Positions 1 to 64,000 of a stretch of 64,000 nt of DNA are shown here, piece after piece (within the stretch, counting starts at the first letter, position 1; each line of letters starts with the position of its first letter). The notes beneath the pieces were generated by a model, which worked only from the letters and a program-made list of their open reading frames with translations, had not been told where the DNA came from and searched no databases. The stretch is from positions 30,205 to 94,204 of the forward strand of contig CAMCYF010000004.1 of assembly GCA_945883825.1 (NCBI GenBank), given 5' to 3'. The translations under genes were made by a program, and so were the position numbers. The stretch is from Chitinophaga pinensis (GTDB lineage Bacteria; Bacteroidota; Bacteroidia; Flavobacteriales_D; Crocinitomicaceae).

Positions 1-1359
1 GCCTTTAATCGTGTAAATTCCTGAAGGAATATCAAGGCTTAATCGAGCCTGGCCATTGCCTAAATGATGTTCAGAAACTTGCAGACCCAATGCATTGATC
101 ACCGTATAGGTTGAAGGTAAATTGTTTTCTATAACAAGTTGACTACCATCAAACCAAGCATGCCAATTCTGATTCAATTCAGAAATAGACGCAGGATTAT
201 CTAAGACAACTTTAGTAACATAGGTGAGAATGTTTTGACATGAATCGTTGTAAATCGCATAGTTTACCAAGCCCCGTGTAATGTCATCGTAGCCATCGTA
301 GATTCCGTTTTCGATGACTGTTGAATCTTGTGAACAAAAGCAGTTTAAATTGACTTGGTAGTTTTTATCGGTTAAATTTTCTAGGTTATGAATGCTGTTG
401 TTGCAAATGCTGTTGTTGTCGATGATGGTAGAGTTAGGATTATATGCCGTTACTTGAATGCCAATGCCATTTCCATTGATTTGATTTTGACTCACTATGC
501 ATGCGTCTCCAATTTTCATGGCGATGGTGTTGTTAAAGAAAGTGGAATTTGTTATTTCACAACTAGAATTACCTTCAATACCCGTCCCATTTCCCTCAAA
601 ATAGCAATTGTTAACGTTTATGTTAGAACTTTCAGCAAAGCCAAAGGTATTATTCAGAAATTGACAATTTTGAATGTTTCCCTGAGATCCAATTATGTTA
701 TTTTGGTTTCCAACAAAGGTGCAATTGGTTACATTGATGTTGTTAGACCAAGTGAATGAGCAAAAGTTATTAGAAAACATACAATTAGTTGCAGTAAGAG
801 TACCATATTGGATTTGTGCTGCTTGTCCGACACCATTTGATTCAAATGTACAGTTGTTGTAGATCAAGTCGGCATTCAACTGAAGGGCATAATTATTCGA
901 CCTGAAATAACATTCATCAAAGGTATAGCTTACGCCTGGTTGAGGAATGTCGTTGTAAATTCCATAAAATGAATTATGCAATTCGAAATGATTTAATTGA
1001 ACAGTACCCCCTTGACTGCCTTTGATTCGAATCCCTTCCCAATTGTAAGAGCCAGTAGTGTTGTTTGTACTTTTAAAAACAACTGGTATATTGCTTGTTC
1101 CATCTGCAATTAGTGTTCCGCGGACTTCTAAATAAATAAAATTACCAGTATTGAAAGTGGTATCAGCGGTACAAATTACCTGCACGCCAGGTTCGATAGT
1201 TAGTGTTCTGTTTGGAAAAATTACAATGGATCCAGTAACCATATATGGGCTACCTGCCAATGTCCATGTTGTATTTTGGTAGATGCCACCAGAAACATTG
1301 GTTTGAGCAAATATTGAAAAGGAACAAAGTGCTGCTAAAAAAAATAAGGTAGTTTTCAT
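1..1359 (-). CDS. Secreted beta-helix repeat protein, T9SS cargo (3' end cut by window edge)
   Basis: I translated this by hand because the ORF track omits it; the frame is open from an ATG at 1359 to base 1, with no stop inside the window. It starts with a signal peptide (MKTTLFFLAALCSFSIFAQ). The body is rich in short N-x-C/N-N-x-F turns (for example ITNSTFFNN, IQNCQFLNN), typical of right-handed parallel beta-helix (NosD/pectate-lyase-like) proteins. The last visible residues (LDIPSGIYTIKG) look like the end of a T9SS type A sorting domain, so only a few residues are probably missing. It begins 3 bp after the stop of a clear paralogue (1363..2763) and is probably co-transcribed with it. 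Substrate or ligand is unknown. Confidence 0.85.
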   Translation of the reverse strand, partial: MKTTLFFLAALCSFSIFAQTNVSGGIYQNTTWTLAGSPYMVTGSIVIFPNRTLTIEPGVQVICTADTTFNTGNFIYLEVRGTLIADGTSNIPVVFKSTNNTTGSYNWEGIRIKGSQGGTVQLNHFELHNSFYGIYNDIPQPGVSYTFDECYFRSNNYALQLNADLIYNNCTFESNGVGQAAQIQYGTLTATNCMFSNNFCSFTWSNNINVTNCTFVGNQNNIIGSQGNIQNCQFLNNTFGFAESSNINVNNCYFEGNGTGIEGNSSCEITNSTFFNNTIAMKIGDACIVSQNQINGNGIGIQVTAYNPNSTIIDNNSICNNSIHNLENLTDKNYQVNLNCFCSQDSTVIENGIYDGYDDITRGLVNYAIYNDSCQNILTYVTKVVLDNPASISELNQNWHAWFDGSQLVIENNLPSTYTVINALGLQVSEHHLGNGQARLSLDIPSGIYTIKG

Positions 1360-1362
1360 ATC

Positions 1363-2763
1363 CTATTGGTATTTGATAAATTTTTGATTTGCTGAGGTTT
1401 GATTAACTCTATTTATAATGAGGAATCCAGGATTTAGATCAGATACATTGAATTTATTTAGGGCGAAAGACTTCAAAATAAGAACTTTTCCATTTAAGTC
1501 GGAGATCTCTATTTCATCGATAGTTTCAGCGCTAAGGAATGTGAGCGTATTTCCCACTGGATTTTCAAAAGTAAAATCTTCAATTTCGTTCGTAGAAAGC
1601 GAAGCAACCTGATTGAATTTTAACACCGTGCCAAGTAGGATGGTGCAAGAAGAGTCAAATATTTGGTAATTGATTAGTCCTTTTGTTATATCGTCGTATC
1701 CATCTATGATTGATTGTTCAATTCCCGCAGAATCAAGGCTACAAAAGCAGTTGGTTAACAGCGAATAATTTACATTAGTGTTGTTATTAATATTGTAGTT
1801 GATGTTTTCGCAAATTTCATTGTTGGTAATAATGGGAGCATTTTCGATGCTTGATATACCTGAAATTCTTACGCCTCCCATATTATTCTTGATTTGGTTG
1901 TTTACTAGCTCAGTCAAAACAGAAACGTCAACTGCAACTTCATTGTAACTGAATACATTGTTGCTAATTTTACATCCGTAGGAGCTTTGAATACCAGTAA
2001 CGTTATCTAAAAAAGTACAATTTTCAATTTTTCCGTTGTTAGGAAAATTTATCGCGGTACCGTTGTTAAGGAACTGACAATTCGTAATCGACATAGAATC
2101 GAAAACACCTGCAGAAAAAACAAGCGCGTTTGTATTTTCTAAAAACGTTGTCCCCGTCATCGTAAAGGATGTACTGTAGGCATTAATGGCGGTTCCATTG
2201 TCTTTAAAAACACAATTATTGACAGTGAAGTAGCTCCAACCATAAACTGCAGAATTGTTTCCTATAAATTGACAATTGTTCAAAACAGTTTCATTTCCTA
2301 CAGTTACAGCTTGTCCACAATGGTTAAAAGAACAATTAGTATAGGAATAAAGGGCAAGTGGAGATTCGTAATTAAAAGGAACTTGCGCATTGGACATAGA
2401 GAAATGATTTGCATTTAAGACACCCCCTTGAGATGAAGTACATACAAATCCAATCCAACCGATGTTGCTCGTGTCGTTTAGAGTGCGGATCGTTATCGGT
2501 AACTGATTGTTTCCCAACATATTTATAGTCCCTCTGGTTTCAATGTAAAGGGAAGCATCGATATCATTGTTGATTAAAATTTCCACCCCAGGATCAATGG
2601 TTAAGGTGTTTCCGGGAAAGACCACAACGGAACCTGTCACCACATATGGGCTGTTATTAATACTCCAATTTGTATTTTGGTAAATCCCACCCGAAACGAA
2701 TGTTTGAGCCTGTACGGTGGCACATAACATAAAACCAATAAAACCTAAAAATATAATTTTCAT
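1363..2763 (-). CDS. Secreted right-handed beta-helix protein, probable T9SS cargo
   Basis: The 466-residue protein has a signal peptide (ending TVQAQ), then a long stretch of beta-helix rungs with repeated N-N-C-x-F/F-x-N-N patterns. A linker containing DGYDDITKGLINY is almost identical in the downstream paralogue (DGYDDITRGLVNY). The final ~75 residues resemble a degenerate T9SS sorting domain (EISDLNGKVLI ... NPGFLIINR). The N-terminal VSGGIYQNTNW and VVVFPGNTLTIDPGV segments are also shared with the neighbour. The two genes are therefore a tandem duplication. The fold suggests surface carbohydrate binding or adhesion; no catalytic site was recognised. Confidence 0.85.
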   Translation of the reverse strand: MKIIFLGFIGFMLCATVQAQTFVSGGIYQNTNWSINNSPYVVTGSVVVFPGNTLTIDPGVEILINNDIDASLYIETRGTINMLGNNQLPITIRTLNDTSNIGWIGFVCTSSQGGVLNANHFSMSNAQVPFNYESPLALYSYTNCSFNHCGQAVTVGNETVLNNCQFIGNNSAVYGWSYFTVNNCVFKDNGTAINAYSTSFTMTGTTFLENTNALVFSAGVFDSMSITNCQFLNNGTAINFPNNGKIENCTFLDNVTGIQSSYGCKISNNVFSYNEVAVDVSVLTELVNNQIKNNMGGVRISGISSIENAPIITNNEICENINYNINNNTNVNYSLLTNCFCSLDSAGIEQSIIDGYDDITKGLINYQIFDSSCTILLGTVLKFNQVASLSTNEIEDFTFENPVGNTLTFLSAETIDEIEISDLNGKVLILKSFALNKFNVSDLNPGFLIINRVNQTSANQKFIKYQ

Positions 2764-2853
2764 AGCATGTTTTTCAAGATAACAAATTTAAAGAATTAAT
2801 TGTTTTCAAATTTTAATAATATGTATGATAAGTCAGATAGACTAATACGGCCC

Positions 2854-4209
2854 CTACTTCCCAATACAAAACTTACTAAAGATATTACCTAACAAATCAT
2901 CAGTAGATATATCTCCTGTAATCGTTCCTAAGTGATACATTGCTTGGCGAATATCCATGGCAATAAAATCTGCGCTTGTAGCATCTTCTAAACCAATATG
3001 TGCTTTCTCAAGAGTTTCAGAGGTTTTTAGCAGGGCCTCATAGTGACGCGCAGAAGAAACAATGGTTTCATTTTGCAAATCAAAATTACTTACAACAAGT
3101 GCAACTAAACTATTTTTTAATTCTTCTATTCCAGTTCCTGTTTTAGCGCTAACACAAAGTCCTTCAGGGTTTAACTTGGGATTCAAATCAGCTTTATTAA
3201 CTAAAAGAAGAATGTGTTTTTCGGGAAATTGTGTTTTTAATTTCGCTACCCAAATGGTTGTGGCAGAAAGTGAACTCGTATCATTGGCAACAGCTAAACA
3301 GAGCACAATACTTGCTTGATCAATCTTTTGCTGAGATCGAGCAATTCCCATAGCTTCAATGGTTTCTTCAGTTTCGCGGATGCCTGCTGTGTCAATTAAG
3401 CGAAAAAGAATTCCATCGATATTCAGTGTTTCCTCAATTACATCTCTTGTTGTTCCGGGAATGTTGCTCACAATAGCCCGTTCTTCACCCAATAATTGAT
3501 TTAAAAGTGTACTTTTTCCGGTATTTGGAGCGCCAACCAAGGCTACAGGAACACCATTTTTAAGGGCATTTCCTAAGTCAAAGGATTTCGCTAAGCGCTT
3601 AATAATTTCCAAAACTTCTGAAATCAATATTTTGAGTGCGCTGCGATCGGCAAATTCTACATCTTCTTCTGAGAAATCGAGTTCCAATTCAATGAGAGAA
3701 GCAAAATGGATAAGTTTATCGCGTAGGTCTTTTAATTCGGTGGAGAAATTGCCGCGTAATTGCCTTAAAGCAACTAAATGTGCTTGCCGTGATTGTGAAG
3801 CTATAAGGTCTGCAATGGCTTCCGCTTGTGATAAATCGAGCTTTCCATTTAAAAAAGCACGTCTTGTAAATTCACCGGGTTCTGCTAAACGACAGCCTGC
3901 TGCGCAAAGTGCTTGTAAAATTTGTTGCTGAATATAAGGCGATGCGTGGCAAGAGATTTCTACACTTTCTTCGCCTGTAAAACTTTTACCTTCGCTAAAT
4001 ACAGAGACTAAAACCTCATCAATTAAAGTTTTATCGGGTGCTGAGAAAAGTCCAAAGTGACTTGTATGAGATGCTTTATCTTGAAGCGGTTTGCTAAAAA
4101 ATTGTTCCGTTAACACGAGTGATTTCGTTCCAGAAATACGAATGAGAGCAATCGCTCCGATACCATTTGGAGTAGCTAGAGCACAAATAGTATCATCAGT
4201 TTGAAACAT
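2854..4209 (-). CDS. mnmE: tRNA uridine-5-carboxymethylaminomethyl modification GTPase MnmE
   Basis: MnmE, with MnmG, modifies U34 in the wobble position of certain tRNAs. The 451-residue protein has the normal family length. An N-terminal tetrahydrofolate-binding domain starts with the family-typical TICALATPNGIGAIALIRISG. The embedded G domain shows G1 GAPNTGKST at about residues 226-234, the G2/G3 region IPGTTRDV and DTAGIRET, and G4 NKAD. The C-terminus is the diagnostic CIGK with the essential cysteine. The start at MFQTDDTICA fits the family. It is transcribed away from a small conserved gene, and a -7 box (TACATTTG) lies about 32 bp upstream of the start. Confidence 0.97.
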   Translation of the reverse strand: MFQTDDTICALATPNGIGAIALIRISGTKSLVLTEQFFSKPLQDKASHTSHFGLFSAPDKTLIDEVLVSVFSEGKSFTGEESVEISCHASPYIQQQILQALCAAGCRLAEPGEFTRRAFLNGKLDLSQAEAIADLIASQSRQAHLVALRQLRGNFSTELKDLRDKLIHFASLIELELDFSEEDVEFADRSALKILISEVLEIIKRLAKSFDLGNALKNGVPVALVGAPNTGKSTLLNQLLGEERAIVSNIPGTTRDVIEETLNIDGILFRLIDTAGIRETEETIEAMGIARSQQKIDQASIVLCLAVANDTSSLSATTIWVAKLKTQFPEKHILLLVNKADLNPKLNPEGLCVSAKTGTGIEELKNSLVALVVSNFDLQNETIVSSARHYEALLKTSETLEKAHIGLEDATSADFIAMDIRQAMYHLGTITGDISTDDLLGNIFSKFCIGK

Positions 4210-4241
4210 TTGACAAAGTTAAAGAAACAAAGTACCGATTG

Positions 4242-4268
4242 CAAATGTACAAGGAACTTAGATTTCAA
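4242..4268 (-). promoter_or_regulatory. Candidate mnmE promoter (Bacteroidota type)
   Basis: Read on the minus strand, TTG (4268-4266), a 16-bp spacer and TACATTTG (4249-4242) match the Bacteroidota -33/-7 pattern TTG...TAnnTTTG, although the spacer is slightly short. The mnmE start lies about 32 bp downstream. Confidence 0.5.
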
Positions 4269-4302
4269 GAAAAATAACAAAGTCCTTTCAAGACATTTGA
4301 TG

Positions 4303-4310
4303 TACCTTTG
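4303..4310 (+). promoter_or_regulatory. -7 box directly before the start of the 4315 gene
   Basis: TACCTTTG matches the Bacteroidota -7 consensus TAnnTTTG and ends only 4 nt before the ATG at 4315. Transcription would begin at or next to the start codon, so the mRNA may be leaderless. No convincing -33 TTG was found at normal spacing. Confidence 0.45.
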
Positions 4311-4314
4311 CACC

Positions 4315-4668
4315 ATGGATCACGACATAGAATTACGTTTTCAAAAATTAAAAACCCATCTTGAACTTACCTTTGGAGAGGGAATGGACCTGCAAGCTAT
4401 GCTTTTTCTTATTGGCGTAAATGAATTAGGCTTGGGCTACAAAAATTTTTCCAAACAAGAGAAAACAGATTTATTTCACATTGCAATTTGTACACTTTTA
4501 GAACCTTATGGTTACTATAAATTTGAGGGAAGAGATGAAGAATCATGGCCGCACTTTAAACTTTTAAAAACACTTCCTCCTTTGGAGCACAGAGAACAGC
4601 AGCACCTCATGAAGCAGTCAATGCTCGACTATTTTATCGCCAACGATTATTATTCTGAGGATGCTTAA
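4315..4668 (+). CDS. Small conserved protein of unknown function
   Basis: The ORF track starts at 4201. I prefer the internal ATG at 4315 (MDHDIELRFQKLK, 117 residues), because the upstream part overlaps the mnmE start, is basic and low-complexity, and contains the TACCTTTG promoter box. The protein is soluble and acidic with no signal peptide or membrane segment. It is predicted to be mostly helical, with a recognisable ELGLGYKNFSKQEKTDL segment and a C-terminal DYFIANDYYSEDA. It looks like one of the conserved Bacteroidota orphan proteins, but I cannot assign a function. Its stop overlaps the stop of the convergent porZ gene by 4 bp. Confidence 0.75.
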   Translation: MDHDIELRFQKLKTHLELTFGEGMDLQAMLFLIGVNELGLGYKNFSKQEKTDLFHIAICTLLEPYGYYKFEGRDEESWPHFKLLKTLPPLEHREQQHLMKQSMLDYFIANDYYSEDA

Positions 4669-6980
4669 CGGATAACCAAGACTTTGCCAACTTTTTCGTC
4701 TTTTCCTTCATTTGTGGCAGTCCAAATAATGTAAACACCACTTGCAACTGCATCTCCTCCTAATGTTTTAACATCCCAAGTTGCTGTGCCTCCATTAGAG
4801 GTAGTTTTGTAGACTAAATTACCGGCAATATCTGTAATTTTCACATCTGAATTGTAGCGGATTCCTTGAATTGTTACTACTCCGGCATAATTTGGTCGCA
4901 CTGGATTAGGAAAAACTTTTGTTGTAGCGTACTCGGGGTCTTCATATGTTGCATTTGTACGATAAGAAACCAAGCCCTTGTCTGTAATAATAAATAATTC
5001 TCCAGTAGTTTGATCCAATTTTAAATCAAGAATATTATCTGAGATCAAGGGTGAATTTTTTGTGGTATGCTGCTCCAAAATTTCAGATCCGTCTTGGGAA
5101 AGTAATAAAATACCCGCAGTAGCTGTAGCCATCCACTTCCGATTACCACCATCGACTTCAATATCTGTTATGTGGGTATTTCCAAGAAGATATTCAACAT
5201 TTCCCTCAAACTCTACTTTTATGCGCTGTGCGTCATATTCCCCTGCGGTGGCTGTAAATGCTGAATTTGCGTTGTAAAGTATTGCAAAACCTGCATCTGT
5301 GCCAATCCAAATTTCCCCATCAAAATCTGCGGCCAATGCAGTGACATTTTGTGAAGGAAGATCACCTGAAAAAACACCAGTCCTTAAATTAATGTATGCA
5401 TCATCTGATGGATCTGCAAGGGAATTGTTTGTAGAATAACCAAAAATGCCGTCACTAATTGTTGCAAACCAAATATTTCCATCAAAATCTACAATCATTT
5501 TTTTTGTAAACTTATTTCGTGCTGAGGCACCAAGATCATAGTTATACCAAACACCATTGTTATCCATTACATTAAGAGGTTTTAGCGTGTAGCCATTTAA
5601 AGCCCATAAATTTCCACTGCCATCATAACAAACATCAGAAACAAGTGTCCAAGTAGTTCCCAATGACATGATTTCTAAAGTAGAATTCGAGGCATTAAAA
5701 TTTTGCACATTACCATTATTAAGCACCGACAATGGAAATTCAGAAAAGGTGCAAACGGCAGATTGCTCGCTATTTTTTGGATTGATCGAAACATCTAAGA
5801 AATCCCAGATATTTTGATTTTGCCAACTTGGCACTTGCTCTAAGTTAATATTACTCCACTCCTCATCTTCAAAAAAGTGAATGCCACTTTTATAAAATGA
5901 AGGACCATTTCCAGATAATCCGCCAGAAGCGATTGCTAATTTTCCATCATTAACATCCATTGAATAAAAATCCTTGTTTTTAGTACCTGAAACACTAATT
6001 ATTTGAAAGTTAAATTCATCGGGATAAAACATAAGTCCAATATTTTTATCTGCTGACCATAAACCTGTGGAATTTAAAACAGAGTTTGCAACAGAAAACC
6101 ATTGGTTGAAATTTGAGGCACTGTATCCTGCTGTTTGGAGCAAATTAGCATTGAAAAGTGAAATTCCACCTTCTTTATTTACATGTAAATAAGAGTCACT
6201 TGTCGAAATAGAATTAATTTCAAGTGAAAACGGCGAAGGTGCAAAGACTTCTTTACCATTGCTTGTTAAACGATAAAGCGTATCAGAACCATACGATGGT
6301 GTTTTAAAAAGGACAAAGAAAATAGTATTAAAGTTCTCTAATCCTGCATAAAAATTTGTAGAAATTTGCGGTAATCGCATGTCGGTAGTCCATTGAGCGG
6401 GATCCGGCAAGGCGGGATCAGTATAAATTGCATATAGTAATTTTGAAGGAGTAAGAGCAAAAAGTGTATCTGCTTTTAAGGCAACATCCACTATTTTTTC
6501 TAAACCATCTGTTGGGTAGTACGTATCTTTAATTTCTTTTTTTACATCATTAATTTTTACAATAGAAAAATCAGTCGCTGCTAGAATAAAATCACCATTT
6601 CTCCTGAATGAATTAATTTTTTTTGAATAGGGAATCGAAGCTAATTTTAAAGCAGGAATGTTATAAATCTCTCCTTCTTTTAGAACATCAATATTCCCAT
6701 TTTTATATCCTATATACAATTGATTTGTTTCAGCGTAAAAATAAAGAGTCGAAATTTCAATGTCTGAAAGCCCATTGATAGCGGTCCATAATTTCTTTTC
6801 TTTTGAAGCTATGTCGTATTCAAACAAGCCGTTTTCAAAAGCTGTAAAAACTGTAGATTCTGATGCTGCAATTGCTATTGCTTTGCTTGTTGCAGAATGA
6901 AAGCGCCATGTTCCTGTACTAATTTGGGCTTGTGATTTTATGAATAGTAAAAAAGAAAAAACAATCAGTAGAATTTTCAT
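4665..6980 (-). CDS. porZ: PorZ-like T9SS-associated beta-propeller protein
   Basis: This 771-residue secreted protein has a signal peptide (ending KSQAQ). It is followed by GTWRFHSATSKAIAIA and ATENGLFEYD-like propeller blades (here TAFENGLFEYDI), the N-terminal signature of PorZ. The body is a two-component-regulator-like double propeller (repeated motifs such as GNIWFATISDGIFGY and GEIWIGTDAGFAILY). A T9SS type A sorting domain closes it (VFPNPVRPNY ... GVYIIWTATNEGKDEKVGKVLVIR). PorZ is known in Porphyromonas as a T9SS attachment-complex component that binds A-LPS and helps anchor cargo. It is encoded alone here, convergent with the small gene at 4315. The paralogue-level assignment rests on architecture only. 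Confidence 0.8.
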   Translation of the reverse strand: MKILLIVFSFLLFIKSQAQISTGTWRFHSATSKAIAIAASESTVFTAFENGLFEYDIASKEKKLWTAINGLSDIEISTLYFYAETNQLYIGYKNGNIDVLKEGEIYNIPALKLASIPYSKKINSFRRNGDFILAATDFSIVKINDVKKEIKDTYYPTDGLEKIVDVALKADTLFALTPSKLLYAIYTDPALPDPAQWTTDMRLPQISTNFYAGLENFNTIFFVLFKTPSYGSDTLYRLTSNGKEVFAPSPFSLEINSISTSDSYLHVNKEGGISLFNANLLQTAGYSASNFNQWFSVANSVLNSTGLWSADKNIGLMFYPDEFNFQIISVSGTKNKDFYSMDVNDGKLAIASGGLSGNGPSFYKSGIHFFEDEEWSNINLEQVPSWQNQNIWDFLDVSINPKNSEQSAVCTFSEFPLSVLNNGNVQNFNASNSTLEIMSLGTTWTLVSDVCYDGSGNLWALNGYTLKPLNVMDNNGVWYNYDLGASARNKFTKKMIVDFDGNIWFATISDGIFGYSTNNSLADPSDDAYINLRTGVFSGDLPSQNVTALAADFDGEIWIGTDAGFAILYNANSAFTATAGEYDAQRIKVEFEGNVEYLLGNTHITDIEVDGGNRKWMATATAGILLLSQDGSEILEQHTTKNSPLISDNILDLKLDQTTGELFIITDKGLVSYRTNATYEDPEYATTKVFPNPVRPNYAGVVTIQGIRYNSDVKITDIAGNLVYKTTSNGGTATWDVKTLGGDAVASGVYIIWTATNEGKDEKVGKVLVIR

Positions 6981-7198
6981 GGGAATCTTGTTCTTTCAAC
7001 CAACGATTAAATATAATTTATGTTGTATTGAGTTCATTATTTTAACTCAAAAGAATTTATAAAAACAACTCCGTTTTCATTTTCCCAAATAGAGTATAAA
7101 TCTAGTGGACGAATTAATAGATTATCAACCTACTTTACTTGCTTCTTTTTTTCACACCGAATAGGAATAAGTTATTTGAGTAAGAATTAGTTTGTGTT

Positions 7199-9334
7199 TT
7201 AAAAATAGCATGTCGTTCGTCCTCGTTTGAAAAATAGCAAAGTTAGAAAAAGGTATAAAATCACACCTGCCCACATCGAAATACTTACAAAACTAGCGCG
7301 AATCACATTTTTTGGCTCAAAACTGAATTCAAGTGTGCTTTTCCCCTTGGGAAGATCGACAGCCATGAATGTTTCACTCACTTTGACAACAGGAAAGGAC
7401 TTTCCGTTTACTTTCGCTGTCCAAGATGGATGGTAATTTTGTAGATATATGAATTTCCTAGCATCGGGCAATTCTGTGTGAAGTATTAACTCATTAGGAG
7501 AAAAGGTCTCCACCCAAAATTTTTGCGCCGAAAGCGTATCGATCGTTGTTGTATCGATATGATTGTTTTTATCCAATCGCTCAGCAAAAAAATAGACAGG
7601 ATACTGAATCAATTTGTCAAATTCACCAGTCTCAATCGCACGTGCCATATTTCTATATGTATATGGGCTGATTCCGTCGTAAGTCGGTCGCTTAAAATAA
7701 ATGGATAAGTTCTTCCAAAGTTGGTCAAAATGCTGACTTTGGTCTGCGTCATTAAACGTTGTAAGTGGCAGCGTTGATGACGGTATTGGAAATCCTTCAG
7801 GCAGCGTATCCATGCCAACGGAGGCGTCATTCAAGGATCGATCGTAGAGGACAGTCGCGTATTGATTCATCCATGTAAACGAAACGATTTCCATTATAAA
7901 TACAAGTAGAAACGCTTTTTTCCAGCCAAATGCAGTATCACCGAATAACTTGAATTTGCGCATCAATAAAAATAATCCCATGAGTAAAATGAGCACGCCA
8001 GTTTGAAGAAAAATCAATTCATTGATCTGTGCCACATTTATAAAATGCAACCAGCCAATCGTGAAGATTTGCAAGAATTTGTATTGTTCAACACCTGAGA
8101 AGAGGAAGAGATTAGAGATTACAAAACAGATGATGGCGAAGAGAAGTTGACGGGTGAAAAGTTTCCGTGCCTGTAATGATTGACTCAGGTAGTGCAACGA
8201 AAATCCTGCTGAGAAAAGAAAGAAAAACAAGGCAAATAATCTGAACAGCGATGGAAAACGGAACAAATCCATGAAGGGAAGATAGGTTGTCCATGTACGA
8301 ACAGGCAGGGATTGTCCCATTGAAATCAAAAGAAATAATATCCCAATTCCAAAGAAGATTTTTACATTTTTTGGAGCATCTTTTCGAAACAATAACGCTA
8401 AAATCGTCAGCAAGAGCAATACGCCAAAATACGCATTGGTCATCGAGAAATCGACTCCCCAGAATGCCTGATCGTTCTTTGTTGTCGCCAGTGGATAGAT
8501 GAAAGAAATGAGTGCCTCGGGCGAGAACGATCCTTCCAAGGTATTCCAAACATCTGCTCTTTCATTCAGACCGGTACCCCGAGTAATGAGTGGAGCCATG
8601 TCGAAGGCGGCAATTAAAACCACAGAACTCATTAGTAGAAAGATGACAGACGAAATTCCAAAAAACAGCCATTGTTTCTGATAGTGGGCGTAATTTTTAG
8701 CGCGAATTTGCCTCACAGATTCAACGATAAAAAATCCAAGGAGTATGTAGATCGTGACAATGAACATGCCCGGATATCCACCAGAAAGTTGCAAAAACAA
8801 GACGAGTGCCAATTGCAATCCAGATCGAAAGCTTGGGGTTTGTTGAACGCGCAGAAAATACATCACTACCCAAGGAAGCCACGCTGCGCTGACCACCCAT
8901 CCAAGGTGCTGCGCGTTGCCAATCATGACACCCGAAAGCATATAACCCGTTGCGCACGAGAGTAATGCAACACGGGCAAGTCCAAATTGCTTGAGTAAAA
9001 AATAGAAGCCCAATCCGCCCAAATAGAGGTGCAGCAGGTATTCAAAATGTAGGCTTCCCATCGAATAGCCACCAAATAGAGCAGCAACGCCCCAACTGAC
9101 TGGATACCATGTACCAGGATCGCCCATTTGCGAAAAACCTCCGTTGATAAAGGGATTCCAAAGTGGTAGTTGATTCTGAGAAAGCATATCTGTTATGAAG
9201 TATTTCCATGGAAGGTACAAATCCATTGCGTCCCATTTCATCACAGCAATTCCAAACACGAGCGGCCAAAGTGCCACAACGAGTACCGCAAGGAGAATCA
9301 AAGAATCGAAATACGTTGAACGCTGTTGTTTCAT
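7199..9334 (-). CDS. YfhO-family polytopic membrane protein (GT-C-like glycosyltransferase)
   Basis: This 711-residue protein starts at MKQQRSTYFD; the track's earlier ATG at 9352 lies upstream of a possible -7 box. It has about a dozen transmembrane helices. After the first one comes an acidic motif (MKWDAMDLYLPW) and then LPLWNPFINGGFSQMGDP, both typical of YfhO-family proteins. A C-terminal periplasmic domain (ISPYTYRNMARAIETGEFDKL ... YHPSWTAKVNGK) is followed by a last helix. In Bacillus, YfhO transfers GlcNAc from a lipid carrier made by CsbB to lipoteichoic acid; here the acceptor is unknown. The G+C content is visibly higher than its surroundings (sampled lines 40-60%), suggesting foreign origin. 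It lies downstream of a GT2 gene cluster. Confidence 0.8.
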   Translation of the reverse strand: MKQQRSTYFDSLILLAVLVVALWPLVFGIAVMKWDAMDLYLPWKYFITDMLSQNQLPLWNPFINGGFSQMGDPGTWYPVSWGVAALFGGYSMGSLHFEYLLHLYLGGLGFYFLLKQFGLARVALLSCATGYMLSGVMIGNAQHLGWVVSAAWLPWVVMYFLRVQQTPSFRSGLQLALVLFLQLSGGYPGMFIVTIYILLGFFIVESVRQIRAKNYAHYQKQWLFFGISSVIFLLMSSVVLIAAFDMAPLITRGTGLNERADVWNTLEGSFSPEALISFIYPLATTKNDQAFWGVDFSMTNAYFGVLLLLTILALLFRKDAPKNVKIFFGIGILFLLISMGQSLPVRTWTTYLPFMDLFRFPSLFRLFALFFFLFSAGFSLHYLSQSLQARKLFTRQLLFAIICFVISNLFLFSGVEQYKFLQIFTIGWLHFINVAQINELIFLQTGVLILLMGLFLLMRKFKLFGDTAFGWKKAFLLVFIMEIVSFTWMNQYATVLYDRSLNDASVGMDTLPEGFPIPSSTLPLTTFNDADQSQHFDQLWKNLSIYFKRPTYDGISPYTYRNMARAIETGEFDKLIQYPVYFFAERLDKNNHIDTTTIDTLSAQKFWVETFSPNELILHTELPDARKFIYLQNYHPSWTAKVNGKSFPVVKVSETFMAVDLPKGKSTLEFSFEPKNVIRASFVSISMWAGVILYLFLTLLFFKRGRTTCYF

Positions 9335-9655
9335 TCGAAATCGAAAGTACAAAACTTTTGTGAGTTTTTTGATTGATCAAGTCATTCCCTCTGGCAAACG
9401 GAATGATTGTTTGATGTTGAAAAGTTCCAACTAGCCAGTTTATTTTAGATTCTTAGCGTCAAAAGTAGTAGAAACAAATTTTTTTTTCTTCGTTTAGGGC
9501 ATGATAGTCTATACGAAATAAGAAAACGATTTGTCAACAAGAATGTAACCCTAAAATTGCCAAAAAATAAAAATGCCAAGTTCCAATTCCTATTTGGGCA
9601 TAGATGCAAAACCCAGAAAAAACATTAGAAAAATACGAATGAATAAATATCGTTA
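9335..9655. other. Intergenic region, no gene supported
   Basis: This 321-bp gap lies between two minus-strand membrane-protein genes. It holds the candidate -7 box of the YfhO-like gene and a weak inverted repeat (ATGCC / GGCAT around 9573-9601) that could be a poor terminator for the DUF2079-like gene. No convincing ORF was seen; the track ORFs here run antisense into neighbouring genes. Confidence 0.5.
9342..9349 (-). promoter_or_regulatory. Variant -7 box (TACTTTCG) before the YfhO-like gene
   Basis: On the minus strand TACTTTCG resembles TAnnTTTG with a C at the sixth-seventh core position. It ends 7 nt before the ATG at 9334. If real, it excludes the track's upstream start at 9352 and predicts a very short leader. 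There is no clear -33 element. Confidence 0.3.
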
Positions 9656-11158
9656 CTATTTTATTTTTATTGAAGTAGGATTTTTATTGGTGCTTTTCTT
9701 TAAAATTAATAATGCGTCGGTTTTCACAAAAATCTTCCATTCCCCAGAAGCCAAAAAATCTGAAATAGCTTGATTATAAGAAGCTTCATCTTGTGGGTAT
9801 TTATTAGTATCTTTTAAAAGTAGTGCAATGTATTCAGCATTGTCTACATGTGGATAATGGTATATAATATCACGAAAAGAAAGATGAGGAATTAAAGCAG
9901 ATTGTGCGCTAACTTTTGCGTTTGCAGGAATTTTTTTTAATAAAAAATGGACTTCATTTACCGAAAAATCACGATTCCAATGCTCCAAACTATAAAAGCG
10001 GGTATTATCTCGTTTGTAATACTCAGAAACACGATGATCCATAATGCTAATAGTGCTAAATATACAAACCGCAAGTGAAGCATAAGCAAGCTCTACTTTC
10101 CACTTTTTCATGCGATGAATAACAGTATAGAGTGCTATGATAACGATAGGAGCAAATTCAATTGAATAATGGTCGCGAATTCCCCAGCGGATAGGAATAT
10201 CATTGAATACTTTTTGAGCAATAATCGGAATGAGCATAATAAAGTACTCAGGAGCAAGAAACAATGCTATCCCACCTGCAAGTAAAATAGCAAAATACGT
10301 TTCCGCTTTTATTCCATCATACATTGGATCTCCAGAATGGTTTGTAAAAAGTAGCTCAACCGTTTTTAGTGGATGCATAAATATATTTATCAGCACCTCG
10401 CCAAAATTTCCACCTAGAGCATTAAAAGAATTATGTAAATATTCTCTGCCGGGAGTTGCCAAACTTGGAATTATAACTTTTATAACGAGTAAAAAATAAA
10501 TCAAAGCGGCTATAGCGAAATAGATGCCAATTATTGCTGTTTTTCTATCTTTTTGAAAGAGGGATTTAAAAGCTAAACCAAAACCTAAAAATACCGCCCA
10601 TAAAGCCATATTTTCTTTTGCAATTAGAATTAAAACGAAAAATAATATAGTTTTTTTCCAGTTTTTCTGTTCAAAATAGAGAAGAAACCACGGTACAAAC
10701 ATGGTGGCTACAACATTGTCGTGATAATCAAAACTCAAGGCAGAATAAATTCCATAAAAGGAAAAGAAATGAGCCACAGCAATGATTGAAATTGTATTGT
10801 GTTTAGTGAGCTCTTGAATATAACGGTAGATGCCAAAGCCACCAAAAAGTATCGCTAGAAATTGGAATAACAACATCGTCCAAGTTCCAAAAATCCAATA
10901 AAAAGGAGAAACTAAAATCGGATAAAGCGAAAAGTGATCAGATAAAACGTTGGTGAATTGAGGTTGCATTATCATGCAATCATTCCAACGAAAATGTGCA
11001 TAATCATAGATTGCATTTTGATTGATTCCTAAATCCCAACCAAAAGTTCTGAAGTTATAATGATTGATAAAGGTAATTGATGCAAAGATTAATGCAAAAA
11101 AAGTCAATACTATTATTAAATTAAAATGCTTCGAAATACCCTTCGCTATTTTATTCAT
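9656..11158 (-). CDS. DUF2079-family polytopic membrane protein
   Basis: This 500-residue protein has about ten to twelve hydrophobic helices. The N-terminal helix is followed by FRTFGWDLGINQNAIYDYAHF and later DHFSLYPILVSPFYWIF. Both match the DUF2079 family (large membrane proteins thought to be GT-C-like glycosyltransferases). FSFDYHDN and a C-terminal soluble segment (PANAKVSAQSALIPHLSFRD) also fit that family. It is the third gene of a tight minus-strand run: the preceding gene ends 24 bp upstream, and the GT2 gene lies before that. G+C is ordinary for this genome, unlike the YfhO-like gene downstream. The donor is probably a polyprenyl-phosphate sugar (inference); the acceptor is unknown. 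Confidence 0.8.
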   Translation of the reverse strand: MNKIAKGISKHFNLIIVLTFFALIFASITFINHYNFRTFGWDLGINQNAIYDYAHFRWNDCMIMQPQFTNVLSDHFSLYPILVSPFYWIFGTWTMLLFQFLAILFGGFGIYRYIQELTKHNTISIIAVAHFFSFYGIYSALSFDYHDNVVATMFVPWFLLYFEQKNWKKTILFFVLILIAKENMALWAVFLGFGLAFKSLFQKDRKTAIIGIYFAIAALIYFLLVIKVIIPSLATPGREYLHNSFNALGGNFGEVLINIFMHPLKTVELLFTNHSGDPMYDGIKAETYFAILLAGGIALFLAPEYFIMLIPIIAQKVFNDIPIRWGIRDHYSIEFAPIVIIALYTVIHRMKKWKVELAYASLAVCIFSTISIMDHRVSEYYKRDNTRFYSLEHWNRDFSVNEVHFLLKKIPANAKVSAQSALIPHLSFRDIIYHYPHVDNAEYIALLLKDTNKYPQDEASYNQAISDFLASGEWKIFVKTDALLILKKSTNKNPTSIKIK

Positions 11159-11182
11159 TTATTCAAATTCTAAGTATTTTCT

Positions 11183-12658
11183 TTACGGTTTGTATTTATA
11201 ACGAATAACTTTTTTAGTAATACCATATTTATACAAAATCAAGCTACCACTTTTAGATTCGTCAAAATTGTTATACGTGGACCAAGAAATTATTGGACAA
11301 TTAAATGGAACTTCAATATCTTGATTGGTAGTTCTAGATTTCTCTCCCAAAAAGTAAAGGGCTTTTTTTTCATTGTCGTTAGTATATTCAGGTAAATGAT
11401 CGTATTTTAAAAAATAAAAACAAAAAGAGCCAAAGAAAAATATGTAACAAATTTGATGCTGCTTAAATTTTAAAACATTAATAACTTTATAAGTTGTTAG
11501 AGAAATCAAAAATAGTATAACGACTAAATTTGGAATAAATGTATCGCTTCTCAAAATAAAAGGACGATAAGATCTACAGCCGCCAAAAGGTAAAAGAAAA
11601 CAATAAACTATTATGAAAAGAACAAGAAAAAAGTATATTTTTACTAGTGTTTTTTTATTTTCAGGTTTAAATAATAGAATTAAAAATGTATTTACTATTA
11701 TTAGAAAAATCATCCAAAAGGCGCCAATATCTGTTGATAAAAATGTATTATAAATTCCTGTTGCTAAAACTTTAAATCTTTCATGAAGAGGAACTGTACA
11801 CCAGTCGTTTTCAATGTTAAATTGACCTATATAAATGGAATAGATACTTAAAATAATTCCTAAAATCAAAAAGTATAATACCGTTTTATTAGTGGTTTTA
11901 AAATTTAAAAAAACAGTTTTTATAAAATTACGATTTTGAATTTTCCATGATTCCACAATGATAAATAAAAAGAGAAAACTATTTATTATAAAAATTAAGG
12001 GAGCATTTAAAGGACCAAATAAAACAAGAAAGAGTAAAAAAGGAGTACTAAATAAATAATAAAAAATGGGTTTCTTAAATTCTTCTTTCTTTAAAATATA
12101 TCTATAAATAGGAAAGTAAAACACCATTAAAAAAATAATCGGTAAGGTGTAAAAAAACGCATAAGTTATGGAGAAATCTATAAAACCAATATTGCTACCA
12201 TAAGGGCCGTTTACAATTAAAAAAGGGGAAATTATTGCTGAAAAACTAATTAGCTTTTTAAAACTAAAGCCAAAATAGGTTGCTAAATAGAGTGATAAAA
12301 TAAATAAAAATCCAATGTGAATAAGCATTTTCGCCAGAGTTATAGAAGCATACAAGCTATCAATAGGATTATAAATATTTTGAAACCAAAATGGAACATT
12401 GTCAAAATAAACTTTCATTAAAAAATGAGTAGTAAATCGATTTGTTGCTGGATACTTTTCTTGTTGTATTAGTGCCCTTAAAGCAAGAGGGTCATTTAAT
12501 ACAGTTTGATAACTTGAAACAGGAAGAACAATATTTGCAAAATCACCATCTAGTGGTGTCTTTGAATATTGAAGACATGAATGTTTTAAATCAAAAAACA
12601 AAAAAACAAAAGCAGTTAATAGAATAAATGTGTTTTTATGTTTTTGAAAAAATGTCAT
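11183..12658 (-). CDS. Unassigned polytopic membrane protein, possible GT-C glycosyltransferase
   Basis: The 491-residue protein has roughly eleven transmembrane helices and no domain I can name. After the first helix comes KTPLDGDFANIVLPVSSYQT; an acidic motif at this position is common to GT-C enzymes and to both neighbouring membrane proteins. The gene is extremely AT-rich (sampled lines about 25% G+C), so lysine, phenylalanine and isoleucine dominate. It starts 15 bp after the GT2 gene stop and ends 24 bp before the DUF2079-like gene, which implies one operon. A role in envelope glycan assembly is inferred from context only; an O-antigen ligase/polymerase-like role is another possibility. 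Confidence 0.6.
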   Translation of the reverse strand: MTFFQKHKNTFILLTAFVFLFFDLKHSCLQYSKTPLDGDFANIVLPVSSYQTVLNDPLALRALIQQEKYPATNRFTTHFLMKVYFDNVPFWFQNIYNPIDSLYASITLAKMLIHIGFLFILSLYLATYFGFSFKKLISFSAIISPFLIVNGPYGSNIGFIDFSITYAFFYTLPIIFLMVFYFPIYRYILKKEEFKKPIFYYLFSTPFLLFLVLFGPLNAPLIFIINSFLFLFIIVESWKIQNRNFIKTVFLNFKTTNKTVLYFLILGIILSIYSIYIGQFNIENDWCTVPLHERFKVLATGIYNTFLSTDIGAFWMIFLIIVNTFLILLFKPENKKTLVKIYFFLVLFIIVYCFLLPFGGCRSYRPFILRSDTFIPNLVVILFLISLTTYKVINVLKFKQHQICYIFFFGSFCFYFLKYDHLPEYTNDNEKKALYFLGEKSRTTNQDIEVPFNCPIISWSTYNNFDESKSGSLILYKYGITKKVIRYKYKP

Positions 12659-12673
12659 TTATAAATATGATGT

Positions 12674-13603
12674 TTATTTATTTTCTACATTAGTTTCACT
12701 AACAATATAAAGCGGACGGTTTTGTACATTTTTATTTATTCTACTAATATATTCGCCAATTATTCCAACAGAAATTAATTGAACGCCACCGATAAACATA
12801 GAGCTAATGATTAAGGATGTCCAGCCAGTAATCGTTCTCTCTAAAATAAAGTGTGAAAATATCGCATAAAGAATTACCAAAAATGAAATAAATGAAATGA
12901 AAATCCCTGTTTTGGTTACGAATTGTAAGGGGACATCTGAAAAACCTGTAATTCCATCCAAAGCAAACTTCAACATTTTAGAAAAAGGATAGCCTGTTTC
13001 ACCAAATTTACGTTCATCGCGTTCGAAAAAAATACTTGTCTGACGGTATCCCAACCAAGCAATTTGACCACGCAAAAACTTATTTTGTTCGGGCATATTT
13101 TTTAAGTCGTTTACAATTTTTCGATCAATCAGACGAAAATCTCCAGTGTCAACAGGAATATTAATGTTGGTTATTTTCTTTAAAATCCGGTAAAAATATT
13201 TAGCTGTTATTTTTTTTAAAAAACTTTCTCCTTTTCTTATTAAACGTTGACCGTAAACAACTTCAAAACCTTCTTTGTACAGGGCATACATTTCTGGTAT
13301 AACTTCAGGTGGATCTTGTAAATCACCATCAATAATCACTACAGCAGCGCCTTTTGAGTATTCTAAACCTGCAGTAACAGCTATTTGGTGTCCGAAATTT
13401 CGACTAAAGTTGATGTATTTAACGCGCTCGTCTTCATTGGACAGCTTAAGCAATTCCAAAAACGAATTGTCATTACTTCCGTCATTCACATAAATGATTT
13501 CAAAGTTCGAAGTTATTTTCAAAATGGATGAAACTAAGCGGTCATGCATCAAGCGAATATTTTTTTCTTCGTTATATAAAGGTACAACTATAGAAATTTC
13601 CAT
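12674..13603 (-). CDS. Family 2 glycosyltransferase, polyprenyl-phosphate sugar synthase type (GtrB/CsbB-like)
   Basis: I chose the start at MEISIVVPLYNEEKN (309 residues) rather than the track's upstream ATG, because the GT-A fold begins exactly there. The catalytic region shows DGDLQDPPEVIPEM, typical of DPMS/GtrB/ArnC-type enzymes that move a sugar from a nucleotide donor to undecaprenyl phosphate. Further marks are GDFRLIDRKIV and the membrane-proximal FGETGYPFSKMLKFALDGITGFS. Two transmembrane helices follow, with a C-terminal EYISRINKNVQNRPLYIV that is standard for this group. It is first in a run with two polytopic membrane proteins that could use its lipid-linked product in the periplasm. 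The sugar is not predictable. Confidence 0.9.
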   Translation of the reverse strand: MEISIVVPLYNEEKNIRLMHDRLVSSILKITSNFEIIYVNDGSNDNSFLELLKLSNEDERVKYINFSRNFGHQIAVTAGLEYSKGAAVVIIDGDLQDPPEVIPEMYALYKEGFEVVYGQRLIRKGESFLKKITAKYFYRILKKITNINIPVDTGDFRLIDRKIVNDLKNMPEQNKFLRGQIAWLGYRQTSIFFERDERKFGETGYPFSKMLKFALDGITGFSDVPLQFVTKTGIFISFISFLVILYAIFSHFILERTITGWTSLIISSMFIGGVQLISVGIIGEYISRINKNVQNRPLYIVSETNVENK

Positions 13604-13876
13604 ACTTTTTAAAACATAATTCATCAGTACGAAGATAAATACAAATAACTGTCATTCAAGAATAAACTATCTAAAATTGTGTTCAGTAATTGAGTTATTT
13701 AAATTTTTTACTTAGTTTAATAAATTATTTTATAAGGAAACAATCAAAATACCTTATCTTTTTTAAATACACTTCCAAAATTTTAGTTCAAAACATAAAA
13801 AAATACCTTTTATAATTAACTGATAAATGAAATAGCGCTCAGGTATACTGAAAGCTACATTTTCAAAAGTTAGAAT

Positions 13877-14872
13877 CTATTGTTTGATAAATTTTTCAAT
13901 GTATTGTCCTGATGAAGAAGAAATCTTGATAATGTAATTACCATTATTCAAATCTTCGATATTTAATTGATGATTTTGATTGTAAAACGTGTGCATCACT
14001 CGACCAGAAATATCATAAATTTGGATTTCTTCTATATCTATACCATTGGTTCCTATTATATTCAATATTGATGAACTTGGATTCGGAACTATACTGAAGC
14101 TGATGTTATTTATTTCTGATTCCAACCCACTTTGAGCATCAGGCATAAAAATGTAAGTTTGACCATTTGCTGGGATTCCGCTTAAAGATGAAGAAGTAAG
14201 AACTTCAAAATCAGTTGTAAAATTCATGGTAGGATTAATGGGGTTGCCAGATAAGTAATATGTATTTCCCATTTGTTCCGTTATTAAATCAAAGGTAGAA
14301 ATCAGAAAAACTGCAGGCCCCCCTAATTGAGATTCGAAATGATCATTAGGATTGGTGATTACATTTGCGCCAAAACGAATTTCAATTCTGTTAGTTCCTT
14401 CATAAAACCAAGCCTGATAATTCATGTAATCTAATGGAGTTACACCCTGATCTACCTGATTAAAAAATCCAATATTCTTCCATTGCACCTTAAGAATTCT
14501 GTTCCCAATAATGCCTTCAACTTTATAAGAAATTGAAGATAAAGGATTATCAGACATATATCCCAAATCAATAGGGTCGCAAAATACAGGAACAAAAATA
14601 GGAACTTGCAAATTGGAATTGGTTCCAAACAATTCCGCGCCAACTCCATAAGATGCTGTTAGCGCTGGTAGATTCACGCCGAAGTACTCGAAAACAAAGG
14701 GGAAATCGAATCCAAACTCAGGATCGTCCCAGGTTTCACCTACAGGAGTCAAGTAAGTTGGATTATCCAATTCAATGTAGGTGTTTGTACCAACAGAAAA
14801 AGTATAAGTTTGCGACAATGCAGAGAAGCCTAAAAAAAAGGCGCTAGCAACAAGAATAATTTTATTTTTCAT
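13877..14872 (-). CDS. Secreted protein of unknown function with T9SS sorting domain
   Basis: I start the protein at MKNKIILVASAFFLGFSALSQ (331 residues), a clean signal peptide; the track's longer form adds 18 non-signal residues upstream. The middle is an unrecognised beta-rich domain (SFGFDFPFVFEYFGVNLP-like segment and a repeated IEIRFGANVITNPNDHF pattern). The end is a T9SS type A domain (ISFSIVPNPSSSILNIIG ... LNNGNYIIKISSSSGQYIEKFIKQ). It stands alone, facing the divergent RidA-family gene. A variant -7 box TATCTTCG is just upstream. Function beyond secretion is unknown. Confidence 0.8.
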   Translation of the reverse strand: MKNKIILVASAFFLGFSALSQTYTFSVGTNTYIELDNPTYLTPVGETWDDPEFGFDFPFVFEYFGVNLPALTASYGVGAELFGTNSNLQVPIFVPVFCDPIDLGYMSDNPLSSISYKVEGIIGNRILKVQWKNIGFFNQVDQGVTPLDYMNYQAWFYEGTNRIEIRFGANVITNPNDHFESQLGGPAVFLISTFDLITEQMGNTYYLSGNPINPTMNFTTDFEVLTSSSLSGIPANGQTYIFMPDAQSGLESEINNISFSIVPNPSSSILNIIGTNGIDIEEIQIYDISGRVMHTFYNQNHQLNIEDLNNGNYIIKISSSSGQYIEKFIKQ

Positions 14873-14885
14873 ATCTTTTTTTAAA

Positions 14886-14893
14886 CGAAGATA
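14886..14893 (-). promoter_or_regulatory. Variant -7 box TATCTTCG before the 13877 gene
   Basis: On the minus strand TATCTTCG lies 13 nt before the ATG at 14872. It differs from TAnnTTTG at one position, and the identical octamer recurs before two other genes (37345, 48058). No -33 TTG lies at normal spacing. Confidence 0.35.
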
Positions 14894-14947
14894 AAAAATA
14901 ATAGCTTGTAAAGAAACGAGAAACAAAAAAAATCGCTTAGTTTCTAT

Positions 14948-14955
14948 TATATTTG
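14948..14955 (+). promoter_or_regulatory. -7 box TATATTTG before the RidA-family gene
   Basis: The octamer is a perfect match to the Bacteroidota -7 consensus, 13 nt upstream of the ATG at 14969. It lies in the divergent spacer shared with the secreted protein gene on the other strand. A -33 element is not evident. Confidence 0.5.
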
Positions 14956-14968
14956 CAGAAATAGTAAA

Positions 14969-15406
14969 ATGTCAGAAAACGAACGCATATCGACAAATAA
15001 AGCGCCAAAACCTGTAGGTTTATATCCTCACGCACGAAAAGTAGGCAATTTATTGTTTTTATCAGGTGTTGGTCCACGCACTGCAGGTTCAGATGCTACG
15101 GATTCTGTTGTTCCAGGCTTGGAATTAGATAAAAATGGGAATTTCATAAGTTTTGACTTTGAAGCTCAGTGCAAAAGTGTTTTTGACAATGTTCGGATTA
15201 TTTTAGAAGAATCTGGATCAAGTTGGGATCAATTAGTAGATGTTACGGTTTTTTTAGTAAATATGAAACGGGATTTTCAAACGTACAATCGCATTTATGC
15301 AGACTATTTCAAAGATAATCTGCCTTGTAGGACTACTGTTGAAATTAGTTCACTTCCTACTCCAATAGCGATTGAACTTAAATGCATTGCGACGATTGAA
15401 TTATAA
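14969..15406 (+). CDS. RidA/YjgF/YER057c-family protein
   Basis: RidA-family proteins hydrolyse reactive enamine/imine intermediates or, in some branches, act as deaminases in aromatic catabolism. The 145-residue protein carries GLYPHARKVGNLLFLSGVGPR near the N-terminus. Near the C-terminus CRTTVEISSLPTPIAIELKCIA keeps the substrate-binding arginine and the terminal acidic residue region of the family. An insertion around DATDSVVPGLELDKNG resembles the 2-aminomuconate-deaminase-like branch rather than classical RidA. No aromatic degradation genes are nearby, so a general role is more likely. It is followed 29 bp later by the next plus-strand gene. Confidence 0.85.
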   Translation: MSENERISTNKAPKPVGLYPHARKVGNLLFLSGVGPRTAGSDATDSVVPGLELDKNGNFISFDFEAQCKSVFDNVRIILEESGSSWDQLVDVTVFLVNMKRDFQTYNRIYADYFKDNLPCRTTVEISSLPTPIAIELKCIATIEL

Positions 15407-15435
15407 CTTTTTTCAAAAAAGATAAACTTAAAAAT

Positions 15436-16017
15436 ATGATTGGTTTTATAGTAAGAATTGCATTAGCGTTGAGTTCATTAGGATTTAATATTTATTTATT
15501 CACATCAGGACATTGGGGCTGGGGAATTTCATTTATTTTTATTACCGCCTTAATAATTGCTTCATTTTTTAGAAATGAAAATATGATTTTAGCTTTAAAT
15601 CAAATGCGTGTTGGAAATACAGATAAAGCGAAAAAATATGTGGATCGTATTTCACATCCAGAATTTCTACCACGTAAGCAACACGCCTATATTTTATTTT
15701 TGAAAGCCGTTATGGGTGCACAAGAATTAGGCTTTGTGAAAAGTGAAAGTTTACTGAGAAAAGCCATGGAATTGGGTTTAAGAACTGCAGAAGATAACGC
15801 AGTAGCTAGAATGCATCTTTCAGGAATTTGCGCACAAACAGGAAGAAAATCAGAAGCTGTAGCTCTTTTGGCTGAAGCAAAGAAATTAGATAAAAATGGC
15901 ATGATGCGTGATCAAATAAAAATGATGCAGTCACAATTACAAGTTACTCCATCTAAAAATCAAATGCGCATGGCTCAAATGATGGGCGGAAGAAAGAAAA
16001 CACCAAAAATGCGTTAA
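15436..16017 (+). CDS. Small membrane protein with C-terminal TPR-like helices
   Basis: The 193-residue protein starts with two hydrophobic helices (residues ~1-45, IALALSSLGFNIYLF and ISFIFITALIIASFF). A soluble helical region follows, with TPR-like spacing (ILALNQMRVGNTDKAKKYV, SESLLRKAMELGLRT, AVALLAEAKKLDKNG). The C-terminus is basic and methionine-rich. It appears to be an inner-membrane protein with a cytoplasmic TPR domain, of a type often seen in Bacteroidota. It sits between the RidA-family gene and a methyltransferase gene with short spacers, possibly one operon. Its partner and function are unknown. Confidence 0.75.
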   Translation: MIGFIVRIALALSSLGFNIYLFTSGHWGWGISFIFITALIIASFFRNENMILALNQMRVGNTDKAKKYVDRISHPEFLPRKQHAYILFLKAVMGAQELGFVKSESLLRKAMELGLRTAEDNAVARMHLSGICAQTGRKSEAVALLAEAKKLDKNGMMRDQIKMMQSQLQVTPSKNQMRMAQMMGGRKKTPKMR

Positions 16018-16042
16018 TTAATCCTCGACTTAATTCTATAAA

Positions 16043-16894
16043 ATGTCTGAAAATCTACGTACCTATTCAAAATCATGGGAAGACTATGAATTGTTGGATG
16101 CTGGAGGTGGAAAAAAATTAGAGCGCTGGGGAAACATCATTACCATCCGTCCAGAAATGCAAGCCTATTTTCACAGTGGAATTTCTTATACAGAGTGGCG
16201 TACTTTGGCACATTGGGAATTTGTTGAAGAGAAAGGTCAGACAGGAAAATGGAAAAATCTTAAAAAAGATTCTCCTAAAAAATGGAGCATTGGCTATAAA
16301 CGCCTAAAGTTTAATTTAGAATTAACAAATTTCAAGCATGTCGGTTTATTTCCAGAACAACAGAATAACTGGGATTTTATAAGTTCTCGCTTGAATGAAG
16401 GAGATCGATTTTTGAATTTATTTGCATACACTGGAGTGGCATCTTGCATTGCTCGGAACACTGGTGCGGATACTTTTCATGTCGATTCTTCAAAAAATGC
16501 GCTAGCTTGGGCAAAATCTAATATGGATGAAAGTAAATTGTTAAACATCCGCTGGGTGCACGAAGATGCCTTGAAATTTATTCAACGAGAAGCAAAACGC
16601 GGAAATAAATTTAATGGAATTGTTATGGATCCTCCCGCTTGGGGGATTGGTGCAAAAGGTGAGAAATGGAAGCTTGAAGATAAAATTGATGAACTCATGA
16701 GTGCAGCATCTGCTGTGCTTGATAAAGAAGGGTTTTTGGTCATGAATACTTACTCTCCAATGGTTGATGTTACTTTTATCACCGAACTATCTGAAATGTA
16801 TTTTGAGGGTATGAAGAAAGAAATTAGTGAACTGTATATGGAAACAAAAACAGATAAGTTCATGTATTTCGGTAATCTTTTGCGTATCGGATAA
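16043..16894 (+). CDS. Class I SAM-dependent methyltransferase (RlmI/RlmK C-terminal-like)
   Basis: The 283-residue protein resembles the methyltransferase half of the 23S rRNA m5C methyltransferase RlmI (Methyltrans_SAM family). The SAM-binding region reads FLNLFAYTGVASCIARNTGA, then the acidic HVDSSKNALAWAKSN, and the catalytic-type MDPPAWGIGAKGEKWKLED. An N-terminal beta-rich section (KKLERWGNIITIRPE) replaces the PUA domain of RlmI. The substrate is therefore probably RNA (inference), but it cannot be named. It ends 12 bp before the stop of the convergent epimerase gene. Confidence 0.85.
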   Translation: MSENLRTYSKSWEDYELLDAGGGKKLERWGNIITIRPEMQAYFHSGISYTEWRTLAHWEFVEEKGQTGKWKNLKKDSPKKWSIGYKRLKFNLELTNFKHVGLFPEQQNNWDFISSRLNEGDRFLNLFAYTGVASCIARNTGADTFHVDSSKNALAWAKSNMDESKLLNIRWVHEDALKFIQREAKRGNKFNGIVMDPPAWGIGAKGEKWKLEDKIDELMSAASAVLDKEGFLVMNTYSPMVDVTFITELSEMYFEGMKKEISELYMETKTDKFMYFGNLLRIG

Positions 16895-16905
16895 ATTAAG
16901 TATTT

Positions 16906-17787
16906 CTACGTTTTTTTTAGGGCAGAACTTAATGTTGTATCTTGAAATGTAAATCCAGCAGCACGAATTTTTTCATTCGAAACTTTTATTCCTTCTAAGA
17001 CAATACACGCTTGCTCTCCCAAAAATAATTTTAGAAGAAATGAGGGTACAGGTGGCAAAAAAAAGGGGCGTTTCATGCTAAGTGCAACCGATTTCATAAA
17101 GTCTTTATTAGAATCTAAGCCTGCGTTTGCATTGTAAGAACCAACTAATTTTTTGTCAATAGCAAAGGCAAATAAGCGGCATAAATCAGCTATGTGGACC
17201 CATGGCATTGTCTGTTTTCCAGAACCTAAGGGAGCTCCTAAACCTAAATTTGTAATCTTTTTTATTCGAACTAAAGCGCCATCATTTTCAGAAAGTACAA
17301 TTGGAATGCGCAGTTTCGCAACAGGAATTTTGGTAGCCAATGTGTCACTGGCGTTTTCCCATAATTTTATTAATTGAGATAAAAAATTACTCCCAAAATC
17401 ATCCGATTCTTTGTGTATTTTATCGCTTTCTTTTCCATAACAATTAATTGCTGAAGCACTAATAAAATAAGATAATTTTGGCATTTTTTCAGCGATTTCA
17501 CACAAAAAAGTAGTGCTGTCAACCCTTGAATCTACAAGTTCTTTCTTTCGCTTTTTTGTCCATCTGCTAAGGCCAATGTTTTCTCCTACTAAATTTACAA
17601 GTACATCAATTTCTGAAAGTTGGCTTAGATTAATTTCCCGCGTTATAGGATTCCAGAAAATATCTTTGCTAAGCTTGGGTTTACGAGTTAAAGTAGATAC
17701 ATCAAAGCCTTTATCAATTAGTAGACTTGTTAATTTTTGACCAATAAAACCACTTCCCCCTGCAATTAAAACTTTTTTGTTATCCAT
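16906..17787 (-). CDS. TIGR01777-family epimerase (SDR superfamily, YfcH/SDR39U1-like)
   Basis: The 293-residue protein begins with a Rossmann GxxGxxG motif (IAGGSGFIGQKL). It keeps family marks: VNLVGENIGLSRWTKKRK, SASAINCYGKESD, and a C-terminal DUF1731 region (PPVPSFLLKLFLGEQACIVLEGIKV). Members are NAD(P)-binding proteins of unclear physiological role, some linked to cell division or oxidative processes. The following lipoprotein gene starts upstream of it with only a 3-bp gap, so the pair is likely co-transcribed. The active-site Tyr-x3-Lys of canonical SDRs is not obvious, as expected for this family. Confidence 0.88.
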   Translation of the reverse strand: MDNKKVLIAGGSGFIGQKLTSLLIDKGFDVSTLTRKPKLSKDIFWNPITREINLSQLSEIDVLVNLVGENIGLSRWTKKRKKELVDSRVDSTTFLCEIAEKMPKLSYFISASAINCYGKESDKIHKESDDFGSNFLSQLIKLWENASDTLATKIPVAKLRIPIVLSENDGALVRIKKITNLGLGAPLGSGKQTMPWVHIADLCRLFAFAIDKKLVGSYNANAGLDSNKDFMKSVALSMKRPFFLPPVPSFLLKLFLGEQACIVLEGIKVSNEKIRAAGFTFQDTTLSSALKKT

Positions 17788-17790
17788 TAT

Positions 17791-18045
17791 CTATTCACAA
17801 GATTTTTTAAGTTTTAACATTTCGGGACCTGTCATATATTCATAGTCTTTACAGGCATCTTTTTTTCGATTAATCTGATCCTTTACTTCTTTAATACTCT
17901 CACTATTTATACTGTCGCCTCTTAAAATCTTTTGATTCAAACTATTTAAAGATTCACTTTCTTTTATGCAGGCACAAAATTTTTCATCTTTTTGCGAACA
18001 TGAAAAGAGAATAAGTGATAAACTTAAGAGAAGTAAATAATTCAT
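17791..18045 (-). CDS. Small lipoprotein of unknown function
   Basis: The 84-residue protein has a lipoprotein signal with lipobox LILFSC at residues ~12-16 and a mature Cys followed by SQKDEK. The mature part is short, charged and contains the cysteine pair of FCACIKESE plus later single cysteines (KKDACKDYEYM, KKSCE). This suggests disulfide-stabilised helices. It lies 3 bp upstream of the TIGR01777 epimerase gene on the same strand. No family recognised; localisation to the outer or inner membrane leaflet is inferred from the lipobox alone. Confidence 0.7.
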   Translation of the reverse strand: MNYLLLLSLSLILFSCSQKDEKFCACIKESESLNSLNQKILRGDSINSESIKEVKDQINRKKDACKDYEYMTGPEMLKLKKSCE

Positions 18046-18120
18046 GAAAAAATAAAATTGAGCGTTTAAAGATACTTAAAATCAAAGAAGCGGGAAAAGA
18101 TTATTTATTTACTAAAATTA

Positions 18121-19956
18121 TTAATTAATTAAAATTTTCTTTGCAATCGATTGAGAACCTTCGATACACAAGAAATATGTACCTGAAGCAAAGTCAAGAA
18201 CAGAGATTGATTCTTTGTTTGAAGCAACAACTTTTTTTAATAAAACTCTTCCTTGAATATCTTTTAAAAGTAAAATAGCACCCTGTACTGGTCCCGTAAA
18301 TTCAATTGTTATCTTGTTAGAAGATGGATTAGGATAAATTGAAGCAATCGAGTTAACTTCGCTAATTCCGTTAGTTTCCCCACTACAGCCACAATTTACC
18401 GTATAAACATCATTGATTGTAGTTGAATCTCCATCGTCACAAGTATCACCTGGATAAACACAACTACTGTCCTGAACATTGGCATTTGGATTGAAATTAC
18501 AGGCAATTGGATCCATGCAGCCAGCAACGATTAATTCACCAACACAGTTACAATTAACATCAATTGAGTCATTCATCGTATTTGGATTTGCATCATTACA
18601 TGGGAATCCCGGTAAAATACAGGAGCCATCATCAACTGTTGCTGAAGGGTTGTAATTACATGCCAGTGGATTCATGCAACCTGCGCCTACTTCTGCAGTC
18701 ATGTACCGCGAAAAAGCAAACTGCGTATTCGTCTGTGCACTGAAGCCAGCAACTATGAGGCGATTTCCAGGATATAAATCCATGCCATAAGCATCATCCC
18801 AATTAGCGAAAATATTCGTTAATGAGTGGCCATTTGTGCCCCAAGAGGAATCAATTGTCCCATTTGAATTGAAACGTGAAACGATAAAATCTCTTGCTGC
18901 ACCTATGCCAGCTGAACCAGTTGTTCCACAAGCTAAAATTTTTCCATCTGTTTGAAAAATAACTTCATAATAAGTATCACTTGGATTTAAATCGATGATC
19001 GTTTGACCATTTACGCCAAAATTTGCATTAAGATTTGCATCAGATTCTGCACGAGATTCTAACATGAAATCAGTAAATCCGTCACCATTGTTTCCGGAAA
19101 TAATAAGTTGATCATTATAATAATCGATATCAAAGTATTGCCCAAAATTGGAGGTATTAGTCCAAACACCATTCGTTCCAAAAGATGTTACGATACTACC
19201 AGTATTGTCAAATTTAGCCAATATAGGATTGTAGTTGTTATTAATATACGATGCCCCTGCAAGAATAATATCTCCAGTTAAACCTATCGTTGCACTATAA
19301 GCAGATATGCTTCCACCATTATTTAAAACATTAAATCCATTAATGCCAAATGAAATATCTATGAGACCATTGTAATCACAACTCGCGACTGCTAAACGAT
19401 TATATGAAAAGCCAGGAACTTTAGAATTCCCTGCTAAAATGATATTCGTTGATGTTAATAGAATTTTTCGCGCATAATCTTCACTCGAGGCAATATCAAT
19501 TGAAAAGACTCCCCCATCACCAAAACCTACCTCCAAGGTCCCATCTGGTCTCAAGCAAAGCAAAGAAAATTTTGGATTGGCAGCAGTAATTGATATGGCA
19601 CCTGCAACTAAGATATTCCCATTGGGCAGAACTTCCATGTCATAGGCAAAGTCTGAACCTGCAGAGTTTTGATAAATAAAATATCCGTTTGTTCCAAAAG
19701 TTAAGTCTAAACTACCATCCTCATTCATTCTACCAACACACATCTCTAAATTACCGGTGATACCCGTCGTACCACAGAAAATCATTTTGCCATTTGGCAA
19801 GGTTACAATGTCCTGAGCGTTGTCAAATGTAGTGCTTGTAGTCCCAAAACTGGTGTACCCAATGGTATTAAAACTTAAATCTAAGGATCCAGGAGCTTGG
19901 CTAAAAATGGTCTGCGAGAGCAAAAGACAAAGCAAAGAAGTGTAGAAAAATTTCAT
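18121..19956 (-). CDS. Secreted delta-60-repeat beta-propeller with Cys-rich modules and T9SS sorting domain
   Basis: The 611-residue protein has a signal peptide (ending TIFSQ). Repeats of the delta-60 type follow: GSLDLTFGTNGYF, GLIDISFGINGFN and GTIDSSWGTNGHS, each about 50-60 residues apart, which form a beta-propeller. Two Cys-rich modules come next (AGCMNPLACNYNPSATVDDGSC and AGCMDPIACNFNPNANVQDSSC, each followed by PCNDAN/TCDDGD). The end is a T9SS sorting domain (SIYPNPSSNKITIEF ... SIAKKILIN). The Cys modules are common linkers in large Bacteroidota secreted proteins. No enzymatic role is visible. Confidence 0.88.
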   Translation of the reverse strand: MKFFYTSLLCLLLSQTIFSQAPGSLDLSFNTIGYTSFGTTSTTFDNAQDIVTLPNGKMIFCGTTGITGNLEMCVGRMNEDGSLDLTFGTNGYFIYQNSAGSDFAYDMEVLPNGNILVAGAISITAANPKFSLLCLRPDGTLEVGFGDGGVFSIDIASSEDYARKILLTSTNIILAGNSKVPGFSYNRLAVASCDYNGLIDISFGINGFNVLNNGGSISAYSATIGLTGDIILAGASYINNNYNPILAKFDNTGSIVTSFGTNGVWTNTSNFGQYFDIDYYNDQLIISGNNGDGFTDFMLESRAESDANLNANFGVNGQTIIDLNPSDTYYEVIFQTDGKILACGTTGSAGIGAARDFIVSRFNSNGTIDSSWGTNGHSLTNIFANWDDAYGMDLYPGNRLIVAGFSAQTNTQFAFSRYMTAEVGAGCMNPLACNYNPSATVDDGSCILPGFPCNDANPNTMNDSIDVNCNCVGELIVAGCMDPIACNFNPNANVQDSSCVYPGDTCDDGDSTTINDVYTVNCGCSGETNGISEVNSIASIYPNPSSNKITIEFTGPVQGAILLLKDIQGRVLLKKVVASNKESISVLDFASGTYFLCIEGSQSIAKKILIN

Positions 19957-20057
19957 AGCAATAATTTTACAATAAAATTAGAAAAAATATTGAAATTGAA
20001 AGTTTAAGAAAAATAAAAGATATGGGTTTCATATATAATTATTTGGTTTATTAAATA

Positions 20058-20489
20058 TCACCAATAAAGATATACCAAAACAACAACGAGGTAGCGAATA
20101 AACTTCCCAATAGCCATAAAGATTAACGACCAAAAGATATTGGCTCTAAAAAATCCAAGGGCTATTCCAATTATATCTCCAACTATCGGGAGCCAAGAGA
20201 GTAAAGCAAGCCAAACCCCGTATTTCTGAATGCTTGCTTTCCAGCTTTCAATTGTTTTTTGTTTTACACGCAATTTTTTTAACCATTCAGGATTTCCGAT
20301 ATAACCGATTCCAAAGTTTAAATAAGAACCTAAGGTATTGCCTGTAGATGCAATAAGTAAAGAACTAAGAGGATCATACTTTGCCGCAAGCATCGTTATT
20401 AAAAAAACTTCTGAAGCAATTGGAAGAATTGTAGCGGCTAGAAAACACGTTATAAATAAACCTAAATATCCTAGTTCAAATGCTGTCAT
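20058..20489 (-). CDS. YqaA-like inner membrane protein (DedA/SNARE-associated superfamily)
   Basis: The 143-residue protein has four predicted transmembrane helices and the motif pattern of YqaA: FLAATILPIASEVFL, NTLGSYLNFGIGYIG and WLPIVGDIIGIALGFFRANIFWSLIFMAIGKFIRY. The conserved G-D-x-x-G and R-x(4)W region is the DedA-superfamily signature. DedA relatives are linked to lipid-carrier flipping and membrane homeostasis. The specific role of YqaA is unknown. A strong terminator lies between it and the gene upstream. Confidence 0.88.
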   Translation of the reverse strand: MTAFELGYLGLFITCFLAATILPIASEVFLITMLAAKYDPLSSLLIASTGNTLGSYLNFGIGYIGNPEWLKKLRVKQKTIESWKASIQKYGVWLALLSWLPIVGDIIGIALGFFRANIFWSLIFMAIGKFIRYLVVVLVYLYW

Positions 20490-20501
20490 GGTAGAAACAA
20501 A

Positions 20502-20524
20502 AAAGGCCGGATAAACCGGCCTTT
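20502..20524 (-). terminator. Rho-independent terminator (AAAGGCCGG stem)
   Basis: A perfect 9-bp inverted repeat AAAGGCCGG / CCGGCCTTT with a 5-nt loop is followed on the minus strand by a T-rich tail (TTTTTTTG reading on from the stem). It lies just after the stop of the 20543..22378 gene and before yqaA, so it ends the secreted-protein transcript. Confidence 0.9.
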
Positions 20525-20542
20525 AAAAAATTATAATGTGAA

Positions 20543-22378
20543 TTAATTTTTTATAAACTTCTTAGTTACTGAAGTTCCGTTTGACGAAATAGTAACATAA
20601 TATAAACCATTATTAAAGGAAGCAGATTGAATTGTTGTTTGATTCTTTCCAAGTGGCAAGAAACCTAAATTCTGAGTTGCTACAATCTTACCTGATAAAT
20701 CCGTAACTTGAATACTTACCTCTGAAGGATTTGCAATATTCATTTCAAGGTTTACACTTGATGAACTTGGATTTGGATAAATTGAAACCCCAGAAATTTC
20801 AGTTGAATTCTCATTGATACCAATTGTAGGATCAAAATTTAAACGAACTACAGGAGTAGATGTTGTATAATACCAAGTACCATCTAATAAATCTAAAAAG
20901 AAAGATGTTTGAGGGTCAGTTGTTCCAGAATTTGAAATTTTTAATCCTGTGCCAAATGCTCCAACTACTGCCAAGTATGTTTTTCCTGCTTCAAGATTCA
21001 CAAGGTCATTTAATTCCATCACCAAGTTTGTGTTTAAGTCATTAGCAGCAACTATGAGTACAGCTGATTCAGTTATATATGCAAAATCTCCTGCGGCATC
21101 AAGTTCATATAGTTTAGCATAAATTTCAGTTCCAACTACAGTTCCGGTTGTTCCACCTAAGAGGCGCACATTAATAGCTTTGCACGATTGATTTTGAAAA
21201 ATATCAAATAAATTTCCAGCTTCAAATCCATCGTCTCCATTACTTTGTGAACCAGAGTAAGAATTAGCTGCAGTTGTCCCTTTGTCACGTGCATAAATAC
21301 TATTTGTAATAGCAAAAGAGATATTACTAATTGTATTATTAGATGGCAAATCGTCAAGAGAATCTGACGAAATTGCACTTGTCACAACAACATTTCCTAG
21401 TGTTGAAGCAGGAGTAAATGGAGTTACTATTTCTAAAGTTGCAGTATCTAAAGATGCAATATTTACTGAAGCACTCGTTCCTGAATATGTTCCAGAAGTA
21501 ACTGTGTAGACAACATTTGATTGGTTGTTTACACCACCATTAAATACTTTTGCAGAAAAATCAATTGGTGCAATTTGCGTAAGTGGAATTTGATAGTAAT
21601 TTAATCCTACTGAACCCCAAGATGAACTTGTAACAGATAAATCATTCGTAGAATTAGTTACAAGTTTAACATCGTCGATGTACCATCCATAAGTAATCCA
21701 AACATTTGGGTTTGCTGCTGAAGCAGGATAGTTAGTTGTCCAACTAAAACGAATATAAATTGGTGCAGGATTTGCTGACAAAATTGTACCTAAATTTATA
21801 GTTTTAGTATCAGCATTTGGGTATGCAGAACCTCCACTTGCAGAAAGAACTGTTTTATCTAAATTGTCACCAATTGTAATCCATGTTGATCCATCTGTAG
21901 ACATTTGAATCTCTTGCAAATCATTAAATCGAGCACCATATTGTCTAAAGGTTAAAGAAACTTGATTTGAACCGCCTAAAGAAACAATATCAATTGGTTG
22001 TGCAGTTGTCATAGTATAAGTTACATCTAATGCTTGGTCGCCAGTTTGTGCATTACCATTTGATAATTCTGCATTATTTCCTCCAGAACCGCCTGTTGCA
22101 GTTATTCCAGCTGTTGACCACCAACCTTGAGAAGTACTGTTTATATTCCATCCAAAATTTGCTGCTGTTTGTCCTGAATTTTGAATAACCCAAGTTGATG
22201 GTGTATTAAAATTATCTTCCCAAAGAGTTACACCTACAGTTTTTTGACTATCAGTAACTTTTGGAGCTTTTAACTCAGTTGTAATCAAATCTTGGAAGGT
22301 TATTAATCTCGGTGCTTTTTGCCCGAATGCAAGCATTGTTAAAATTGCAAATGCTCCAGAAAGTAAAAGTTTTTTCAT
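20543..22378 (-). CDS. Secreted protein with jelly-roll (choice-of-anchor/MAM-like) domain and T9SS sorting domain
   Basis: The 611-residue protein has a signal peptide (ending TMLAFGQ). A jelly-roll domain follows (LWEDNFNTPSTWVIQNSG ... WITYGWYIDDVKLV), of the kind seen next to proteases and adhesins in Bacteroidota. Ig-like or lectin-like stretches come after it, then a T9SS type A sorting domain (ISGVSIYPNPSSSSVNLEM ... NNGLYYVTISSNGTSVTKKFIKN). It has its own terminator and a TAAATTTG -7 box upstream, so it is monocistronic. No catalytic motif is visible; substrate or ligand is unknown. Confidence 0.87.
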   Translation of the reverse strand: MKKLLLSGAFAILTMLAFGQKAPRLITFQDLITTELKAPKVTDSQKTVGVTLWEDNFNTPSTWVIQNSGQTAANFGWNINSTSQGWWSTAGITATGGSGGNNAELSNGNAQTGDQALDVTYTMTTAQPIDIVSLGGSNQVSLTFRQYGARFNDLQEIQMSTDGSTWITIGDNLDKTVLSASGGSAYPNADTKTINLGTILSANPAPIYIRFSWTTNYPASAANPNVWITYGWYIDDVKLVTNSTNDLSVTSSSWGSVGLNYYQIPLTQIAPIDFSAKVFNGGVNNQSNVVYTVTSGTYSGTSASVNIASLDTATLEIVTPFTPASTLGNVVVTSAISSDSLDDLPSNNTISNISFAITNSIYARDKGTTAANSYSGSQSNGDDGFEAGNLFDIFQNQSCKAINVRLLGGTTGTVVGTEIYAKLYELDAAGDFAYITESAVLIVAANDLNTNLVMELNDLVNLEAGKTYLAVVGAFGTGLKISNSGTTDPQTSFFLDLLDGTWYYTTSTPVVRLNFDPTIGINENSTEISGVSIYPNPSSSSVNLEMNIANPSEVSIQVTDLSGKIVATQNLGFLPLGKNQTTIQSASFNNGLYYVTISSNGTSVTKKFIKN

Positions 22379-22400
22379 TTTGTTTGGTTTTAATTTTTTT

Positions 22401-22408
22401 CAAATTTA
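22401..22408 (-). promoter_or_regulatory. -7 box TAAATTTG before the 20543 gene
   Basis: On the minus strand TAAATTTG fits the TAnnTTTG consensus and lies about 22 nt upstream of the ATG at 22378. No -33 TTG was found at 17-23 bp. Confidence 0.4.
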
Positions 22409-22492
22409 GCGAATTAATACTAATAACCTTTATATTATCAATTAAACTGTAAAAACAAGAATAATAATCATATAAACTAATGAATTATTAGC

Positions 22493-23218
22493 TTAATTCC
22501 TTAAAACAAAGTTTTGACCTAAGTAAACTTTTCTTACCTGTTCGTCAGCAGCTAATTCTTCGGCTGTTCCGGATTTTAATATTTTCCCTTCAAATAAAAG
22601 GTAAGCACGATCGGTTATGGAAAGTGTTTCCTGAACATTATGATCAGTTATTAAGATACCGATATTCCTTTTTTTTAGTTCTGAAATAATACTTTGAATA
22701 TCTTCAACAGCAATAGGGTCAACTCCAGCAAATGGCTCATCTAGAAGCACAAATTTTGGATCTGTAGCAAGTGCTCTTGCAATTTCTGTGCGTCTTTTTT
22801 CACCGCCTGATAATTTGTCACCTATGTTTTTTCGAACATTAACCAAATTAAATTCAGTGAGTAACTTTTCTAACTTTATTTTCCTTTCAGGTTTTTTTAA
22901 ATCTGTCATTTCCAAAATAGCCATGATATTATCTTCAACACTTAGTTTTCTAAATACTGAAACTTCTTGGGGTAAATAACCAATTCCCATTTGTGCTCTT
23001 TTATACATTGGAACTTTAGTAATGTCTATTTCATCAAGGAAAACCGTGCCTTCATTTGGGCGAATTAGACCTACAATCACATAAAATGAAGTGGTTTTTC
23101 CAGCGCCATTTGGGCCAAGCAGTCCAACTATTTCCCCTTGATTTACTTCAATAGAAACACCGTCTACAACACTTCTACCTTTGTATGTTTTTCGAATATT
23201 TTGGGTATATAACTTCAC
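22493..23218 (-). CDS. lptB: LPS export ABC transporter ATP-binding protein LptB
   Basis: LptB is the cytoplasmic ATPase that powers lipopolysaccharide transport to the outer membrane with LptF/G. The 241-residue protein has Walker [10 protein letters not shown] (residues ~35-43), Q-loop GYLPQE, signature [15 protein letters not shown], Walker [14 protein letters not shown] and the switch histidine ITDHN. The LptB-typical [15 protein letters not shown] region is present. The start codon is GTG, not ATG, as read from the sequence (GTGAAGTTATATACC). It follows tatC by 32 bp on the same strand. LptF/G/C/A are not in this window. Confidence 0.96.
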
Positions 23219-23250
23219 GAGACAAAATTACATATAATTCAAGCTATTAG

Positions 23251-24027
23251 CTACTTTTTTTGTTTTTCGACACGCTTTGAGACAACTATCCCAATCTCGT
23301 ATAAAATTAATATTGGTATAGATACAATTATTTGAGAAATCACATCTGGCGGGGTAATGATTGCTGCTAAAATTAAAATTATAACGATAGCATGCTTTCG
23401 GTATTTTTTTAAAAATGCAGAATCAAAAAGACCAATTTTTGTAAGTAAGTAAGTTACTACAGGTAAAAGAAAGAAAAGTCCACAATAAAAAACAGTTGAT
23501 AGAATGGTACTCATATATGAATTTACCGTAAAAATATTTTCAATTTTACTACTCATCTGGTAAGAACCAAAAAATTGAATACTTAAGGGTGCAACAATAT
23601 AATATCCAAAAAGAATTCCCAAAAAAAATAATAAACTAACGTAGAAAACAATTCCACGCGCTAGATTTTTTTCTTTAAATTTAAGTCCAGGCCTTACAAA
23701 AGCCCAAATTTGATAGAAAAGATAAGGAAATGTTAAAACTATTCCTCCAAGAAAACTCATCATTAAGGCATATGAAAATTGACCTGAAACGGTCATACTT
23801 TGAAATTTAATAGGGATTTCAGTTATACAAATACCAAAATATTTGCACATTATTTGAAATGTTATAAACTCTTTCTTCGCCATAGAAAGAAAAACAACAT
23901 TAATAATTGTTTCTTGGTAAAACCAAATTACCGTTCCAACAATAAGGATAGCAATGGCAGCTCGCACAAGTCTCCACCTCAGTTCTTCCAAGTGATTTAA
24001 AAAGGGCATATTGCCTTGATCTTCCAT
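23251..24027 (-). CDS. tatC: Sec-independent protein translocase TatC
   Basis: TatC is the substrate-binding subunit of the twin-arginine translocase. The 258-residue protein has six transmembrane helices and family marks: FLNHLEELRWRLVRA near the N-terminus, SMTVSGQFSYALMMSFLGG, FPYLFYQIWAFVRPGLKFKEK, and AAIITPPDVISQ near the C-terminus. The start could also be the internal M at residue 7. TatA/B are not in the window. It probably shares a transcript with the downstream lptB gene. Confidence 0.96.
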   Translation of the reverse strand: MEDQGNMPFLNHLEELRWRLVRAAIAILIVGTVIWFYQETIINVVFLSMAKKEFITFQIMCKYFGICITEIPIKFQSMTVSGQFSYALMMSFLGGIVLTFPYLFYQIWAFVRPGLKFKEKNLARGIVFYVSLLFFLGILFGYYIVAPLSIQFFGSYQMSSKIENIFTVNSYMSTILSTVFYCGLFFLLPVVTYLLTKIGLFDSAFLKKYRKHAIVIILILAAIITPPDVISQIIVSIPILILYEIGIVVSKRVEKQKK

Positions 24028-24079
24028 TCTACAAATTTAACATTCATTCTTAAATCATGAGCTTTTTAATGTCCGTAAA

Positions 24080-24107
24080 TTGTTTACGACTTGCTTAAAT
24101 ACTTTTG
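24080..24107 (+). promoter_or_regulatory. Promoter of the 24127 gene
   Basis: TTG (24080-24082), a 17-bp spacer and TACTTTTG (24100-24107) fit the Bacteroidota -33/-7 pattern well. The box ends 19 nt before the ATG at 24127, which supports that start over the longer track ORF. Confidence 0.6.
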
Positions 24108-24126
24108 TTATATAAAAAAGAATACT

Positions 24127-24438
24127 ATGAGAACAAGCTACGAAATTGAATCTTTAAAATTTAATAATTTAGATAGTACAGTAGAACTATCAGTTAAGGT
24201 GAGAGAAGCACAATTTACTTTTTCTTCCTCAATTTTAATGGATATGATTAATTTAAATTTAATCATTAATCAACTTCAAAAAAATAATCCTGAAATAGAA
24301 CTTTTGGATTTACTTATTGTTCAATCTGCCGAAAATTTTAATTTTTACGAACTGAATTTGACAGATTTGACAGATAAAAGTGTTGATACTGAAATTTTAA
24401 ATTATCAAGAAAAAATTATCAGGCAAATAAGAGCTTAG
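24127..24438 (+). CDS. Small acidic protein of unknown function
   Basis: The 103-residue protein starts at MRTSYEIESLKF; the track ORF begins upstream, before the promoter box, and is unlikely. It is rich in Asn, Leu and Glu with regular hydrophobic spacing (MDMINLNLIINQLQKNNPEIELLDLLIV) and may form a coiled-coil or helical dimer. No signal peptide or known domain was seen. It is convergent with a lipoprotein gene, their stops overlapping by 4 bp. Confidence 0.6.
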   Translation: MRTSYEIESLKFNNLDSTVELSVKVREAQFTFSSSILMDMINLNLIINQLQKNNPEIELLDLLIVQSAENFNFYELNLTDLTDKSVDTEILNYQEKIIRQIRA

Positions 24439-24800
24439 GGTTGAATGAAGACAGTTTCTTCATTTACTTTTTCTTCCTCAATCTTAATAATTCCAATTCC
24501 GCTTTTGTCATCTTTTTCAACTTTAATACTCAAAACAGCAACACCAGCCTGTCCTGGCTTAAACAAATAATTATAGTCAAAAGTTGCCAATCCTTGAGTA
24601 TTTGTATAGGCAGTATCATATACTGAAATCTGATTAGGTAAGCCGGTAGTATTTTCACCATATAAAATAACCATTGCATTATTTACAAGAGCCTGTGTTT
24701 CGTCACGAACGTAAATATTTGCAGTTGTATTTATTTTTTTGTTGCAAGAGCTGAAAATAAATGAAGTAATAACGAGTAAATAAAGTATAGCTAATTTCAT
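24435..24800 (-). CDS. Small lipoprotein, Ig-like/carboxypeptidase-regulatory-like fold (copy 1)
   Basis: The 121-residue protein has a lipobox (FIFSSC) and then a beta-rich domain with TANIYVRDETQALVNNAMVILYG and DTAYTNTQGLATFDYNYLF. These match its 5' neighbour (VFVRSASNQLINGAMVVAIG; DTAYTNSSGFTTINLG). The pattern of a variable loop followed by D-T-A-Y-T-N-x-x-G resembles carboxypeptidase-regulatory-like domains that ride on surface lipoproteins. Located 5 bp after the paralogue's stop, so co-transcribed. Confidence 0.72.
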   Translation of the reverse strand: MKLAILYLLVITSFIFSSCNKKINTTANIYVRDETQALVNNAMVILYGENTTGLPNQISVYDTAYTNTQGLATFDYNYLFKPGQAGVAVLSIKVEKDDKSGIGIIKIEEEKVNEETVFIQP

Positions 24801-24805
24801 TTTAA

Positions 24806-25168
24806 TTAATTTTCTAGGTAAATAGTTTCAACAGATGTCGAATGAACTCTGCATCTTGAATATCCAGAACCAACTTTCAAATTGTATTTAACAATTATAT
24901 CAAAGTAACCAGTTGTATTATCTGAAGAAGTAAAATAATCCCCCAAGTTTATTGTAGTGAATCCTGATGAATTTGTATAAGCAGTATCTACAAATTCTCC
25001 AGTTGGTGGAGTTGATTGTTGATCCCCAATAGCTACAACCATAGCACCATTAATAAGTTGGTTGCTAGCTGAACGCACAAATACTTTTAAAATAGAGTCT
25101 TCTTTTTTACAGTTTGTCAGTGTTAATAGCACAAATAGAAGACAAACAAGCGATATTCCTTTTTTCAT
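24806..25168 (-). CDS. Small lipoprotein, carboxypeptidase-regulatory-like fold (copy 2)
   Basis: The 120-residue protein has a lipobox (LTLTNC) and the same single domain as its downstream neighbour, with INGAMVVAIGDQQ and FVDTAYTNSSGFTTINLGDYF. Overall identity is moderate, so the duplication is not recent. It is first in the two-gene unit. A partner that could use these small domains is not visible. The plus-strand track ORF at 25114 overlaps its start and is judged spurious. Confidence 0.72.
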   Translation of the reverse strand: MKKGISLVCLLFVLLTLTNCKKEDSILKVFVRSASNQLINGAMVVAIGDQQSTPPTGEFVDTAYTNSSGFTTINLGDYFTSSDNTTGYFDIIVKYNLKVGSGYSRCRVHSTSVETIYLEN

Positions 25169-25456
25169 TTTTTAGTTTGAATTTCAAATTTACATTTTTT
25201 TTTCAAGCTTTAAAACTATTTTTTAGTTTTTTAGCATTGATTTTATTCATTATGACATTTTTAAATGTTATTGTTTCTTTTAAAACCCTTTTTAACTTTC
25301 TTCCCCAAAAAAGAAATAAAACGATATATTTAAGATTTGCTTCTTTCCTCATATTAATAACAAGTTATTTCTTTTACATTTGTAATCAACTTTAATAGAT
25401 TTAGAAAATTGATTTTTTAAACGCTCTAAGTCAAGTAAAAGTTACACAATTAACTT

Positions 25457-26479
25457 ATGAAAGATACTATTGACCAAGTCCGAAAACAAATAAATGATTT
25501 TGTAATTGATTCCTCCTTATCATTGGAAGCTTTTAGAATTCAATTTCTTGGCTCCAAAGGAGTAATGAAAGAATTATATTCGCTTTTGAAACTTGTGCCT
25601 AATGATGAAAAGCGAATAATTGGTCTCTTGCTTAATGATTTGCGCTCTGAAGTTGAAGCCAAAATTGAATTGGAAAAACAAAATTTTTTACAACTTGGTG
25701 TTCTTGATAAATCAATTGACTTAACTAAGTCTGGAGAAGATGCCGCTATTGGAAGTCACCATCCATTAACTCTTGTTAAGAGAGAAATTATTTCGATTTT
25801 TTCTCGAATTGGATTTACGATTTCTGAAGGCCCTGAAATTGAAGATGATTGGCATAATTTTTCTGCTTTAAATTTCCCGGAAGAACATCCTGCTCGTGAT
25901 ATGCAAGACACTTTTTTTATTGAAAAAGGAGAAAAAGAAATGGCGCTCAGAACGCACACAAGCTCTGTGCAAGTTAGAGTAATGGAAAATTCAAAACCTC
26001 CTATTCGCACAATTTCTCCAGGTCGAGTTTACAGAAATGAAGCAATTTCTGCACGCGCTCATTGTTTTTTTCACCAACTTGAGGGTTTATTTATTGATAA
26101 AAATGTCTCTTTTGCCGACTTAAAACAAACCTTGCTCTTTTTTGCTCGTGAAATGTTTGGCGAAAAAGCACAAATCCGCCTTCGGCCGTCTTATTTTCCG
26201 TTTACAGAACCAAGTGCTGAGGTAGATGTTTCCTGTACACTTTGTAATTCAAATGGTTGTAATGTTTGTAAATATTCTGGTTGGTTGGAAATCTTGGGTT
26301 GTGGAATGGTAGATCCAAGTGTTTTAGAAGCGAGTGGAATTGATTCTAAAATTTATTCTGGTTTTGCTTTTGGAATGGGAATTGAGCGAATTGCCCAGTT
26401 AAAATACCGCGTTACTGATCTTCGGCTTTATTCAGAAAATGACATTCGATTTTTAAACCAATTTAAAGCAGTAATCTAG
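25457..26479 (+). CDS. pheS: Phenylalanine-tRNA ligase alpha subunit
   Basis: PheS is the catalytic alpha subunit that charges tRNA-Phe. The 340-residue protein has the usual length. The N-terminal coiled-coil is followed by the class II core: LTLVKREIISIFSRIGF, EGPEIEDDWHNFSALNFPEEHPARDMQDTFF (motif 1/2 region), RTHTSSVQVRVM and motif 3 GFAFGMGIERIAQLKY. The segment EILGCGMVDPSVL and a Cys-x2-Cys-x4-Cys-x2-Cys cluster (CTLCNSNGCNVCKYSG) are also seen. pheT is not in the window. The next gene starts 2 bp downstream. Confidence 0.97.
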   Translation: MKDTIDQVRKQINDFVIDSSLSLEAFRIQFLGSKGVMKELYSLLKLVPNDEKRIIGLLLNDLRSEVEAKIELEKQNFLQLGVLDKSIDLTKSGEDAAIGSHHPLTLVKREIISIFSRIGFTISEGPEIEDDWHNFSALNFPEEHPARDMQDTFFIEKGEKEMALRTHTSSVQVRVMENSKPPIRTISPGRVYRNEAISARAHCFFHQLEGLFIDKNVSFADLKQTLLFFAREMFGEKAQIRLRPSYFPFTEPSAEVDVSCTLCNSNGCNVCKYSGWLEILGCGMVDPSVLEASGIDSKIYSGFAFGMGIERIAQLKYRVTDLRLYSENDIRFLNQFKAVI

Positions 26480-26481
26480 TT

Positions 26482-26820
26482 ATGGGATGGATCCAACTTG
26501 AGCGAAGAGAACAATTAGCAGAAATAGTAGATAGAAGTGCCCTAATTCCTCAACTGATTTTTAAACATAGCACTAGATGCAGTATTTCAAGTATGGCACT
26601 TAATCGCATTGAATCTCATGGCTTGCAAAATTCTTCTAATTTAGAATGTTATTTTTTAGACCTTATTCAATTCAGGGAATTATCGAACTTAATAGCGCAA
26701 GAACTCAATGTAATTCATCAATCACCACAGGCTATTTTACTTAAAAACAGAAATGTTGTTTACAGCGATTCTCATGGTTCAATCGATAATTTGGAAATAG
26801 AAAAAGCAAGTAATAGTTAA
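26482..26820 (+). CDS. YtxJ-like bacillithiol-system redox protein (thioredoxin fold)
   Basis: The 112-residue protein matches the YtxJ family: a single-cysteine thioredoxin fold with FKHSTRCSISSMALNRIE and HQSPQAILLKNRNVVYSDSHG. YtxJ proteins are proposed to act as bacilliredoxin-like thiol exchangers in bacillithiol-using bacteria, including many Bacteroidota. Only one Cys is at the active-site loop (R-C-S), and another is in LECYFLD. The gene starts 2 bp after pheS and ends 4 bp before the glutamine cyclotransferase gene, so it is translationally close to both. Confidence 0.82.
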   Translation: MGWIQLERREQLAEIVDRSALIPQLIFKHSTRCSISSMALNRIESHGLQNSSNLECYFLDLIQFRELSNLIAQELNVIHQSPQAILLKNRNVVYSDSHGSIDNLEIEKASNS

Positions 26821-26824
26821 AAAA

Positions 26825-27892
26825 ATGAAAAAAATACTTGTTTTCGTACTAATTTTTGGCTTAATAGGTGCTTTTATTTTTCCTCTATTTTTTTCGGACG
26901 ACACAACTGACGAAACAAAATTTCAATTTCAGTTTAATGAAAACTTACTAGTGACATTAGGTCAATCTGTAACGATACCTTTTGAAATAATTAATGAGGT
27001 TCAGAGTATTGATTTATTAGTAAATGGTGAACGTTTAAAAACTTGGAATCATCCAAAGGGTATTATAAAGTTTACATTTGATACTAAGAATAGATTAGTA
27101 GGTTCATATTCCTTGGAATTAGTTGCTAAACTTTCTGATGGATCTGAATTTAGAGATGAACGATACATGAGTATTTTGTCAGACATTGTTCCTGCGAAAT
27201 GGAGTTTAAAAATACTAAATAATTCCCCGCATTTAGAAACTAGTTTTACGCAAGGACTAGCTTTTGATTCTGGTAAATTATATGAAGGAACTGGAGATCC
27301 AAATCAAACTGGTGCAACACTGATTGCTGAGGTAGATATTGAATCAGGGCAAATTAAAAGGAATATTGGTCTAGCTGCACCTTATTTTGGAGAGGGAATT
27401 ACAATTTTTGGAGAGGATTTATATCAGCTAACTTGGAAAAATCAAAAGTGTCTAGTTTACGACAAGAAAACCTTTGTATCTAAAAAAGAATTTACCTACA
27501 CAGGAGAAGGTTGGGGCTTGTGTAATGACGGAAAAAATTTAATTATGTCAGACGGTAGTCAAAGACTTTATTTCAGAGACCCAAAAACCTTTCAATTAAT
27601 TAAAACAATTGAAGTTTATTCAGATCAAGGTCCAATTAATTACCTCAATGAACTTGAATATATTGAGGGTTTGGTTTATGCAAATATTTGGATGGCTAAT
27701 TCTATTGCAGTTATTGATCCATTGAGCGGTAAAACAATGGCAATAATAAATGCAGATGAACTTGTAAATTTACAAAAACAAGGAATAAATGGAAATGTTT
27801 TAAATGGAATTGCATACAATTCTACAAATAAAAAACTTTATTTGACAGGAAAATATTGGTCAAAATTATTTGAAGTCCAAATTTCAAAGTGA
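26825..27892 (+). CDS. Glutaminyl-peptide cyclotransferase (glutamine cyclotransferase, PF05096 type)
   Basis: The plant/bacterial type of this enzyme converts N-terminal Gln to pyroglutamate. The 355-residue protein has an N-terminal hydrophobic anchor/signal (residues ~1-24). An Ig-like domain (~residues 30-115) follows, then the five-bladed propeller with family motifs: FTQGLAFDSGKLYEGTG, LTWKNQKCLVYD, GEGWGLCNDGKNLIMSDGS, NELEYIEGLVYANIWMAN and GNVLNGIAYNSTNKKLYLTGKYW. Secreted pyroglutamate formation protects exported proteins. It appears to belong to the pheS-ytxJ run. Confidence 0.9.
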   Translation: MKKILVFVLIFGLIGAFIFPLFFSDDTTDETKFQFQFNENLLVTLGQSVTIPFEIINEVQSIDLLVNGERLKTWNHPKGIIKFTFDTKNRLVGSYSLELVAKLSDGSEFRDERYMSILSDIVPAKWSLKILNNSPHLETSFTQGLAFDSGKLYEGTGDPNQTGATLIAEVDIESGQIKRNIGLAAPYFGEGITIFGEDLYQLTWKNQKCLVYDKKTFVSKKEFTYTGEGWGLCNDGKNLIMSDGSQRLYFRDPKTFQLIKTIEVYSDQGPINYLNELEYIEGLVYANIWMANSIAVIDPLSGKTMAIINADELVNLQKQGINGNVLNGIAYNSTNKKLYLTGKYWSKLFEVQISK

Positions 27893-27978
27893 AAATATAC
27901 CTAATATTAGTGGAATATAATAGAATTAGAATCGTTAGTAAGATCGGATCAATAAATAGAGTATTTTAATTAAAATAA

Positions 27979-28662
27979 ATGGAACATATAAGAAAAGATT
28001 GGAGCGAAATTAAAAGTAACGATAGTTGGTCTATTTTTAAGATTATGTCAGAATTTGTTGAGGCATTTGACCGCTTATCTAAAATTGGCCCTTGCGTTTC
28101 AATTTTTGGCTCTGCACGTACTTCCGAGGATAATAACTATTATTTGTTAGGTGTCCAAATTGCGAAAGAATTGGGAAGTCTTGGTTACGGAATAATCTCT
28201 GGTGGGGGACCTGGAATTATGGAAGCCGCTAACAAAGGTGCTCAAGAAGCAAACTCACCTTCAGTAGGGCTAAACATCGACTTGCCCTTTGAACAAAATC
28301 ATAATCCATACATCGATCAATCTCACAATATATTATTTGATTATTTTTTCGTGAGAAAAGTAATTTTTGTTAAATATTCTCAAGCTTTTGTTATACTTCC
28401 TGGTGGTTTTGGAACCTTAGACGAATTATTTGAAGCTTTAACCTTAATTCAAACTAAGAAAATTAACAAAAGACCAATTGTACTTGTTGGAAAAGAGTAT
28501 TGGTCTGGTTTACTTGTTTGGATCGAAGAAACAATGTTAAGTGCCGAAAAAAATATTTCCAAAGAGGATTTAAATTTATTTAAGCTAGTAGATTCATCTC
28601 AAGAAGCCGTTGATTATATTGAAGATTTTTATAGGTCTAATATTTTATCTCCAAATTTTTAG
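27979..28662 (+). CDS. LOG-family protein (TIGR00730; nucleotide 5'-monophosphate phosphoribohydrolase-like)
   Basis: The 227-residue protein carries the two LOG signatures: GGGPGIMEAANKGAQ and PGGFGTLDELFEALT. LOG enzymes cleave N6-modified AMP (cytokinin precursors) or AMP to ribose 5-phosphate and free base. The N-terminal extension (SIFGSARTSEDN) and the 227-residue length are like the larger TIGR00730 branch found in Bacteroidota. It lies ~90 bp after the glutamine cyclotransferase gene and may have its own promoter. No other purine-salvage gene adjoins it. Confidence 0.9.
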   Translation: MEHIRKDWSEIKSNDSWSIFKIMSEFVEAFDRLSKIGPCVSIFGSARTSEDNNYYLLGVQIAKELGSLGYGIISGGGPGIMEAANKGAQEANSPSVGLNIDLPFEQNHNPYIDQSHNILFDYFFVRKVIFVKYSQAFVILPGGFGTLDELFEALTLIQTKKINKRPIVLVGKEYWSGLLVWIEETMLSAEKNISKEDLNLFKLVDSSQEAVDYIEDFYRSNILSPNF

Positions 28663-28706
28663 TAATAATTCTCTAAAAAGTAAGTTATATAATTCTATTG
28701 AATCCT

Positions 28707-28714
28707 TATATTTG
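28707..28714 (+). promoter_or_regulatory. -7 box TATATTTG before the PASTA-protein gene
   Basis: The octamer matches TAnnTTTG and ends 21 nt before the ATG at 28736. This favours that start over the track's ORF start at 28610, which lies inside the LOG gene. No -33 TTG at normal spacing. Confidence 0.45.
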
Positions 28715-28735
28715 TCAAGTAATGCTATTGTAACT

Positions 28736-29560
28736 ATGAACTTTATATCGCTTTTTAATAACATTAAAAGTTTTATTTTTTCGAAGCATTTTTTAAAGCA
28801 TTTTGGTTACATAATTATTTTTCACTTGTGTGCCATATTTTTCACGATTCTTTATTTAAATTTTGCCACAAACCATGGAGAAAAAATTGCAGTCCCTAAT
28901 TTAGTTGGTTTAAGTGCTGAGGTAGCAAAACAAAAATTAGAAGATTTGGGATTGGAGTATCAAATACTTGATAGTGTTTACGATGCAAAATCTCCACTTT
29001 TTAAAAAGCCGGAAGGTACAGTATACGAGCAACTTGTTGAACCGACATTTTCATCTCTAATTTTTGTTAAGTCAAATCGGGTAATTGGCTTGCGTCTTAC
29101 TAAAAAAAATGAATTAATAGAAATGCCAAGTTTGATTCATAAGCAAGTTCAATTTGCTCAAAGTATTTTAGAAGGAAGAGGATTACGATATGTCATAAAA
29201 TATAGAGCAAGTAGTGAGGAAAACGGCTCTGTTATTGAACAACTTTATAAGGGCCAACGAATAAAAGATGGCGTACGTATTTCTGTTGGAGCAGTAATAA
29301 CTTTAATTGTAGGACAAAATGATTTGGGAGAACCTATAAATACCCCAAATTTAGTTGGTTTATATCGTGATGAAGCGATAAATATTTTAGATACAATGGG
29401 CATAACTTCATACAATATAATTTGTCCAGACTGCTTTACTTTTGAAGATTCAATTTCAGCTATTATTTACAGTCAAACTCCCGAGTACATAGAAGGTGCA
29501 ACAGTTTTAAAATCAACACAGTTTACAATTACAATGCAAAAAAATCCGTTAGAAGAATAA
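28736..29560 (+). CDS. PASTA-domain membrane protein
   Basis: The 274-residue protein starts at MNFISLFNNIKSF. The track ORF adds 42 upstream residues that overlap the LOG gene and precede a promoter box. One transmembrane helix (HFGYIIIFHLCAIFFTILYL) is followed by three PASTA repeats, recognisable at IAVPNLVGLSAEVAKQKLE, IEMPSLIHKQVQFAQSIL and INTPNLVGLYRDEAINIL. PASTA domains bind peptidoglycan or beta-lactam-like structures. In Bacteroidota such a protein is often encoded next to an RluD-type gene, as here; the functional reason is not known. Confidence 0.88.
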   Translation: MNFISLFNNIKSFIFSKHFLKHFGYIIIFHLCAIFFTILYLNFATNHGEKIAVPNLVGLSAEVAKQKLEDLGLEYQILDSVYDAKSPLFKKPEGTVYEQLVEPTFSSLIFVKSNRVIGLRLTKKNELIEMPSLIHKQVQFAQSILEGRGLRYVIKYRASSEENGSVIEQLYKGQRIKDGVRISVGAVITLIVGQNDLGEPINTPNLVGLYRDEAINILDTMGITSYNIICPDCFTFEDSISAIIYSQTPEYIEGATVLKSTQFTITMQKNPLEE

Positions 29561-29574
29561 ATAAAATAATATCT

Positions 29575-31776
29575 ATGAGACTTTTATTTCTTGCTATAAT
29601 TTCTACCTCTTACTCTTTTTCTCAGGTATTAGAATTAGGGCCAATGACCTCAAATCCATCTATTAGTTTTAATGAAAAGACCTTGTTAAAGACAGGTTCA
29701 AATTCAATAGATAGCACTTTTATTTTTTCAACGGATACCCTTTCTCTCCCCTTTTATGATGAATTTTCTGCTAATAAATTTCAAAAATATCTGGGCGACT
29801 TTTCTGCAAATGGTGTAACTAGTATTTTATATTATCGCTTAATTGACCCACTAAGTTCTTTGCCACTTTCAGCTTCAACTAGTTTAACAAATCAGCAGAC
29901 TTTTAATCGAATTTATGACGCTTCTACATCAACTTTCATAGATAATAATTTTCAAGCTACCTCTGTAAAAGTTGGCGATCTTACTTCGTATCCAGTGCAA
30001 TATGAAACACTCCCTTTATTTCCTCCTTATTATATTTATGATACGATTGGAGTTCCAGATATTTCTGATACATTATGGATAACAAATCCTGATTTTTTTC
30101 AGGATTCAGCACGACAGTTTTTTATGCCAATCAATGATCCATCCAAACTTTGGACTGATGATTTTGCATACCATAACTATCGTTTTGCTGTTAATCCTCG
30201 ATCACTTGGTGTAGTTACTTTTGACGGCTTAGATGAAATGGGTTTTCCATATGAAATAGGAACTTCAATTACAAATTATGCAGATAAATTAACATCAAAA
30301 CCAATTGATCTGAGTAATAATTTAGCTTTGGATTCTATTTACTTTAGTTTTTTATACCAGGCTCAAGGTTTTGGAGATATTCCTGAACAATCTGACTCAT
30401 TGGTTTTAGAATTTTATGCCAAGGATTTAGATCAATGGTTTAGAGTTTGGGGTACAAATGGTGGTTCTGTTTTACCATTTAAAGCTGCACATATTCCTCT
30501 TACTGAAAACAAATATTTAAAAAAAGGTTTTCAATTTCGCTTTCGTAACTATGGTTCACTTGCGGGTTCACTTGATCATTTTCATATAGATTATGTTCAT
30601 TTAAGAACGGCATCCAGTCACAATGATACCCTTTTTAAAGATTTTGCTTTAGTCTATCCGCTCAACACACTTTTAAAAAACTATACTTCTGTTCCTTGGG
30701 ATCACTACAAAAATTCATTAGATAATAAAATGGCAGATTCTTTAAAAATTGAATTATATAATGGAAGTCCAACTGCAGAGAATTACCAAGATGGCTTTCT
30801 ATCATTTTCACTTGATAATGTATTTTCTTTATTTGTCCTACCTGGATTTAATTTGGCAGAACAACAAATTAATTTTTTTCCGCGGGAAGTGCTCACTTCT
30901 TATCATAATTTAACAAACGGAAATAGCTTTGATAAAACCTTGCCTGGAATTCAACAAAGTTTTACTGTAAAGGCGAATGCTTCTGCACAATTTCCTAATG
31001 ATTTAATAAATGATTCAACTGGGTTTTTCCAAAACTTTACAAATTTTTATAGTTACGACGATGGAAGTTCAGAAGCTGCTTTTGGCCCAACTGGTTCGCA
31101 AGCAAGGCTTGCAGTAAGATTTGACGCTTATGAAGCGGATTCTTTAATTGGGGTTAGTTTTCAATTTGTGCCATCAGTAGTTGATGTATCTAATAAATTA
31201 TTTTTACTCACAGTTTGGTCAGAAAATGATGATGAGCCTGACCAAATTTTGTATGAAGATGATGTTTTTAATCCTAGAAATCCAATTTATCCAACTGGTG
31301 ACGAACAATTTGTGACGTATTATTTTCTTGACACTATAAAAGTCCCAGTCAACACAAGTTTTTTTGTTGGTTGGCGTCAGTTAGATCCGGAACGTTTAAA
31401 TTTAGGTTTAGATCGAAATTTAGATTTTTCATCAAAAATTAAATTTAGTGTAAATGGCGGGGCAACTTGGTTAACTTCTCCTTTTTCAGGTACTGCAATG
31501 ATTCGCCCTGTTTTTTCTACTAAATTAGATCAATTTATTGGTATTAATGAAGAAACTTTTGATGTTAAAATTTTTCCAAATCCTACAACTGATATTTTTC
31601 AAATTATTCTACCACAAGAAGATAATAATCTCGAAAAAATCCTATTAGACCAAACAGGAAGAATATTGCTAAAAACAAATGAAAATCAAATAGATTTATC
31701 AAATTTTAGTACCGGTTACTTTTTTCTTCAAATACCTCAAGTTTCACAAAAGTTATGGAAAATACTGAAAAATTGA
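29575..31776 (+). CDS. Large secreted protein of unknown function with T9SS sorting domain
   Basis: The 733-residue protein has a signal peptide (ending SYSFSQ). A long beta-rich region without a named domain follows; it contains the jelly-roll-like LVLEFYAKDLDQWFRVWG and HFHIDYVHLRTASSHNDTLF. The C-terminus is T9SS-like (VKIFPNPTTDIFQII ... STGYFFLQIPQVSQKLWKILKN). It starts 14 bp after the PASTA-protein gene, and its last 22 bp overlap the start of rluD, so the three genes are translationally linked. It may act in the envelope together with the PASTA protein (inference from context). Confidence 0.85.
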   Translation: MRLLFLAIISTSYSFSQVLELGPMTSNPSISFNEKTLLKTGSNSIDSTFIFSTDTLSLPFYDEFSANKFQKYLGDFSANGVTSILYYRLIDPLSSLPLSASTSLTNQQTFNRIYDASTSTFIDNNFQATSVKVGDLTSYPVQYETLPLFPPYYIYDTIGVPDISDTLWITNPDFFQDSARQFFMPINDPSKLWTDDFAYHNYRFAVNPRSLGVVTFDGLDEMGFPYEIGTSITNYADKLTSKPIDLSNNLALDSIYFSFLYQAQGFGDIPEQSDSLVLEFYAKDLDQWFRVWGTNGGSVLPFKAAHIPLTENKYLKKGFQFRFRNYGSLAGSLDHFHIDYVHLRTASSHNDTLFKDFALVYPLNTLLKNYTSVPWDHYKNSLDNKMADSLKIELYNGSPTAENYQDGFLSFSLDNVFSLFVLPGFNLAEQQINFFPREVLTSYHNLTNGNSFDKTLPGIQQSFTVKANASAQFPNDLINDSTGFFQNFTNFYSYDDGSSEAAFGPTGSQARLAVRFDAYEADSLIGVSFQFVPSVVDVSNKLFLLTVWSENDDEPDQILYEDDVFNPRNPIYPTGDEQFVTYYFLDTIKVPVNTSFFVGWRQLDPERLNLGLDRNLDFSSKIKFSVNGGATWLTSPFSGTAMIRPVFSTKLDQFIGINEETFDVKIFPNPTTDIFQIILPQEDNNLEKILLDQTGRILLKTNENQIDLSNFSTGYFFLQIPQVSQKLWKILKN

Positions 31777-32804
31777 TAGAGGAAGATGCAGTATTTGATT
31801 TGGATAACGAGGAAGAATTATTTGAACATTATCGCTTTAAGGTTGATCCAGGCCAAGAAATAATTCGCATTGATAAGTATCTTTTAGATAGGCTTCCAAA
31901 TACTTCAAGAAACAAAATTCAAGTTGCTGCCAAAAATGGTAACGTTCATGTAAACGGCAAAAAGGAAAAGCAAAATTACAAAGTAAAACCTGGGGATGAA
32001 GTGGCAATGGTTTTGCCATACCCAGTTCGTGAATTTGAGTTGATTCCTCAAAATATTCCTATTGAAATTTTGTATGAGGACAATGAATTATTGATTGTGA
32101 ATAAACCTGCTAATATGGTTGTTCATCCAGGATACGGAAATTATTCAGGTACGCTTGTAAATGCATTAGTCTATCACATAAATAATTTGCCAAACCCACC
32201 AAATGATTATTATGGACGACCCGGATTAGTTCATCGAATTGACAAACACACTACTGGAATTCTTGTTATTGCTAAAACTGAAATGGCTTTAACGCATTTA
32301 GCAAAACAGTTTTATGATAGAACCACTGAACGAAAATACATTGCTTTAGTTTGGGGTGATTTAAAAGAAGATGGCTTTGTAGAAGGGAATATTGGACGAT
32401 CTCTAAAAAACAGAAAAGTAATGTCCGTTTTTCCTGATTCAGATTATGGTAAATTCGCAAAAACTCACTACAAAGTTATCGAACGCTTTGGTTTAGTTAC
32501 TCTTATTGAGTGCAAATTAGAAACAGGAAGAACACATCAAATCCGAGTTCATATGAAGCATATTGGCCATCCACTCTTTAATGATTTGGAATATGGAGGC
32601 AATAAGATCTTAAGGGGTACAATTTCAGTGCCTTATCGTAAGTTTGTAGATAATTGTTTCTCACTGCTTTCAGGACAAGCATTACATGCTAAATCACTAG
32701 GTCTAATTCAACCTCAAACGAAAGAAAAATTATTTTTTGAATCTGAATTACCTATTTCTTTTTCTGATTTGCTATCAGAATGGCGAAAATATTGTGCAGA
32801 TTAA
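31755..32804 (+). CDS. rluD: RluD-type ribosomal large subunit pseudouridine synthase
   Basis: RluD-type enzymes make pseudouridines in 23S rRNA helix 69. The 349-residue protein has an N-terminal S4 RNA-binding domain (RIDKYLLDRLPNTSRNKIQVAAKNGNVHVNG) and the catalytic motif RPGLVHRIDKHTTGILV with the essential Asp. The later motifs LIECKLETGRTHQIRVHMKHIGHPL and GQALHAKSLG are also typical. The N-terminal extension of ~25 acidic residues overlaps the preceding gene by 22 bp. Alternative: another RluA-family member with different specificity. Confidence 0.93.
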   Translation: MENTEKLIEEDAVFDLDNEEELFEHYRFKVDPGQEIIRIDKYLLDRLPNTSRNKIQVAAKNGNVHVNGKKEKQNYKVKPGDEVAMVLPYPVREFELIPQNIPIEILYEDNELLIVNKPANMVVHPGYGNYSGTLVNALVYHINNLPNPPNDYYGRPGLVHRIDKHTTGILVIAKTEMALTHLAKQFYDRTTERKYIALVWGDLKEDGFVEGNIGRSLKNRKVMSVFPDSDYGKFAKTHYKVIERFGLVTLIECKLETGRTHQIRVHMKHIGHPLFNDLEYGGNKILRGTISVPYRKFVDNCFSLLSGQALHAKSLGLIQPQTKEKLFFESELPISFSDLLSEWRKYCAD

Positions 32805-32846
32805 TTAATTTTCTTTATTTTTGAACTATATTTAAATTTATTTTTT

Positions 32847-35009
32847 ATGAAGCAGTTTGTAATAACTCTTTTTCTTTTTGTCTCTAATTGTGGATTTTTA
32901 CTATCTCAAGATATAAAAGAAAGAGAACGTGAAATGCCAAAATATGTAGCTGATGCAAATGCAACATTCTTATCTGGTAATTATTTTGAAGCACTTACAA
33001 AGTGTGAAAAAGCATATAAGAGATTAGGGACTAAAGGGACCATAAGAGAAAAAGGCTCAATGGCTTTCAATATTGCTGAAGCGAATAGATACCTTTCTAG
33101 GTATGACGATGCAAATAAATGGTATGGCGTTTGTATAGAACTCAAATATTTTGAGCGTGTACCAGAAGTTTATTTCTACAAGGGAAATATGTTGAAAATG
33201 ATGGGTGATTTCTCTAGTGCATCAAAGGTTTATGAATCCTATAAAAAAATTGCTCCTAAGTCGATGTATAAAGAAGTAGATGATGCTATTTCATCATTAC
33301 AAAAATTTAAAGATTTTAGCATTGAAGAATCAAAAGTAGTAGTTAAATGTGAATCAAAAATAAATAGCAACAAATACGATATGTCTCCTGCTTTTGCAGA
33401 CAAAAAAGGTAAAGTTATTTATTTTGCAACAAGCCGAGATGAATCTTTTGGTACTTCAAGGGATTTGGTAATCGGGCATAAATATATGGATATTTTTATG
33501 GCTACTTATGATGAAAAAGGTAATCCTTCTGATGTTAGATCAATTGATACAAAAGGAATTGTTAATACCTCTCAAAGTGAAGGATCAGTTTGTTTTGATT
33601 CTAAGAAAAAAATAATGTATTTTACGCGTTGTCCAAATCCTTCTAAAGTAAGTTTAGGCTGCGACATTTGGCAAGTTGATGTAATTGGAGAAGATTTTGA
33701 GAATCCAATAAAATTAAATTTAAAGCCTGCAGACTCAATTTCCGTCGGTCATCCTTGTATCACTGAGGATGGAAATATGCTAATTTTTTCATCAGATTTA
33801 AAAATGAATTCAAAAGGTGAAAAAAGTTTTGGTGGTAAAGATTTATGGTATGTTTTATATGATAAAAAATCAAAATCGTGGGGATCTGTACCTACTAATA
33901 TGGGTTCTGAATTTAATACAATCGGCGATGAACTTTTTCCTTCGATAAGTTCTGATGGGAATCTTTACTTTTCCTCTGATGGTCATATTGGAATAGGGGG
34001 TTTAGATATTTTTCTTGCTGAGCGCGATGGTGTTGAAAATAAATGGAAAAATTTAAAAAATATAGGATATCCCATTAATTCAATTGGTAATGATTACGGT
34101 ATCTGTGCAATTGATAAAAACTCAGGATTTTTTACTTCTGAAAGAAAAACATCTATAAGTAACGAGTATACGGCAGATATTTGGAGTTATTCAGTTCCTC
34201 CAAACTTATTTGATTTAAAGGTTGTAGTTTATGAAGCAGGAAATAAGTCTAAAAAAATAGAAGGCGCAAATGTTGAAGTGCTTGTTTCAGACGGAACAAA
34301 ATGGGAGGGTTTAACGAGTGATAAAGGAAAAGAAAAAGGAAAAACTGAAAAATGGACAGAAAAAAAGGATAAGTCTCGCTATGTTTTGGCTGAGAAAAGT
34401 TATATCCTCAAAGCTAGCAAGGAAGGTTACTACGAAGATAAAAGAGGAGCTAAATTTAGTACCATTGGAATGGATAGAAGCCAAAGTTTCTTAGTCGAAA
34501 TGACCCTATTGCCAATTAAAGAAATACGACCTCCCGAGGTTCGCTACCCTTTGGATCAATGGACATTTATAAATGATGCTTCTTGTATGTCTAATGATTC
34601 TCTGCAATATTTATTTGAATTATTAGATCAAAATCAAAATATTACAATTGACTTATATTCTCATACTGATGCTAGGGATTCAGAGATTCACAACCAAGCA
34701 CTATCAGAAAATCGCTCCAAATCTGTTTATAATTTCTTAGTTGATAAAGGCATTGATCCAAGACGTATAAAGCCAATTGGAAAAGGAGAAAGTGAGCCTG
34801 CAACTTTGATTTTAGAAAATGGAGAAGAAGTAACATTAAAAGAAGAATATATTAACCAATTTAAACTTTCAGATAAGGCGAAATATGAACAATTACATCA
34901 GTTAAATAGACGAACAACAGTACTGATTACAAGTACTGAATTTAATTCAAATACTGCGCCTCCAGCAGATCCAAATTGGAGGAAATATAAAACTCCTTTA
35001 CCTCGGTAA
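32847..35009 (+). CDS. PorE-like T9SS-associated protein: TPR, WD40-like propeller, OmpA domain
   Basis: This 720-residue outer-membrane-associated protein has a signal peptide (ending GFLLSQ). TPR-like repeats follow (GNYFEALTKCEKAYKRLG, YDDANKWYGVCIELK, GDFSSASKVYESYKKIAP). A WD40/PD40-type propeller comes next (SPAFADKKGKVIYFATSR, GHPCITEDGNMLIFSSD, FPSISSDGNLYFSSDG), then a carboxypeptidase-regulatory-like domain. The end is a peptidoglycan-binding OmpA domain (ITIDLYSHTDARDSEIHNQALSENRSKSVYNFL). This order matches PorE of Porphyromonas gingivalis, but many Bacteroidota encode several proteins with it, so orthology is unproven. A terminator follows. Confidence 0.8.
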   Translation: MKQFVITLFLFVSNCGFLLSQDIKEREREMPKYVADANATFLSGNYFEALTKCEKAYKRLGTKGTIREKGSMAFNIAEANRYLSRYDDANKWYGVCIELKYFERVPEVYFYKGNMLKMMGDFSSASKVYESYKKIAPKSMYKEVDDAISSLQKFKDFSIEESKVVVKCESKINSNKYDMSPAFADKKGKVIYFATSRDESFGTSRDLVIGHKYMDIFMATYDEKGNPSDVRSIDTKGIVNTSQSEGSVCFDSKKKIMYFTRCPNPSKVSLGCDIWQVDVIGEDFENPIKLNLKPADSISVGHPCITEDGNMLIFSSDLKMNSKGEKSFGGKDLWYVLYDKKSKSWGSVPTNMGSEFNTIGDELFPSISSDGNLYFSSDGHIGIGGLDIFLAERDGVENKWKNLKNIGYPINSIGNDYGICAIDKNSGFFTSERKTSISNEYTADIWSYSVPPNLFDLKVVVYEAGNKSKKIEGANVEVLVSDGTKWEGLTSDKGKEKGKTEKWTEKKDKSRYVLAEKSYILKASKEGYYEDKRGAKFSTIGMDRSQSFLVEMTLLPIKEIRPPEVRYPLDQWTFINDASCMSNDSLQYLFELLDQNQNITIDLYSHTDARDSEIHNQALSENRSKSVYNFLVDKGIDPRRIKPIGKGESEPATLILENGEEVTLKEEYINQFKLSDKAKYEQLHQLNRRTTVLITSTEFNSNTAPPADPNWRKYKTPLPR

Positions 35010-35016
35010 ATTTTTC

Positions 35017-35043
35017 AAAAAGCGCTTTAATGCGCTTTTTTTT
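35017..35043 (+). terminator. Rho-independent terminator after the PorE-like gene
   Basis: Inverted repeat AAAAAGCGC / GCGCTTTTT with a 6-nt loop and a run of eight T. It starts 8 bp after the stop codon at 35009 and cleanly separates this gene from DUF2851. Confidence 0.88.
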
Positions 35044-35070
35044 GTATCTTAAATAGTCTAATGATTATTT

Positions 35071-36216
35071 ATGAATGAAAAATACTTACATTTTCTTTGG
35101 AAAATGAAACGCTTGCCTTTTCCAAAATTATCCTTATTCGATAAGAAAGAATTTACAATTTTAGACTTTGGAACTCACAATGAATTTGAATCCGGTCCAG
35201 ATTTTCAAGAAGCTTCTATTCTCTATGACGATTTAAAATGGTTTGGTTCTATTGAAATTCATATTAATGCATCAGACTGGTACAAGCACAAACACCATTT
35301 AGATAAGGCATATAACAATGTTATTTTGCATGTTGTGTATAATAATGACAAAGAAGTTGTGCAAAATGGAAGAATTATTCCAACAATAGAATTGAAAACG
35401 CATATTGATTCAAAACATTACGAGAAATTCAATCAGCTTAATGCTATGTCTTTTGATATTCCTTGTACGAATTCAATTTTAGAAATTCCTCGTATTTATC
35501 ATACTAACATGAAAGATCGAGCAATAGAAACAAGATTGAAGCGGAAATTATTGGATCTTCAAAAAATACAGTTTCTAGATGATAAGCATCTTCTTTATAT
35601 TCTTTTTGCTCGTTCATTTGGATCAAGCGTAAACCAACAGCCTTTTGAGTCTTTGGCGATATCCTTTGATATTCAACAATTTTTAGCTTTGCCTAAAGGA
35701 TTGAGAACAAAAAGTTTGGAGCAATATGCAGGTTTTATAAATAACAAAGATTCTAATTTTTTCGAATCTCAATTTTATCAATGGCGCTTAAAAGGCCTTC
35801 GTCCTAATAGTTTCCCAAAAAAGCGCCTCCAACTTTTTTCAGAATTTGTAAGTGAATTTGATTTTAATTTTCCTTTTTGGGAGATTACTACAACAGATTT
35901 AGTTGATTTTTTTTCTTCACAAAACGTTCTTTCAAATAATAAATCAATTCTTCAAAATGTATTGGTCAATGCTATTCCTTTTTTTTTATATCGAAAAGCA
36001 CATCTTGAGAATAACGTATGTTATATTAATCAAGCTATTGAATTGTTAAAGTATTTGCCAACGGAAAGCAATTATGTTTCAAGAAAATGGTCTGTTATTG
36101 GTATTGTTCCAAAAAATGCTTTTGATTCGCAAGCACATTTGGAAATTTATAAGCAATTTTGTATACGCAAGCGCTGTCTGAATTGTTCGATAGGCATTAA
36201 ACTTTTGAATAAATGA
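35071..36216 (+). CDS. DUF2851-family protein
   Basis: The 381-residue protein matches the DUF2851 family of Bacteroidota by its N-terminal signature: NEKYLHFLWKMKRLPFPKL, ILDFGTHNEFESGPDFQEASI, WFGSIEIHINASDWYKHKHHLDKAYNNVILHVVY. A Cys-containing end (CIRKRCLNCSIGIKLLNK) is characteristic. Function is not established. Its stop overlaps the start of the PspC gene by 4 bp, and the two plus the SDR reductase form a tightly packed plus-strand unit. Confidence 0.9.
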   Translation: MNEKYLHFLWKMKRLPFPKLSLFDKKEFTILDFGTHNEFESGPDFQEASILYDDLKWFGSIEIHINASDWYKHKHHLDKAYNNVILHVVYNNDKEVVQNGRIIPTIELKTHIDSKHYEKFNQLNAMSFDIPCTNSILEIPRIYHTNMKDRAIETRLKRKLLDLQKIQFLDDKHLLYILFARSFGSSVNQQPFESLAISFDIQQFLALPKGLRTKSLEQYAGFINNKDSNFFESQFYQWRLKGLRPNSFPKKRLQLFSEFVSEFDFNFPFWEITTTDLVDFFSSQNVLSNNKSILQNVLVNAIPFFLYRKAHLENNVCYINQAIELLKYLPTESNYVSRKWSVIGIVPKNAFDSQAHLEIYKQFCIRKRCLNCSIGIKLLNK

Positions 36217-36452
36217 AAAGATTTTTTCAAAAAATAATTTTTTTCTTTGAAATGCAATCATTTGGCGTTTGTAAATGGTGGGCTCAGAAACTGGGAATTC
36301 GATCGAATAAGGTTCGACTTGGATTTATTTATTTTTCTTTTTGCACCTTGGGTTCTTCTGTTTTACTTTATCTAATAATGGCTTGGATTTTAGAACATAA
36401 ACACTATTTTAAATTTCAGTCAAAGCGAAAAAAATCAATTTGGGAACTATGA
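36213..36452 (+). CDS. PspC-domain small membrane protein
   Basis: The 79-residue protein has the PspC pattern: GVCKWWAQKLGIRSNKVRLGFIYFSFCTLGSSVLLYLIMAWILEHK, with one main transmembrane helix. PspC proteins take part in envelope stress responses in enterobacteria; in Bacteroidota such short forms are frequent next to DUF2851. It overlaps the preceding and following genes by 4 bp each (stop TGA within ATGATG). Confidence 0.88.
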   Translation: MKRFFQKIIFFFEMQSFGVCKWWAQKLGIRSNKVRLGFIYFSFCTLGSSVLLYLIMAWILEHKHYFKFQSKRKKSIWEL

Positions 36453-37330
36453 TGATATTAATTACTGGTTCCAATGGTTTGTTAGGTCAAAAGCTTGTAA
36501 AGCACTTGTCTAAAAAGAATATTTCTTTTATCGCAACTTCAAAAGGTAAAAATAGAAATTCAGATTGTAAGGATGCGTTCTATTCTTCGATGGATATTTG
36601 TTCGACTGATGATATTAAAAGTGTTTTTAATCGTTTTATTCCAACGCACGTTATTCATACTGCTGCAATGACAAATGTCGATGAATGCGAAGAATTTCCT
36701 TTGGAATGTGAAAAATTAAATGTTGAGGCCACACAATTACTTTTTGAAGCTGCTCAAAAAATAGGAGCTCATTTTCAATTGCTTTCAACAGATTTTGTGT
36801 TTGATGGCTTAAAAGGAAATTATTCCGAAAGAGATGTCCCAAATCCTTTAAGTGTTTATGCACGTTCTAAAGTTTCAGCAGAAAATTTAGTTTTAACATC
36901 ATCTTATCTGAAATTTTCGATTGTGCGAACCATTATTTTGTATGGAAAAGCAAATAATCTTTCTCGATCAAACATTGTTTGCTGGGCAAAAGAAGCGCTT
37001 TCAAAAGGACAGCCTCTGTCTATTATTGACGATCAATTTCGTGCTCCAACATGGGCAGATGATTTAGCTTGGGCTTGTATCAGAATTTGTGACCTACAAA
37101 AAACGGGCATTTATCATATTGCTGGTCCAGAAACGATGTCGATTTATGATTTGGTGCTAAGAATTGCAAAGTTTTATTCCTTTTCGACTGAGTTTCTGAC
37201 AAAAACAGATAGTCTTTCCCTAAATCAAAAAGCCAAGCGTCCTCCAAAAACAGGATTCGATCTTCAAAAAGCACAATTTGAACTTTCATACAAGCCAAAG
37301 ACTTTAGAAGAAACTTTGAAAGACATTTAA
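36449..37330 (+). CDS. SDR-family reductase, dTDP-4-dehydrorhamnose reductase (RmlD)-like
   Basis: The ORF track starts at 36440; I favour the ATG at 36449, which overlaps the PspC stop by 4 bp (293 residues). The Rossmann motif reads MMILITGSNGLLGQKL. RmlD-type features are HVIHTAAMTNVDECE, LSTDFVFDGLKGNYSERD, SVYARSKVSAENL (YxxxK) and FRAPTWADDLAWA. RmlD makes dTDP-rhamnose for LPS, but the other rml genes are absent here. The protein may instead act on another sugar or as a general SDR. Confidence 0.85.
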   Translation: MMILITGSNGLLGQKLVKHLSKKNISFIATSKGKNRNSDCKDAFYSSMDICSTDDIKSVFNRFIPTHVIHTAAMTNVDECEEFPLECEKLNVEATQLLFEAAQKIGAHFQLLSTDFVFDGLKGNYSERDVPNPLSVYARSKVSAENLVLTSSYLKFSIVRTIILYGKANNLSRSNIVCWAKEALSKGQPLSIIDDQFRAPTWADDLAWACIRICDLQKTGIYHIAGPETMSIYDLVLRIAKFYSFSTEFLTKTDSLSLNQKAKRPPKTGFDLQKAQFELSYKPKTLEETLKDI

Positions 37331-37344
37331 TCTAAAAATATTAG

Positions 37345-37352
37345 TATCTTCG
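37345..37352 (+). promoter_or_regulatory. Variant -7 box TATCTTCG before the NSS symporter gene
   Basis: TATCTTCG lies 25 nt upstream of the ATG at 37378. It is the same octamer as at 14886 (minus) and 48058 (plus). No -33 TTG at normal spacing. Confidence 0.35.
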
Positions 37353-37377
37353 TTTATTAATTATTATTCATTAAAAA

Positions 37378-38901
37378 ATGACAAAAACTCAATCTTCTGG
37401 ATGGGGCTCACGCGTTGGCTTAGTCTTAGCAATGGCAGGAAATGCCGTTGGCCTCGGTAATTTTTTACGTTTTCCTGCACAAGCAATTGAAAATGGAGGC
37501 GGTGCTTTTATCATTCCTTATCTAGTTTGTTTTCTCTTGATGGGAATTCCATTACTTTTTGTGGAATGGTCGATGGGTCGATTTGGTGGGCGATATGGGC
37601 AACATTCCACACCATTTATATTTGATGCAATGGGAAAAGCTCCTTATTGGAAATACTTTGGTGTCTTTGGGATTTTTACAAATATTGCGGTTGCTGCATT
37701 TTACTGTTATCTTGAATCATGGGCGCTTTCTTGGTCGTATTATTCTGTAGCAGGAACTTTCACTGGAATGTCCCAAACAGAAGTACAATCATTTTTCGTT
37801 AATTATATTGAATTAGGAACAAGTCATCCAGTAATTTTTTGGATTATCTGCCTCTTTTTAAATACTTGGATTTTATCCCGAGGATTAAGTGGCGGTGTTG
37901 AAAAAGTTGCAAAAATTGGAATGCCTTTACTTATCTTATTTGGAATTGTTTTAGCAATCACAGGAATTTCATTGCAAGCAAGTCCTGGAGGTGCAATTAA
38001 TGATGGTATTGTCGGACTTAATTATTTATGGTCCCCAGATTTCTCTTCAATTTGGAGTTTTAAGGTTTGGGTTGCCGCCGCAGGGCAAATTTTCTTTACA
38101 CTTTCTTTAGGAATGGGAAGTATCCATTGTTATGCATCTTACTTAAAATCAAAAGAAGACATTGCATTAAATGCGATGAGCGCAGGTTGGATGAACGAAT
38201 TTGTAGAGGTTGTTCTCGGTTCTGCAATAATAATTCCAATTTCTGTAGGTTATTTAGGAATTGAGGGAGTTACTAATTTTGTTAGTGAACAAGGTGGTTT
38301 AGGCTTAGGCTTTATGGTTTTACCAAATTTATTTTCTGATTGGGGAACCTTTGGGATTTTTGCCGGTGTAATGTGGTTTGGCCTCTTGTTTTTTGCGGGA
38401 ATAACATCTTCTTTAGCAATGGGGACACCTGTAATGGGCTTTTTAGAGGATAATTTTAAAATCAAACAGTCAACTGGAGCTTGGATTTTTGGTGGGATTA
38501 TTCTGCTTCTTGGTATTCCTTGTGTTTTGTCTCAAGATGCATTTAATGAATACGATTATTGGGCAGGAACGATTGCACTCGTTATTTTTGCAATGGTTGA
38601 AATTGTTCTATTTGCATGGGTTTTTGGAATGGATAAGGGATGGAAAGAAATTAATACCGGTGCTGATATAAAAGTTCCAGGAATTTTTAGATTTATCATT
38701 AAATACGTTTCTCCAATTTTCTTGATAGTTGTTTTTGTAGGAGCTATTCCAAGTATTTTAGAAAACGCTACAAAAGCGACTTCAGTTTATGGTTGGACAG
38801 CTCGATTCCTTTTAGTAGGTTTATTTGTACTTGTTGCAATCTTAGTATATATTGCAAAAAAACGCCAAGGCTCAAACCCTTATCCTGAATCAAATGATTA
38901 G
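37378..38901 (+). CDS. Sodium-dependent transporter, neurotransmitter:sodium symporter (NSS/SNF) family
   Basis: The 507-residue protein has about 12 transmembrane helices and the NSS signature at the first helix: SRVGLVLAMAGNAVGLGNFLRFPAQAIENGGGAFIIPYL, with sodium-binding residues. Further marks are PLLFVEWSMGRFGGRYGQHST, FFTLSLGMGSIHCYASYL and GVMWFGLLFFAGITSSLAMGTPVMGFLED. Substrate is probably an amino acid (inference). A 46-residue MetS-like subunit follows 32 bp later, a pairing known from the MetPS system of Corynebacterium. Both may form one transporter. Confidence 0.93.
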   Translation: MTKTQSSGWGSRVGLVLAMAGNAVGLGNFLRFPAQAIENGGGAFIIPYLVCFLLMGIPLLFVEWSMGRFGGRYGQHSTPFIFDAMGKAPYWKYFGVFGIFTNIAVAAFYCYLESWALSWSYYSVAGTFTGMSQTEVQSFFVNYIELGTSHPVIFWIICLFLNTWILSRGLSGGVEKVAKIGMPLLILFGIVLAITGISLQASPGGAINDGIVGLNYLWSPDFSSIWSFKVWVAAAGQIFFTLSLGMGSIHCYASYLKSKEDIALNAMSAGWMNEFVEVVLGSAIIIPISVGYLGIEGVTNFVSEQGGLGLGFMVLPNLFSDWGTFGIFAGVMWFGLLFFAGITSSLAMGTPVMGFLEDNFKIKQSTGAWIFGGIILLLGIPCVLSQDAFNEYDYWAGTIALVIFAMVEIVLFAWVFGMDKGWKEINTGADIKVPGIFRFIIKYVSPIFLIVVFVGAIPSILENATKATSVYGWTARFLLVGLFVLVAILVYIAKKRQGSNPYPESND

Positions 38902-38933
38902 TAATCTCTATAAATCCTGAAATTTTTTCTGAT

Positions 38934-39074
38934 ATGAGCACTTCCGCCTTAATTTTAATAGTTGTTACTTGGAGTTCTGTAACTTTTGCTACAGCCTATT
39001 TCTTCTATAAGATTTTAACAATTCCTTCTAAACCTGAGCACGAGTCTACTATAGAAAAGAGCGAAAAGGAATAG
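38934..39074 (+). CDS. MetS-like NSS transporter small subunit
   Basis: This 46-residue ORF is too short for the track. It starts at ATG 38934, reads MSTSALILIVVTWSSVTFAT and ends TIEKSEKE before TAG at 39072-39074. A single hydrophobic helix is followed by a short charged cytoplasmic tail, the layout of the methionine/alanine import small subunits (MetS) that pair with NSS transporters. It lies 32 bp after the NSS gene on the same strand, with 9 bp to the next gene, so co-transcription is likely. The family call rests on size, MST start, helix and context; no alignment was done. Confidence 0.75.
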   Translation: MSTSALILIVVTWSSVTFATAYFFYKILTIPSKPEHESTIEKSEKE

Positions 39075-39083
39075 TTTAAAGAA

Positions 39084-39959
39084 ATGAAATACGAAGACCC
39101 ATTTGTTATCTCAAAGAGAAGTAAAAGGGGTTTGTTGGTATTAATTTTAGCTTCCTTAGGTCTTATTTTCTTTCCTCGTGTTTATATGTTTTTTCAAAAG
39201 AAAGAAGCTTTCGTTATTAATTCTGAACAAATTGCTGAATTTGAAAGAACACATAAGAAGTTTAAGAAAAGAAACTATTCCAATTATTATTCAAAAAAGA
39301 AAAAATACAAGGCTCCAGATTCAAAATTTAACCCAAATAACTATTCGCTTTCTGATTGGATGAACCTCGGCTTAAGTGATAAGCAAAGTGTGGTTGTTTT
39401 AAAATTCACCTCGCGGGGCATTTATTCTGAGGAAGATTTGAAACGTATTTTTGTAATTCCAGATGTCTTATTCGAGCTAATTCGCGATTCTGTTGTTTAT
39501 TCAGAACGATTTCAAAATTCTCCAAATCAAGAATCTTTTAAAAAACAAGCAAAACAAATAACCTTAATAAATCTAAATACTGCGGACACGACTGAATTCA
39601 TGAAAATTTATGGTATTGGTGCTTTTTATGCTAAACAGATTATTCGTTACCGTGAAAAACTCGGCGGTTATTTTACAAAAGAACAGCTTTTTGAAGTTTG
39701 GAAAATGACGAATGAAGCCTATGATAAAATAAAAGACCATGTTTTTATAAGTGAAAAAGATGTAAAAAGAATAAACATTAATTCAGTTACCATTGAAGAA
39801 TTGAAAGTACATCCTTATTTAAAATGGAATCAAGCTAATTCAATTGTTAAAATGCGCATCCAACGAAATGGATTTAAAAATATCGAGGAAATAAAAGAAT
39901 CTGTTTTAATTGATTCAGAAACGTATGAAAAACTTTTTCCTTATTTATCTTTGCACTAA
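39084..39959 (+). CDS. Helix-hairpin-helix DNA-binding membrane protein (ComEA-like)
   Basis: The 291-residue protein has one N-terminal transmembrane helix (RGLLVLILASLGLIFF), a basic low-complexity linker (KKFKKRNYSNYYSKKKKYK) and tandem HhH domains. The clearest reads INLNTADTTEFMKIYGIGAFYAKQIIRYREKLGGYFTKEQL; a second is ININSVTIEELKVHPYLKWNQANSIVKMR. ComEA-type HhH proteins bind DNA in the periplasm during transformation, but in Bacteroidota such proteins are widespread and not proven for competence. It is followed 2 bp later by apt. Confidence 0.87.
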   Translation: MKYEDPFVISKRSKRGLLVLILASLGLIFFPRVYMFFQKKEAFVINSEQIAEFERTHKKFKKRNYSNYYSKKKKYKAPDSKFNPNNYSLSDWMNLGLSDKQSVVVLKFTSRGIYSEEDLKRIFVIPDVLFELIRDSVVYSERFQNSPNQESFKKQAKQITLINLNTADTTEFMKIYGIGAFYAKQIIRYREKLGGYFTKEQLFEVWKMTNEAYDKIKDHVFISEKDVKRININSVTIEELKVHPYLKWNQANSIVKMRIQRNGFKNIEEIKESVLIDSETYEKLFPYLSLH

Positions 39960-39961
39960 TT

Positions 39962-40492
39962 ATGACATTACAAGAACGCTTAAAGGAAACAATTCGTGAC
40001 GTTAACGATTTTCCAAAGCCTGGGATTTTATTTAAAGATATTTCAACTATTATGTTAGATGCAAGTCTATCTAATGATATTTTAGACCATTTAGTTGAGA
40101 TGTATCAGCATTCAGGAATTGATGCAATAGCAGGAATTGAAAGCAGGGGGTTTTTATTTGCTTATCCTTTGGCAATGCGCTTGGGAGTTCCATTTATCTT
40201 AATTAGAAAACAAGGAAAACTTCCCTACAAAAAAATTAGTCATTCTTACGATTTAGAATATGGCTCAGCAGTAATTGAAATTCACAGCGATGCCGTAAAA
40301 AGTGGACAAAAAGTATTGATACATGATGATTTACTTGCTACTGGAGGTTCTGCAGATGCAGCAGCTGAATTAATTCATAAATGTGGTGGAAGTGTTTATG
40401 GATTTAATTTTATCGTCGAGCTTAGCTTTTTAAATGGCAAGCAAAAGCTTACGAATCATTCGTCTAATATTGATAATTTAATTACTTTTTAA
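39962..40492 (+). CDS. apt: Adenine phosphoribosyltransferase
   Basis: Apt salvages adenine to AMP with PRPP. The 176-residue protein has normal length. It shows the N-terminal DFPKPGILFKDISTIM, the adenine-loop AGIESRGFLFAYPLAMRLGVPFILIRK and the PRPP motif KVLIHDDLLATGGSADAAAEL. The start at MTLQERLK lies 2 bp after the HhH gene. A LOG-family enzyme elsewhere in the window could also feed free adenine, but the two are far apart. Confidence 0.97.
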   Translation: MTLQERLKETIRDVNDFPKPGILFKDISTIMLDASLSNDILDHLVEMYQHSGIDAIAGIESRGFLFAYPLAMRLGVPFILIRKQGKLPYKKISHSYDLEYGSAVIEIHSDAVKSGQKVLIHDDLLATGGSADAAAELIHKCGGSVYGFNFIVELSFLNGKQKLTNHSSNIDNLITF

Positions 40493-40501
40493 TAAAATAA
40501 A

Positions 40502-41641
40502 ATGAATTTTGATCTAAACGAAAATCAATTAATGATTACCCAAATGGTGCGAGATTTTGCACTTAAGGAAATTCGCCCGAATATGAAAAAATGGGATGAC
40601 GAAGAATATTTTCCTGTTGAAACTATGAAGAAATTGGGCGAGCTTGGTTTGCTTGGTATTTTTATTCCAGAAAAATATGGAGGCTCCGGATTTTCCTATT
40701 TTGAATATGCAACTGCACTCATTGAATTAGGGAAAGTTTGTGGAGGGATAGGTTTAAGTGTTGCAGCCCATAATTCACTTTGTGTTGGCCATATTTATTA
40801 CCATGGTTCTGAGGAACAAAAATTAAAATACCTGCCTAAATTAGTAAGTGGTGATTGGATTGGCGCATGGGGCTTGACTGAATCAAATACCGGCTCAGAT
40901 GCCATGAGAATGAAAACTACGGCTGTTAAAGATGGAAATGAATGGATTCTCAATGGAACAAAAAACTGGATTACGCATGGCCTGTCTGGAGATGTATTAG
41001 TTGTTTTAGTAAGAACTGGAGAATTACTAGATAGCAATGGTATAACTGCCTTTATCGTTGAAAAGGGAACACCAGGTTTTTCAGCAGTAAAAATTAAAGA
41101 TAAATTGGGGGTTCGTGCTAGCGAAACTGCCGAATTGATTTTTGACAATGTCCGCATTCCACAGGAAAATGTAATTGGCGAAGTGGGAATGGGATTCAAG
41201 CAAGCAATGCAAGTTCTTGACGGCGGCCGTATTTCTATTGCTTCATTAAGCTGTGGCATTGCTCGTGGTGCTTACGAGGCGTCTTTGCAGTATTCAAAAG
41301 AAAGAGAGCAATTTGGACAAGCAATTGGACAATTTCAAGCAATTGGTTTTAAATTGGCAGACATGGCAACCGAAGTTAGAGCAGCTGAATTATTGACTTT
41401 TCAGGCGGCATATCGGAAAAATAATAATTTGCCATTGAGCAAAGAAGGGGCATTTGCAAAGTACTATGCATCTGAAGTTGCTGTAAAATGCGGCAATGAA
41501 GCAGTACAAATAATGGGAGCTTATGGCTACACAAAAGAATATCCTGCAGAGAAGTTTTTACGCGATGCAAAACTCATGACAATCGGTGAAGGAACCTCAG
41601 AAATTCAAAAAATTGTTATTTCACGAGAAATTTTAAAATAA
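40502..41641 (+). CDS. Acyl-CoA dehydrogenase (short-chain/butyryl-CoA type)
   Basis: This FAD enzyme catalyses the first step of fatty-acid or branched-chain acyl-CoA oxidation. The 379-residue protein has the usual length. Motifs: GLLGIFIPEKYGGSGFSYFE, WGLTESNTGSDAMRMKTTAV, the FAD-binding GTKNWITHGLSGDVLVV, REQFGQAIGQFQAIGFKLADM and the C-terminal QIMGAYGYTKEYPAEKFLRDAKLMTIGEGTSEIQ, which contains the catalytic glutamate region. It starts 9 bp after apt. ETF genes are not nearby. Confidence 0.95.
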   Translation: MNFDLNENQLMITQMVRDFALKEIRPNMKKWDDEEYFPVETMKKLGELGLLGIFIPEKYGGSGFSYFEYATALIELGKVCGGIGLSVAAHNSLCVGHIYYHGSEEQKLKYLPKLVSGDWIGAWGLTESNTGSDAMRMKTTAVKDGNEWILNGTKNWITHGLSGDVLVVLVRTGELLDSNGITAFIVEKGTPGFSAVKIKDKLGVRASETAELIFDNVRIPQENVIGEVGMGFKQAMQVLDGGRISIASLSCGIARGAYEASLQYSKEREQFGQAIGQFQAIGFKLADMATEVRAAELLTFQAAYRKNNNLPLSKEGAFAKYYASEVAVKCGNEAVQIMGAYGYTKEYPAEKFLRDAKLMTIGEGTSEIQKIVISREILK

Positions 41642-41644
41642 GAA

Positions 41645-41675
41645 TTGTATTTAATTTAAAATAGTAGTATATTTG
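41645..41675 (+). promoter_or_regulatory. rpsU promoter
   Basis: TTG (41645-41647), a 20-bp spacer and TATATTTG (41668-41675) give one of the best matches in the window to the Bacteroidota promoter. The rpsU ATG is 33 nt downstream. Confidence 0.75.
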
Positions 41676-41708
41676 CCACCCCAAGTAAAAATTAAAAGTT
41701 TATAAAGT

Positions 41709-41900
41709 ATGTTGATTATTCCGATTAAAGAAGGTGAAAATATTGATAGAGCACTAAAGAAGTACAAGAAGAAGTACGAAAAAACAAATGTCATGAAGGA
41801 ATTGAGAAAGCGTAAGGAATTTGAAAAGCCTTCAATCTCTCGCCGTCAACAAGTAATACGTGCTGCTTACAAACAAAGAATGCAGTCTGCTGAAATGTAA
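41709..41900 (+). CDS. rpsU: 30S ribosomal protein S21
   Basis: S21 is the small basic 30S protein that helps recognise Shine-Dalgarno sequences. The 63-residue protein reads MLIIPIKEGENIDRALKKYK and then KELRKRKEFEKPSISRRQQV, the diagnostic S21 core. In many Bacteroidota S21 carries a hook at the C-terminus that hides the anti-SD end of 16S rRNA, which fits the poor SD sites seen here (inference). The Rho-independent terminator that follows isolates it from xerC. Confidence 0.97.
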   Translation: MLIIPIKEGENIDRALKKYKKKYEKTNVMKELRKRKEFEKPSISRRQQVIRAAYKQRMQSAEM

Positions 41901-41923
41901 CATTTCAGGTTATATAACGTTAT

Positions 41924-41947
41924 AAAGGAGCTTAGGCTCCTTTTTTT
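41924..41947 (+). terminator. Rho-independent terminator after rpsU, directly abutting xerC
   Basis: Inverted repeat AAAGGAGC / GCTCCTTT with a TTAG loop and a T-tract that ends at 41947, immediately before the xerC ATG at 41948. No space is left for an RBS other than the terminator stem itself. Confidence 0.88.
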
Positions 41948-42823
41948 ATGTATCAACTTTTTCTAGATTATATTACCTTCGAAAAACGTTATTCCAATCA
42001 CACTGTGATTGCCTATGAAAACGACCTAAAACAATTTGCCGTATTCTCAGATATTACTTCTTTAAATCAATTTGAAAGTCTTACATCTTCAGGAATTAGA
42101 TCGTGGATTGTTGCTCAAATTGATGATGGGCTAACAAATAAGTCTGTGAATCGAAAGATTGCTACTCTGCGAACATTTTTTAAATGGCTGAGAAAAGAAG
42201 GTCGAATCCAACTCAATCCTATGCAAAAAATTCGTGGACCAAAAAGTGAAAAACGCTTGCCTGTTTTTGCAAAAGAATCAGAATTAGAACCGAGTAAATT
42301 AAGTCCTTTATTTGAGAAAGATTTTGAAGGACTTAGAAATGAATTGATGTTTGAAGTTTTTTACCAAACTGGAATTCGTTTAAATGAATTAATTGAACTA
42401 AAAGAACAGGATGTAACGGATCAGACCATAAAAGTTTTAGGAAAGCGCAACAAAGAACGAATTATCCCAATTGCTGCAGAATTGAGTAAAAAAATCACCG
42501 CTTATCGTTTGGAGAAAAAAAAATGTATCGGCGATACAAAAACTTTATTTGTTCTTAAAAATGGCACTAAGATGTATCCAACTTTTGTGTATCGAAAAAT
42601 TAATCTTTATTTAGGTTTAGTCACAAATTTAGATAAAAAAAGCCCGCATATTCTTCGTCACACCTTTGCTACACACATGTTAAATCGTGGTTCTGGTTTG
42701 GAAACTTTAAAAGATTTACTAGGTCATGCAAGTTTAGCGGCTACTCAAGTGTATACCCACAATTCTTTTGCGCAATTAACTGCAATTTATTCACAAGCTC
42801 ATCCCCGGGGCACAAAAAAGTAA
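41948..42823 (+). CDS. xerC: Tyrosine recombinase XerC/XerD-like
   Basis: The 291-residue site-specific recombinase resolves chromosome dimers at dif. The N-terminal SAM-like domain (FEKRYSNHTVIAYENDLKQF) is followed by the catalytic domain with Arg144 (TGIRLNELIEL), Lys166, the His234-x2-Arg237 box (PHILRHTFATHML), His260 (LLGHASLAATQVYTH) and the nucleophile Tyr269. The start codon is directly after the rpsU terminator T-tract. Gene order rpsU-xerC-hpf is conserved in Bacteroidota. It could be named XerD; the single-copy rule was not tested. Confidence 0.92.
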   Translation: MYQLFLDYITFEKRYSNHTVIAYENDLKQFAVFSDITSLNQFESLTSSGIRSWIVAQIDDGLTNKSVNRKIATLRTFFKWLRKEGRIQLNPMQKIRGPKSEKRLPVFAKESELEPSKLSPLFEKDFEGLRNELMFEVFYQTGIRLNELIELKEQDVTDQTIKVLGKRNKERIIPIAAELSKKITAYRLEKKKCIGDTKTLFVLKNGTKMYPTFVYRKINLYLGLVTNLDKKSPHILRHTFATHMLNRGSGLETLKDLLGHASLAATQVYTHNSFAQLTAIYSQAHPRGTKK

Positions 42824-42827
42824 ATTT

Positions 42828-43115
42828 ATGGAACAACAAATTCACACAGTTCATTTTAAAGCAGACAAAAAACTATTGGATTTTATTCACGATAAGATTA
42901 ATAAGTTGCAGCTGTTTAATCAGGCAATTACTTCTATTGAAGTATTTTTGATTCTAGAAAATGATAAGGAAAAACAAAATAAAATTACTGAGGTGAAAAT
43001 TCATCTACCAGGCATAGAATTATTTGCTAAAAAACATGCAAAATCCTTTGAAGAATCGATTGATCTTTCATTCGAAGCTATCCGCAAACAAATCCAAAAG
43101 GACAAAGAAAAATAA
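42828..43115 (+). CDS. hpf: Ribosome hibernation promoting factor (HPF/RaiA short form)
   Basis: The 95-residue protein matches the S30AE/HPF fold: HTVHFKADKKLLDFIHDKINKLQLF, the beta strand ITSIEVFLILENDKEK, and VKIHLPGIELFAKKHAKSFEESIDLSFEAIRKQI. It inactivates or dimerises 70S ribosomes in stationary phase. It starts 4 bp after xerC and is therefore probably co-transcribed with it. The short form lacks the C-terminal dimerisation domain of long HPF. Confidence 0.92.
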   Translation: MEQQIHTVHFKADKKLLDFIHDKINKLQLFNQAITSIEVFLILENDKEKQNKITEVKIHLPGIELFAKKHAKSFEESIDLSFEAIRKQIQKDKEK

Positions 43116-43185
43116 GGATTTGTATCTATTTTCGTAATTCTGTACTTTTAAGGTGCAATCATAGTATCTTGCTATTGAATTTGCA

Positions 43186-43193
43186 TATCTTTG
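43186..43193 (+). promoter_or_regulatory. -7 box TATCTTTG before the PfkB kinase gene
   Basis: The octamer matches TAnnTTTG and ends 18 nt upstream of the ATG at 43212, which supports this start rather than the track's 43191. A TTG at 43169-43171 is closer (14 bp) than usual. Confidence 0.5.
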
Positions 43194-43211
43194 CTATCCA
43201 AAAAAATCTAT

Positions 43212-44138
43212 ATGAGATTAGTAACTGTTGGAAGTGTTGCCTTTGATGCGATTGAGTCGCCATTTGGGAAAACGGATAAAATTGTCGGTGGCGCAGGAAC
43301 TTTCATCACCTTAGCGTCTTCATTTTTTGTAAAAGAACAAGGAATCATATCTGTGGTGGGCGACGATTTTCCAGCTTCGACCTTAGAAAACATGAAAGCT
43401 AAAGGCATAGATATTCAAGGTATTCAAATTAAGGCTGGCGAAAAAACTTTTTTTTGGTCTGGGCGTTATCATAATGACATGAATTCTAGAGATACGCTTG
43501 TTACTGAATTGAATGTTTTAGAACATTTTAATCCGATTGTTCCACAAGCTTTTCAAGGTGCTGATTACCTAATGCTTGGTAATTTAAGTCCCCAAGTGCA
43601 ACGCATGGTTATTGAGCGAATGGAAAAGCGTCCAAAGCTAATTGCAATGGATACCATGAATTTTTGGATGGATATTGCCTTAGAAGAATTAAAGAAAACA
43701 ATGGCTTTAGTGGATGTTTTAATTATAAATGATGAAGAGGCACGACAACTTTCTGGTGTTTATTCATTGGTAAAAGCTGCAAAAGTTATTCGCGCAATGG
43801 GTCCACAAATAGTAATTATAAAGAAAGGAGAACATGGTGCTTTATTGTTCCACGAAGAAAATATGTTTTTTGCCCCGGCCTTACCTTTAGAGGATGTTTT
43901 TGATCCAACAGGAGCTGGTGATACATTTGCCGGTGGATTTATGGGTTATATTGCTGCAACAGATGATTTTTCTTTTGAGAACATGAAAAGAGCGATTATT
44001 GCAGGTTCAGCACTTGCATCTTTTTGTGTTGAAAAATTTGGCACACAACGTTTGCTTGAACTTACTAAAAAAGAATTAAATGCCCGAGTAAAACAATTTG
44101 TTAATTTGGGTAATTTTGAAATGAAAGAAGTACAATAA
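43212..44138 (+). CDS. PfkB-family carbohydrate/nucleoside kinase
   Basis: The 308-residue protein starts at MRLVTVGSVAFDAIESPFGK; the track start lies inside the promoter box. Signature 2 (DVFDPTGAGDTFAGGFMGY) with the catalytic Asp and the anion hole is clear. The first signature lies around KIVGGAGTFITLASSFF. Substrate candidates are ribose, adenosine or a related sugar or nucleoside; the sequence alone does not decide. It begins a plus-strand series with the DUF349 gene (3-bp spacer). Confidence 0.88.
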   Translation: MRLVTVGSVAFDAIESPFGKTDKIVGGAGTFITLASSFFVKEQGIISVVGDDFPASTLENMKAKGIDIQGIQIKAGEKTFFWSGRYHNDMNSRDTLVTELNVLEHFNPIVPQAFQGADYLMLGNLSPQVQRMVIERMEKRPKLIAMDTMNFWMDIALEELKKTMALVDVLIINDEEARQLSGVYSLVKAAKVIRAMGPQIVIIKKGEHGALLFHEENMFFAPALPLEDVFDPTGAGDTFAGGFMGYIAATDDFSFENMKRAIIAGSALASFCVEKFGTQRLLELTKKELNARVKQFVNLGNFEMKEVQ

Positions 44139-44141
44139 GTT

Positions 44142-45851
44142 ATGGAAAAAATCGATTTTCAAGCTCAAATTGAGTCGCACTTAGCGGCAGATGATTTAGT
44201 TGTCTTAGGAAGAGATGTTGCTGCATTGCGCAGTTCATTTGAGGACTATTATTTGGAGATAGAACGTCAGGAGCAAGTAAAAAAAATTGAAGCTCAAGCA
44301 AAAGGCGACAAATATGAAATGCTTGATTTTCAGTATGAAAAAGACTTGTTTTATGCTGCTTACAAATCATTTCAGGAGAAACGAAAAATTCAGGTAAACC
44401 TAAAAACAACATTGGAAACAGAGAATTTAAGACTAAAACGTAGTCTAATTCAACAGTTAAAAGATGTTATTGAAAATGAAGAAAAAATAGGTTCTGCTTT
44501 TAATGCACACAAGGAAATCCATGAAACCTGGAAAAAAATTGGTGACATTCCTCGAGATAAGCGCGAAGATATCCAAAAAGAATACTCTCGCTTAATAGAG
44601 ATTTTTTTCTATAATTTAAAAATATACCGCGAATTAAAAGCAAATGATTACAAGCGTAATTCTCAGTTAAAACAAGATATTATTTTTAAGCTGAAGAATT
44701 TAAGAAATAGCACTTTAAATGTTAGAGATTTGGAAGCTTCACTTCGTGGTCTTCAAAATGAATGGGAGGAAATCGGACCAGTGAACAACGAAGAATGGGA
44801 GGTTTTGAAAAATAGTTATTGGGAAGCTGTTCGTTCTGTTTATGAAAAAACAAATCAGTTTTATGATGAACAACGAAATGAATTAGCTGACAATCTTCTT
44901 AAAAAACGTACAATTATCTTTGAACTTTCTTCTCTTATTGAAAGCACCTCAACTTTAGAAAAACCAAAAGATTGGGAAAAAGCCACTGAGAAACTTATTC
45001 AATTTCAAGCTGCTTGGAAACTAATTGGTTTCGGACCTAAGAAAGATAACGACAAAGTATGGAAGGAATTTAGAGAAAAATGCGATCTTTTCTTTTCGGT
45101 AAAAAAAGAATTTAATAAATCTATTGACTCATTAAATAGAGGTTTTGCAGATCAAAAGAGAGAATTGATTGAGCAAGCAAAATCATTTAAAGATTCTACT
45201 GATTGGAAGACAAGTGCGGACAAAATTATTTCCTTACAGAAAAACTGGAAGTCATTGGGTTCAGCAGGACAAAAGTATGATAATAAATTATGGGCTGATT
45301 TTCGTTCTGCTTGTGATGATTTTTTCACTGCAAGAGAACGTCATTTCGCTGCTCAAGATGCTTCCTTAATTGAGAATTTAACATTAAAAAATGATTTTAT
45401 TGCTGGCATACTTGAAATGAAACTTCCAGAGTCAAAATCAGAAGCACTAGCGGTTTTACGAAATACAAGCGAGCAATTTTCAACAATGGGACACGTACCA
45501 TTAAAAAATAAAAATGATGTATATGAGCGCTTTAAAAAAGCAATTGATGCAAAGTATTCCTCACTAAAGCTAGAAGCAGAAGAAAAAGATAGAATTTTAT
45601 TCCAAGCAAAAATTGATACGCTAGGCTCAAGTCCTGAACGTCAAAAGTTACTTACAAATGAAAAAAATGATATACGAAAGCAAATGGATGCCTTAGGAAA
45701 GGAAATCATTCAGATGGAAAATAACCTTGGATTTTTCGCTCGTTCAAAAGGTGCAGATCAATTAAGAAAAGAGGTAGAAGGAAAAGTTCAGGTTTTACAA
45801 TCAAAGATTGATAGCCTGAAAAAGAAATTGAAACTCATTCCTCATGAATAG
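44142..45851 (+). CDS. DUF349-domain helical protein
   Basis: The 569-residue cytoplasmic protein is almost wholly alpha-helical and charged, with repeated W-x(5-7)-G modules of the DUF349 kind. Examples are EIHETWKKIGDIPRDKREDIQKEYSRL, LQNEWEEIGPVNNEEWEVL, FQAAWKLIGFGPKKDNDKVWKEFREKC and LQKNWKSLGSAGQKYDNKLWADFRSAC. At least four such modules are visible. The C-terminus is coiled-coil (ENNLGFFARSKGADQLRKEV). Function is unknown. Its stop overlaps the next gene by 8 bp. Confidence 0.87.
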   Translation: MEKIDFQAQIESHLAADDLVVLGRDVAALRSSFEDYYLEIERQEQVKKIEAQAKGDKYEMLDFQYEKDLFYAAYKSFQEKRKIQVNLKTTLETENLRLKRSLIQQLKDVIENEEKIGSAFNAHKEIHETWKKIGDIPRDKREDIQKEYSRLIEIFFYNLKIYRELKANDYKRNSQLKQDIIFKLKNLRNSTLNVRDLEASLRGLQNEWEEIGPVNNEEWEVLKNSYWEAVRSVYEKTNQFYDEQRNELADNLLKKRTIIFELSSLIESTSTLEKPKDWEKATEKLIQFQAAWKLIGFGPKKDNDKVWKEFREKCDLFFSVKKEFNKSIDSLNRGFADQKRELIEQAKSFKDSTDWKTSADKIISLQKNWKSLGSAGQKYDNKLWADFRSACDDFFTARERHFAAQDASLIENLTLKNDFIAGILEMKLPESKSEALAVLRNTSEQFSTMGHVPLKNKNDVYERFKKAIDAKYSSLKLEAEEKDRILFQAKIDTLGSSPERQKLLTNEKNDIRKQMDALGKEIIQMENNLGFFARSKGADQLRKEVEGKVQVLQSKIDSLKKKLKLIPHE

Positions 45852-46512
45852 TTTTATAAATATTTTATTGCTGATCGTTACTTTCCCAACAATGCTGCTC
45901 TGTATTTTTATTGGTTTTGATTTACCAATTGAGTTTTTAAGAACTACAGCGCGAACGATGCCTTACGCTTCTGAAATTTTACTCGTTTTCGGCTTGCTTT
46001 TATTAGTTATTTCCTTACGGCGTTCAATTCGCAGATGGATGGGTGTTCGCATGACTAAGCAAACTAAAAAATTTCACTGGAATTCTGAAATTAGTCAAAC
46101 TCGAAAACAAAGAGTTGTAGTTTATACACTTCTCGAGGCTGCTGTATTACTAAGTTTAGCTCTTGGTTATTATTTTTTAACACCCGATGCATGGTTTCCT
46201 GCCCTTGTAATGCTTGTTTTTTCAATAGAAAGTATCGTTTTCTTATTGATTTGCAGTAGAAAATTATTTCGAATAGGACTAAGTTCCAAGGCTATTTTAG
46301 TCGCTGATAGAGAAGTTATTTTAATTTATCTGGCAGGCTTAAGACAAGTCAGTATTAGTCAACAAACAGTTTACTTTGATTACACAAATGACCTGCAATT
46401 GTCATTTCCTACAGATTGTTTGTTAGCAGAGGAGAAAGATCTTTTTTTTGAAAATTTAAGTAGCTTAGTAGATAAAAACAAAGTCTTGTTTCGAAATGTA
46501 ACTACTTCGTAA
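45844..46512 (+). CDS. Unassigned membrane protein with C-terminal soluble domain
   Basis: The 222-residue protein has about four transmembrane helices (residues ~1-25, ~42-60, ~93-112 and ~117-138). A short beta-rich cytoplasmic segment follows (ISQQTVYFDYTNDLQLSFPTD), reminiscent of a PH-like domain. It overlaps the DUF349 gene by 8 bp and abuts the GT9 gene with no gap (stop 46512, start 46513). The three genes are therefore translationally coupled. No family recognised. A part in envelope assembly is a guess from the GT9 neighbour. Confidence 0.65.
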   Translation: MNSFINILLLIVTFPTMLLCIFIGFDLPIEFLRTTARTMPYASEILLVFGLLLLVISLRRSIRRWMGVRMTKQTKKFHWNSEISQTRKQRVVVYTLLEAAVLLSLALGYYFLTPDAWFPALVMLVFSIESIVFLLICSRKLFRIGLSSKAILVADREVILIYLAGLRQVSISQQTVYFDYTNDLQLSFPTDCLLAEEKDLFFENLSSLVDKNKVLFRNVTTS

Positions 46513-47499
46513 ATGAAAATTCTTATTACTCGCTTTAGTTCAATTGGTGATATCGTCTTGACTTTTCCCATTTTAAGGTGTTTAAAAATTCAAGTTCCAA
46601 GTTCAGAAATTCATTACGCTACAAAGATTCAGTTCAAGGAATTAGTAACGGCATCTGAGTACATAGATCGACAGTATTTTTTGGAGAATTCGCTTAAAGA
46701 TTTAATAAAAGCGCTTCGAAAAGAGAAGTATGACCTAATAATTGATCTTCATAATAACCTCAGAACACTACAAATTTCTTCTGCTCTTGGCGTAAAAACG
46801 CTACGTTTCCCAAAATTAAATTTCAAAAAATGGCTTTTAGTCAATTTGAAAGTAAATAAAATGCCTAATCTTCATCTTGTTGATCGCTATTTTCAGGCAG
46901 TAAAAAAACTTGGTGTAACTAATGATGGTAAAAACAATACTTTTTTGATTTCTCCAGAAAATGAAATTGACATTAAAAAACAATTTAATTTAAGTCCAAA
47001 ATCTTATATCGCTGTTGTAATTGGAGCGCAATTTTCTACAAAAAGAATCCCACTTGATAAATTAATTGAAATACTTTCAGGAATAAATTATCCGATGGTC
47101 TTGATTGGCGGAAAAACGGATAAAATAGTGGCAACTGAACTCTGCAAGAACTTAACTGAAAAAGAAATATATTCTGCTTGTGGAGATTTCAACATTCTTC
47201 AATCCGCAAGTATTGTAAAACAAAGTAAAGCAGTTTTAACAAACGATACGGGAATGATGCACATTGCTTCGTGCTTTTCTCTACCAATTACAACGGTTTG
47301 GGGAAATACAAGTTCTGCATTTGGAATGTCGGCATACACACCAGAAAATAATTCGGAAATTTTTAATTTTGAAGTTCAAGATTTAGCTTGCCGTCCTTGT
47401 TCAAAAATTGGATTTCAAAAATGCCCAAAAGGTCATTTTAAGTGCATGGAGCTACAAGATGCCATGTTGATTTCTCAACAAATAATTAAGGGGATTTAA
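46513..47499 (+). CDS. Glycosyltransferase family 9 (ADP-heptose:LPS heptosyltransferase-like)
   Basis: GT9 enzymes add heptose to the LPS inner core. The 328-residue protein shows the N-terminal MKILITRFSSIGDIVLTFPIL, the middle VVIGAQFSTKRIPLDKLIEIL, LIGGKTDKIVATEL, and the C-terminal nucleotide-sugar region VLTNDTGMMHIASCFSLPITTVWGNTSSAFG with the Asp-Thr-Gly-x2-His signature. A Cys cluster (CRPCSKIGFQKCPKGHFKCM) is typical of Bacteroidota GT9. The start abuts the previous gene's stop. Its stop overlaps the convergent thioesterase by 4 bp. Confidence 0.92.
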   Translation: MKILITRFSSIGDIVLTFPILRCLKIQVPSSEIHYATKIQFKELVTASEYIDRQYFLENSLKDLIKALRKEKYDLIIDLHNNLRTLQISSALGVKTLRFPKLNFKKWLLVNLKVNKMPNLHLVDRYFQAVKKLGVTNDGKNNTFLISPENEIDIKKQFNLSPKSYIAVVIGAQFSTKRIPLDKLIEILSGINYPMVLIGGKTDKIVATELCKNLTEKEIYSACGDFNILQSASIVKQSKAVLTNDTGMMHIASCFSLPITTVWGNTSSAFGMSAYTPENNSEIFNFEVQDLACRPCSKIGFQKCPKGHFKCMELQDAMLISQQIIKGI

Positions 47500-48011
47500 T
47501 CCTCTGAAAATAATTTCTTTAATTCTGTAGCATCGCTTGGCTTCATTTTTCCTGCAAGGATAAGACTTAATTGCTTTCTTCTTAAAGCTCCATCAAAACG
47601 CTTTATTTCTTCATCAGTTTCAGGTATTAATTCAGGAACTTGAATTGGCCCTCCATTTTGATCAACTGCAACAAAAGTGTAAATTGCTTCATTGCATTTT
47701 TCTCTAACTCCAGTTATTGCGTCTTCAACAAATACATCAACAAATACTTCCATAGAACTTGAAAATGCACGCGATACTTTTGCTTCTAAGGTTAAAATAG
47801 AAGCATGTTTAATCGGTTTTTGAAATGAAACGTTATTAACGGAAGCTGTTACCACAACTCGTTTGCAATGCCTGTGAGCAGATACACTCGAAATGAGATC
47901 CATCCATGCTAAAAGCTGTCCGCCAAATAAATTTCCTTGTGTATTTGTGTCGTTGGGCAACACAACTTTAGTTGAAATAGATAATGTTTCTGCTGCTTTT
48001 TTTGATATCAT
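47496..48011 (-). CDS. Hotdog-fold acyl-CoA thioesterase (YciA-like)
   Basis: The 171-residue protein carries the hotdog core LPNDTNTQGNLFGGQLLAWMDLISSVSAHRH. The Asn-x-x-Gly-x-x-Phe-Gly-Gly pattern and the helix Asp-His region match YciA/ACOT-type thioesterases, which release free fatty acids or acids from CoA. Further family marks are VVVTASVNNVSFQKPIKHASILTLEAKVSR and EAIYTFVAVDQNG. Likely cytosolic. It is convergent with the GT9 gene. Confidence 0.9.
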   Translation of the reverse strand: MISKKAAETLSISTKVVLPNDTNTQGNLFGGQLLAWMDLISSVSAHRHCKRVVVTASVNNVSFQKPIKHASILTLEAKVSRAFSSSMEVFVDVFVEDAITGVREKCNEAIYTFVAVDQNGGPIQVPELIPETDEEIKRFDGALRRKQLSLILAGKMKPSDATELKKLFSED

Positions 48012-48057
48012 TCTACAAATGTATTCAATCCAGTCAAATATCTTAATTTAAATTGTG

Positions 48058-48065
48058 TATCTTCG
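48058..48065 (+). promoter_or_regulatory. Variant -7 box TATCTTCG before the first M43 protease gene
   Basis: TATCTTCG ends 49 nt upstream of the ATG at 48115. It is the third copy of this octamer seen before a gene start in the window. No -33 TTG at normal spacing. Confidence 0.35.
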
Positions 48066-48114
48066 GCAAACTTTTTTTTGTCAAAGTTGTTTTATCACTA
48101 AATTATAAAATTTA

Positions 48115-50298
48115 ATGAAATTATCTCTCCTCATCATAACACTTGTTTTTTGGTTTTTTAACACTATTAATTCTCAAGTTCAACGTAAAGTTGACATGCA
48201 GAACACACGTGATGGCGAAAACATAGAATATTGCTTTACGCATAAAAAAATGCAAGCCTTACTTCAAAATCAGGATTTCTTGGCACAATTTAATCTCGAT
48301 GAAATAGCATTTGACAAAGCCATGAAAAAGGGTTCTTCTTCCAAAGGCACCGTTTTTAGAATTCCTGTTGTTTTTCATGTTCTTCATAATCAGGGAATAG
48401 AAAATATTTCAGATGAACAAATCATTAACGCTGTAGCAATTTTAAACCGTGATTATAGAAAACAAAATGCCGATACTGCAACTGTACATCCAGATTTTCT
48501 AGGTCTTCCTTATGATTCTGAAATAGAATTTGTTTTAGCAACGAAAGCACCTGATGGAACTTGCTTTAAGGGAATTACAAGAACAGAAACAATTTCAACT
48601 TTCCAAGGGGAAGATGGAGATGCCCAAGCTCAGGCAGTACGAGATGGTAATGACGTTTACATTGGTGATTGGCCAGGAAATAAATACCTAAATTTCTTTA
48701 TTTGCGATGATATAGGTGGGGCTGCTGGTTATACAAGATATCCTTCTCAATGGTCTGCTGATGATATGACAAATGGCATTTGGGTTCTACATACTTATGT
48801 TGGCTCGATAGGTACAAGCTCTGAAAGTCATAGCCGAGTGCTAACACACGAATGCGGACATTGGTTGAATTTGCCACACACCTGGGGTTCTACTAATAAT
48901 CCTGGTCTTGAAACTTCATGTGATACAGATGATGGCGTTACCGATACTCCTAATTGTATTGGCGTTACAGCCTGTATTTTAAATGCAAATACCTGCGATT
49001 CTGACAATGCATATTGGGGATTTGATATACACGATAACGTTAATAACTACATGGATTATTCATATTGTTGCAAGATGTTTACAGCAGGACAAGCTGCTCG
49101 AATGAGAGTAGCAGTGCAACAAGCAAATACTGGACGTGCAAATTTGTGGTCTTCTGCAAATTTAATAGCTACAGGAGCAACCGGCTCATTGTATTTATGT
49201 AAAGCCGCTTTTTCTGCCGATAAATCAACTATTTGTTTAGGAGATGAAGTTCAGCTAACAGATGATTCATACAACTTAGTTACAAGTTGGCAATGGGAAA
49301 TAACTCCGGCTTCTGGTTGGTCGTTTTCACCTGGTTCTTCAGCTTCGAGTCAAAATCCAAGTATAATTTTTAATACTTCAGGTTTATACTCGGTAAAATT
49401 AATCGCTAATGATGGTTCAATTAGTGATGAGGAATTAAAACTAAATTACATACGCGTAGCTCCAGAGGCAGCTGTTTTACCTTTCTGGGAAGGATTTGAG
49501 AATTACACTTCTTTAACAAATATTAACAATTGGCAAATAACTAATTTTAATGATAACAATGCTTTTACGATTGAAAACACGACGAGTTATTCTGGTTTAA
49601 AATGTGCGAAATTGATAAACTTTGGCGAAGCTTCTTTAAGCATTGATGAACTAACTTCTTCTACGATTGATTTATCGTCGATTGCCCCAACAGATACTGT
49701 GACGCTAAGTTTTAGGTATTCTTACCGCAAAAGAGATGAAAGTAATTATGAGTATTTAAAAGTATTCATTTCTTCGAATTGCGGAAGTTCTTGGGCACAA
49801 AGAAAAACGCTAGGAAATAATAATTTATCGCCTTTGGTTTCTTCTGGTTTTTGGATACCAAGCGAAGAAAGCGATTGGACAACTGTTCACATGACAAATA
49901 TCACAAGTACTTATTTTACAAGCAATTTTAAAATGAAATTCCGATTTGAAGGAAATGGAGGAAACAATTTTTATTTAGACGACATAAATTTATATGCTGG
50001 TTCAGCTTCAAATGATTTGGTTTTAGGAGTTCAAGAAACTGCTACAATTTCTAGTTTAGAATTATTCCCAAATCCAGTAGAGGATGAATTGCAACTTCAG
50101 TTTATAAGTAAGCAAAATGAGGCAATTCAATTTTCGATTGTAGATGTAACAGGAAAAATTCTTTCACGTCAAATAATAAAAGCAGTAGCTGGAAGTAATA
50201 TAGTTTTATTCCCGGTTTCAAATTTAGCTTCAGGTGCATATTTTCTTAAAATGGGTTCTGAAGAAACAACAAATGCTCTTAGATTTATTGTAAAATAA
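48115..50298 (+). CDS. Secreted M43-family zinc metalloprotease (pappalysin-like), T9SS cargo, copy 1
   Basis: The 727-residue protein has a signal peptide (residues ~1-21). The catalytic domain carries the zinc motif HECGHWLNLPH (His245, Glu246, His249, third His255) and the downstream NNYMDYSYCCKMFTAGQAARM, the Met-turn region of M43. A cysteine-rich loop surrounds ETSCDTDDGVTDTPNCIGVTACILN. A PKD-like domain (residues ~365-450, SVKLIANDGSISDEELK), a jelly-roll domain (LPFWEGFENYTS ... NNFYLDDINLYAG) and a T9SS sorting domain (LELFPNPVEDELQLQF ... NALRFIVK) follow. It is the tandem paralogue of the next gene. Confidence 0.93.
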   Translation: MKLSLLIITLVFWFFNTINSQVQRKVDMQNTRDGENIEYCFTHKKMQALLQNQDFLAQFNLDEIAFDKAMKKGSSSKGTVFRIPVVFHVLHNQGIENISDEQIINAVAILNRDYRKQNADTATVHPDFLGLPYDSEIEFVLATKAPDGTCFKGITRTETISTFQGEDGDAQAQAVRDGNDVYIGDWPGNKYLNFFICDDIGGAAGYTRYPSQWSADDMTNGIWVLHTYVGSIGTSSESHSRVLTHECGHWLNLPHTWGSTNNPGLETSCDTDDGVTDTPNCIGVTACILNANTCDSDNAYWGFDIHDNVNNYMDYSYCCKMFTAGQAARMRVAVQQANTGRANLWSSANLIATGATGSLYLCKAAFSADKSTICLGDEVQLTDDSYNLVTSWQWEITPASGWSFSPGSSASSQNPSIIFNTSGLYSVKLIANDGSISDEELKLNYIRVAPEAAVLPFWEGFENYTSLTNINNWQITNFNDNNAFTIENTTSYSGLKCAKLINFGEASLSIDELTSSTIDLSSIAPTDTVTLSFRYSYRKRDESNYEYLKVFISSNCGSSWAQRKTLGNNNLSPLVSSGFWIPSEESDWTTVHMTNITSTYFTSNFKMKFRFEGNGGNNFYLDDINLYAGSASNDLVLGVQETATISSLELFPNPVEDELQLQFISKQNEAIQFSIVDVTGKILSRQIIKAVAGSNIVLFPVSNLASGAYFLKMGSEETTNALRFIVK

Positions 50299-50316
50299 TA
50301 TTTTTCGGTATATTTG
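50288..50316 (+). promoter_or_regulatory. Promoter of the second M43 protease gene
   Basis: TTG (50288-50290), an 18-bp spacer and TATATTTG (50309-50316) match the Bacteroidota promoter. The TTG overlaps the last codons of the first protease gene. The second ATG is 36 nt after the box, so the second copy can be transcribed independently. Confidence 0.7.
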
Positions 50317-50352
50317 ATTTTGTCAAATTAAGTAATCAAACACTTTATCCAA

Positions 50353-52545
50353 ATGAAATTTCTCCAATTTTATCTTGCACTTTTTCTTCTACTATTTGTA
50401 AATCAAACACTTAATTCCCAAATAAAACATGTGTTTAATCCAGCAAATGCGAGAGATGGTGAACTAGTTGAGTACTGCCACACGCACTTAAAGATGAATG
50501 AATTGCTTCAAAACCTTGATTATGCAAAAGCAAAAGCAGAAGACGATGCAAATTTTAACGCAGCATTAAAAAAAGGAGGATTTCAAAAGGCTACTATTTA
50601 TAAAATTCCTGTCGTTTTTCATGTACTACACATAAATGGTGTTGAGAATATTTCAGATGAACAAATTTTTAATGCTGTAGCTATTTTAAACCGTGATTTT
50701 AGAAAACAAAATGCTGATACAGCAAACGTTCATACTGATTTTCAGGGTATGCCAGCAGATGTAGAGATTGAGTTTGTATTAGCTACAAAAGCCCCAAATG
50801 GAACTTGTTTTAAAGGAATTACAAGAACTAATTCAGCTCTTTCGTATGATGGTTCAAGTGGATCTGCTCAGGTTACAGCAATTAGAAATGGAAATGATGT
50901 TTATATAGGATCTTGGCCAGGAAATAAATACTTAAATATTTTTGTGTGCGGAGAAATAGGTGGTGCTGCAGGTTATACTACAAATCCCTCAACATTTTCA
51001 GCAACTTCAATGAATAATGGGATTTGGATACTTCATGATTATGTTGGTTCTATAGGAACAGGATCTGTAGGAGGAAGTAGATCATTAACGCATGAAGTAG
51101 GGCACTGGCTAAACTTAGAACATACTTGGGGTCCAAATAATAATCCAGGAACAACAAGTTCGTGTTCAACTGATGATGGTGTTACAGACACTCCAAATTG
51201 TATTGGCGTAACCGCTTGCTTATTAAATTCTAACACCTGTAATTCTGATAATGCATACTGGGGATTTGATATTAGAGATAATGTAGAAAACTACATGGAT
51301 TATTCTTATTGTAGTAAAATGTTTACTTCGGGGCAAGTTGCAAGAATGAGAACTGCAGCTCAGCAAACAAATACTGGTAGAGCAAATCTTTGGTCAAGCG
51401 CAAATTTAACAGCAACTGGTGCAACAGGAATTCTTTCTTTGTGTAAGGCAGAATTTACAACTGATAAAACATCTATTTGTTTGGGTGATCAGATTCAATT
51501 TACGGATGATTCCTATAATTCAGCAAATTCATGGAATTGGCTTATAACTCCTTTAAGTGGTTGGTCATTTGTCGCAGGCACATCAGCAGCGAGCCAAAAT
51601 CCTAAAATACTCTTTTCTGCGCCAGGGTCCTACTCAATTAAACTTACCGCTTCTGACGGCTCAATTTCTGACGACGAGCTCAAGACAAATTTTATTTTTG
51701 TGACACCTCAAGCTGCAACATTGCCATTCTGGGAAGGTTTTGAAAATTATACAAGCTTAGCAAATTTAAATAATTGGGAGGTTTACAATCCTCAGAATAA
51801 CAATGCCTTTACGATTGAAAATACTACGAGTTTTTCTGGATCAAAATGCGCAAAGCTTGTAAATTTTGGGCAAACACCCTCCAATATTGATGACCTTATT
51901 TCTGCTCCAATTGATTTATCTGTTATTCCAGCTTCTGGAATAGTTACTTTAAGTTTCCGATATGCATACCGTAAAGTAACAAGTGCTAATTATGAATATT
52001 TTAAAGTTTATATCTCTTCAAATTGTGGAGAATCTTGGACACTAAGAAAAACCTTAGCAAATAATAATTTATCGAGTTTAACTTCAACATCATCTTGGAC
52101 ACCAACTCAAACAAGTGACTGGGTTACTGTTCACATGACTAATGTTACGAATACATATTTCACAGATAACTTTAAAGCTAAATTCTCATTTGAAGGTGAA
52201 GGCGGAAATAATTTTTATTTGGATGACATTAATTTATACGCAGGAGCACCATCTGATAATTTAGTAACAGCGGGAATTGATGAGGTTATTGATTTTGAGA
52301 ATTTTTCACTTTATCCAAATCCTACAGATGCTGAATTCAATGTTCAATTCAATGTTGAAAAACAAGAACGCTTAAGGTTTGAAATCCAAGATTTAGCAGG
52401 TAAGTTTGTTCGTCAACATTTTATTCTAGCAAATGAAGGAACAAATTTAGTTTCTTTTGAAACTTCAGAACTTTCTAAAGGAATGTACTTACTTAAAATA
52501 AGTTCAGCTTCTGGAGCGAAAACAGTTCAGTTTATAGTAAACTAG
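50353..52545 (+). CDS. Secreted M43-family zinc metalloprotease, T9SS cargo, copy 2
   Basis: The 730-residue protein has the same domain order as copy 1: signal peptide, catalytic domain with HEVGHWLNLEH (His247-Glu248-His251) and NYMDYSYCSKMFTSGQVARM, PKD-like, jelly-roll (LPFWEGFENYTSLANLNNW) and T9SS C-terminus (FSLYPNPTDAEFNVQF ... AKTVQFIVN). Both copies keep all three zinc histidines and the catalytic Glu, so both are predicted active. Sequence identity is high over the whole length. Divergence is greatest after the signal peptide and in the sorting domain. Confidence 0.93.
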   Translation: MKFLQFYLALFLLLFVNQTLNSQIKHVFNPANARDGELVEYCHTHLKMNELLQNLDYAKAKAEDDANFNAALKKGGFQKATIYKIPVVFHVLHINGVENISDEQIFNAVAILNRDFRKQNADTANVHTDFQGMPADVEIEFVLATKAPNGTCFKGITRTNSALSYDGSSGSAQVTAIRNGNDVYIGSWPGNKYLNIFVCGEIGGAAGYTTNPSTFSATSMNNGIWILHDYVGSIGTGSVGGSRSLTHEVGHWLNLEHTWGPNNNPGTTSSCSTDDGVTDTPNCIGVTACLLNSNTCNSDNAYWGFDIRDNVENYMDYSYCSKMFTSGQVARMRTAAQQTNTGRANLWSSANLTATGATGILSLCKAEFTTDKTSICLGDQIQFTDDSYNSANSWNWLITPLSGWSFVAGTSAASQNPKILFSAPGSYSIKLTASDGSISDDELKTNFIFVTPQAATLPFWEGFENYTSLANLNNWEVYNPQNNNAFTIENTTSFSGSKCAKLVNFGQTPSNIDDLISAPIDLSVIPASGIVTLSFRYAYRKVTSANYEYFKVYISSNCGESWTLRKTLANNNLSSLTSTSSWTPTQTSDWVTVHMTNVTNTYFTDNFKAKFSFEGEGGNNFYLDDINLYAGAPSDNLVTAGIDEVIDFENFSLYPNPTDAEFNVQFNVEKQERLRFEIQDLAGKFVRQHFILANEGTNLVSFETSELSKGMYLLKISSASGAKTVQFIVN

Positions 52546-52727
52546 TTTTTGGGCAAGTTGAAACAAAGATATAGCGGACACGAACAGATATAATCGAAGC
52601 TTCAGTTTGATACTTATTGACAGATCAGCCTGACAAAAGAAAATAAAAAGTGGAGATCAGAAACCACTATAAAAAACGGGGCGAAACCGAAAAGCCTGAC
52701 GAGTAGGAAAACAAAAAATAAATTAAA
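52546..52727. other. Structured non-coding spacer with short repeats and hairpins
   Basis: This 182-bp spacer is G+C-richer (sampled lines 33-38%) than the other spacers here. It contains a direct repeat GCCTGAC at 52628-52634 and 52694-52700. It also has two short inverted repeats, AGTGG...CCACT (52649-52653/52664-52668) and CGG...CCG (52677-52679/52687-52689), close together. No ORF, promoter box or RBS-like site explains them. It could be a structured 5' leader of the lipoprotein gene, or a dispersed repeat. Confidence 0.4.
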
Positions 52728-53390
52728 ATGACACCAAAATTTAAAATTATTTTAATGCTTTTGACAATTAGCACACTTTCAATTACGAGTTGTAAAAAAG
52801 ATGACGATTTACCAACGCCTTCGCCAACGCCTACAGCTTCAAAATCATTTCTTAATCTTACTTTTAATACAACAAATGCCTATTTCTCTACAGATGGTAG
52901 TATGAGTACACCTGTAGATTCAAATCAGGCAAAAACAATAACAAGTAAAATTGATATCACCTTTATTTTTAATTATGACTATACTAAACCTGGTTTTTTT
53001 GATCCTATTGCTAGGTCTCAAGTTTGGTATTGGAATGACTATTACAAACCATGGCTAAGTACAGCTGTCAAAACAGAATATTATAAAACTTCACTTACAA
53101 AGGCTGACTTCGATGCTGCAAAAACTGACCAAAGCAAAATCGCAACTTGCTTCTCTAACTCAAGTACAGTATTAGCACCACATGGAATTTTCCCAACAGG
53201 TAGTTGTATCGGGGGGAGACAATCATCAAACCCTTTATCAATAATGCTTAGTCAAGGGAATGTATTTGGATTTAAAAATACTACTTCTGGCAAACGTGGA
53301 CTTATTTATATTAGATTGGATCAATATTCTGGATGGCCGATGCCAATTTCAAATTTCAACACAAAAGTTGACATAATTAGAGAAAACTAA
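52728..53390 (+). CDS. Lipoprotein of unknown function, lineage-restricted
   Basis: The 220-residue protein has a lipoprotein signal (MTPKFKIILMLLTISTLSITSC) with Cys as the last residue of the box. An Asp/Pro/Ser/Thr linker (DDDLPTPSPTPTASKS) follows, then a single compact domain with many aromatic residues (VWYWNDYYKPWLS). No known family. It is flanked on both sides by unusual structured non-coding DNA (52546-52727 and 53414-53516). This suggests it arrived as, or lies inside, a mobile or hypervariable insert. Confidence 0.75.
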   Translation: MTPKFKIILMLLTISTLSITSCKKDDDLPTPSPTPTASKSFLNLTFNTTNAYFSTDGSMSTPVDSNQAKTITSKIDITFIFNYDYTKPGFFDPIARSQVWYWNDYYKPWLSTAVKTEYYKTSLTKADFDAAKTDQSKIATCFSNSSTVLAPHGIFPTGSCIGGRQSSNPLSIMLSQGNVFGFKNTTSGKRGLIYIRLDQYSGWPMPISNFNTKVDIIREN

Positions 53391-53413
53391 TTTTAAATAT
53401 ACCATAACATCAT

Positions 53414-53516
53414 ATTTGCGAATATGGCGGGTTTAGTGGTAACTAAAACATTCTGCTTCAGATAAATATTCGAGGTAAAATAAAGATACTGCTACTAATT
53501 CCGCCACATCGCAAAT
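53414..53516. repeat. Long imperfect palindrome, possible dispersed repeat or structured RNA
   Basis: The outer arms ATTTGCGA (53414-53421) and TCGCAAAT (53509-53516) pair perfectly. After a small bulge TGGCGG (53425-53430) pairs with CCGCCA (53501-53506). Inside, TTAGTGGTA (53433-53441) pairs with TGCTACTAA (53490-53498) using G-U wobbles. The apical loop holds a mini-hairpin TCTG...CAGA (53452-53462). A total of ~23 bp of stem around a ~48-nt loop is far beyond a normal terminator, and no poly-T follows. It resembles repeated palindromic elements I associate with Bacteroidota intergenic DNA, from memory only. Confidence 0.6.
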
Positions 53517-53530
53517 CTGTAAACCAATAA

Positions 53531-55336
53531 CTATTTTTTTGGATTTAAAAAGTTAAAAAGTTTAAGTCCTTTTGCTTTACCTATAATTATCACCAACTCT
53601 TCCAAACTTTTAGAGCGCATATTTTTTAGAGTTTTAAACTCTTTAAAAAGCACTTCTTTGGTTTTTTCTCCAATACCATTTAAAACATCTAACTCTGAAG
53701 TAATAGCCTCTGTGCTTCTTTTATTTCTATGGTGGGTTATTCCAAAACGATGTGCCTCGTTGCGCATAAATTGAACAACTTTGAGACTTTCAGACCGTTT
53801 GTCAATATAAATAGGATACTGATCTCCAGGAAAAAAAATCTCTTCTAGTTTTTTTGCAATACCAACTATAGCAACTTTTCCACGTAAATTTAATTCCTCT
53901 AGTGCATCTAAGGCAGCGCTTAATTGTCCTTTGCCACCATCAATTATAATAAGTTGTGGCAAGGATTGCTCTTCTTCGAGCATTCTCTTGTAGCGTCTAA
54001 AAACAATTTCACGCATTGTGGCAAAATCATCCGGACCATCTACCGTTTTTACATTAAAATGCCGGTAGTCTTTTTTTGCAGGCTTACCATTTTTGAATAC
54101 TACACAAGCAGAAACAGCATTTGTTCCTTGGAGATTTGAGTTATCAAAACATTCCATGTGAAGGGGTAATTCGGATAAGCGAAAATCTGATTTTACTTGT
54201 TTTAGAATTCTATCTTGGCTTGATTCTGGAGTTTTTAAAAATTCTTTTTTCTGTTTTTCCAGTTTGTAATATGCAATATTTCGTTGTGATAATTCAATCA
54301 ATTTTTTTTTCTCGCCACGTATTGGAATTGTAAGTTGAAAATCTTGGAAGTAGTTTTTTAGTTCTTGATCAACAAGAACCTCTTTAGAAGTACTTGAAAA
54401 TTTCGACCGTAATTCTGGAAGGGCATAATTTACTAAAGTTTCACTTGTCTCATTTAATTTTTTTATAATTTGATTTGTGTAGGCATGAATAATTGCACCT
54501 TCTCGAACTACTAAATAATTAACAAAAAAGCAAGATTCCTCTTCGATACAAGTAAATACATCAAGATCGGAAATTTTAGGTGAAACAATTGTGGATTTAG
54601 ATTTGTATTTTTCAATTTTTCCAAGCAATAGCTTCATTTCCTGAGCATCCTCAAATAAATAATTATTGGAGAGCATTTGCATGCGAAACTTAAGTGTTTG
54701 AATTAAGGCTGCTGTCTTTCCTTTTAAGAGTAAATGAATCTCCTCAATCATTTTATCATAAGCTTCTTTTTCTTGTTTTCCTTCACACGGACCTAAACAG
54801 CGCTTCAAGTGATATTCTAAACAAACACTAAATTTTTTTGCTTTAATTTTTTGTTGGCTTAAATCCAATGAGCAAGTACGTAAAGGGTACATTTCTCGGA
54901 TTAAGTGCAAAAGAGCGTTCATTACCTGCACATTTGGATAAGGGCCATAATAAATTGATCCGTCATCTAATTTTTGGCGAGTTGAGAAAATTCGAGGAAA
55001 AACTTCTTTTTTTACAACAATCCAAGGAAATGTTTTGTCATCCTTTAGTTGAATGTTGTATTTCGGCTGGTATGTTTTTATAAGGTTATTTTCTAATAAA
55101 AGCGCATCTAGTTCTGTTTCTACCACGATGTATTTTATTTCAAAAATTTGCCGTACGAGAATTCTCGTTTTATTATTATCAAGCGTTTTATTAAAATAAG
55201 AACTGACTCTTTTCTTGATGTTTTTGGCTTTGCCTACATAAATAATTTTCCCGGTTTTGTCAAAAAATTGGTATACACCCGGACTTTCTGGTAAAGTCAC
55301 CAATTTTAATTTTAAATTAAGTATTTCTGTACTCAC
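53531..55336 (-). CDS. uvrC: Excinuclease ABC subunit C
   Basis: UvrC makes both incisions in nucleotide excision repair. The 601-residue protein has the normal length. The N-terminal GIY-YIG nuclease (PESPGVYQFFDKTGKIIYVGKAKNIKKRVSSY) is followed by a Cys-containing segment (CLEYHLKRCLGPCEGKQ) and a UVR motif (LKFRMQMLSNNYLFEDAQEMKLLL). The RNase H-like C-terminal nuclease (MECFDNSNLQGTNAVSACVVF, IIIDGGKGQLSAALDAL, AHRFGITHHRNKR) precedes the HhH domain (ELDVLNGIGEKTKEVLFKEF). All key acidic residues appear present. Confidence 0.97.
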   Translation of the reverse strand: MSTEILNLKLKLVTLPESPGVYQFFDKTGKIIYVGKAKNIKKRVSSYFNKTLDNNKTRILVRQIFEIKYIVVETELDALLLENNLIKTYQPKYNIQLKDDKTFPWIVVKKEVFPRIFSTRQKLDDGSIYYGPYPNVQVMNALLHLIREMYPLRTCSLDLSQQKIKAKKFSVCLEYHLKRCLGPCEGKQEKEAYDKMIEEIHLLLKGKTAALIQTLKFRMQMLSNNYLFEDAQEMKLLLGKIEKYKSKSTIVSPKISDLDVFTCIEEESCFFVNYLVVREGAIIHAYTNQIIKKLNETSETLVNYALPELRSKFSSTSKEVLVDQELKNYFQDFQLTIPIRGEKKKLIELSQRNIAYYKLEKQKKEFLKTPESSQDRILKQVKSDFRLSELPLHMECFDNSNLQGTNAVSACVVFKNGKPAKKDYRHFNVKTVDGPDDFATMREIVFRRYKRMLEEEQSLPQLIIIDGGKGQLSAALDALEELNLRGKVAIVGIAKKLEEIFFPGDQYPIYIDKRSESLKVVQFMRNEAHRFGITHHRNKRSTEAITSELDVLNGIGEKTKEVLFKEFKTLKNMRSKSLEELVIIIGKAKGLKLFNFLNPKK

Positions 55337-55383
55337 GGGTATAAATTTAAGGACAAAGTTTACAAGATGTGTATGCAGAGTTT

Positions 55384-55391
55384 TATATTTG
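55384..55391 (+). promoter_or_regulatory. -7 box TATATTTG immediately before nadC
   Basis: The octamer ends 4 nt before the nadC ATG at 55396, so the transcript would begin at or inside the start codon (leaderless). It also argues against the track's ORF start at 55369. No -33 TTG at normal spacing. Confidence 0.45.
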
Positions 55392-55395
55392 TAAG

Positions 55396-56229
55396 ATGTT
55401 AGATGAAATCATACGAAATGCCCTTCAAGAAGATATTGGATCTGGAGATTACTCAACGCTTTCTTGCGTTCCAAAAGAAGCTAAAGGTTCAGCACAATTA
55501 ATTGTAAAAGAAAATGGCGTATTAGCAGGAATAGAGGTTGCCAAACGAATTTATGAAATCTATGATCCGAGTCTTTTATTTGAAGTTTTAAAATTTGATG
55601 GAGACGCAGTAAAAAAAGGGGATATTGCATTTCGTATTGTAGGTTCATCTCAAGCCATACTAACGACAGAAAGATTGGTTTTAAATTGCCTCCAAAGAAT
55701 GAGTGGAATTGCCACTTTAACTGCAAAAATCAAAAAAGAAATTCAAGGGTCTAGTTCCATAATTTTAGATACCCGAAAAACAACACCGGGCATTCGATTT
55801 TTAGAAAAATGGGCGGTGATGATTGGCGGCGGGCAAAATCACCGTTTTGGCTTGTATGATATGATTATGCTTAAGGACAATCACATTGATTATGCCGGAG
55901 GAATAACAGCGGCAATTGAAAGAACAAAAGGATTTCTTATTTCTACCAAGAAAGACTTGAAAATCGAAATAGAGGTAAGAAATACAAAAGAAATAGAGGA
56001 GGTTCTTCGAGTTGGTGGTGTTGATCGGATTATGTTGGATAATTTCTCTCCTGAAAACCTAAAAGAAGCACTAAAAATTATTCCTTCTACTTATGAAACA
56101 GAAGCATCTGGGGGAATTACATTAGAAAATATTCGTGCTTATGCAGACACAAATGTTAAATATATTTCAGTTGGTGCATTAACTCATTCTGTAAAAAGTC
56201 TCGATTTGAGTTTAAAAGCAACTTTTTAA
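55396..56229 (+). CDS. nadC: Nicotinate-nucleotide pyrophosphorylase (carboxylating), NadC
   Basis: NadC converts quinolinate and PRPP to nicotinate mononucleotide in NAD synthesis. The 277-residue protein starts at MLDEIIRNALQEDIGSGDYSTL. Motifs: NCLQRMSGIATLTAKI, ILDTRKTTPGIRFLEKWAVMIGGGQNHRFGLYDMIMLKDNHID, IEIEVRNTKEIEEVLRVGGVDRIMLDNFSPENL and EASGGITLENIRAYADTNVKYISVGALTHSVKSLDLSL. nadA and nadB are not nearby. The start follows the promoter box directly. Confidence 0.96.
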   Translation: MLDEIIRNALQEDIGSGDYSTLSCVPKEAKGSAQLIVKENGVLAGIEVAKRIYEIYDPSLLFEVLKFDGDAVKKGDIAFRIVGSSQAILTTERLVLNCLQRMSGIATLTAKIKKEIQGSSSIILDTRKTTPGIRFLEKWAVMIGGGQNHRFGLYDMIMLKDNHIDYAGGITAAIERTKGFLISTKKDLKIEIEVRNTKEIEEVLRVGGVDRIMLDNFSPENLKEALKIIPSTYETEASGGITLENIRAYADTNVKYISVGALTHSVKSLDLSLKATF

Positions 56230-56235
56230 TTTTAG

Positions 56236-56850
56236 CTATTGCTTGATATTGTAGCTGATAATTAATTTCTTATAAGCGCATGTTTCCATTTTAACAGTTT
56301 GGAATCCGTCTTCAGATTTCATTTCGCAGATAAAAGTATTCCCCTCTTTTGATTTGATGCGCAGGTCGTTCTTGAAATCAATACCAGTTTTTGTATTGAG
56401 TTTAAAAAGCGCTTCTTTTATTGTCCATGCAACTGTCAAGTCAAAAATTGATGTTGTATCGAAAATAGCAAATTCTTCAGGGTGTAAATACCGACTCCAA
56501 ACTTTCAGGATTCGAGGGTTTAATTCTTCAATATCTATTCCAATAGGTGAAGTATCGTGTGCAAAAGCAACAAAATTTTTAGAGTGACTAATAGAAATAA
56601 ATATTTTTTTATCCTTTACATTGGGCTTTCCTATTGCGTCATAGCGAATGGCTTTTTTTCCGATTTGCAAGGTTCTTAAAAACCGAACATATTCAAATTC
56701 TTTTTTTCGTTTTGGGTTACTTAATAGTTGATACTTATCCAATTCCTCAGGAAGAATTTCAGACTCTAAATTAATTTTAGTAAGTGCGCAACACGAAAAC
56801 CTAAAATTAGATTTAGTTAAGTTAAAAATGCTATTTTTAATTTCTATCAC
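56236..56850 (-). CDS. 4'-phosphopantetheinyl transferase superfamily protein
   Basis: These enzymes attach phosphopantetheine to acyl or peptidyl carrier proteins. The 204-residue protein has the two key sites: the Mg-binding GIDIEEL (residues ~104-110) and WTIKEALFK (142-150), plus ISISHSKNFVAFAH before them. Length is closer to the Sfp/HetI group than to AcpS. The partner carrier is not in the window. It is convergent with nadC, the stops being 6 bp apart. Confidence 0.9.
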   Translation of the reverse strand: MIEIKNSIFNLTKSNFRFSCCALTKINLESEILPEELDKYQLLSNPKRKKEFEYVRFLRTLQIGKKAIRYDAIGKPNVKDKKIFISISHSKNFVAFAHDTSPIGIDIEELNPRILKVWSRYLHPEEFAIFDTTSIFDLTVAWTIKEALFKLNTKTGIDFKNDLRIKSKEGNTFICEMKSEDGFQTVKMETCAYKKLIISYNIKQ

Positions 56851-56998
56851 AATCTCTTAATAACTATCACAGTTTTGCCCTATTCACAAAGGTGTAAAAA
56901 ACACATCATTTATTTGTTAATATTTTAATAATATAATTGTTTTTTTTATATTTACAAATTGAAAAATTCCAACTTAAAGCAATTTAAAGAATTATATT

Positions 56999-59900
56999 AT
57001 GGCAAATAAGTTAAAACTAGTTATACTAATATTTTTAATTCCAATGACTTGTGTCTTTTCGCAGTCTGGTTTAGGAACTATTAAAGGTACCGTTAAAGAT
57101 GAAGTTTCAAAGCAGCCACTTCCTTACAGCAAGATATTTTTGCTTCAAAATGGAGCCACAAAAGGAAATGCAAATACTGACTTTGATGGAAATTTTCAAA
57201 TTAATGGTATTCCTCCTGGTTCTTATGATGTTGAGGTAAGAAATGCAGATGGTTATCAAACATCCGTAGTTTCTGGTGTTTCAGTATCTCCAGATAAAAT
57301 TACTTTTTTAGATAAGTTAACACTTGATAAGCCAAAAGACATTAAAGATCTAGATGAAATTAGTGTTATAGCGTACCGTGTTCCATTAATTGATAAAGAT
57401 GGTGGGTCATCAGGTGGAACAGTTACAAGAGATGACATTGTGCGCCTGCCAACTCGTTCAGCAGCAGGAGTAGCACAAACAGTTGGAGGAGTCAATTCAA
57501 ATGAGGGTTCTGGAGCAATATCTGTTCGTGGTTCTCGTGAGGATGGAACTTATTATTATATTGATGGTATTAAAGTGCGTGGTTCTTCAAATATTCCTAA
57601 ATCAGCACTCGAAGAAGTTTCTGTAATTACTGGTGGAGTTCCTGCAAACTATGGAGATGTTACGGGTGGTATAATATCCATAACAACAAGAGGTCCTTCT
57701 GCTGAATACTTTGGAAGCGTAGAAGCGGTTTCTTCTGGCTTATACTTTAAAGGTGCTGATAAAGATGGCTATGACGGAAAAGTTTTTGGCTTAGATAAAT
57801 ATGGTTATAATTTGTTTGAAGGAATGTTATCAGGGCCTCTTTGGCTGCAAAAAGACTCTACTGGCAAAAAAACAAAACCAAGATTAGGTTTTTTAGTTTC
57901 TGCTAACTTTTTAGATCAATTAGACAGTAGACCAATAAAGGATGGTGGTTTACGTGTTAAAAAAGATGTTCGTGATGCTTTACTAGCAAATCCACTGAGA
58001 CCAACTTCAACAGGAAATGGAACATTTCACAATGCATTGTTCCTTAGAGATTCAGATTTTGAACGAGTTGATTGGAGAATGAATGCGCGATCAACAAGTT
58101 TATCTGGTCAAGCAAAAATAGATGTTAATACTGGACCAAGTGTGAATCTAAAATTTGGTGGTTCATTTAGTTATAACTCTGGAAGTAATTATTCATTTGC
58201 TAGTTCTCTTCTTAATTTTCAAAATTTTGGTTTTTCTAAATCATTGGACTACCGAGTTTTTGGTCAATTAAATCAGCGCTTTAACAACAATGTAGAAGGT
58301 AGTAGTTCTAAAATAAAATCTGCCCTTTATAACATTATGGTAGATTTTTCAAAATCATCTTCAGAATCGTACGATGCTAATCACAAATACAATCTATTTA
58401 ATTACGGTCATATAGGAAAATTCCAAACAAATAGAAAGCCATCTTATGAATTTGATCCAGTAACTAATACGTATATTCATAATGGTTTCAAAGAAATTGA
58501 AGTAGCATTTACTCCTTCAGAGTCAAACGCAGCTCTTGCAGCTATTACCACTCAATATTATGATATTTATGCTGGAAACCCAACTGGTCATTATGAAAAT
58601 CTTTTTCAAATTCAGCAAGGAAATGCTTTAAGAAATGGTGATGCACCAGGAAGTGTTTATGGTATATGGAGTAATATTGGAACACCAAACAATGGCTTCG
58701 GAAAAAGTGAACAAAATCAATTTCGTATTACAGGTGCAGGAGCTATTGTAATTGGAGACCACAGTATTTCACTAGGTTTTGAATATGAGCAGCGAATTGA
58801 CCGTGCATGGGGAAGTGGAGATAATGGACCTTTAGAAATTTGGCAAATTGCACGTCAGTTAGCGAACTTTCACATTGAAGAACTAAACTTAAATTCAGGG
58901 GTACTTTCTGACTCAGGTTCTTATAAAGCTATAACCTATGAGCGCTTAAATACAGGATGGGCAAATACACATAACGGTCAATATGGAGGACAAAAATACG
59001 CTGACAATCAATCTTTCTTCGATTACAATTTAAGAGTTAAATTAGGCTTAACTGCCGGAGGCAATGATTATGTTGATATAGACAATTATGATCCAAATAT
59101 TTTTTCTTTCGATATGTTTTCTCCCGATGAATTATTAAATAGCGGTGAATCATTTGTTTCGTATTATGGATATGACCATACTGGAAAGAAAGTAAATGGA
59201 CCAACAGATATTAATAAATATTTTAATGAATATGATGATAATAATAATTTCAAAAGATTTGTTGGTGCATTTCAACCAACTTATATAGCAGGTTATATAA
59301 TGGATAAATTTGCATTTAAAGACATCATATTTAATGTTGGTGCTCGAGTAGATGTTTTTGATGCGAATCAACCGGTTTTAAAAGATCCTTATCTTTTTTA
59401 CAATGCTCTTACTGTCAGAGAAGTCCGCGATCTAAAAGAAGGTAATCAAACAGAGTATGAATGGGTTAATTTACCTGAAGGAATGGGAGATGATTATATA
59501 GTTTACGTTAATGATGTTAATAATCCATCAGCAATAAATGGATTTAGAACCGGTACTAATTGGTTCAATAGTGCTGGAACTCAAGTTGAGGATCCACAAG
59601 TAGTAAGAGGTGCGACAGGAATCGCTCCTTGGTTAACTGCTGATGCATTAACACAAGAAACACCAAATGAAACTGCGTTTCAGGATTACAAGGCTGCTGT
59701 GAATTTTATGCCTCGAATTGCCTTCTCATTCCCAATTTCTGATGAAGCATCTTTTATGGCTCATTACGATGTTTTAACCAAAAGACCAACATCTGGCTTT
59801 AGATTTGATCCGTATGAATATCAGTTTATTCAATCTCGATCTAATATAATTAACAATGCAAATTTAAAACCTGAAACTACTGTAGATTACGAATTAGGTT

Positions 59901-60757
59901 TTCAGCAAGTTCTTTCAAAAACATCCTCATTAAAAATTTCTGCTTTTTATAGAGAGCAAAGAAATAATGTTCAGTTAATAAATGTTTTTGAAGCTTACCC
60001 AGCTACATACAAAACATATGGAAATCGTGATTTTGGAACTGTAAAAGGCATGACCTTGTCTTATGATTTACGCCAAACTGGAAATATTCGTATGCAAGCA
60101 AATTATACACTGCAGTTTGCCGAAGGAACAGGTTCTGATGCTAACTCTGCAAATGCTTTAATTCAAGCGGGTCTTCCTAATCTTAGAAATATATTTCCAT
60201 ATTCTTTCGATCAACGTCATTCTTTTGCTATTACATTTGACTACCGTTATGGTGAAGGTGAAGATTACGATGGCCCAATGATTGGAAAAGTAAAATTGTT
60301 TGAAAATACAGGATTTAACTTATTCACTAATATAAACTCAGGTTCTCCTTATTCTAATCAAACATTTATAACTGATGACGCTATTGGAAATTTAAATGCA
60401 GGATTAAATGGAACTTTAAACGGATCAAGACTTCCATGGGCTTATCGTTTAGATTTACAAGTTGATAAAACTATGAATATAACTTTTGGTAAAACGGAAG
60501 ACAAAAAGAAAGTCACTGCATTGAATATCTATATTCGTGTTACAAATTTATTTAATCAGTATAACATATTGGGTGTATATAGAGCTACTGGAAACTGGAA
60601 CGACGATGGTTATTTAGCTGCAGCAAGTAGTCAAACTTCTATTCAGAATCAGATTGATGAACAGTCATTTAGAGATTATTACGCTATGAAAATTTCAAAT
60701 CCATTCAATGTAAGTTCTCCAAGAACAATTAGATTGGGAATTAAAATGGACTTTTAA
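56999..60757 (+). CDS. TonB-dependent outer-membrane receptor with N-terminal carboxypeptidase-regulatory-like domain
   Basis: This 1252-residue outer-membrane beta-barrel importer has a signal peptide (residues ~1-22). A carboxypeptidase-regulatory-like domain follows (GTIKGTVKDEVSKQPLPYSKIFLLQNGATKGNANTDFDGNFQINGIPPGSYDVEV). The plug reads LPTRSAAGVAQTVGGVNSNEGSGAISVRGSREDGTYYYIDGIKVRGSSNIPKSALEEVSVITGGVPANYGDVTGGIISITTRG. The barrel ends in a C-terminal aromatic (RLGIKMDF). It is much longer than classical siderophore receptors and fits the Bacteroidota group that imports unknown large ligands. The gene for a huge secreted protein follows 19 bp later, so the pair is likely one operon. Confidence 0.93.
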   Translation: MANKLKLVILIFLIPMTCVFSQSGLGTIKGTVKDEVSKQPLPYSKIFLLQNGATKGNANTDFDGNFQINGIPPGSYDVEVRNADGYQTSVVSGVSVSPDKITFLDKLTLDKPKDIKDLDEISVIAYRVPLIDKDGGSSGGTVTRDDIVRLPTRSAAGVAQTVGGVNSNEGSGAISVRGSREDGTYYYIDGIKVRGSSNIPKSALEEVSVITGGVPANYGDVTGGIISITTRGPSAEYFGSVEAVSSGLYFKGADKDGYDGKVFGLDKYGYNLFEGMLSGPLWLQKDSTGKKTKPRLGFLVSANFLDQLDSRPIKDGGLRVKKDVRDALLANPLRPTSTGNGTFHNALFLRDSDFERVDWRMNARSTSLSGQAKIDVNTGPSVNLKFGGSFSYNSGSNYSFASSLLNFQNFGFSKSLDYRVFGQLNQRFNNNVEGSSSKIKSALYNIMVDFSKSSSESYDANHKYNLFNYGHIGKFQTNRKPSYEFDPVTNTYIHNGFKEIEVAFTPSESNAALAAITTQYYDIYAGNPTGHYENLFQIQQGNALRNGDAPGSVYGIWSNIGTPNNGFGKSEQNQFRITGAGAIVIGDHSISLGFEYEQRIDRAWGSGDNGPLEIWQIARQLANFHIEELNLNSGVLSDSGSYKAITYERLNTGWANTHNGQYGGQKYADNQSFFDYNLRVKLGLTAGGNDYVDIDNYDPNIFSFDMFSPDELLNSGESFVSYYGYDHTGKKVNGPTDINKYFNEYDDNNNFKRFVGAFQPTYIAGYIMDKFAFKDIIFNVGARVDVFDANQPVLKDPYLFYNALTVREVRDLKEGNQTEYEWVNLPEGMGDDYIVYVNDVNNPSAINGFRTGTNWFNSAGTQVEDPQVVRGATGIAPWLTADALTQETPNETAFQDYKAAVNFMPRIAFSFPISDEASFMAHYDVLTKRPTSGFRFDPYEYQFIQSRSNIINNANLKPETTVDYELGFQQVLSKTSSLKISAFYREQRNNVQLINVFEAYPATYKTYGNRDFGTVKGMTLSYDLRQTGNIRMQANYTLQFAEGTGSDANSANALIQAGLPNLRNIFPYSFDQRHSFAITFDYRYGEGEDYDGPMIGKVKLFENTGFNLFTNINSGSPYSNQTFITDDAIGNLNAGLNGTLNGSRLPWAYRLDLQVDKTMNITFGKTEDKKKVTALNIYIRVTNLFNQYNILGVYRATGNWNDDGYLAAASSQTSIQNQIDEQSFRDYYAMKISNPFNVSSPRTIRLGIKMDF

Positions 60758-60776
60758 TAAAGAAAAAAAAAGAATT

Positions 60777-63700
60777 ATGAAAAAGCAATTAATTGCCACA
60801 CTTATCGGTTTTACAATTACAGCTTCTAATGCATTTGCATATTACGGCCCCAAGGATAAAGATTCTAAACCAATCGGTAAACCAAAAGGTGCAAACTGTA
60901 GCCCAGCGACAGCAAAACTATACATGCAATTTAATGATGTTAAGGCATTGATTGAGCAGGGTGGAAGTATGTTCCAAAATCGAGCTGCAGGTATTGCACA
61001 GTATGAAGTTCCAAAGGGAGGCAATGTACATGCAATTTTTGCAGGGGCTTTGTGGATGGGTGGAACGGATGTAAATGGGCAGTTAAAATTAGCTGCTTTG
61101 AAATACCGTAATGGAAATGATTTTTGGCCAGGACCGTTAACAGTTACACCTGGATCTGGAAATTACAATCCTATAAATCCTGTTGGAGATGATGCTGTTC
61201 GAGATTTTGGAGAAGCAAATATAGATGCTGATCAATGTCTTGCTTACGATAAATTTTTCACTATTCGAAAAGCAGAGGTTATTCGTTTTAATATCTATTG
61301 GGAATGTAATAATGGTATAGTAACAGAAGGATGTGATAATATAATCCAACCTACTAATGATGAGTTAAATCGAATTTATGGATGGCCTGCTCATGGAGAT
61401 GTATCTCGCGGACAAGATTATTTTTTAGCTCCTTTTTATGACAGAGACGGAAATGGTAATTATGATCCTGATTTAGGAGATCATCCATGGTATGACGATA
61501 TTCTAGGAAGAGATGATATTGAATGTGGAATTGATAGAAGAATTTCACTTTTTGGTGATGAAACACACTGGTGGGTTTTTAATGACAAAGGAAATATTCA
61601 TAATGAAACTGGTGGTGATCCAATTGGCATGGAAATTCGTGCTCAAGCGTTTTCCTTTGCAACAAACGATGAAATAAATAGAATGACTTTTTATAATTAT
61701 GAGTTAATAAATCGAGGTACACAGACTTTATACAATACATTCTTCTCTCAATATTTGGATGCTGATATTGGAAATTATGCAGATGACTATACCGGATGTG
61801 ATGTGTCTAGAGGATTAGGATACATGTATAATGGTGACTTAAATGACCAAAGCGATGGTGGTCGATTAGGCTATGGTATAAATCCACCTGCAATTGGATG
61901 CGACTTTTTTGAAGGTCCTTACCAAGATGCTGATGGTCTTGATAATCCAGGTCCGTATTATGATGCAGCAACTGATACAGAAGTCGTTCCATCAGTAATT
62001 GAGGCCTTAACAAATAATGGAATTGTATATAAAGGAATTGGTATTGGTTATTCAGATGGAATAATTGATAATGAACGATTTGGAATGCGTCGCTTTACTT
62101 TCTTTACATCCACTTCGGCATATCCATATAATGATCCTGGACCTGCTGCAGAATTTTATAATTTTATGAGAGGTAAGTGGGCTAATGGTTCTGACATGTT
62201 TTATGGTGGTTTAGGATATGCAGGTTCTAGTGGTGCTAGTACTACCTTATCTGATTATATGTTCCCTGGAGATTCTGACCCTTTAAGTTGGTCTACTGCT
62301 GGTACGGATATGACTGGTCTTTTTCCAAATGGATGGGATGAAACCGTGAATAATAATCCTGTTGGTGACAGAAGATTTGTTCAATCTGCTGGCCCCTTTA
62401 TTTTAAAGCCAGGTGCAATAAATAATATAACTGTAGGTATTGTTTATGGACGAAGTTTAGACGGAGATCAATTTGCATCTGTTGAAGCGATGAAAAGAGC
62501 AGATACAAAAGCACAGGCTTTGTTTGATGCATGCTTTAAAATTCTTTCTCCTCCTGATGCACCAAAACTTACTATTCAAGAACTGAATAACGAACTAATT
62601 CTTCTCATAGATAATCCTTCATCTTCTAATAATTATCAGGAGAAATATAAAGTTCTTGATGAGATTAACATTACAGATCCTACTGTAGATCGTTTTTATC
62701 GTTTTCAAGGATATCAGATTTATCAACTTAAAAAAGAAGATGTTTCAGTAGCAGATATTTCTGACCCAACAAAAGCAAGATTGGTTGCTCAATGTGATAT
62801 CAAGGATAATGAGTCTCGCTTAATTAATTTCCAATTTGATGAGTCTTTGGGATTTAGCGTACCAGTAGAAAAAGTAAATGGTGCGAATGTCGGAATTAAG
62901 CATAGTTTTAAAATTACGGAGGATGCATTTGCTATAGGTCAACGTACCTTAATTAATCATAAAACGTACTATTATGTAGCTGTTGCTTATGCTTTCAATC
63001 AATTTAAAAAATACGATCCAAATGATCCTTTATTTTTAGATGGTCAAAAGACACCATATATTTCCTCACGTATTAACTATGATGGAACTGCGATCTCACC
63101 AACATCTGCGGTACCCCACAATCCAATTCCAGAAGCAGGTGGAACAGACCAATTAATTTCGTATGGTTCTTCACCACAGATCACAAGAATGGATGGTTAT
63201 GGCAATGGTAATCGCAGTATAGATTTCACAAGCAGCACTTTGAACACAATTTTAAGTGATGGTTACATGGAAAATCCAACTTATGATTATGGTAAAGGTC
63301 CTATTAATATAAAAGTTGTAGATCCTTTGAATTTAGTGCCAGGATATTTTGAATGCAAGTTCGATAAGTATACAGCACCGGCTTCGGGAAATAGTGCAGA
63401 CACAGCAAGTTGGACAATTTACCGCTATGAAAATAAGGGAGATATCAACCCTATTGATTCTATAAAATCTGAGACAGCCATTTCCAAAGACAATGAACAA
63501 ATTATTCCTTCGTGGGGCATTTCAGTTCAGATATACCAGCAGAAATACTTTTTTCCAGCTGGATCAAATAGCAATCAATACAAGACAACAGATATGATAG
63601 ATGCCTCTATTTCATTTGTGGATTCTTCGAAGCGATGGTTAGCGGGTGTAACAGACAATGATGCTTTTTATCCAACAAATTGGATTCGCTCGGGAGAATA

Positions 63701-64000
63701 CCAGGATACAACCTCCACACCTGTTGTACCCGGTCAACAACCTATTCCAGACTATTTAGATGCTCCAAATTATTGGGATGAGTTAGCTGCAGATCCTTTG
63801 CAAAAGTATGAGTCGGTTTTAAATGGCACAATTGCACCTCATCGTTTGGTAGGCTATCAAGCCTCCTATATGCCTTTGGCATACGTTGGAACGTATAGTC
63901 CAACATTTAAAACAAATGCTTCTATTAGTTTTCTACCAAGTGTGAACATTGTCTTTACAAATGATAAGTCAAAATGGACAAGATGTCCTGTAATAGAACT
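60777..64000 (+). CDS. Very large secreted protein in operon with the TonB receptor (3' end beyond window)
   Basis: I found this by hand; the track omits it because it has no stop. From ATG 60777 the frame is open to the last base (at least 1074 residues). It has a signal peptide (MKKQLIATLIGFTITASNAFA). A body without a domain I can name then runs on, containing GALWMGGTDVNGQLKLAALKY, DYFLAPFYDRDGNGNYDP, MRRFTFFTSTSAYPYNDP and a Cys-containing ECNNGIVTEGCD. The last visible residues are NDKSKWTRCPVIE. This length and style suit a T9SS cargo (the sorting domain would be downstream). Its gene follows the TonB receptor by 19 bp; the pairing suggests receptor plus partner surface protein (inference). 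Confidence 0.85.
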   Translation, partial: MKKQLIATLIGFTITASNAFAYYGPKDKDSKPIGKPKGANCSPATAKLYMQFNDVKALIEQGGSMFQNRAAGIAQYEVPKGGNVHAIFAGALWMGGTDVNGQLKLAALKYRNGNDFWPGPLTVTPGSGNYNPINPVGDDAVRDFGEANIDADQCLAYDKFFTIRKAEVIRFNIYWECNNGIVTEGCDNIIQPTNDELNRIYGWPAHGDVSRGQDYFLAPFYDRDGNGNYDPDLGDHPWYDDILGRDDIECGIDRRISLFGDETHWWVFNDKGNIHNETGGDPIGMEIRAQAFSFATNDEINRMTFYNYELINRGTQTLYNTFFSQYLDADIGNYADDYTGCDVSRGLGYMYNGDLNDQSDGGRLGYGINPPAIGCDFFEGPYQDADGLDNPGPYYDAATDTEVVPSVIEALTNNGIVYKGIGIGYSDGIIDNERFGMRRFTFFTSTSAYPYNDPGPAAEFYNFMRGKWANGSDMFYGGLGYAGSSGASTTLSDYMFPGDSDPLSWSTAGTDMTGLFPNGWDETVNNNPVGDRRFVQSAGPFILKPGAINNITVGIVYGRSLDGDQFASVEAMKRADTKAQALFDACFKILSPPDAPKLTIQELNNELILLIDNPSSSNNYQEKYKVLDEINITDPTVDRFYRFQGYQIYQLKKEDVSVADISDPTKARLVAQCDIKDNESRLINFQFDESLGFSVPVEKVNGANVGIKHSFKITEDAFAIGQRTLINHKTYYYVAVAYAFNQFKKYDPNDPLFLDGQKTPYISSRINYDGTAISPTSAVPHNPIPEAGGTDQLISYGSSPQITRMDGYGNGNRSIDFTSSTLNTILSDGYMENPTYDYGKGPINIKVVDPLNLVPGYFECKFDKYTAPASGNSADTASWTIYRYENKGDINPIDSIKSETAISKDNEQIIPSWGISVQIYQQKYFFPAGSNSNQYKTTDMIDASISFVDSSKRWLAGVTDNDAFYPTNWIRSGEYQDTTSTPVVPGQQPIPDYLDAPNYWDELAADPLQKYESVLNGTIAPHRLVGYQASYMPLAYVGTYSPTFKTNASISFLPSVNIVFTNDKSKWTRCPVIE

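Follow-up and report, generated by a model that had tools for sequence, protein, structure and literature searches.

The window, by which we mean the whole 64,000-nucleotide stretch of DNA analysed here, carries a segment of 985 bp between the stop codon of an M43 peptidase gene (52543-52545) and that of the convergent uvrC gene (53531-53533). Within this segment an R'-like start, an RF03081 leader, an orphan lipoprotein gene and an attC-type site follow one another in this order (Table 1). The covariance-model match of the leader lies above the gathering score and makes it a clear member of RF03081. The call of the gene product as a lipoprotein is based on its LSITSCKK signal-peptide end; the protein matched no Pfam or PADLOC family, and homologues were absent from the 85 other genomes of the genus that were searched. 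Further upstream, 48115-52545 is occupied by a tandem pair of paralogous M43 peptidase genes, both with T9SS tails, and the downstream copy alone abuts the cassette.

Table 1. Features of the insertion locus, in window coordinates
Feature	Position	Strand	Evidence or remark
M43 peptidase gene with T9SS sorting tail, left neighbour	50353..52545	+	Pfam PF05572, PF18962
Insertion target, left half TAAACTA|GTT	52538..52547	+	compared with the C18 contig end and other attI regions
Cassette start, degenerate R'-type core box GTTTTTGGGC	52545..52554	+	sequence comparison with arrays
Inserted gene cassette, ~980 bp	52546..53525	+	27 congeners with the empty site; 1-2 bp uncertainty at the ends
RF03081 'DUF805 RNA', leader of the cassette gene	52645..52713	+	Rfam 83.2 bits, gathering score 51.1
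Cassette gene, 220-aa predicted lipoprotein, orphan	52728..53390	+	ORF
attC-type recombination site	53402..53525	+	folds; homologue in G003
Palindrome of the preliminary description	53414..53516	+	paired core of the attC-type site plus variable apical region; folds
Target, right half AATAACTA	53526..53533	.	sequence, empty-site comparison
uvrC, convergent right neighbour	53531..55336	-	Pfam PF08459, PF01541

The preliminary description of this locus had reported a long imperfect hairpin of successive paired blocks with an apical mini-hairpin, and folding confirmed it. The + strand forms a single long hairpin with an outer stem of 8 bp (ATTTGCGA/TCGCAAAT), a 3/2-nt bulge followed by the mid-stem TGGCGGG/(T)CCGCCA, an inner stem TTTAGTGGT/ACTGCTACTAA and an apical loop which contains a small inner hairpin. 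Its minimum free energy is -37.1 kcal/mol, whereas dinucleotide shuffles gave -16.2 +/- 3.0 (z = -6.9) and none of 200 was as good; the minus strand gave z = -5.2. When the element was folded as DNA, the bottom strand reached -16.0 and the top strand -15.3 kcal/mol, which is a weak difference. A poly-T tail directly 3' of the hairpin is absent, as had been stated.

A BLAST search with 121 nt in 60 related genomes recovered one full relative, 87% identical, on contig C9 of the congener G003. The similarity spans ~53402-53520 of the window and then ends, with unrelated genes on its flanks; hence the element exceeds the 103-bp palindrome in length and moves independently of its surroundings. The span originally given holds for the paired core, and the full element with its core boxes extends from 53402 to 53525. 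Additionally, a pattern of the exact arms was found in G003 alone among 249 genomes of the order, thus the apical sequence does not belong to a family of dispersed repeats, and BLASTN against plasmids gave no match to the palindrome.

The full element has the parts of an attC site: an R'' box CCATAAC (53402-53408), a spacer, the arm ATTTGCGA (53414-53421), the opposite arm TCGCAAAT (53509-53516) and a second spacer up to 53525. Architecture of the folded single strand is conserved and its sequence is variable, as in attC sites. The G003 copy with the unrelated flanks is bordered by core boxes CCCATAAC...CGTTA, of the AAC...GTTA type, and an intact relative of the right half on another contig of that genome (G003:C5, ...TCGCAAATCTGCAAAACGTTA) reads CTGCAAAAC|GTTA where the window reads CTGTAAACC|AATAA. 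On the basis of this alignment the cassette end was placed at 53525, with the target resuming at 53526 and an uncertainty of 1-2 bp. The GTT of an R' box is absent behind the window attC, as expected for a cassette in a site which is neither attI nor attC, or after decay. At the other end, the sequence from 52545 is GTTTTTGGGCAAGTTGAAAC; the R' position reads GTTATGGGCAAGTTTAAA in the arrays of relatives, and the window deviates with GTTTTTGGGC instead of GTTATGGGC, in weak complementarity to its own R'' CCATAAC. The boxes of this cassette have probably decayed and the cassette has become fixed, the right R' box being missing or mutated, so that it is probably locked in place. From these sequence features, together with the empty site, the attI-like junction and the integrase and array described below, we regard it as highly probable that the 103-bp palindrome is the core of an attC-type site which ends a single ('orphan') integron-type gene cassette.

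A search for uvrC covered 61 genomes of the genus and yielded 27 comparable congener loci. In all 27 the M43 peptidase gene and uvrC directly adjoin, with stop codons -11 to +10 bp apart (e.g. 'aaatag AAGA ctattttttt' in G003). Since the stops of the neighbours nearly touch there, the cassette is a clean insertion and our genome represents the filled site. There is no target-site duplication at the insertion, which makes a DDE transposon unlikely. The left junction, TAGTAAACTA|GTT, is exact, the M43 peptidase stop codon supplying the G at the crossover, and the right one is uncertain by 1-2 bp. TAAACTA|GTT is common to the window and to the attI of contig C18 of the same genome (TATAAACTA|GTT), and the insert would represent a lone cassette that entered an attI-like chance site. 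Its isolated position, far inside its contig and away from the integrase, speaks against the integron-type reading, as do its imperfect boxes and the integrase's lack of the IntI insertion.

Among the readings offered for the palindrome was a remnant of a cassette recombination site, together with the advice to look for an integron-type integrase, and both proved fruitful: a matching integrase, attI and array were found elsewhere in the same genome and strongly support that reading. Contig C18 encodes a tyrosine integrase of 279 aa and ends 95 bp behind it, at the attI crossover, its final sequence being ...GTGTATAAACTAGTT / ...TATAAACTAGTT. Four cassettes, whose sites are of the same kind, form an array at the end of contig C3, and the start and end boxes of each cassette pair (GTTATGGGC/GCCCATAAC, GTTATAGCC/GGCTATAAC, GTTAGCTGC/GCAGCTAAC and GTTAGCGG/CCGCTAAC). 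Since C18 breaks exactly at the attI GTT, we infer the connection of integrase, attI and cassettes within this genome.

In relatives this connection can be followed on continuous sequence, where tandem RF03081 matches were the route to the arrays. The loci L062 and L065 consist of genes with a box ending in AAC behind them, then a hairpin and, after a short spacer, a box that begins with GTT. In G017 (locus L098) several cassettes stand behind a tyrosine recombinase of 277 aa, and one of them, carrying a membrane cyclase gene, is present twice; over 1,394 bp, from CGTTATAAAC to AAAACGTT (CGTT to CGTT), the two copies agree completely, and beyond the identity both flanks diverge. The limits of this identity define the mobile unit as reaching from GTT to GTT. 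Furthermore, the sequence behind the integrase is common to the integrons of G026 and G033 and the second integron of G017 up to CCCTACGTT, beyond which two of the three lead into different cassettes and the contig of G033 breaks off; this common sequence and the subsequent divergence fix attI and the crossover. The duplicated cassette, the common attI and the empty site all place the insertion precisely between G and TT. In G025 and G005 the first cassette starts with GTAA|GTTATGGGC and carries RF03081. The integrase adjoins attI and the first cassette in G017, G025, G009, G020 and complete genomes, arrays directly follow it in the single-contig genomes G644, G359, G357 and G640, and both C3 and the complete genomes contain arrays of cassettes each of which ends in attC.

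Complementarity of R' and R'' within the same cassette is a textbook signature of integron cassettes. When the R' of one site was compared with the R'' of the next one, complementarity of at least 6/7 was found in 19 of 28 neighbouring site pairs, against 2.8% in the all-by-all comparison; complementarity had not been used for finding the sites. The arms differ from cassette to cassette, around core boxes and a spacing that stay the same. The attC-like hairpins numbered 18 behind 32 insertion-less integrases, with 1.2 expected from shuffles, and behind 26 Xer control loci there was 1, with 0.4 expected. The scan is tuned to the long-armed Bacteroidota type: at threshold 12 it reports 0 canonical sites in Vibrio and other IntI loci, and it passes over the site in the window, where GTT is absent. 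When public genomes were scanned with the integrase alignment, loci of many Bacteroidota were recovered, with attC-type hairpins downstream in Algoriphagus ornithinivorans, Seonamhaeicola aphaedonensis and Winogradskyella ursingii, among others, so the likeness to intergenic repeats of other Bacteroidota, suggested in the preliminary description, was right: attC-type sites occur across the phylum. With the alignment and a threshold of E <= 1e-70, integrases of this type were detected in 106 of the 346 Bacteroidota genomes sampled.

RF03081 was also considered as an obligate part of the cassettes, which was rejected because only 8 of 30 loci have an R' box upstream (at most 1 mismatch); the R' of the window, with two mismatches, would be the ninth. 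It follows an exact GTTATGGGC by ~61-65 bp in 6 of the 30 loci, and other copies lie outside cassettes. At L066 (4420-5900) tandem small genes led by RF03081 lack attC-type palindromes, which indicates that this RNA also spreads or functions outside cassettes.

Several further observations were made at the integrase loci. Contigs end ~35-220 bp behind the integrase in L100, L102, L104, L154, L158, L169, L171 and L172, and those of our genome and of G033 end exactly at GTT, as if arrays broke assemblies; draft genomes would then hide such integrons. The cargo among the cassettes includes a Pycsar-type cyclase-like gene, an esterase and a serine hydrolase. The duplicated cassette of L098 (7410-8750 and 10453-11793) carries the gene of a membrane (MASE10) guanylate/adenylate cyclase with matches to Pycsar cyclase models, and possibly represents antiphage cargo. 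In G005, two genes matching the defence models HEC-06/Orf5/SspE (L106, 10095-13347) stand behind an integrase fragment and an RF03081-led gene, and are candidate cassettes at most. Two small genes of single-strand-binding proteins lie beside the integrase at five loci of four congener genomes (L098 5523-6190, L104 4941-5608, L102 1042-1709, L108 8568-9252, L103 1568-2294), ~170 bp from it in four; PF00436 was found in the three loci scanned and BLAST matches in the others. Their presence is suggestive, as folded single-stranded DNA would be the substrate of the proposed system. A gene with an ORF6N domain (PF10543), possibly a regulator, is located directly upstream of the integrase in four congeners (L099 4165-4596, L101 6006-6509, L103 2734-3237, L105 3650-4664), five bases away in three of them.

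In the integrases themselves the additional domain near patch III that marks IntI, an IntI-specific insertion of ~41 residues, is absent: 20 residues stand where the IntI VchIntIA (2a3v) has ~62, and 64-65 residues separate the catalytic Lys motif from HxLRH, compared with 105-107 in IntI and 68-73 in most Xer proteins. The three proteins scanned with TIGR02249 scored 206-233 bits, below the cut-off of 265, with profile positions ~180-240 skipped, and no match above the cut-off occurred in the 60 relatives searched. The best PDB match of the predicted fold (pLDDT 83, pTM 0.59, from a shallow alignment) was 2a3v, an IntI, with E 4e-17, at a high rmsd which derives from the uncertain domain placement. 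In a quick tree the insertion-less integrases and IntI group together, apart from XerC/XerD, with support of 90-100, and IntI is nested among a few non-Bacteroidota insertion-less rows; a single insertion-less clade apart from IntI gave an AU p = 0.21. The insertion-less integrases thus branch next to or around IntI and may preserve the state before the domain was acquired. Those nearest to IntI in the quick tree, at L172 and L166, are on contigs binned as Undinarchaeales and Firmicutes MAGs, where mis-binning is possible.

The absence of the insertion is also what speaks for a different reading of these units, namely that they are cassette-like but owe their spread to nothing other than homologous recombination or transformation between repeats, the integrase being irrelevant. 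We consider this quite improbable: the junctions are base-precise at GTT between unrelated flanks, and attI and arrays lie directly downstream of such integrases in many genera, unlike at the Xer controls. It is most improbable that the hairpin plays no part in mobility and is a transcription terminator or mRNA 3'-end stabiliser of the lipoprotein gene and the convergent uvrC. Its position directly behind a gene, its stability on both strands and the convergent genes at its sides would suit such a role, but no T-run adjoins it, termination leaves unexplained the AAC...GTT core boxes which pair across cassettes, and congeners without the hairpin have the two flanking genes stop to stop. Termination is possibly a side role of the attC hairpin.

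The mobile single-stranded-DNA element considered in the preliminary description, taken as a REP/BIME-like palindrome that a RAYT or another Y1 transposase of the IS200/IS605 type would move, would account for a long imperfect, intergenic palindrome with a relative elsewhere in a congener. This is scarcely credible, since the exact element is present in a single copy in its genome, no PF01797 protein is encoded there (the control search was positive in 5 of 14 named genomes), and the inserted unit is a whole 980-bp gene cassette, not the palindrome alone. The suggestion that the palindrome by itself is a riboswitch or another structured non-coding RNA, favoured by the strong fold of both strands, is just as hard to credit, as it belongs to no Rfam family (a chance MIR161 match with E = 0.06 was the only one) and the arm sequences vary between cassettes around constant core boxes and spacing.

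For the integron-type cassette we propose the following course of events, which starts from elements read in the sequences: the unit, its boundaries, the empty site, the attI-like target and the co-resident integrase and array. The attC would fold as a single strand, probably the bottom one as in known integrons, and be bound by the integrase of C18 in spite of its missing insertion. A circular cassette, from the C3 array or from incoming DNA, may then have recombined at G|TT into the chance site that resembles attI at the stop codon of the M43 gene, and the product would have been resolved by replication. The cassette gene might be expressed from its own RF03081 leader or by read-through.

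Integrons are the main known system capturing and shuffling single genes, and Bacteroidota, which are common in oceans, soils and guts, are reported to have almost none. Taken together, our analysis makes it probable that Bacteroidota have widespread integrons of their own, overlooked because their integrases lack the IntI domain and their core boxes depart from GTTRRRY, possibly in a pre-domain state, with cassettes which often carry an RF03081 leader as a candidate expression module and also land alone at attI-like sites. If insertion-less integrases run these arrays, integron function does not depend on the IntI domain, and published integron censuses would miss a large share of Bacteroidota, given the frequency of such integrases in the sampled genomes. 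This raises the question of how an enzyme without the IntI-specific insertion recognizes a folded attC strand. RF03081 would gain a concrete setting as a cassette leader, and many orphan genes would be marked as cassette cargo.

As in class 1 and Vibrio chromosomal integrons, a cassette consists here of a core box, a gene and an attC hairpin with boundaries at G|TT, the R' and R'' of one cassette are complementary, and arrays stand behind an integrase and attI. The sites share with known attC the AAC...GTT core boxes, imperfect arms, unpaired spacers and variable apical region. However, the R' boxes mostly depart from GTTRRRY, with GTTAGCG, GTTATGG, GTTACCA and similar ones being common and only a few fitting (e.g. 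GTTGGGC and GTTAAGC), the arms are long (~20 bp) with a 5' spacer of 1-3 nt and a 3' spacer of 5-7 nt, the central loop measures ~65-75 nt in many sites, and the integrase is read in the direction of the array. The DUF805 RNA, reportedly described by Weinberg in 2017, is classed in Rfam (RF03081) as a cis-regulator, and here it rides in integron-type cassettes.

With IntI (VchIntIA, PDB 2A3V; TIGR02249) the integrases align over both halves and share the C-terminal 'SPFD/SPLD' motif and the grouping in the tree; they differ in the missing insertion and the TIGR02249 score below the cut-off. Archaeal and bacterial IntIs are described with a unique additional domain (PMC9668308), and the insertion is reported, in passages of PMC8138268 and PMC9668308, to be essential in known integrons. 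The 'Integron-like' subgroup of tyrosine recombinases (Smyshlyaev 2021, PMC8138268) comprises IntI and relatives in which the catalytic-domain insertion is not fully conserved; in the portions of that paper available to us the insertion-less members are not tied to arrays, whereas here arrays adjoin them. With IntegronFinder 2.0, Bacteroidetes, which earlier had only integrases without cassettes, have one complete integron, in Salinibacter ruber (PMC9024848), and the taxon-specific attC models cover 11 taxa, none of them Bacteroidota (PMC8352920). In the literature outside subscription journals and preprints, a description of Bacteroidota arrays with insertion-less integrases was not found. 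Insertion of cassettes into chromosomal sites which are neither attI nor attC is known as attG (Loot 2024, as cited in PMC12444791). Such insertion shares with our locus the lone chromosomal cassette at a chance site and the crossover at G; it was described for canonical integrons in E. coli experiments, whereas the window would hold a natural case, with a target resembling the host's own attI.
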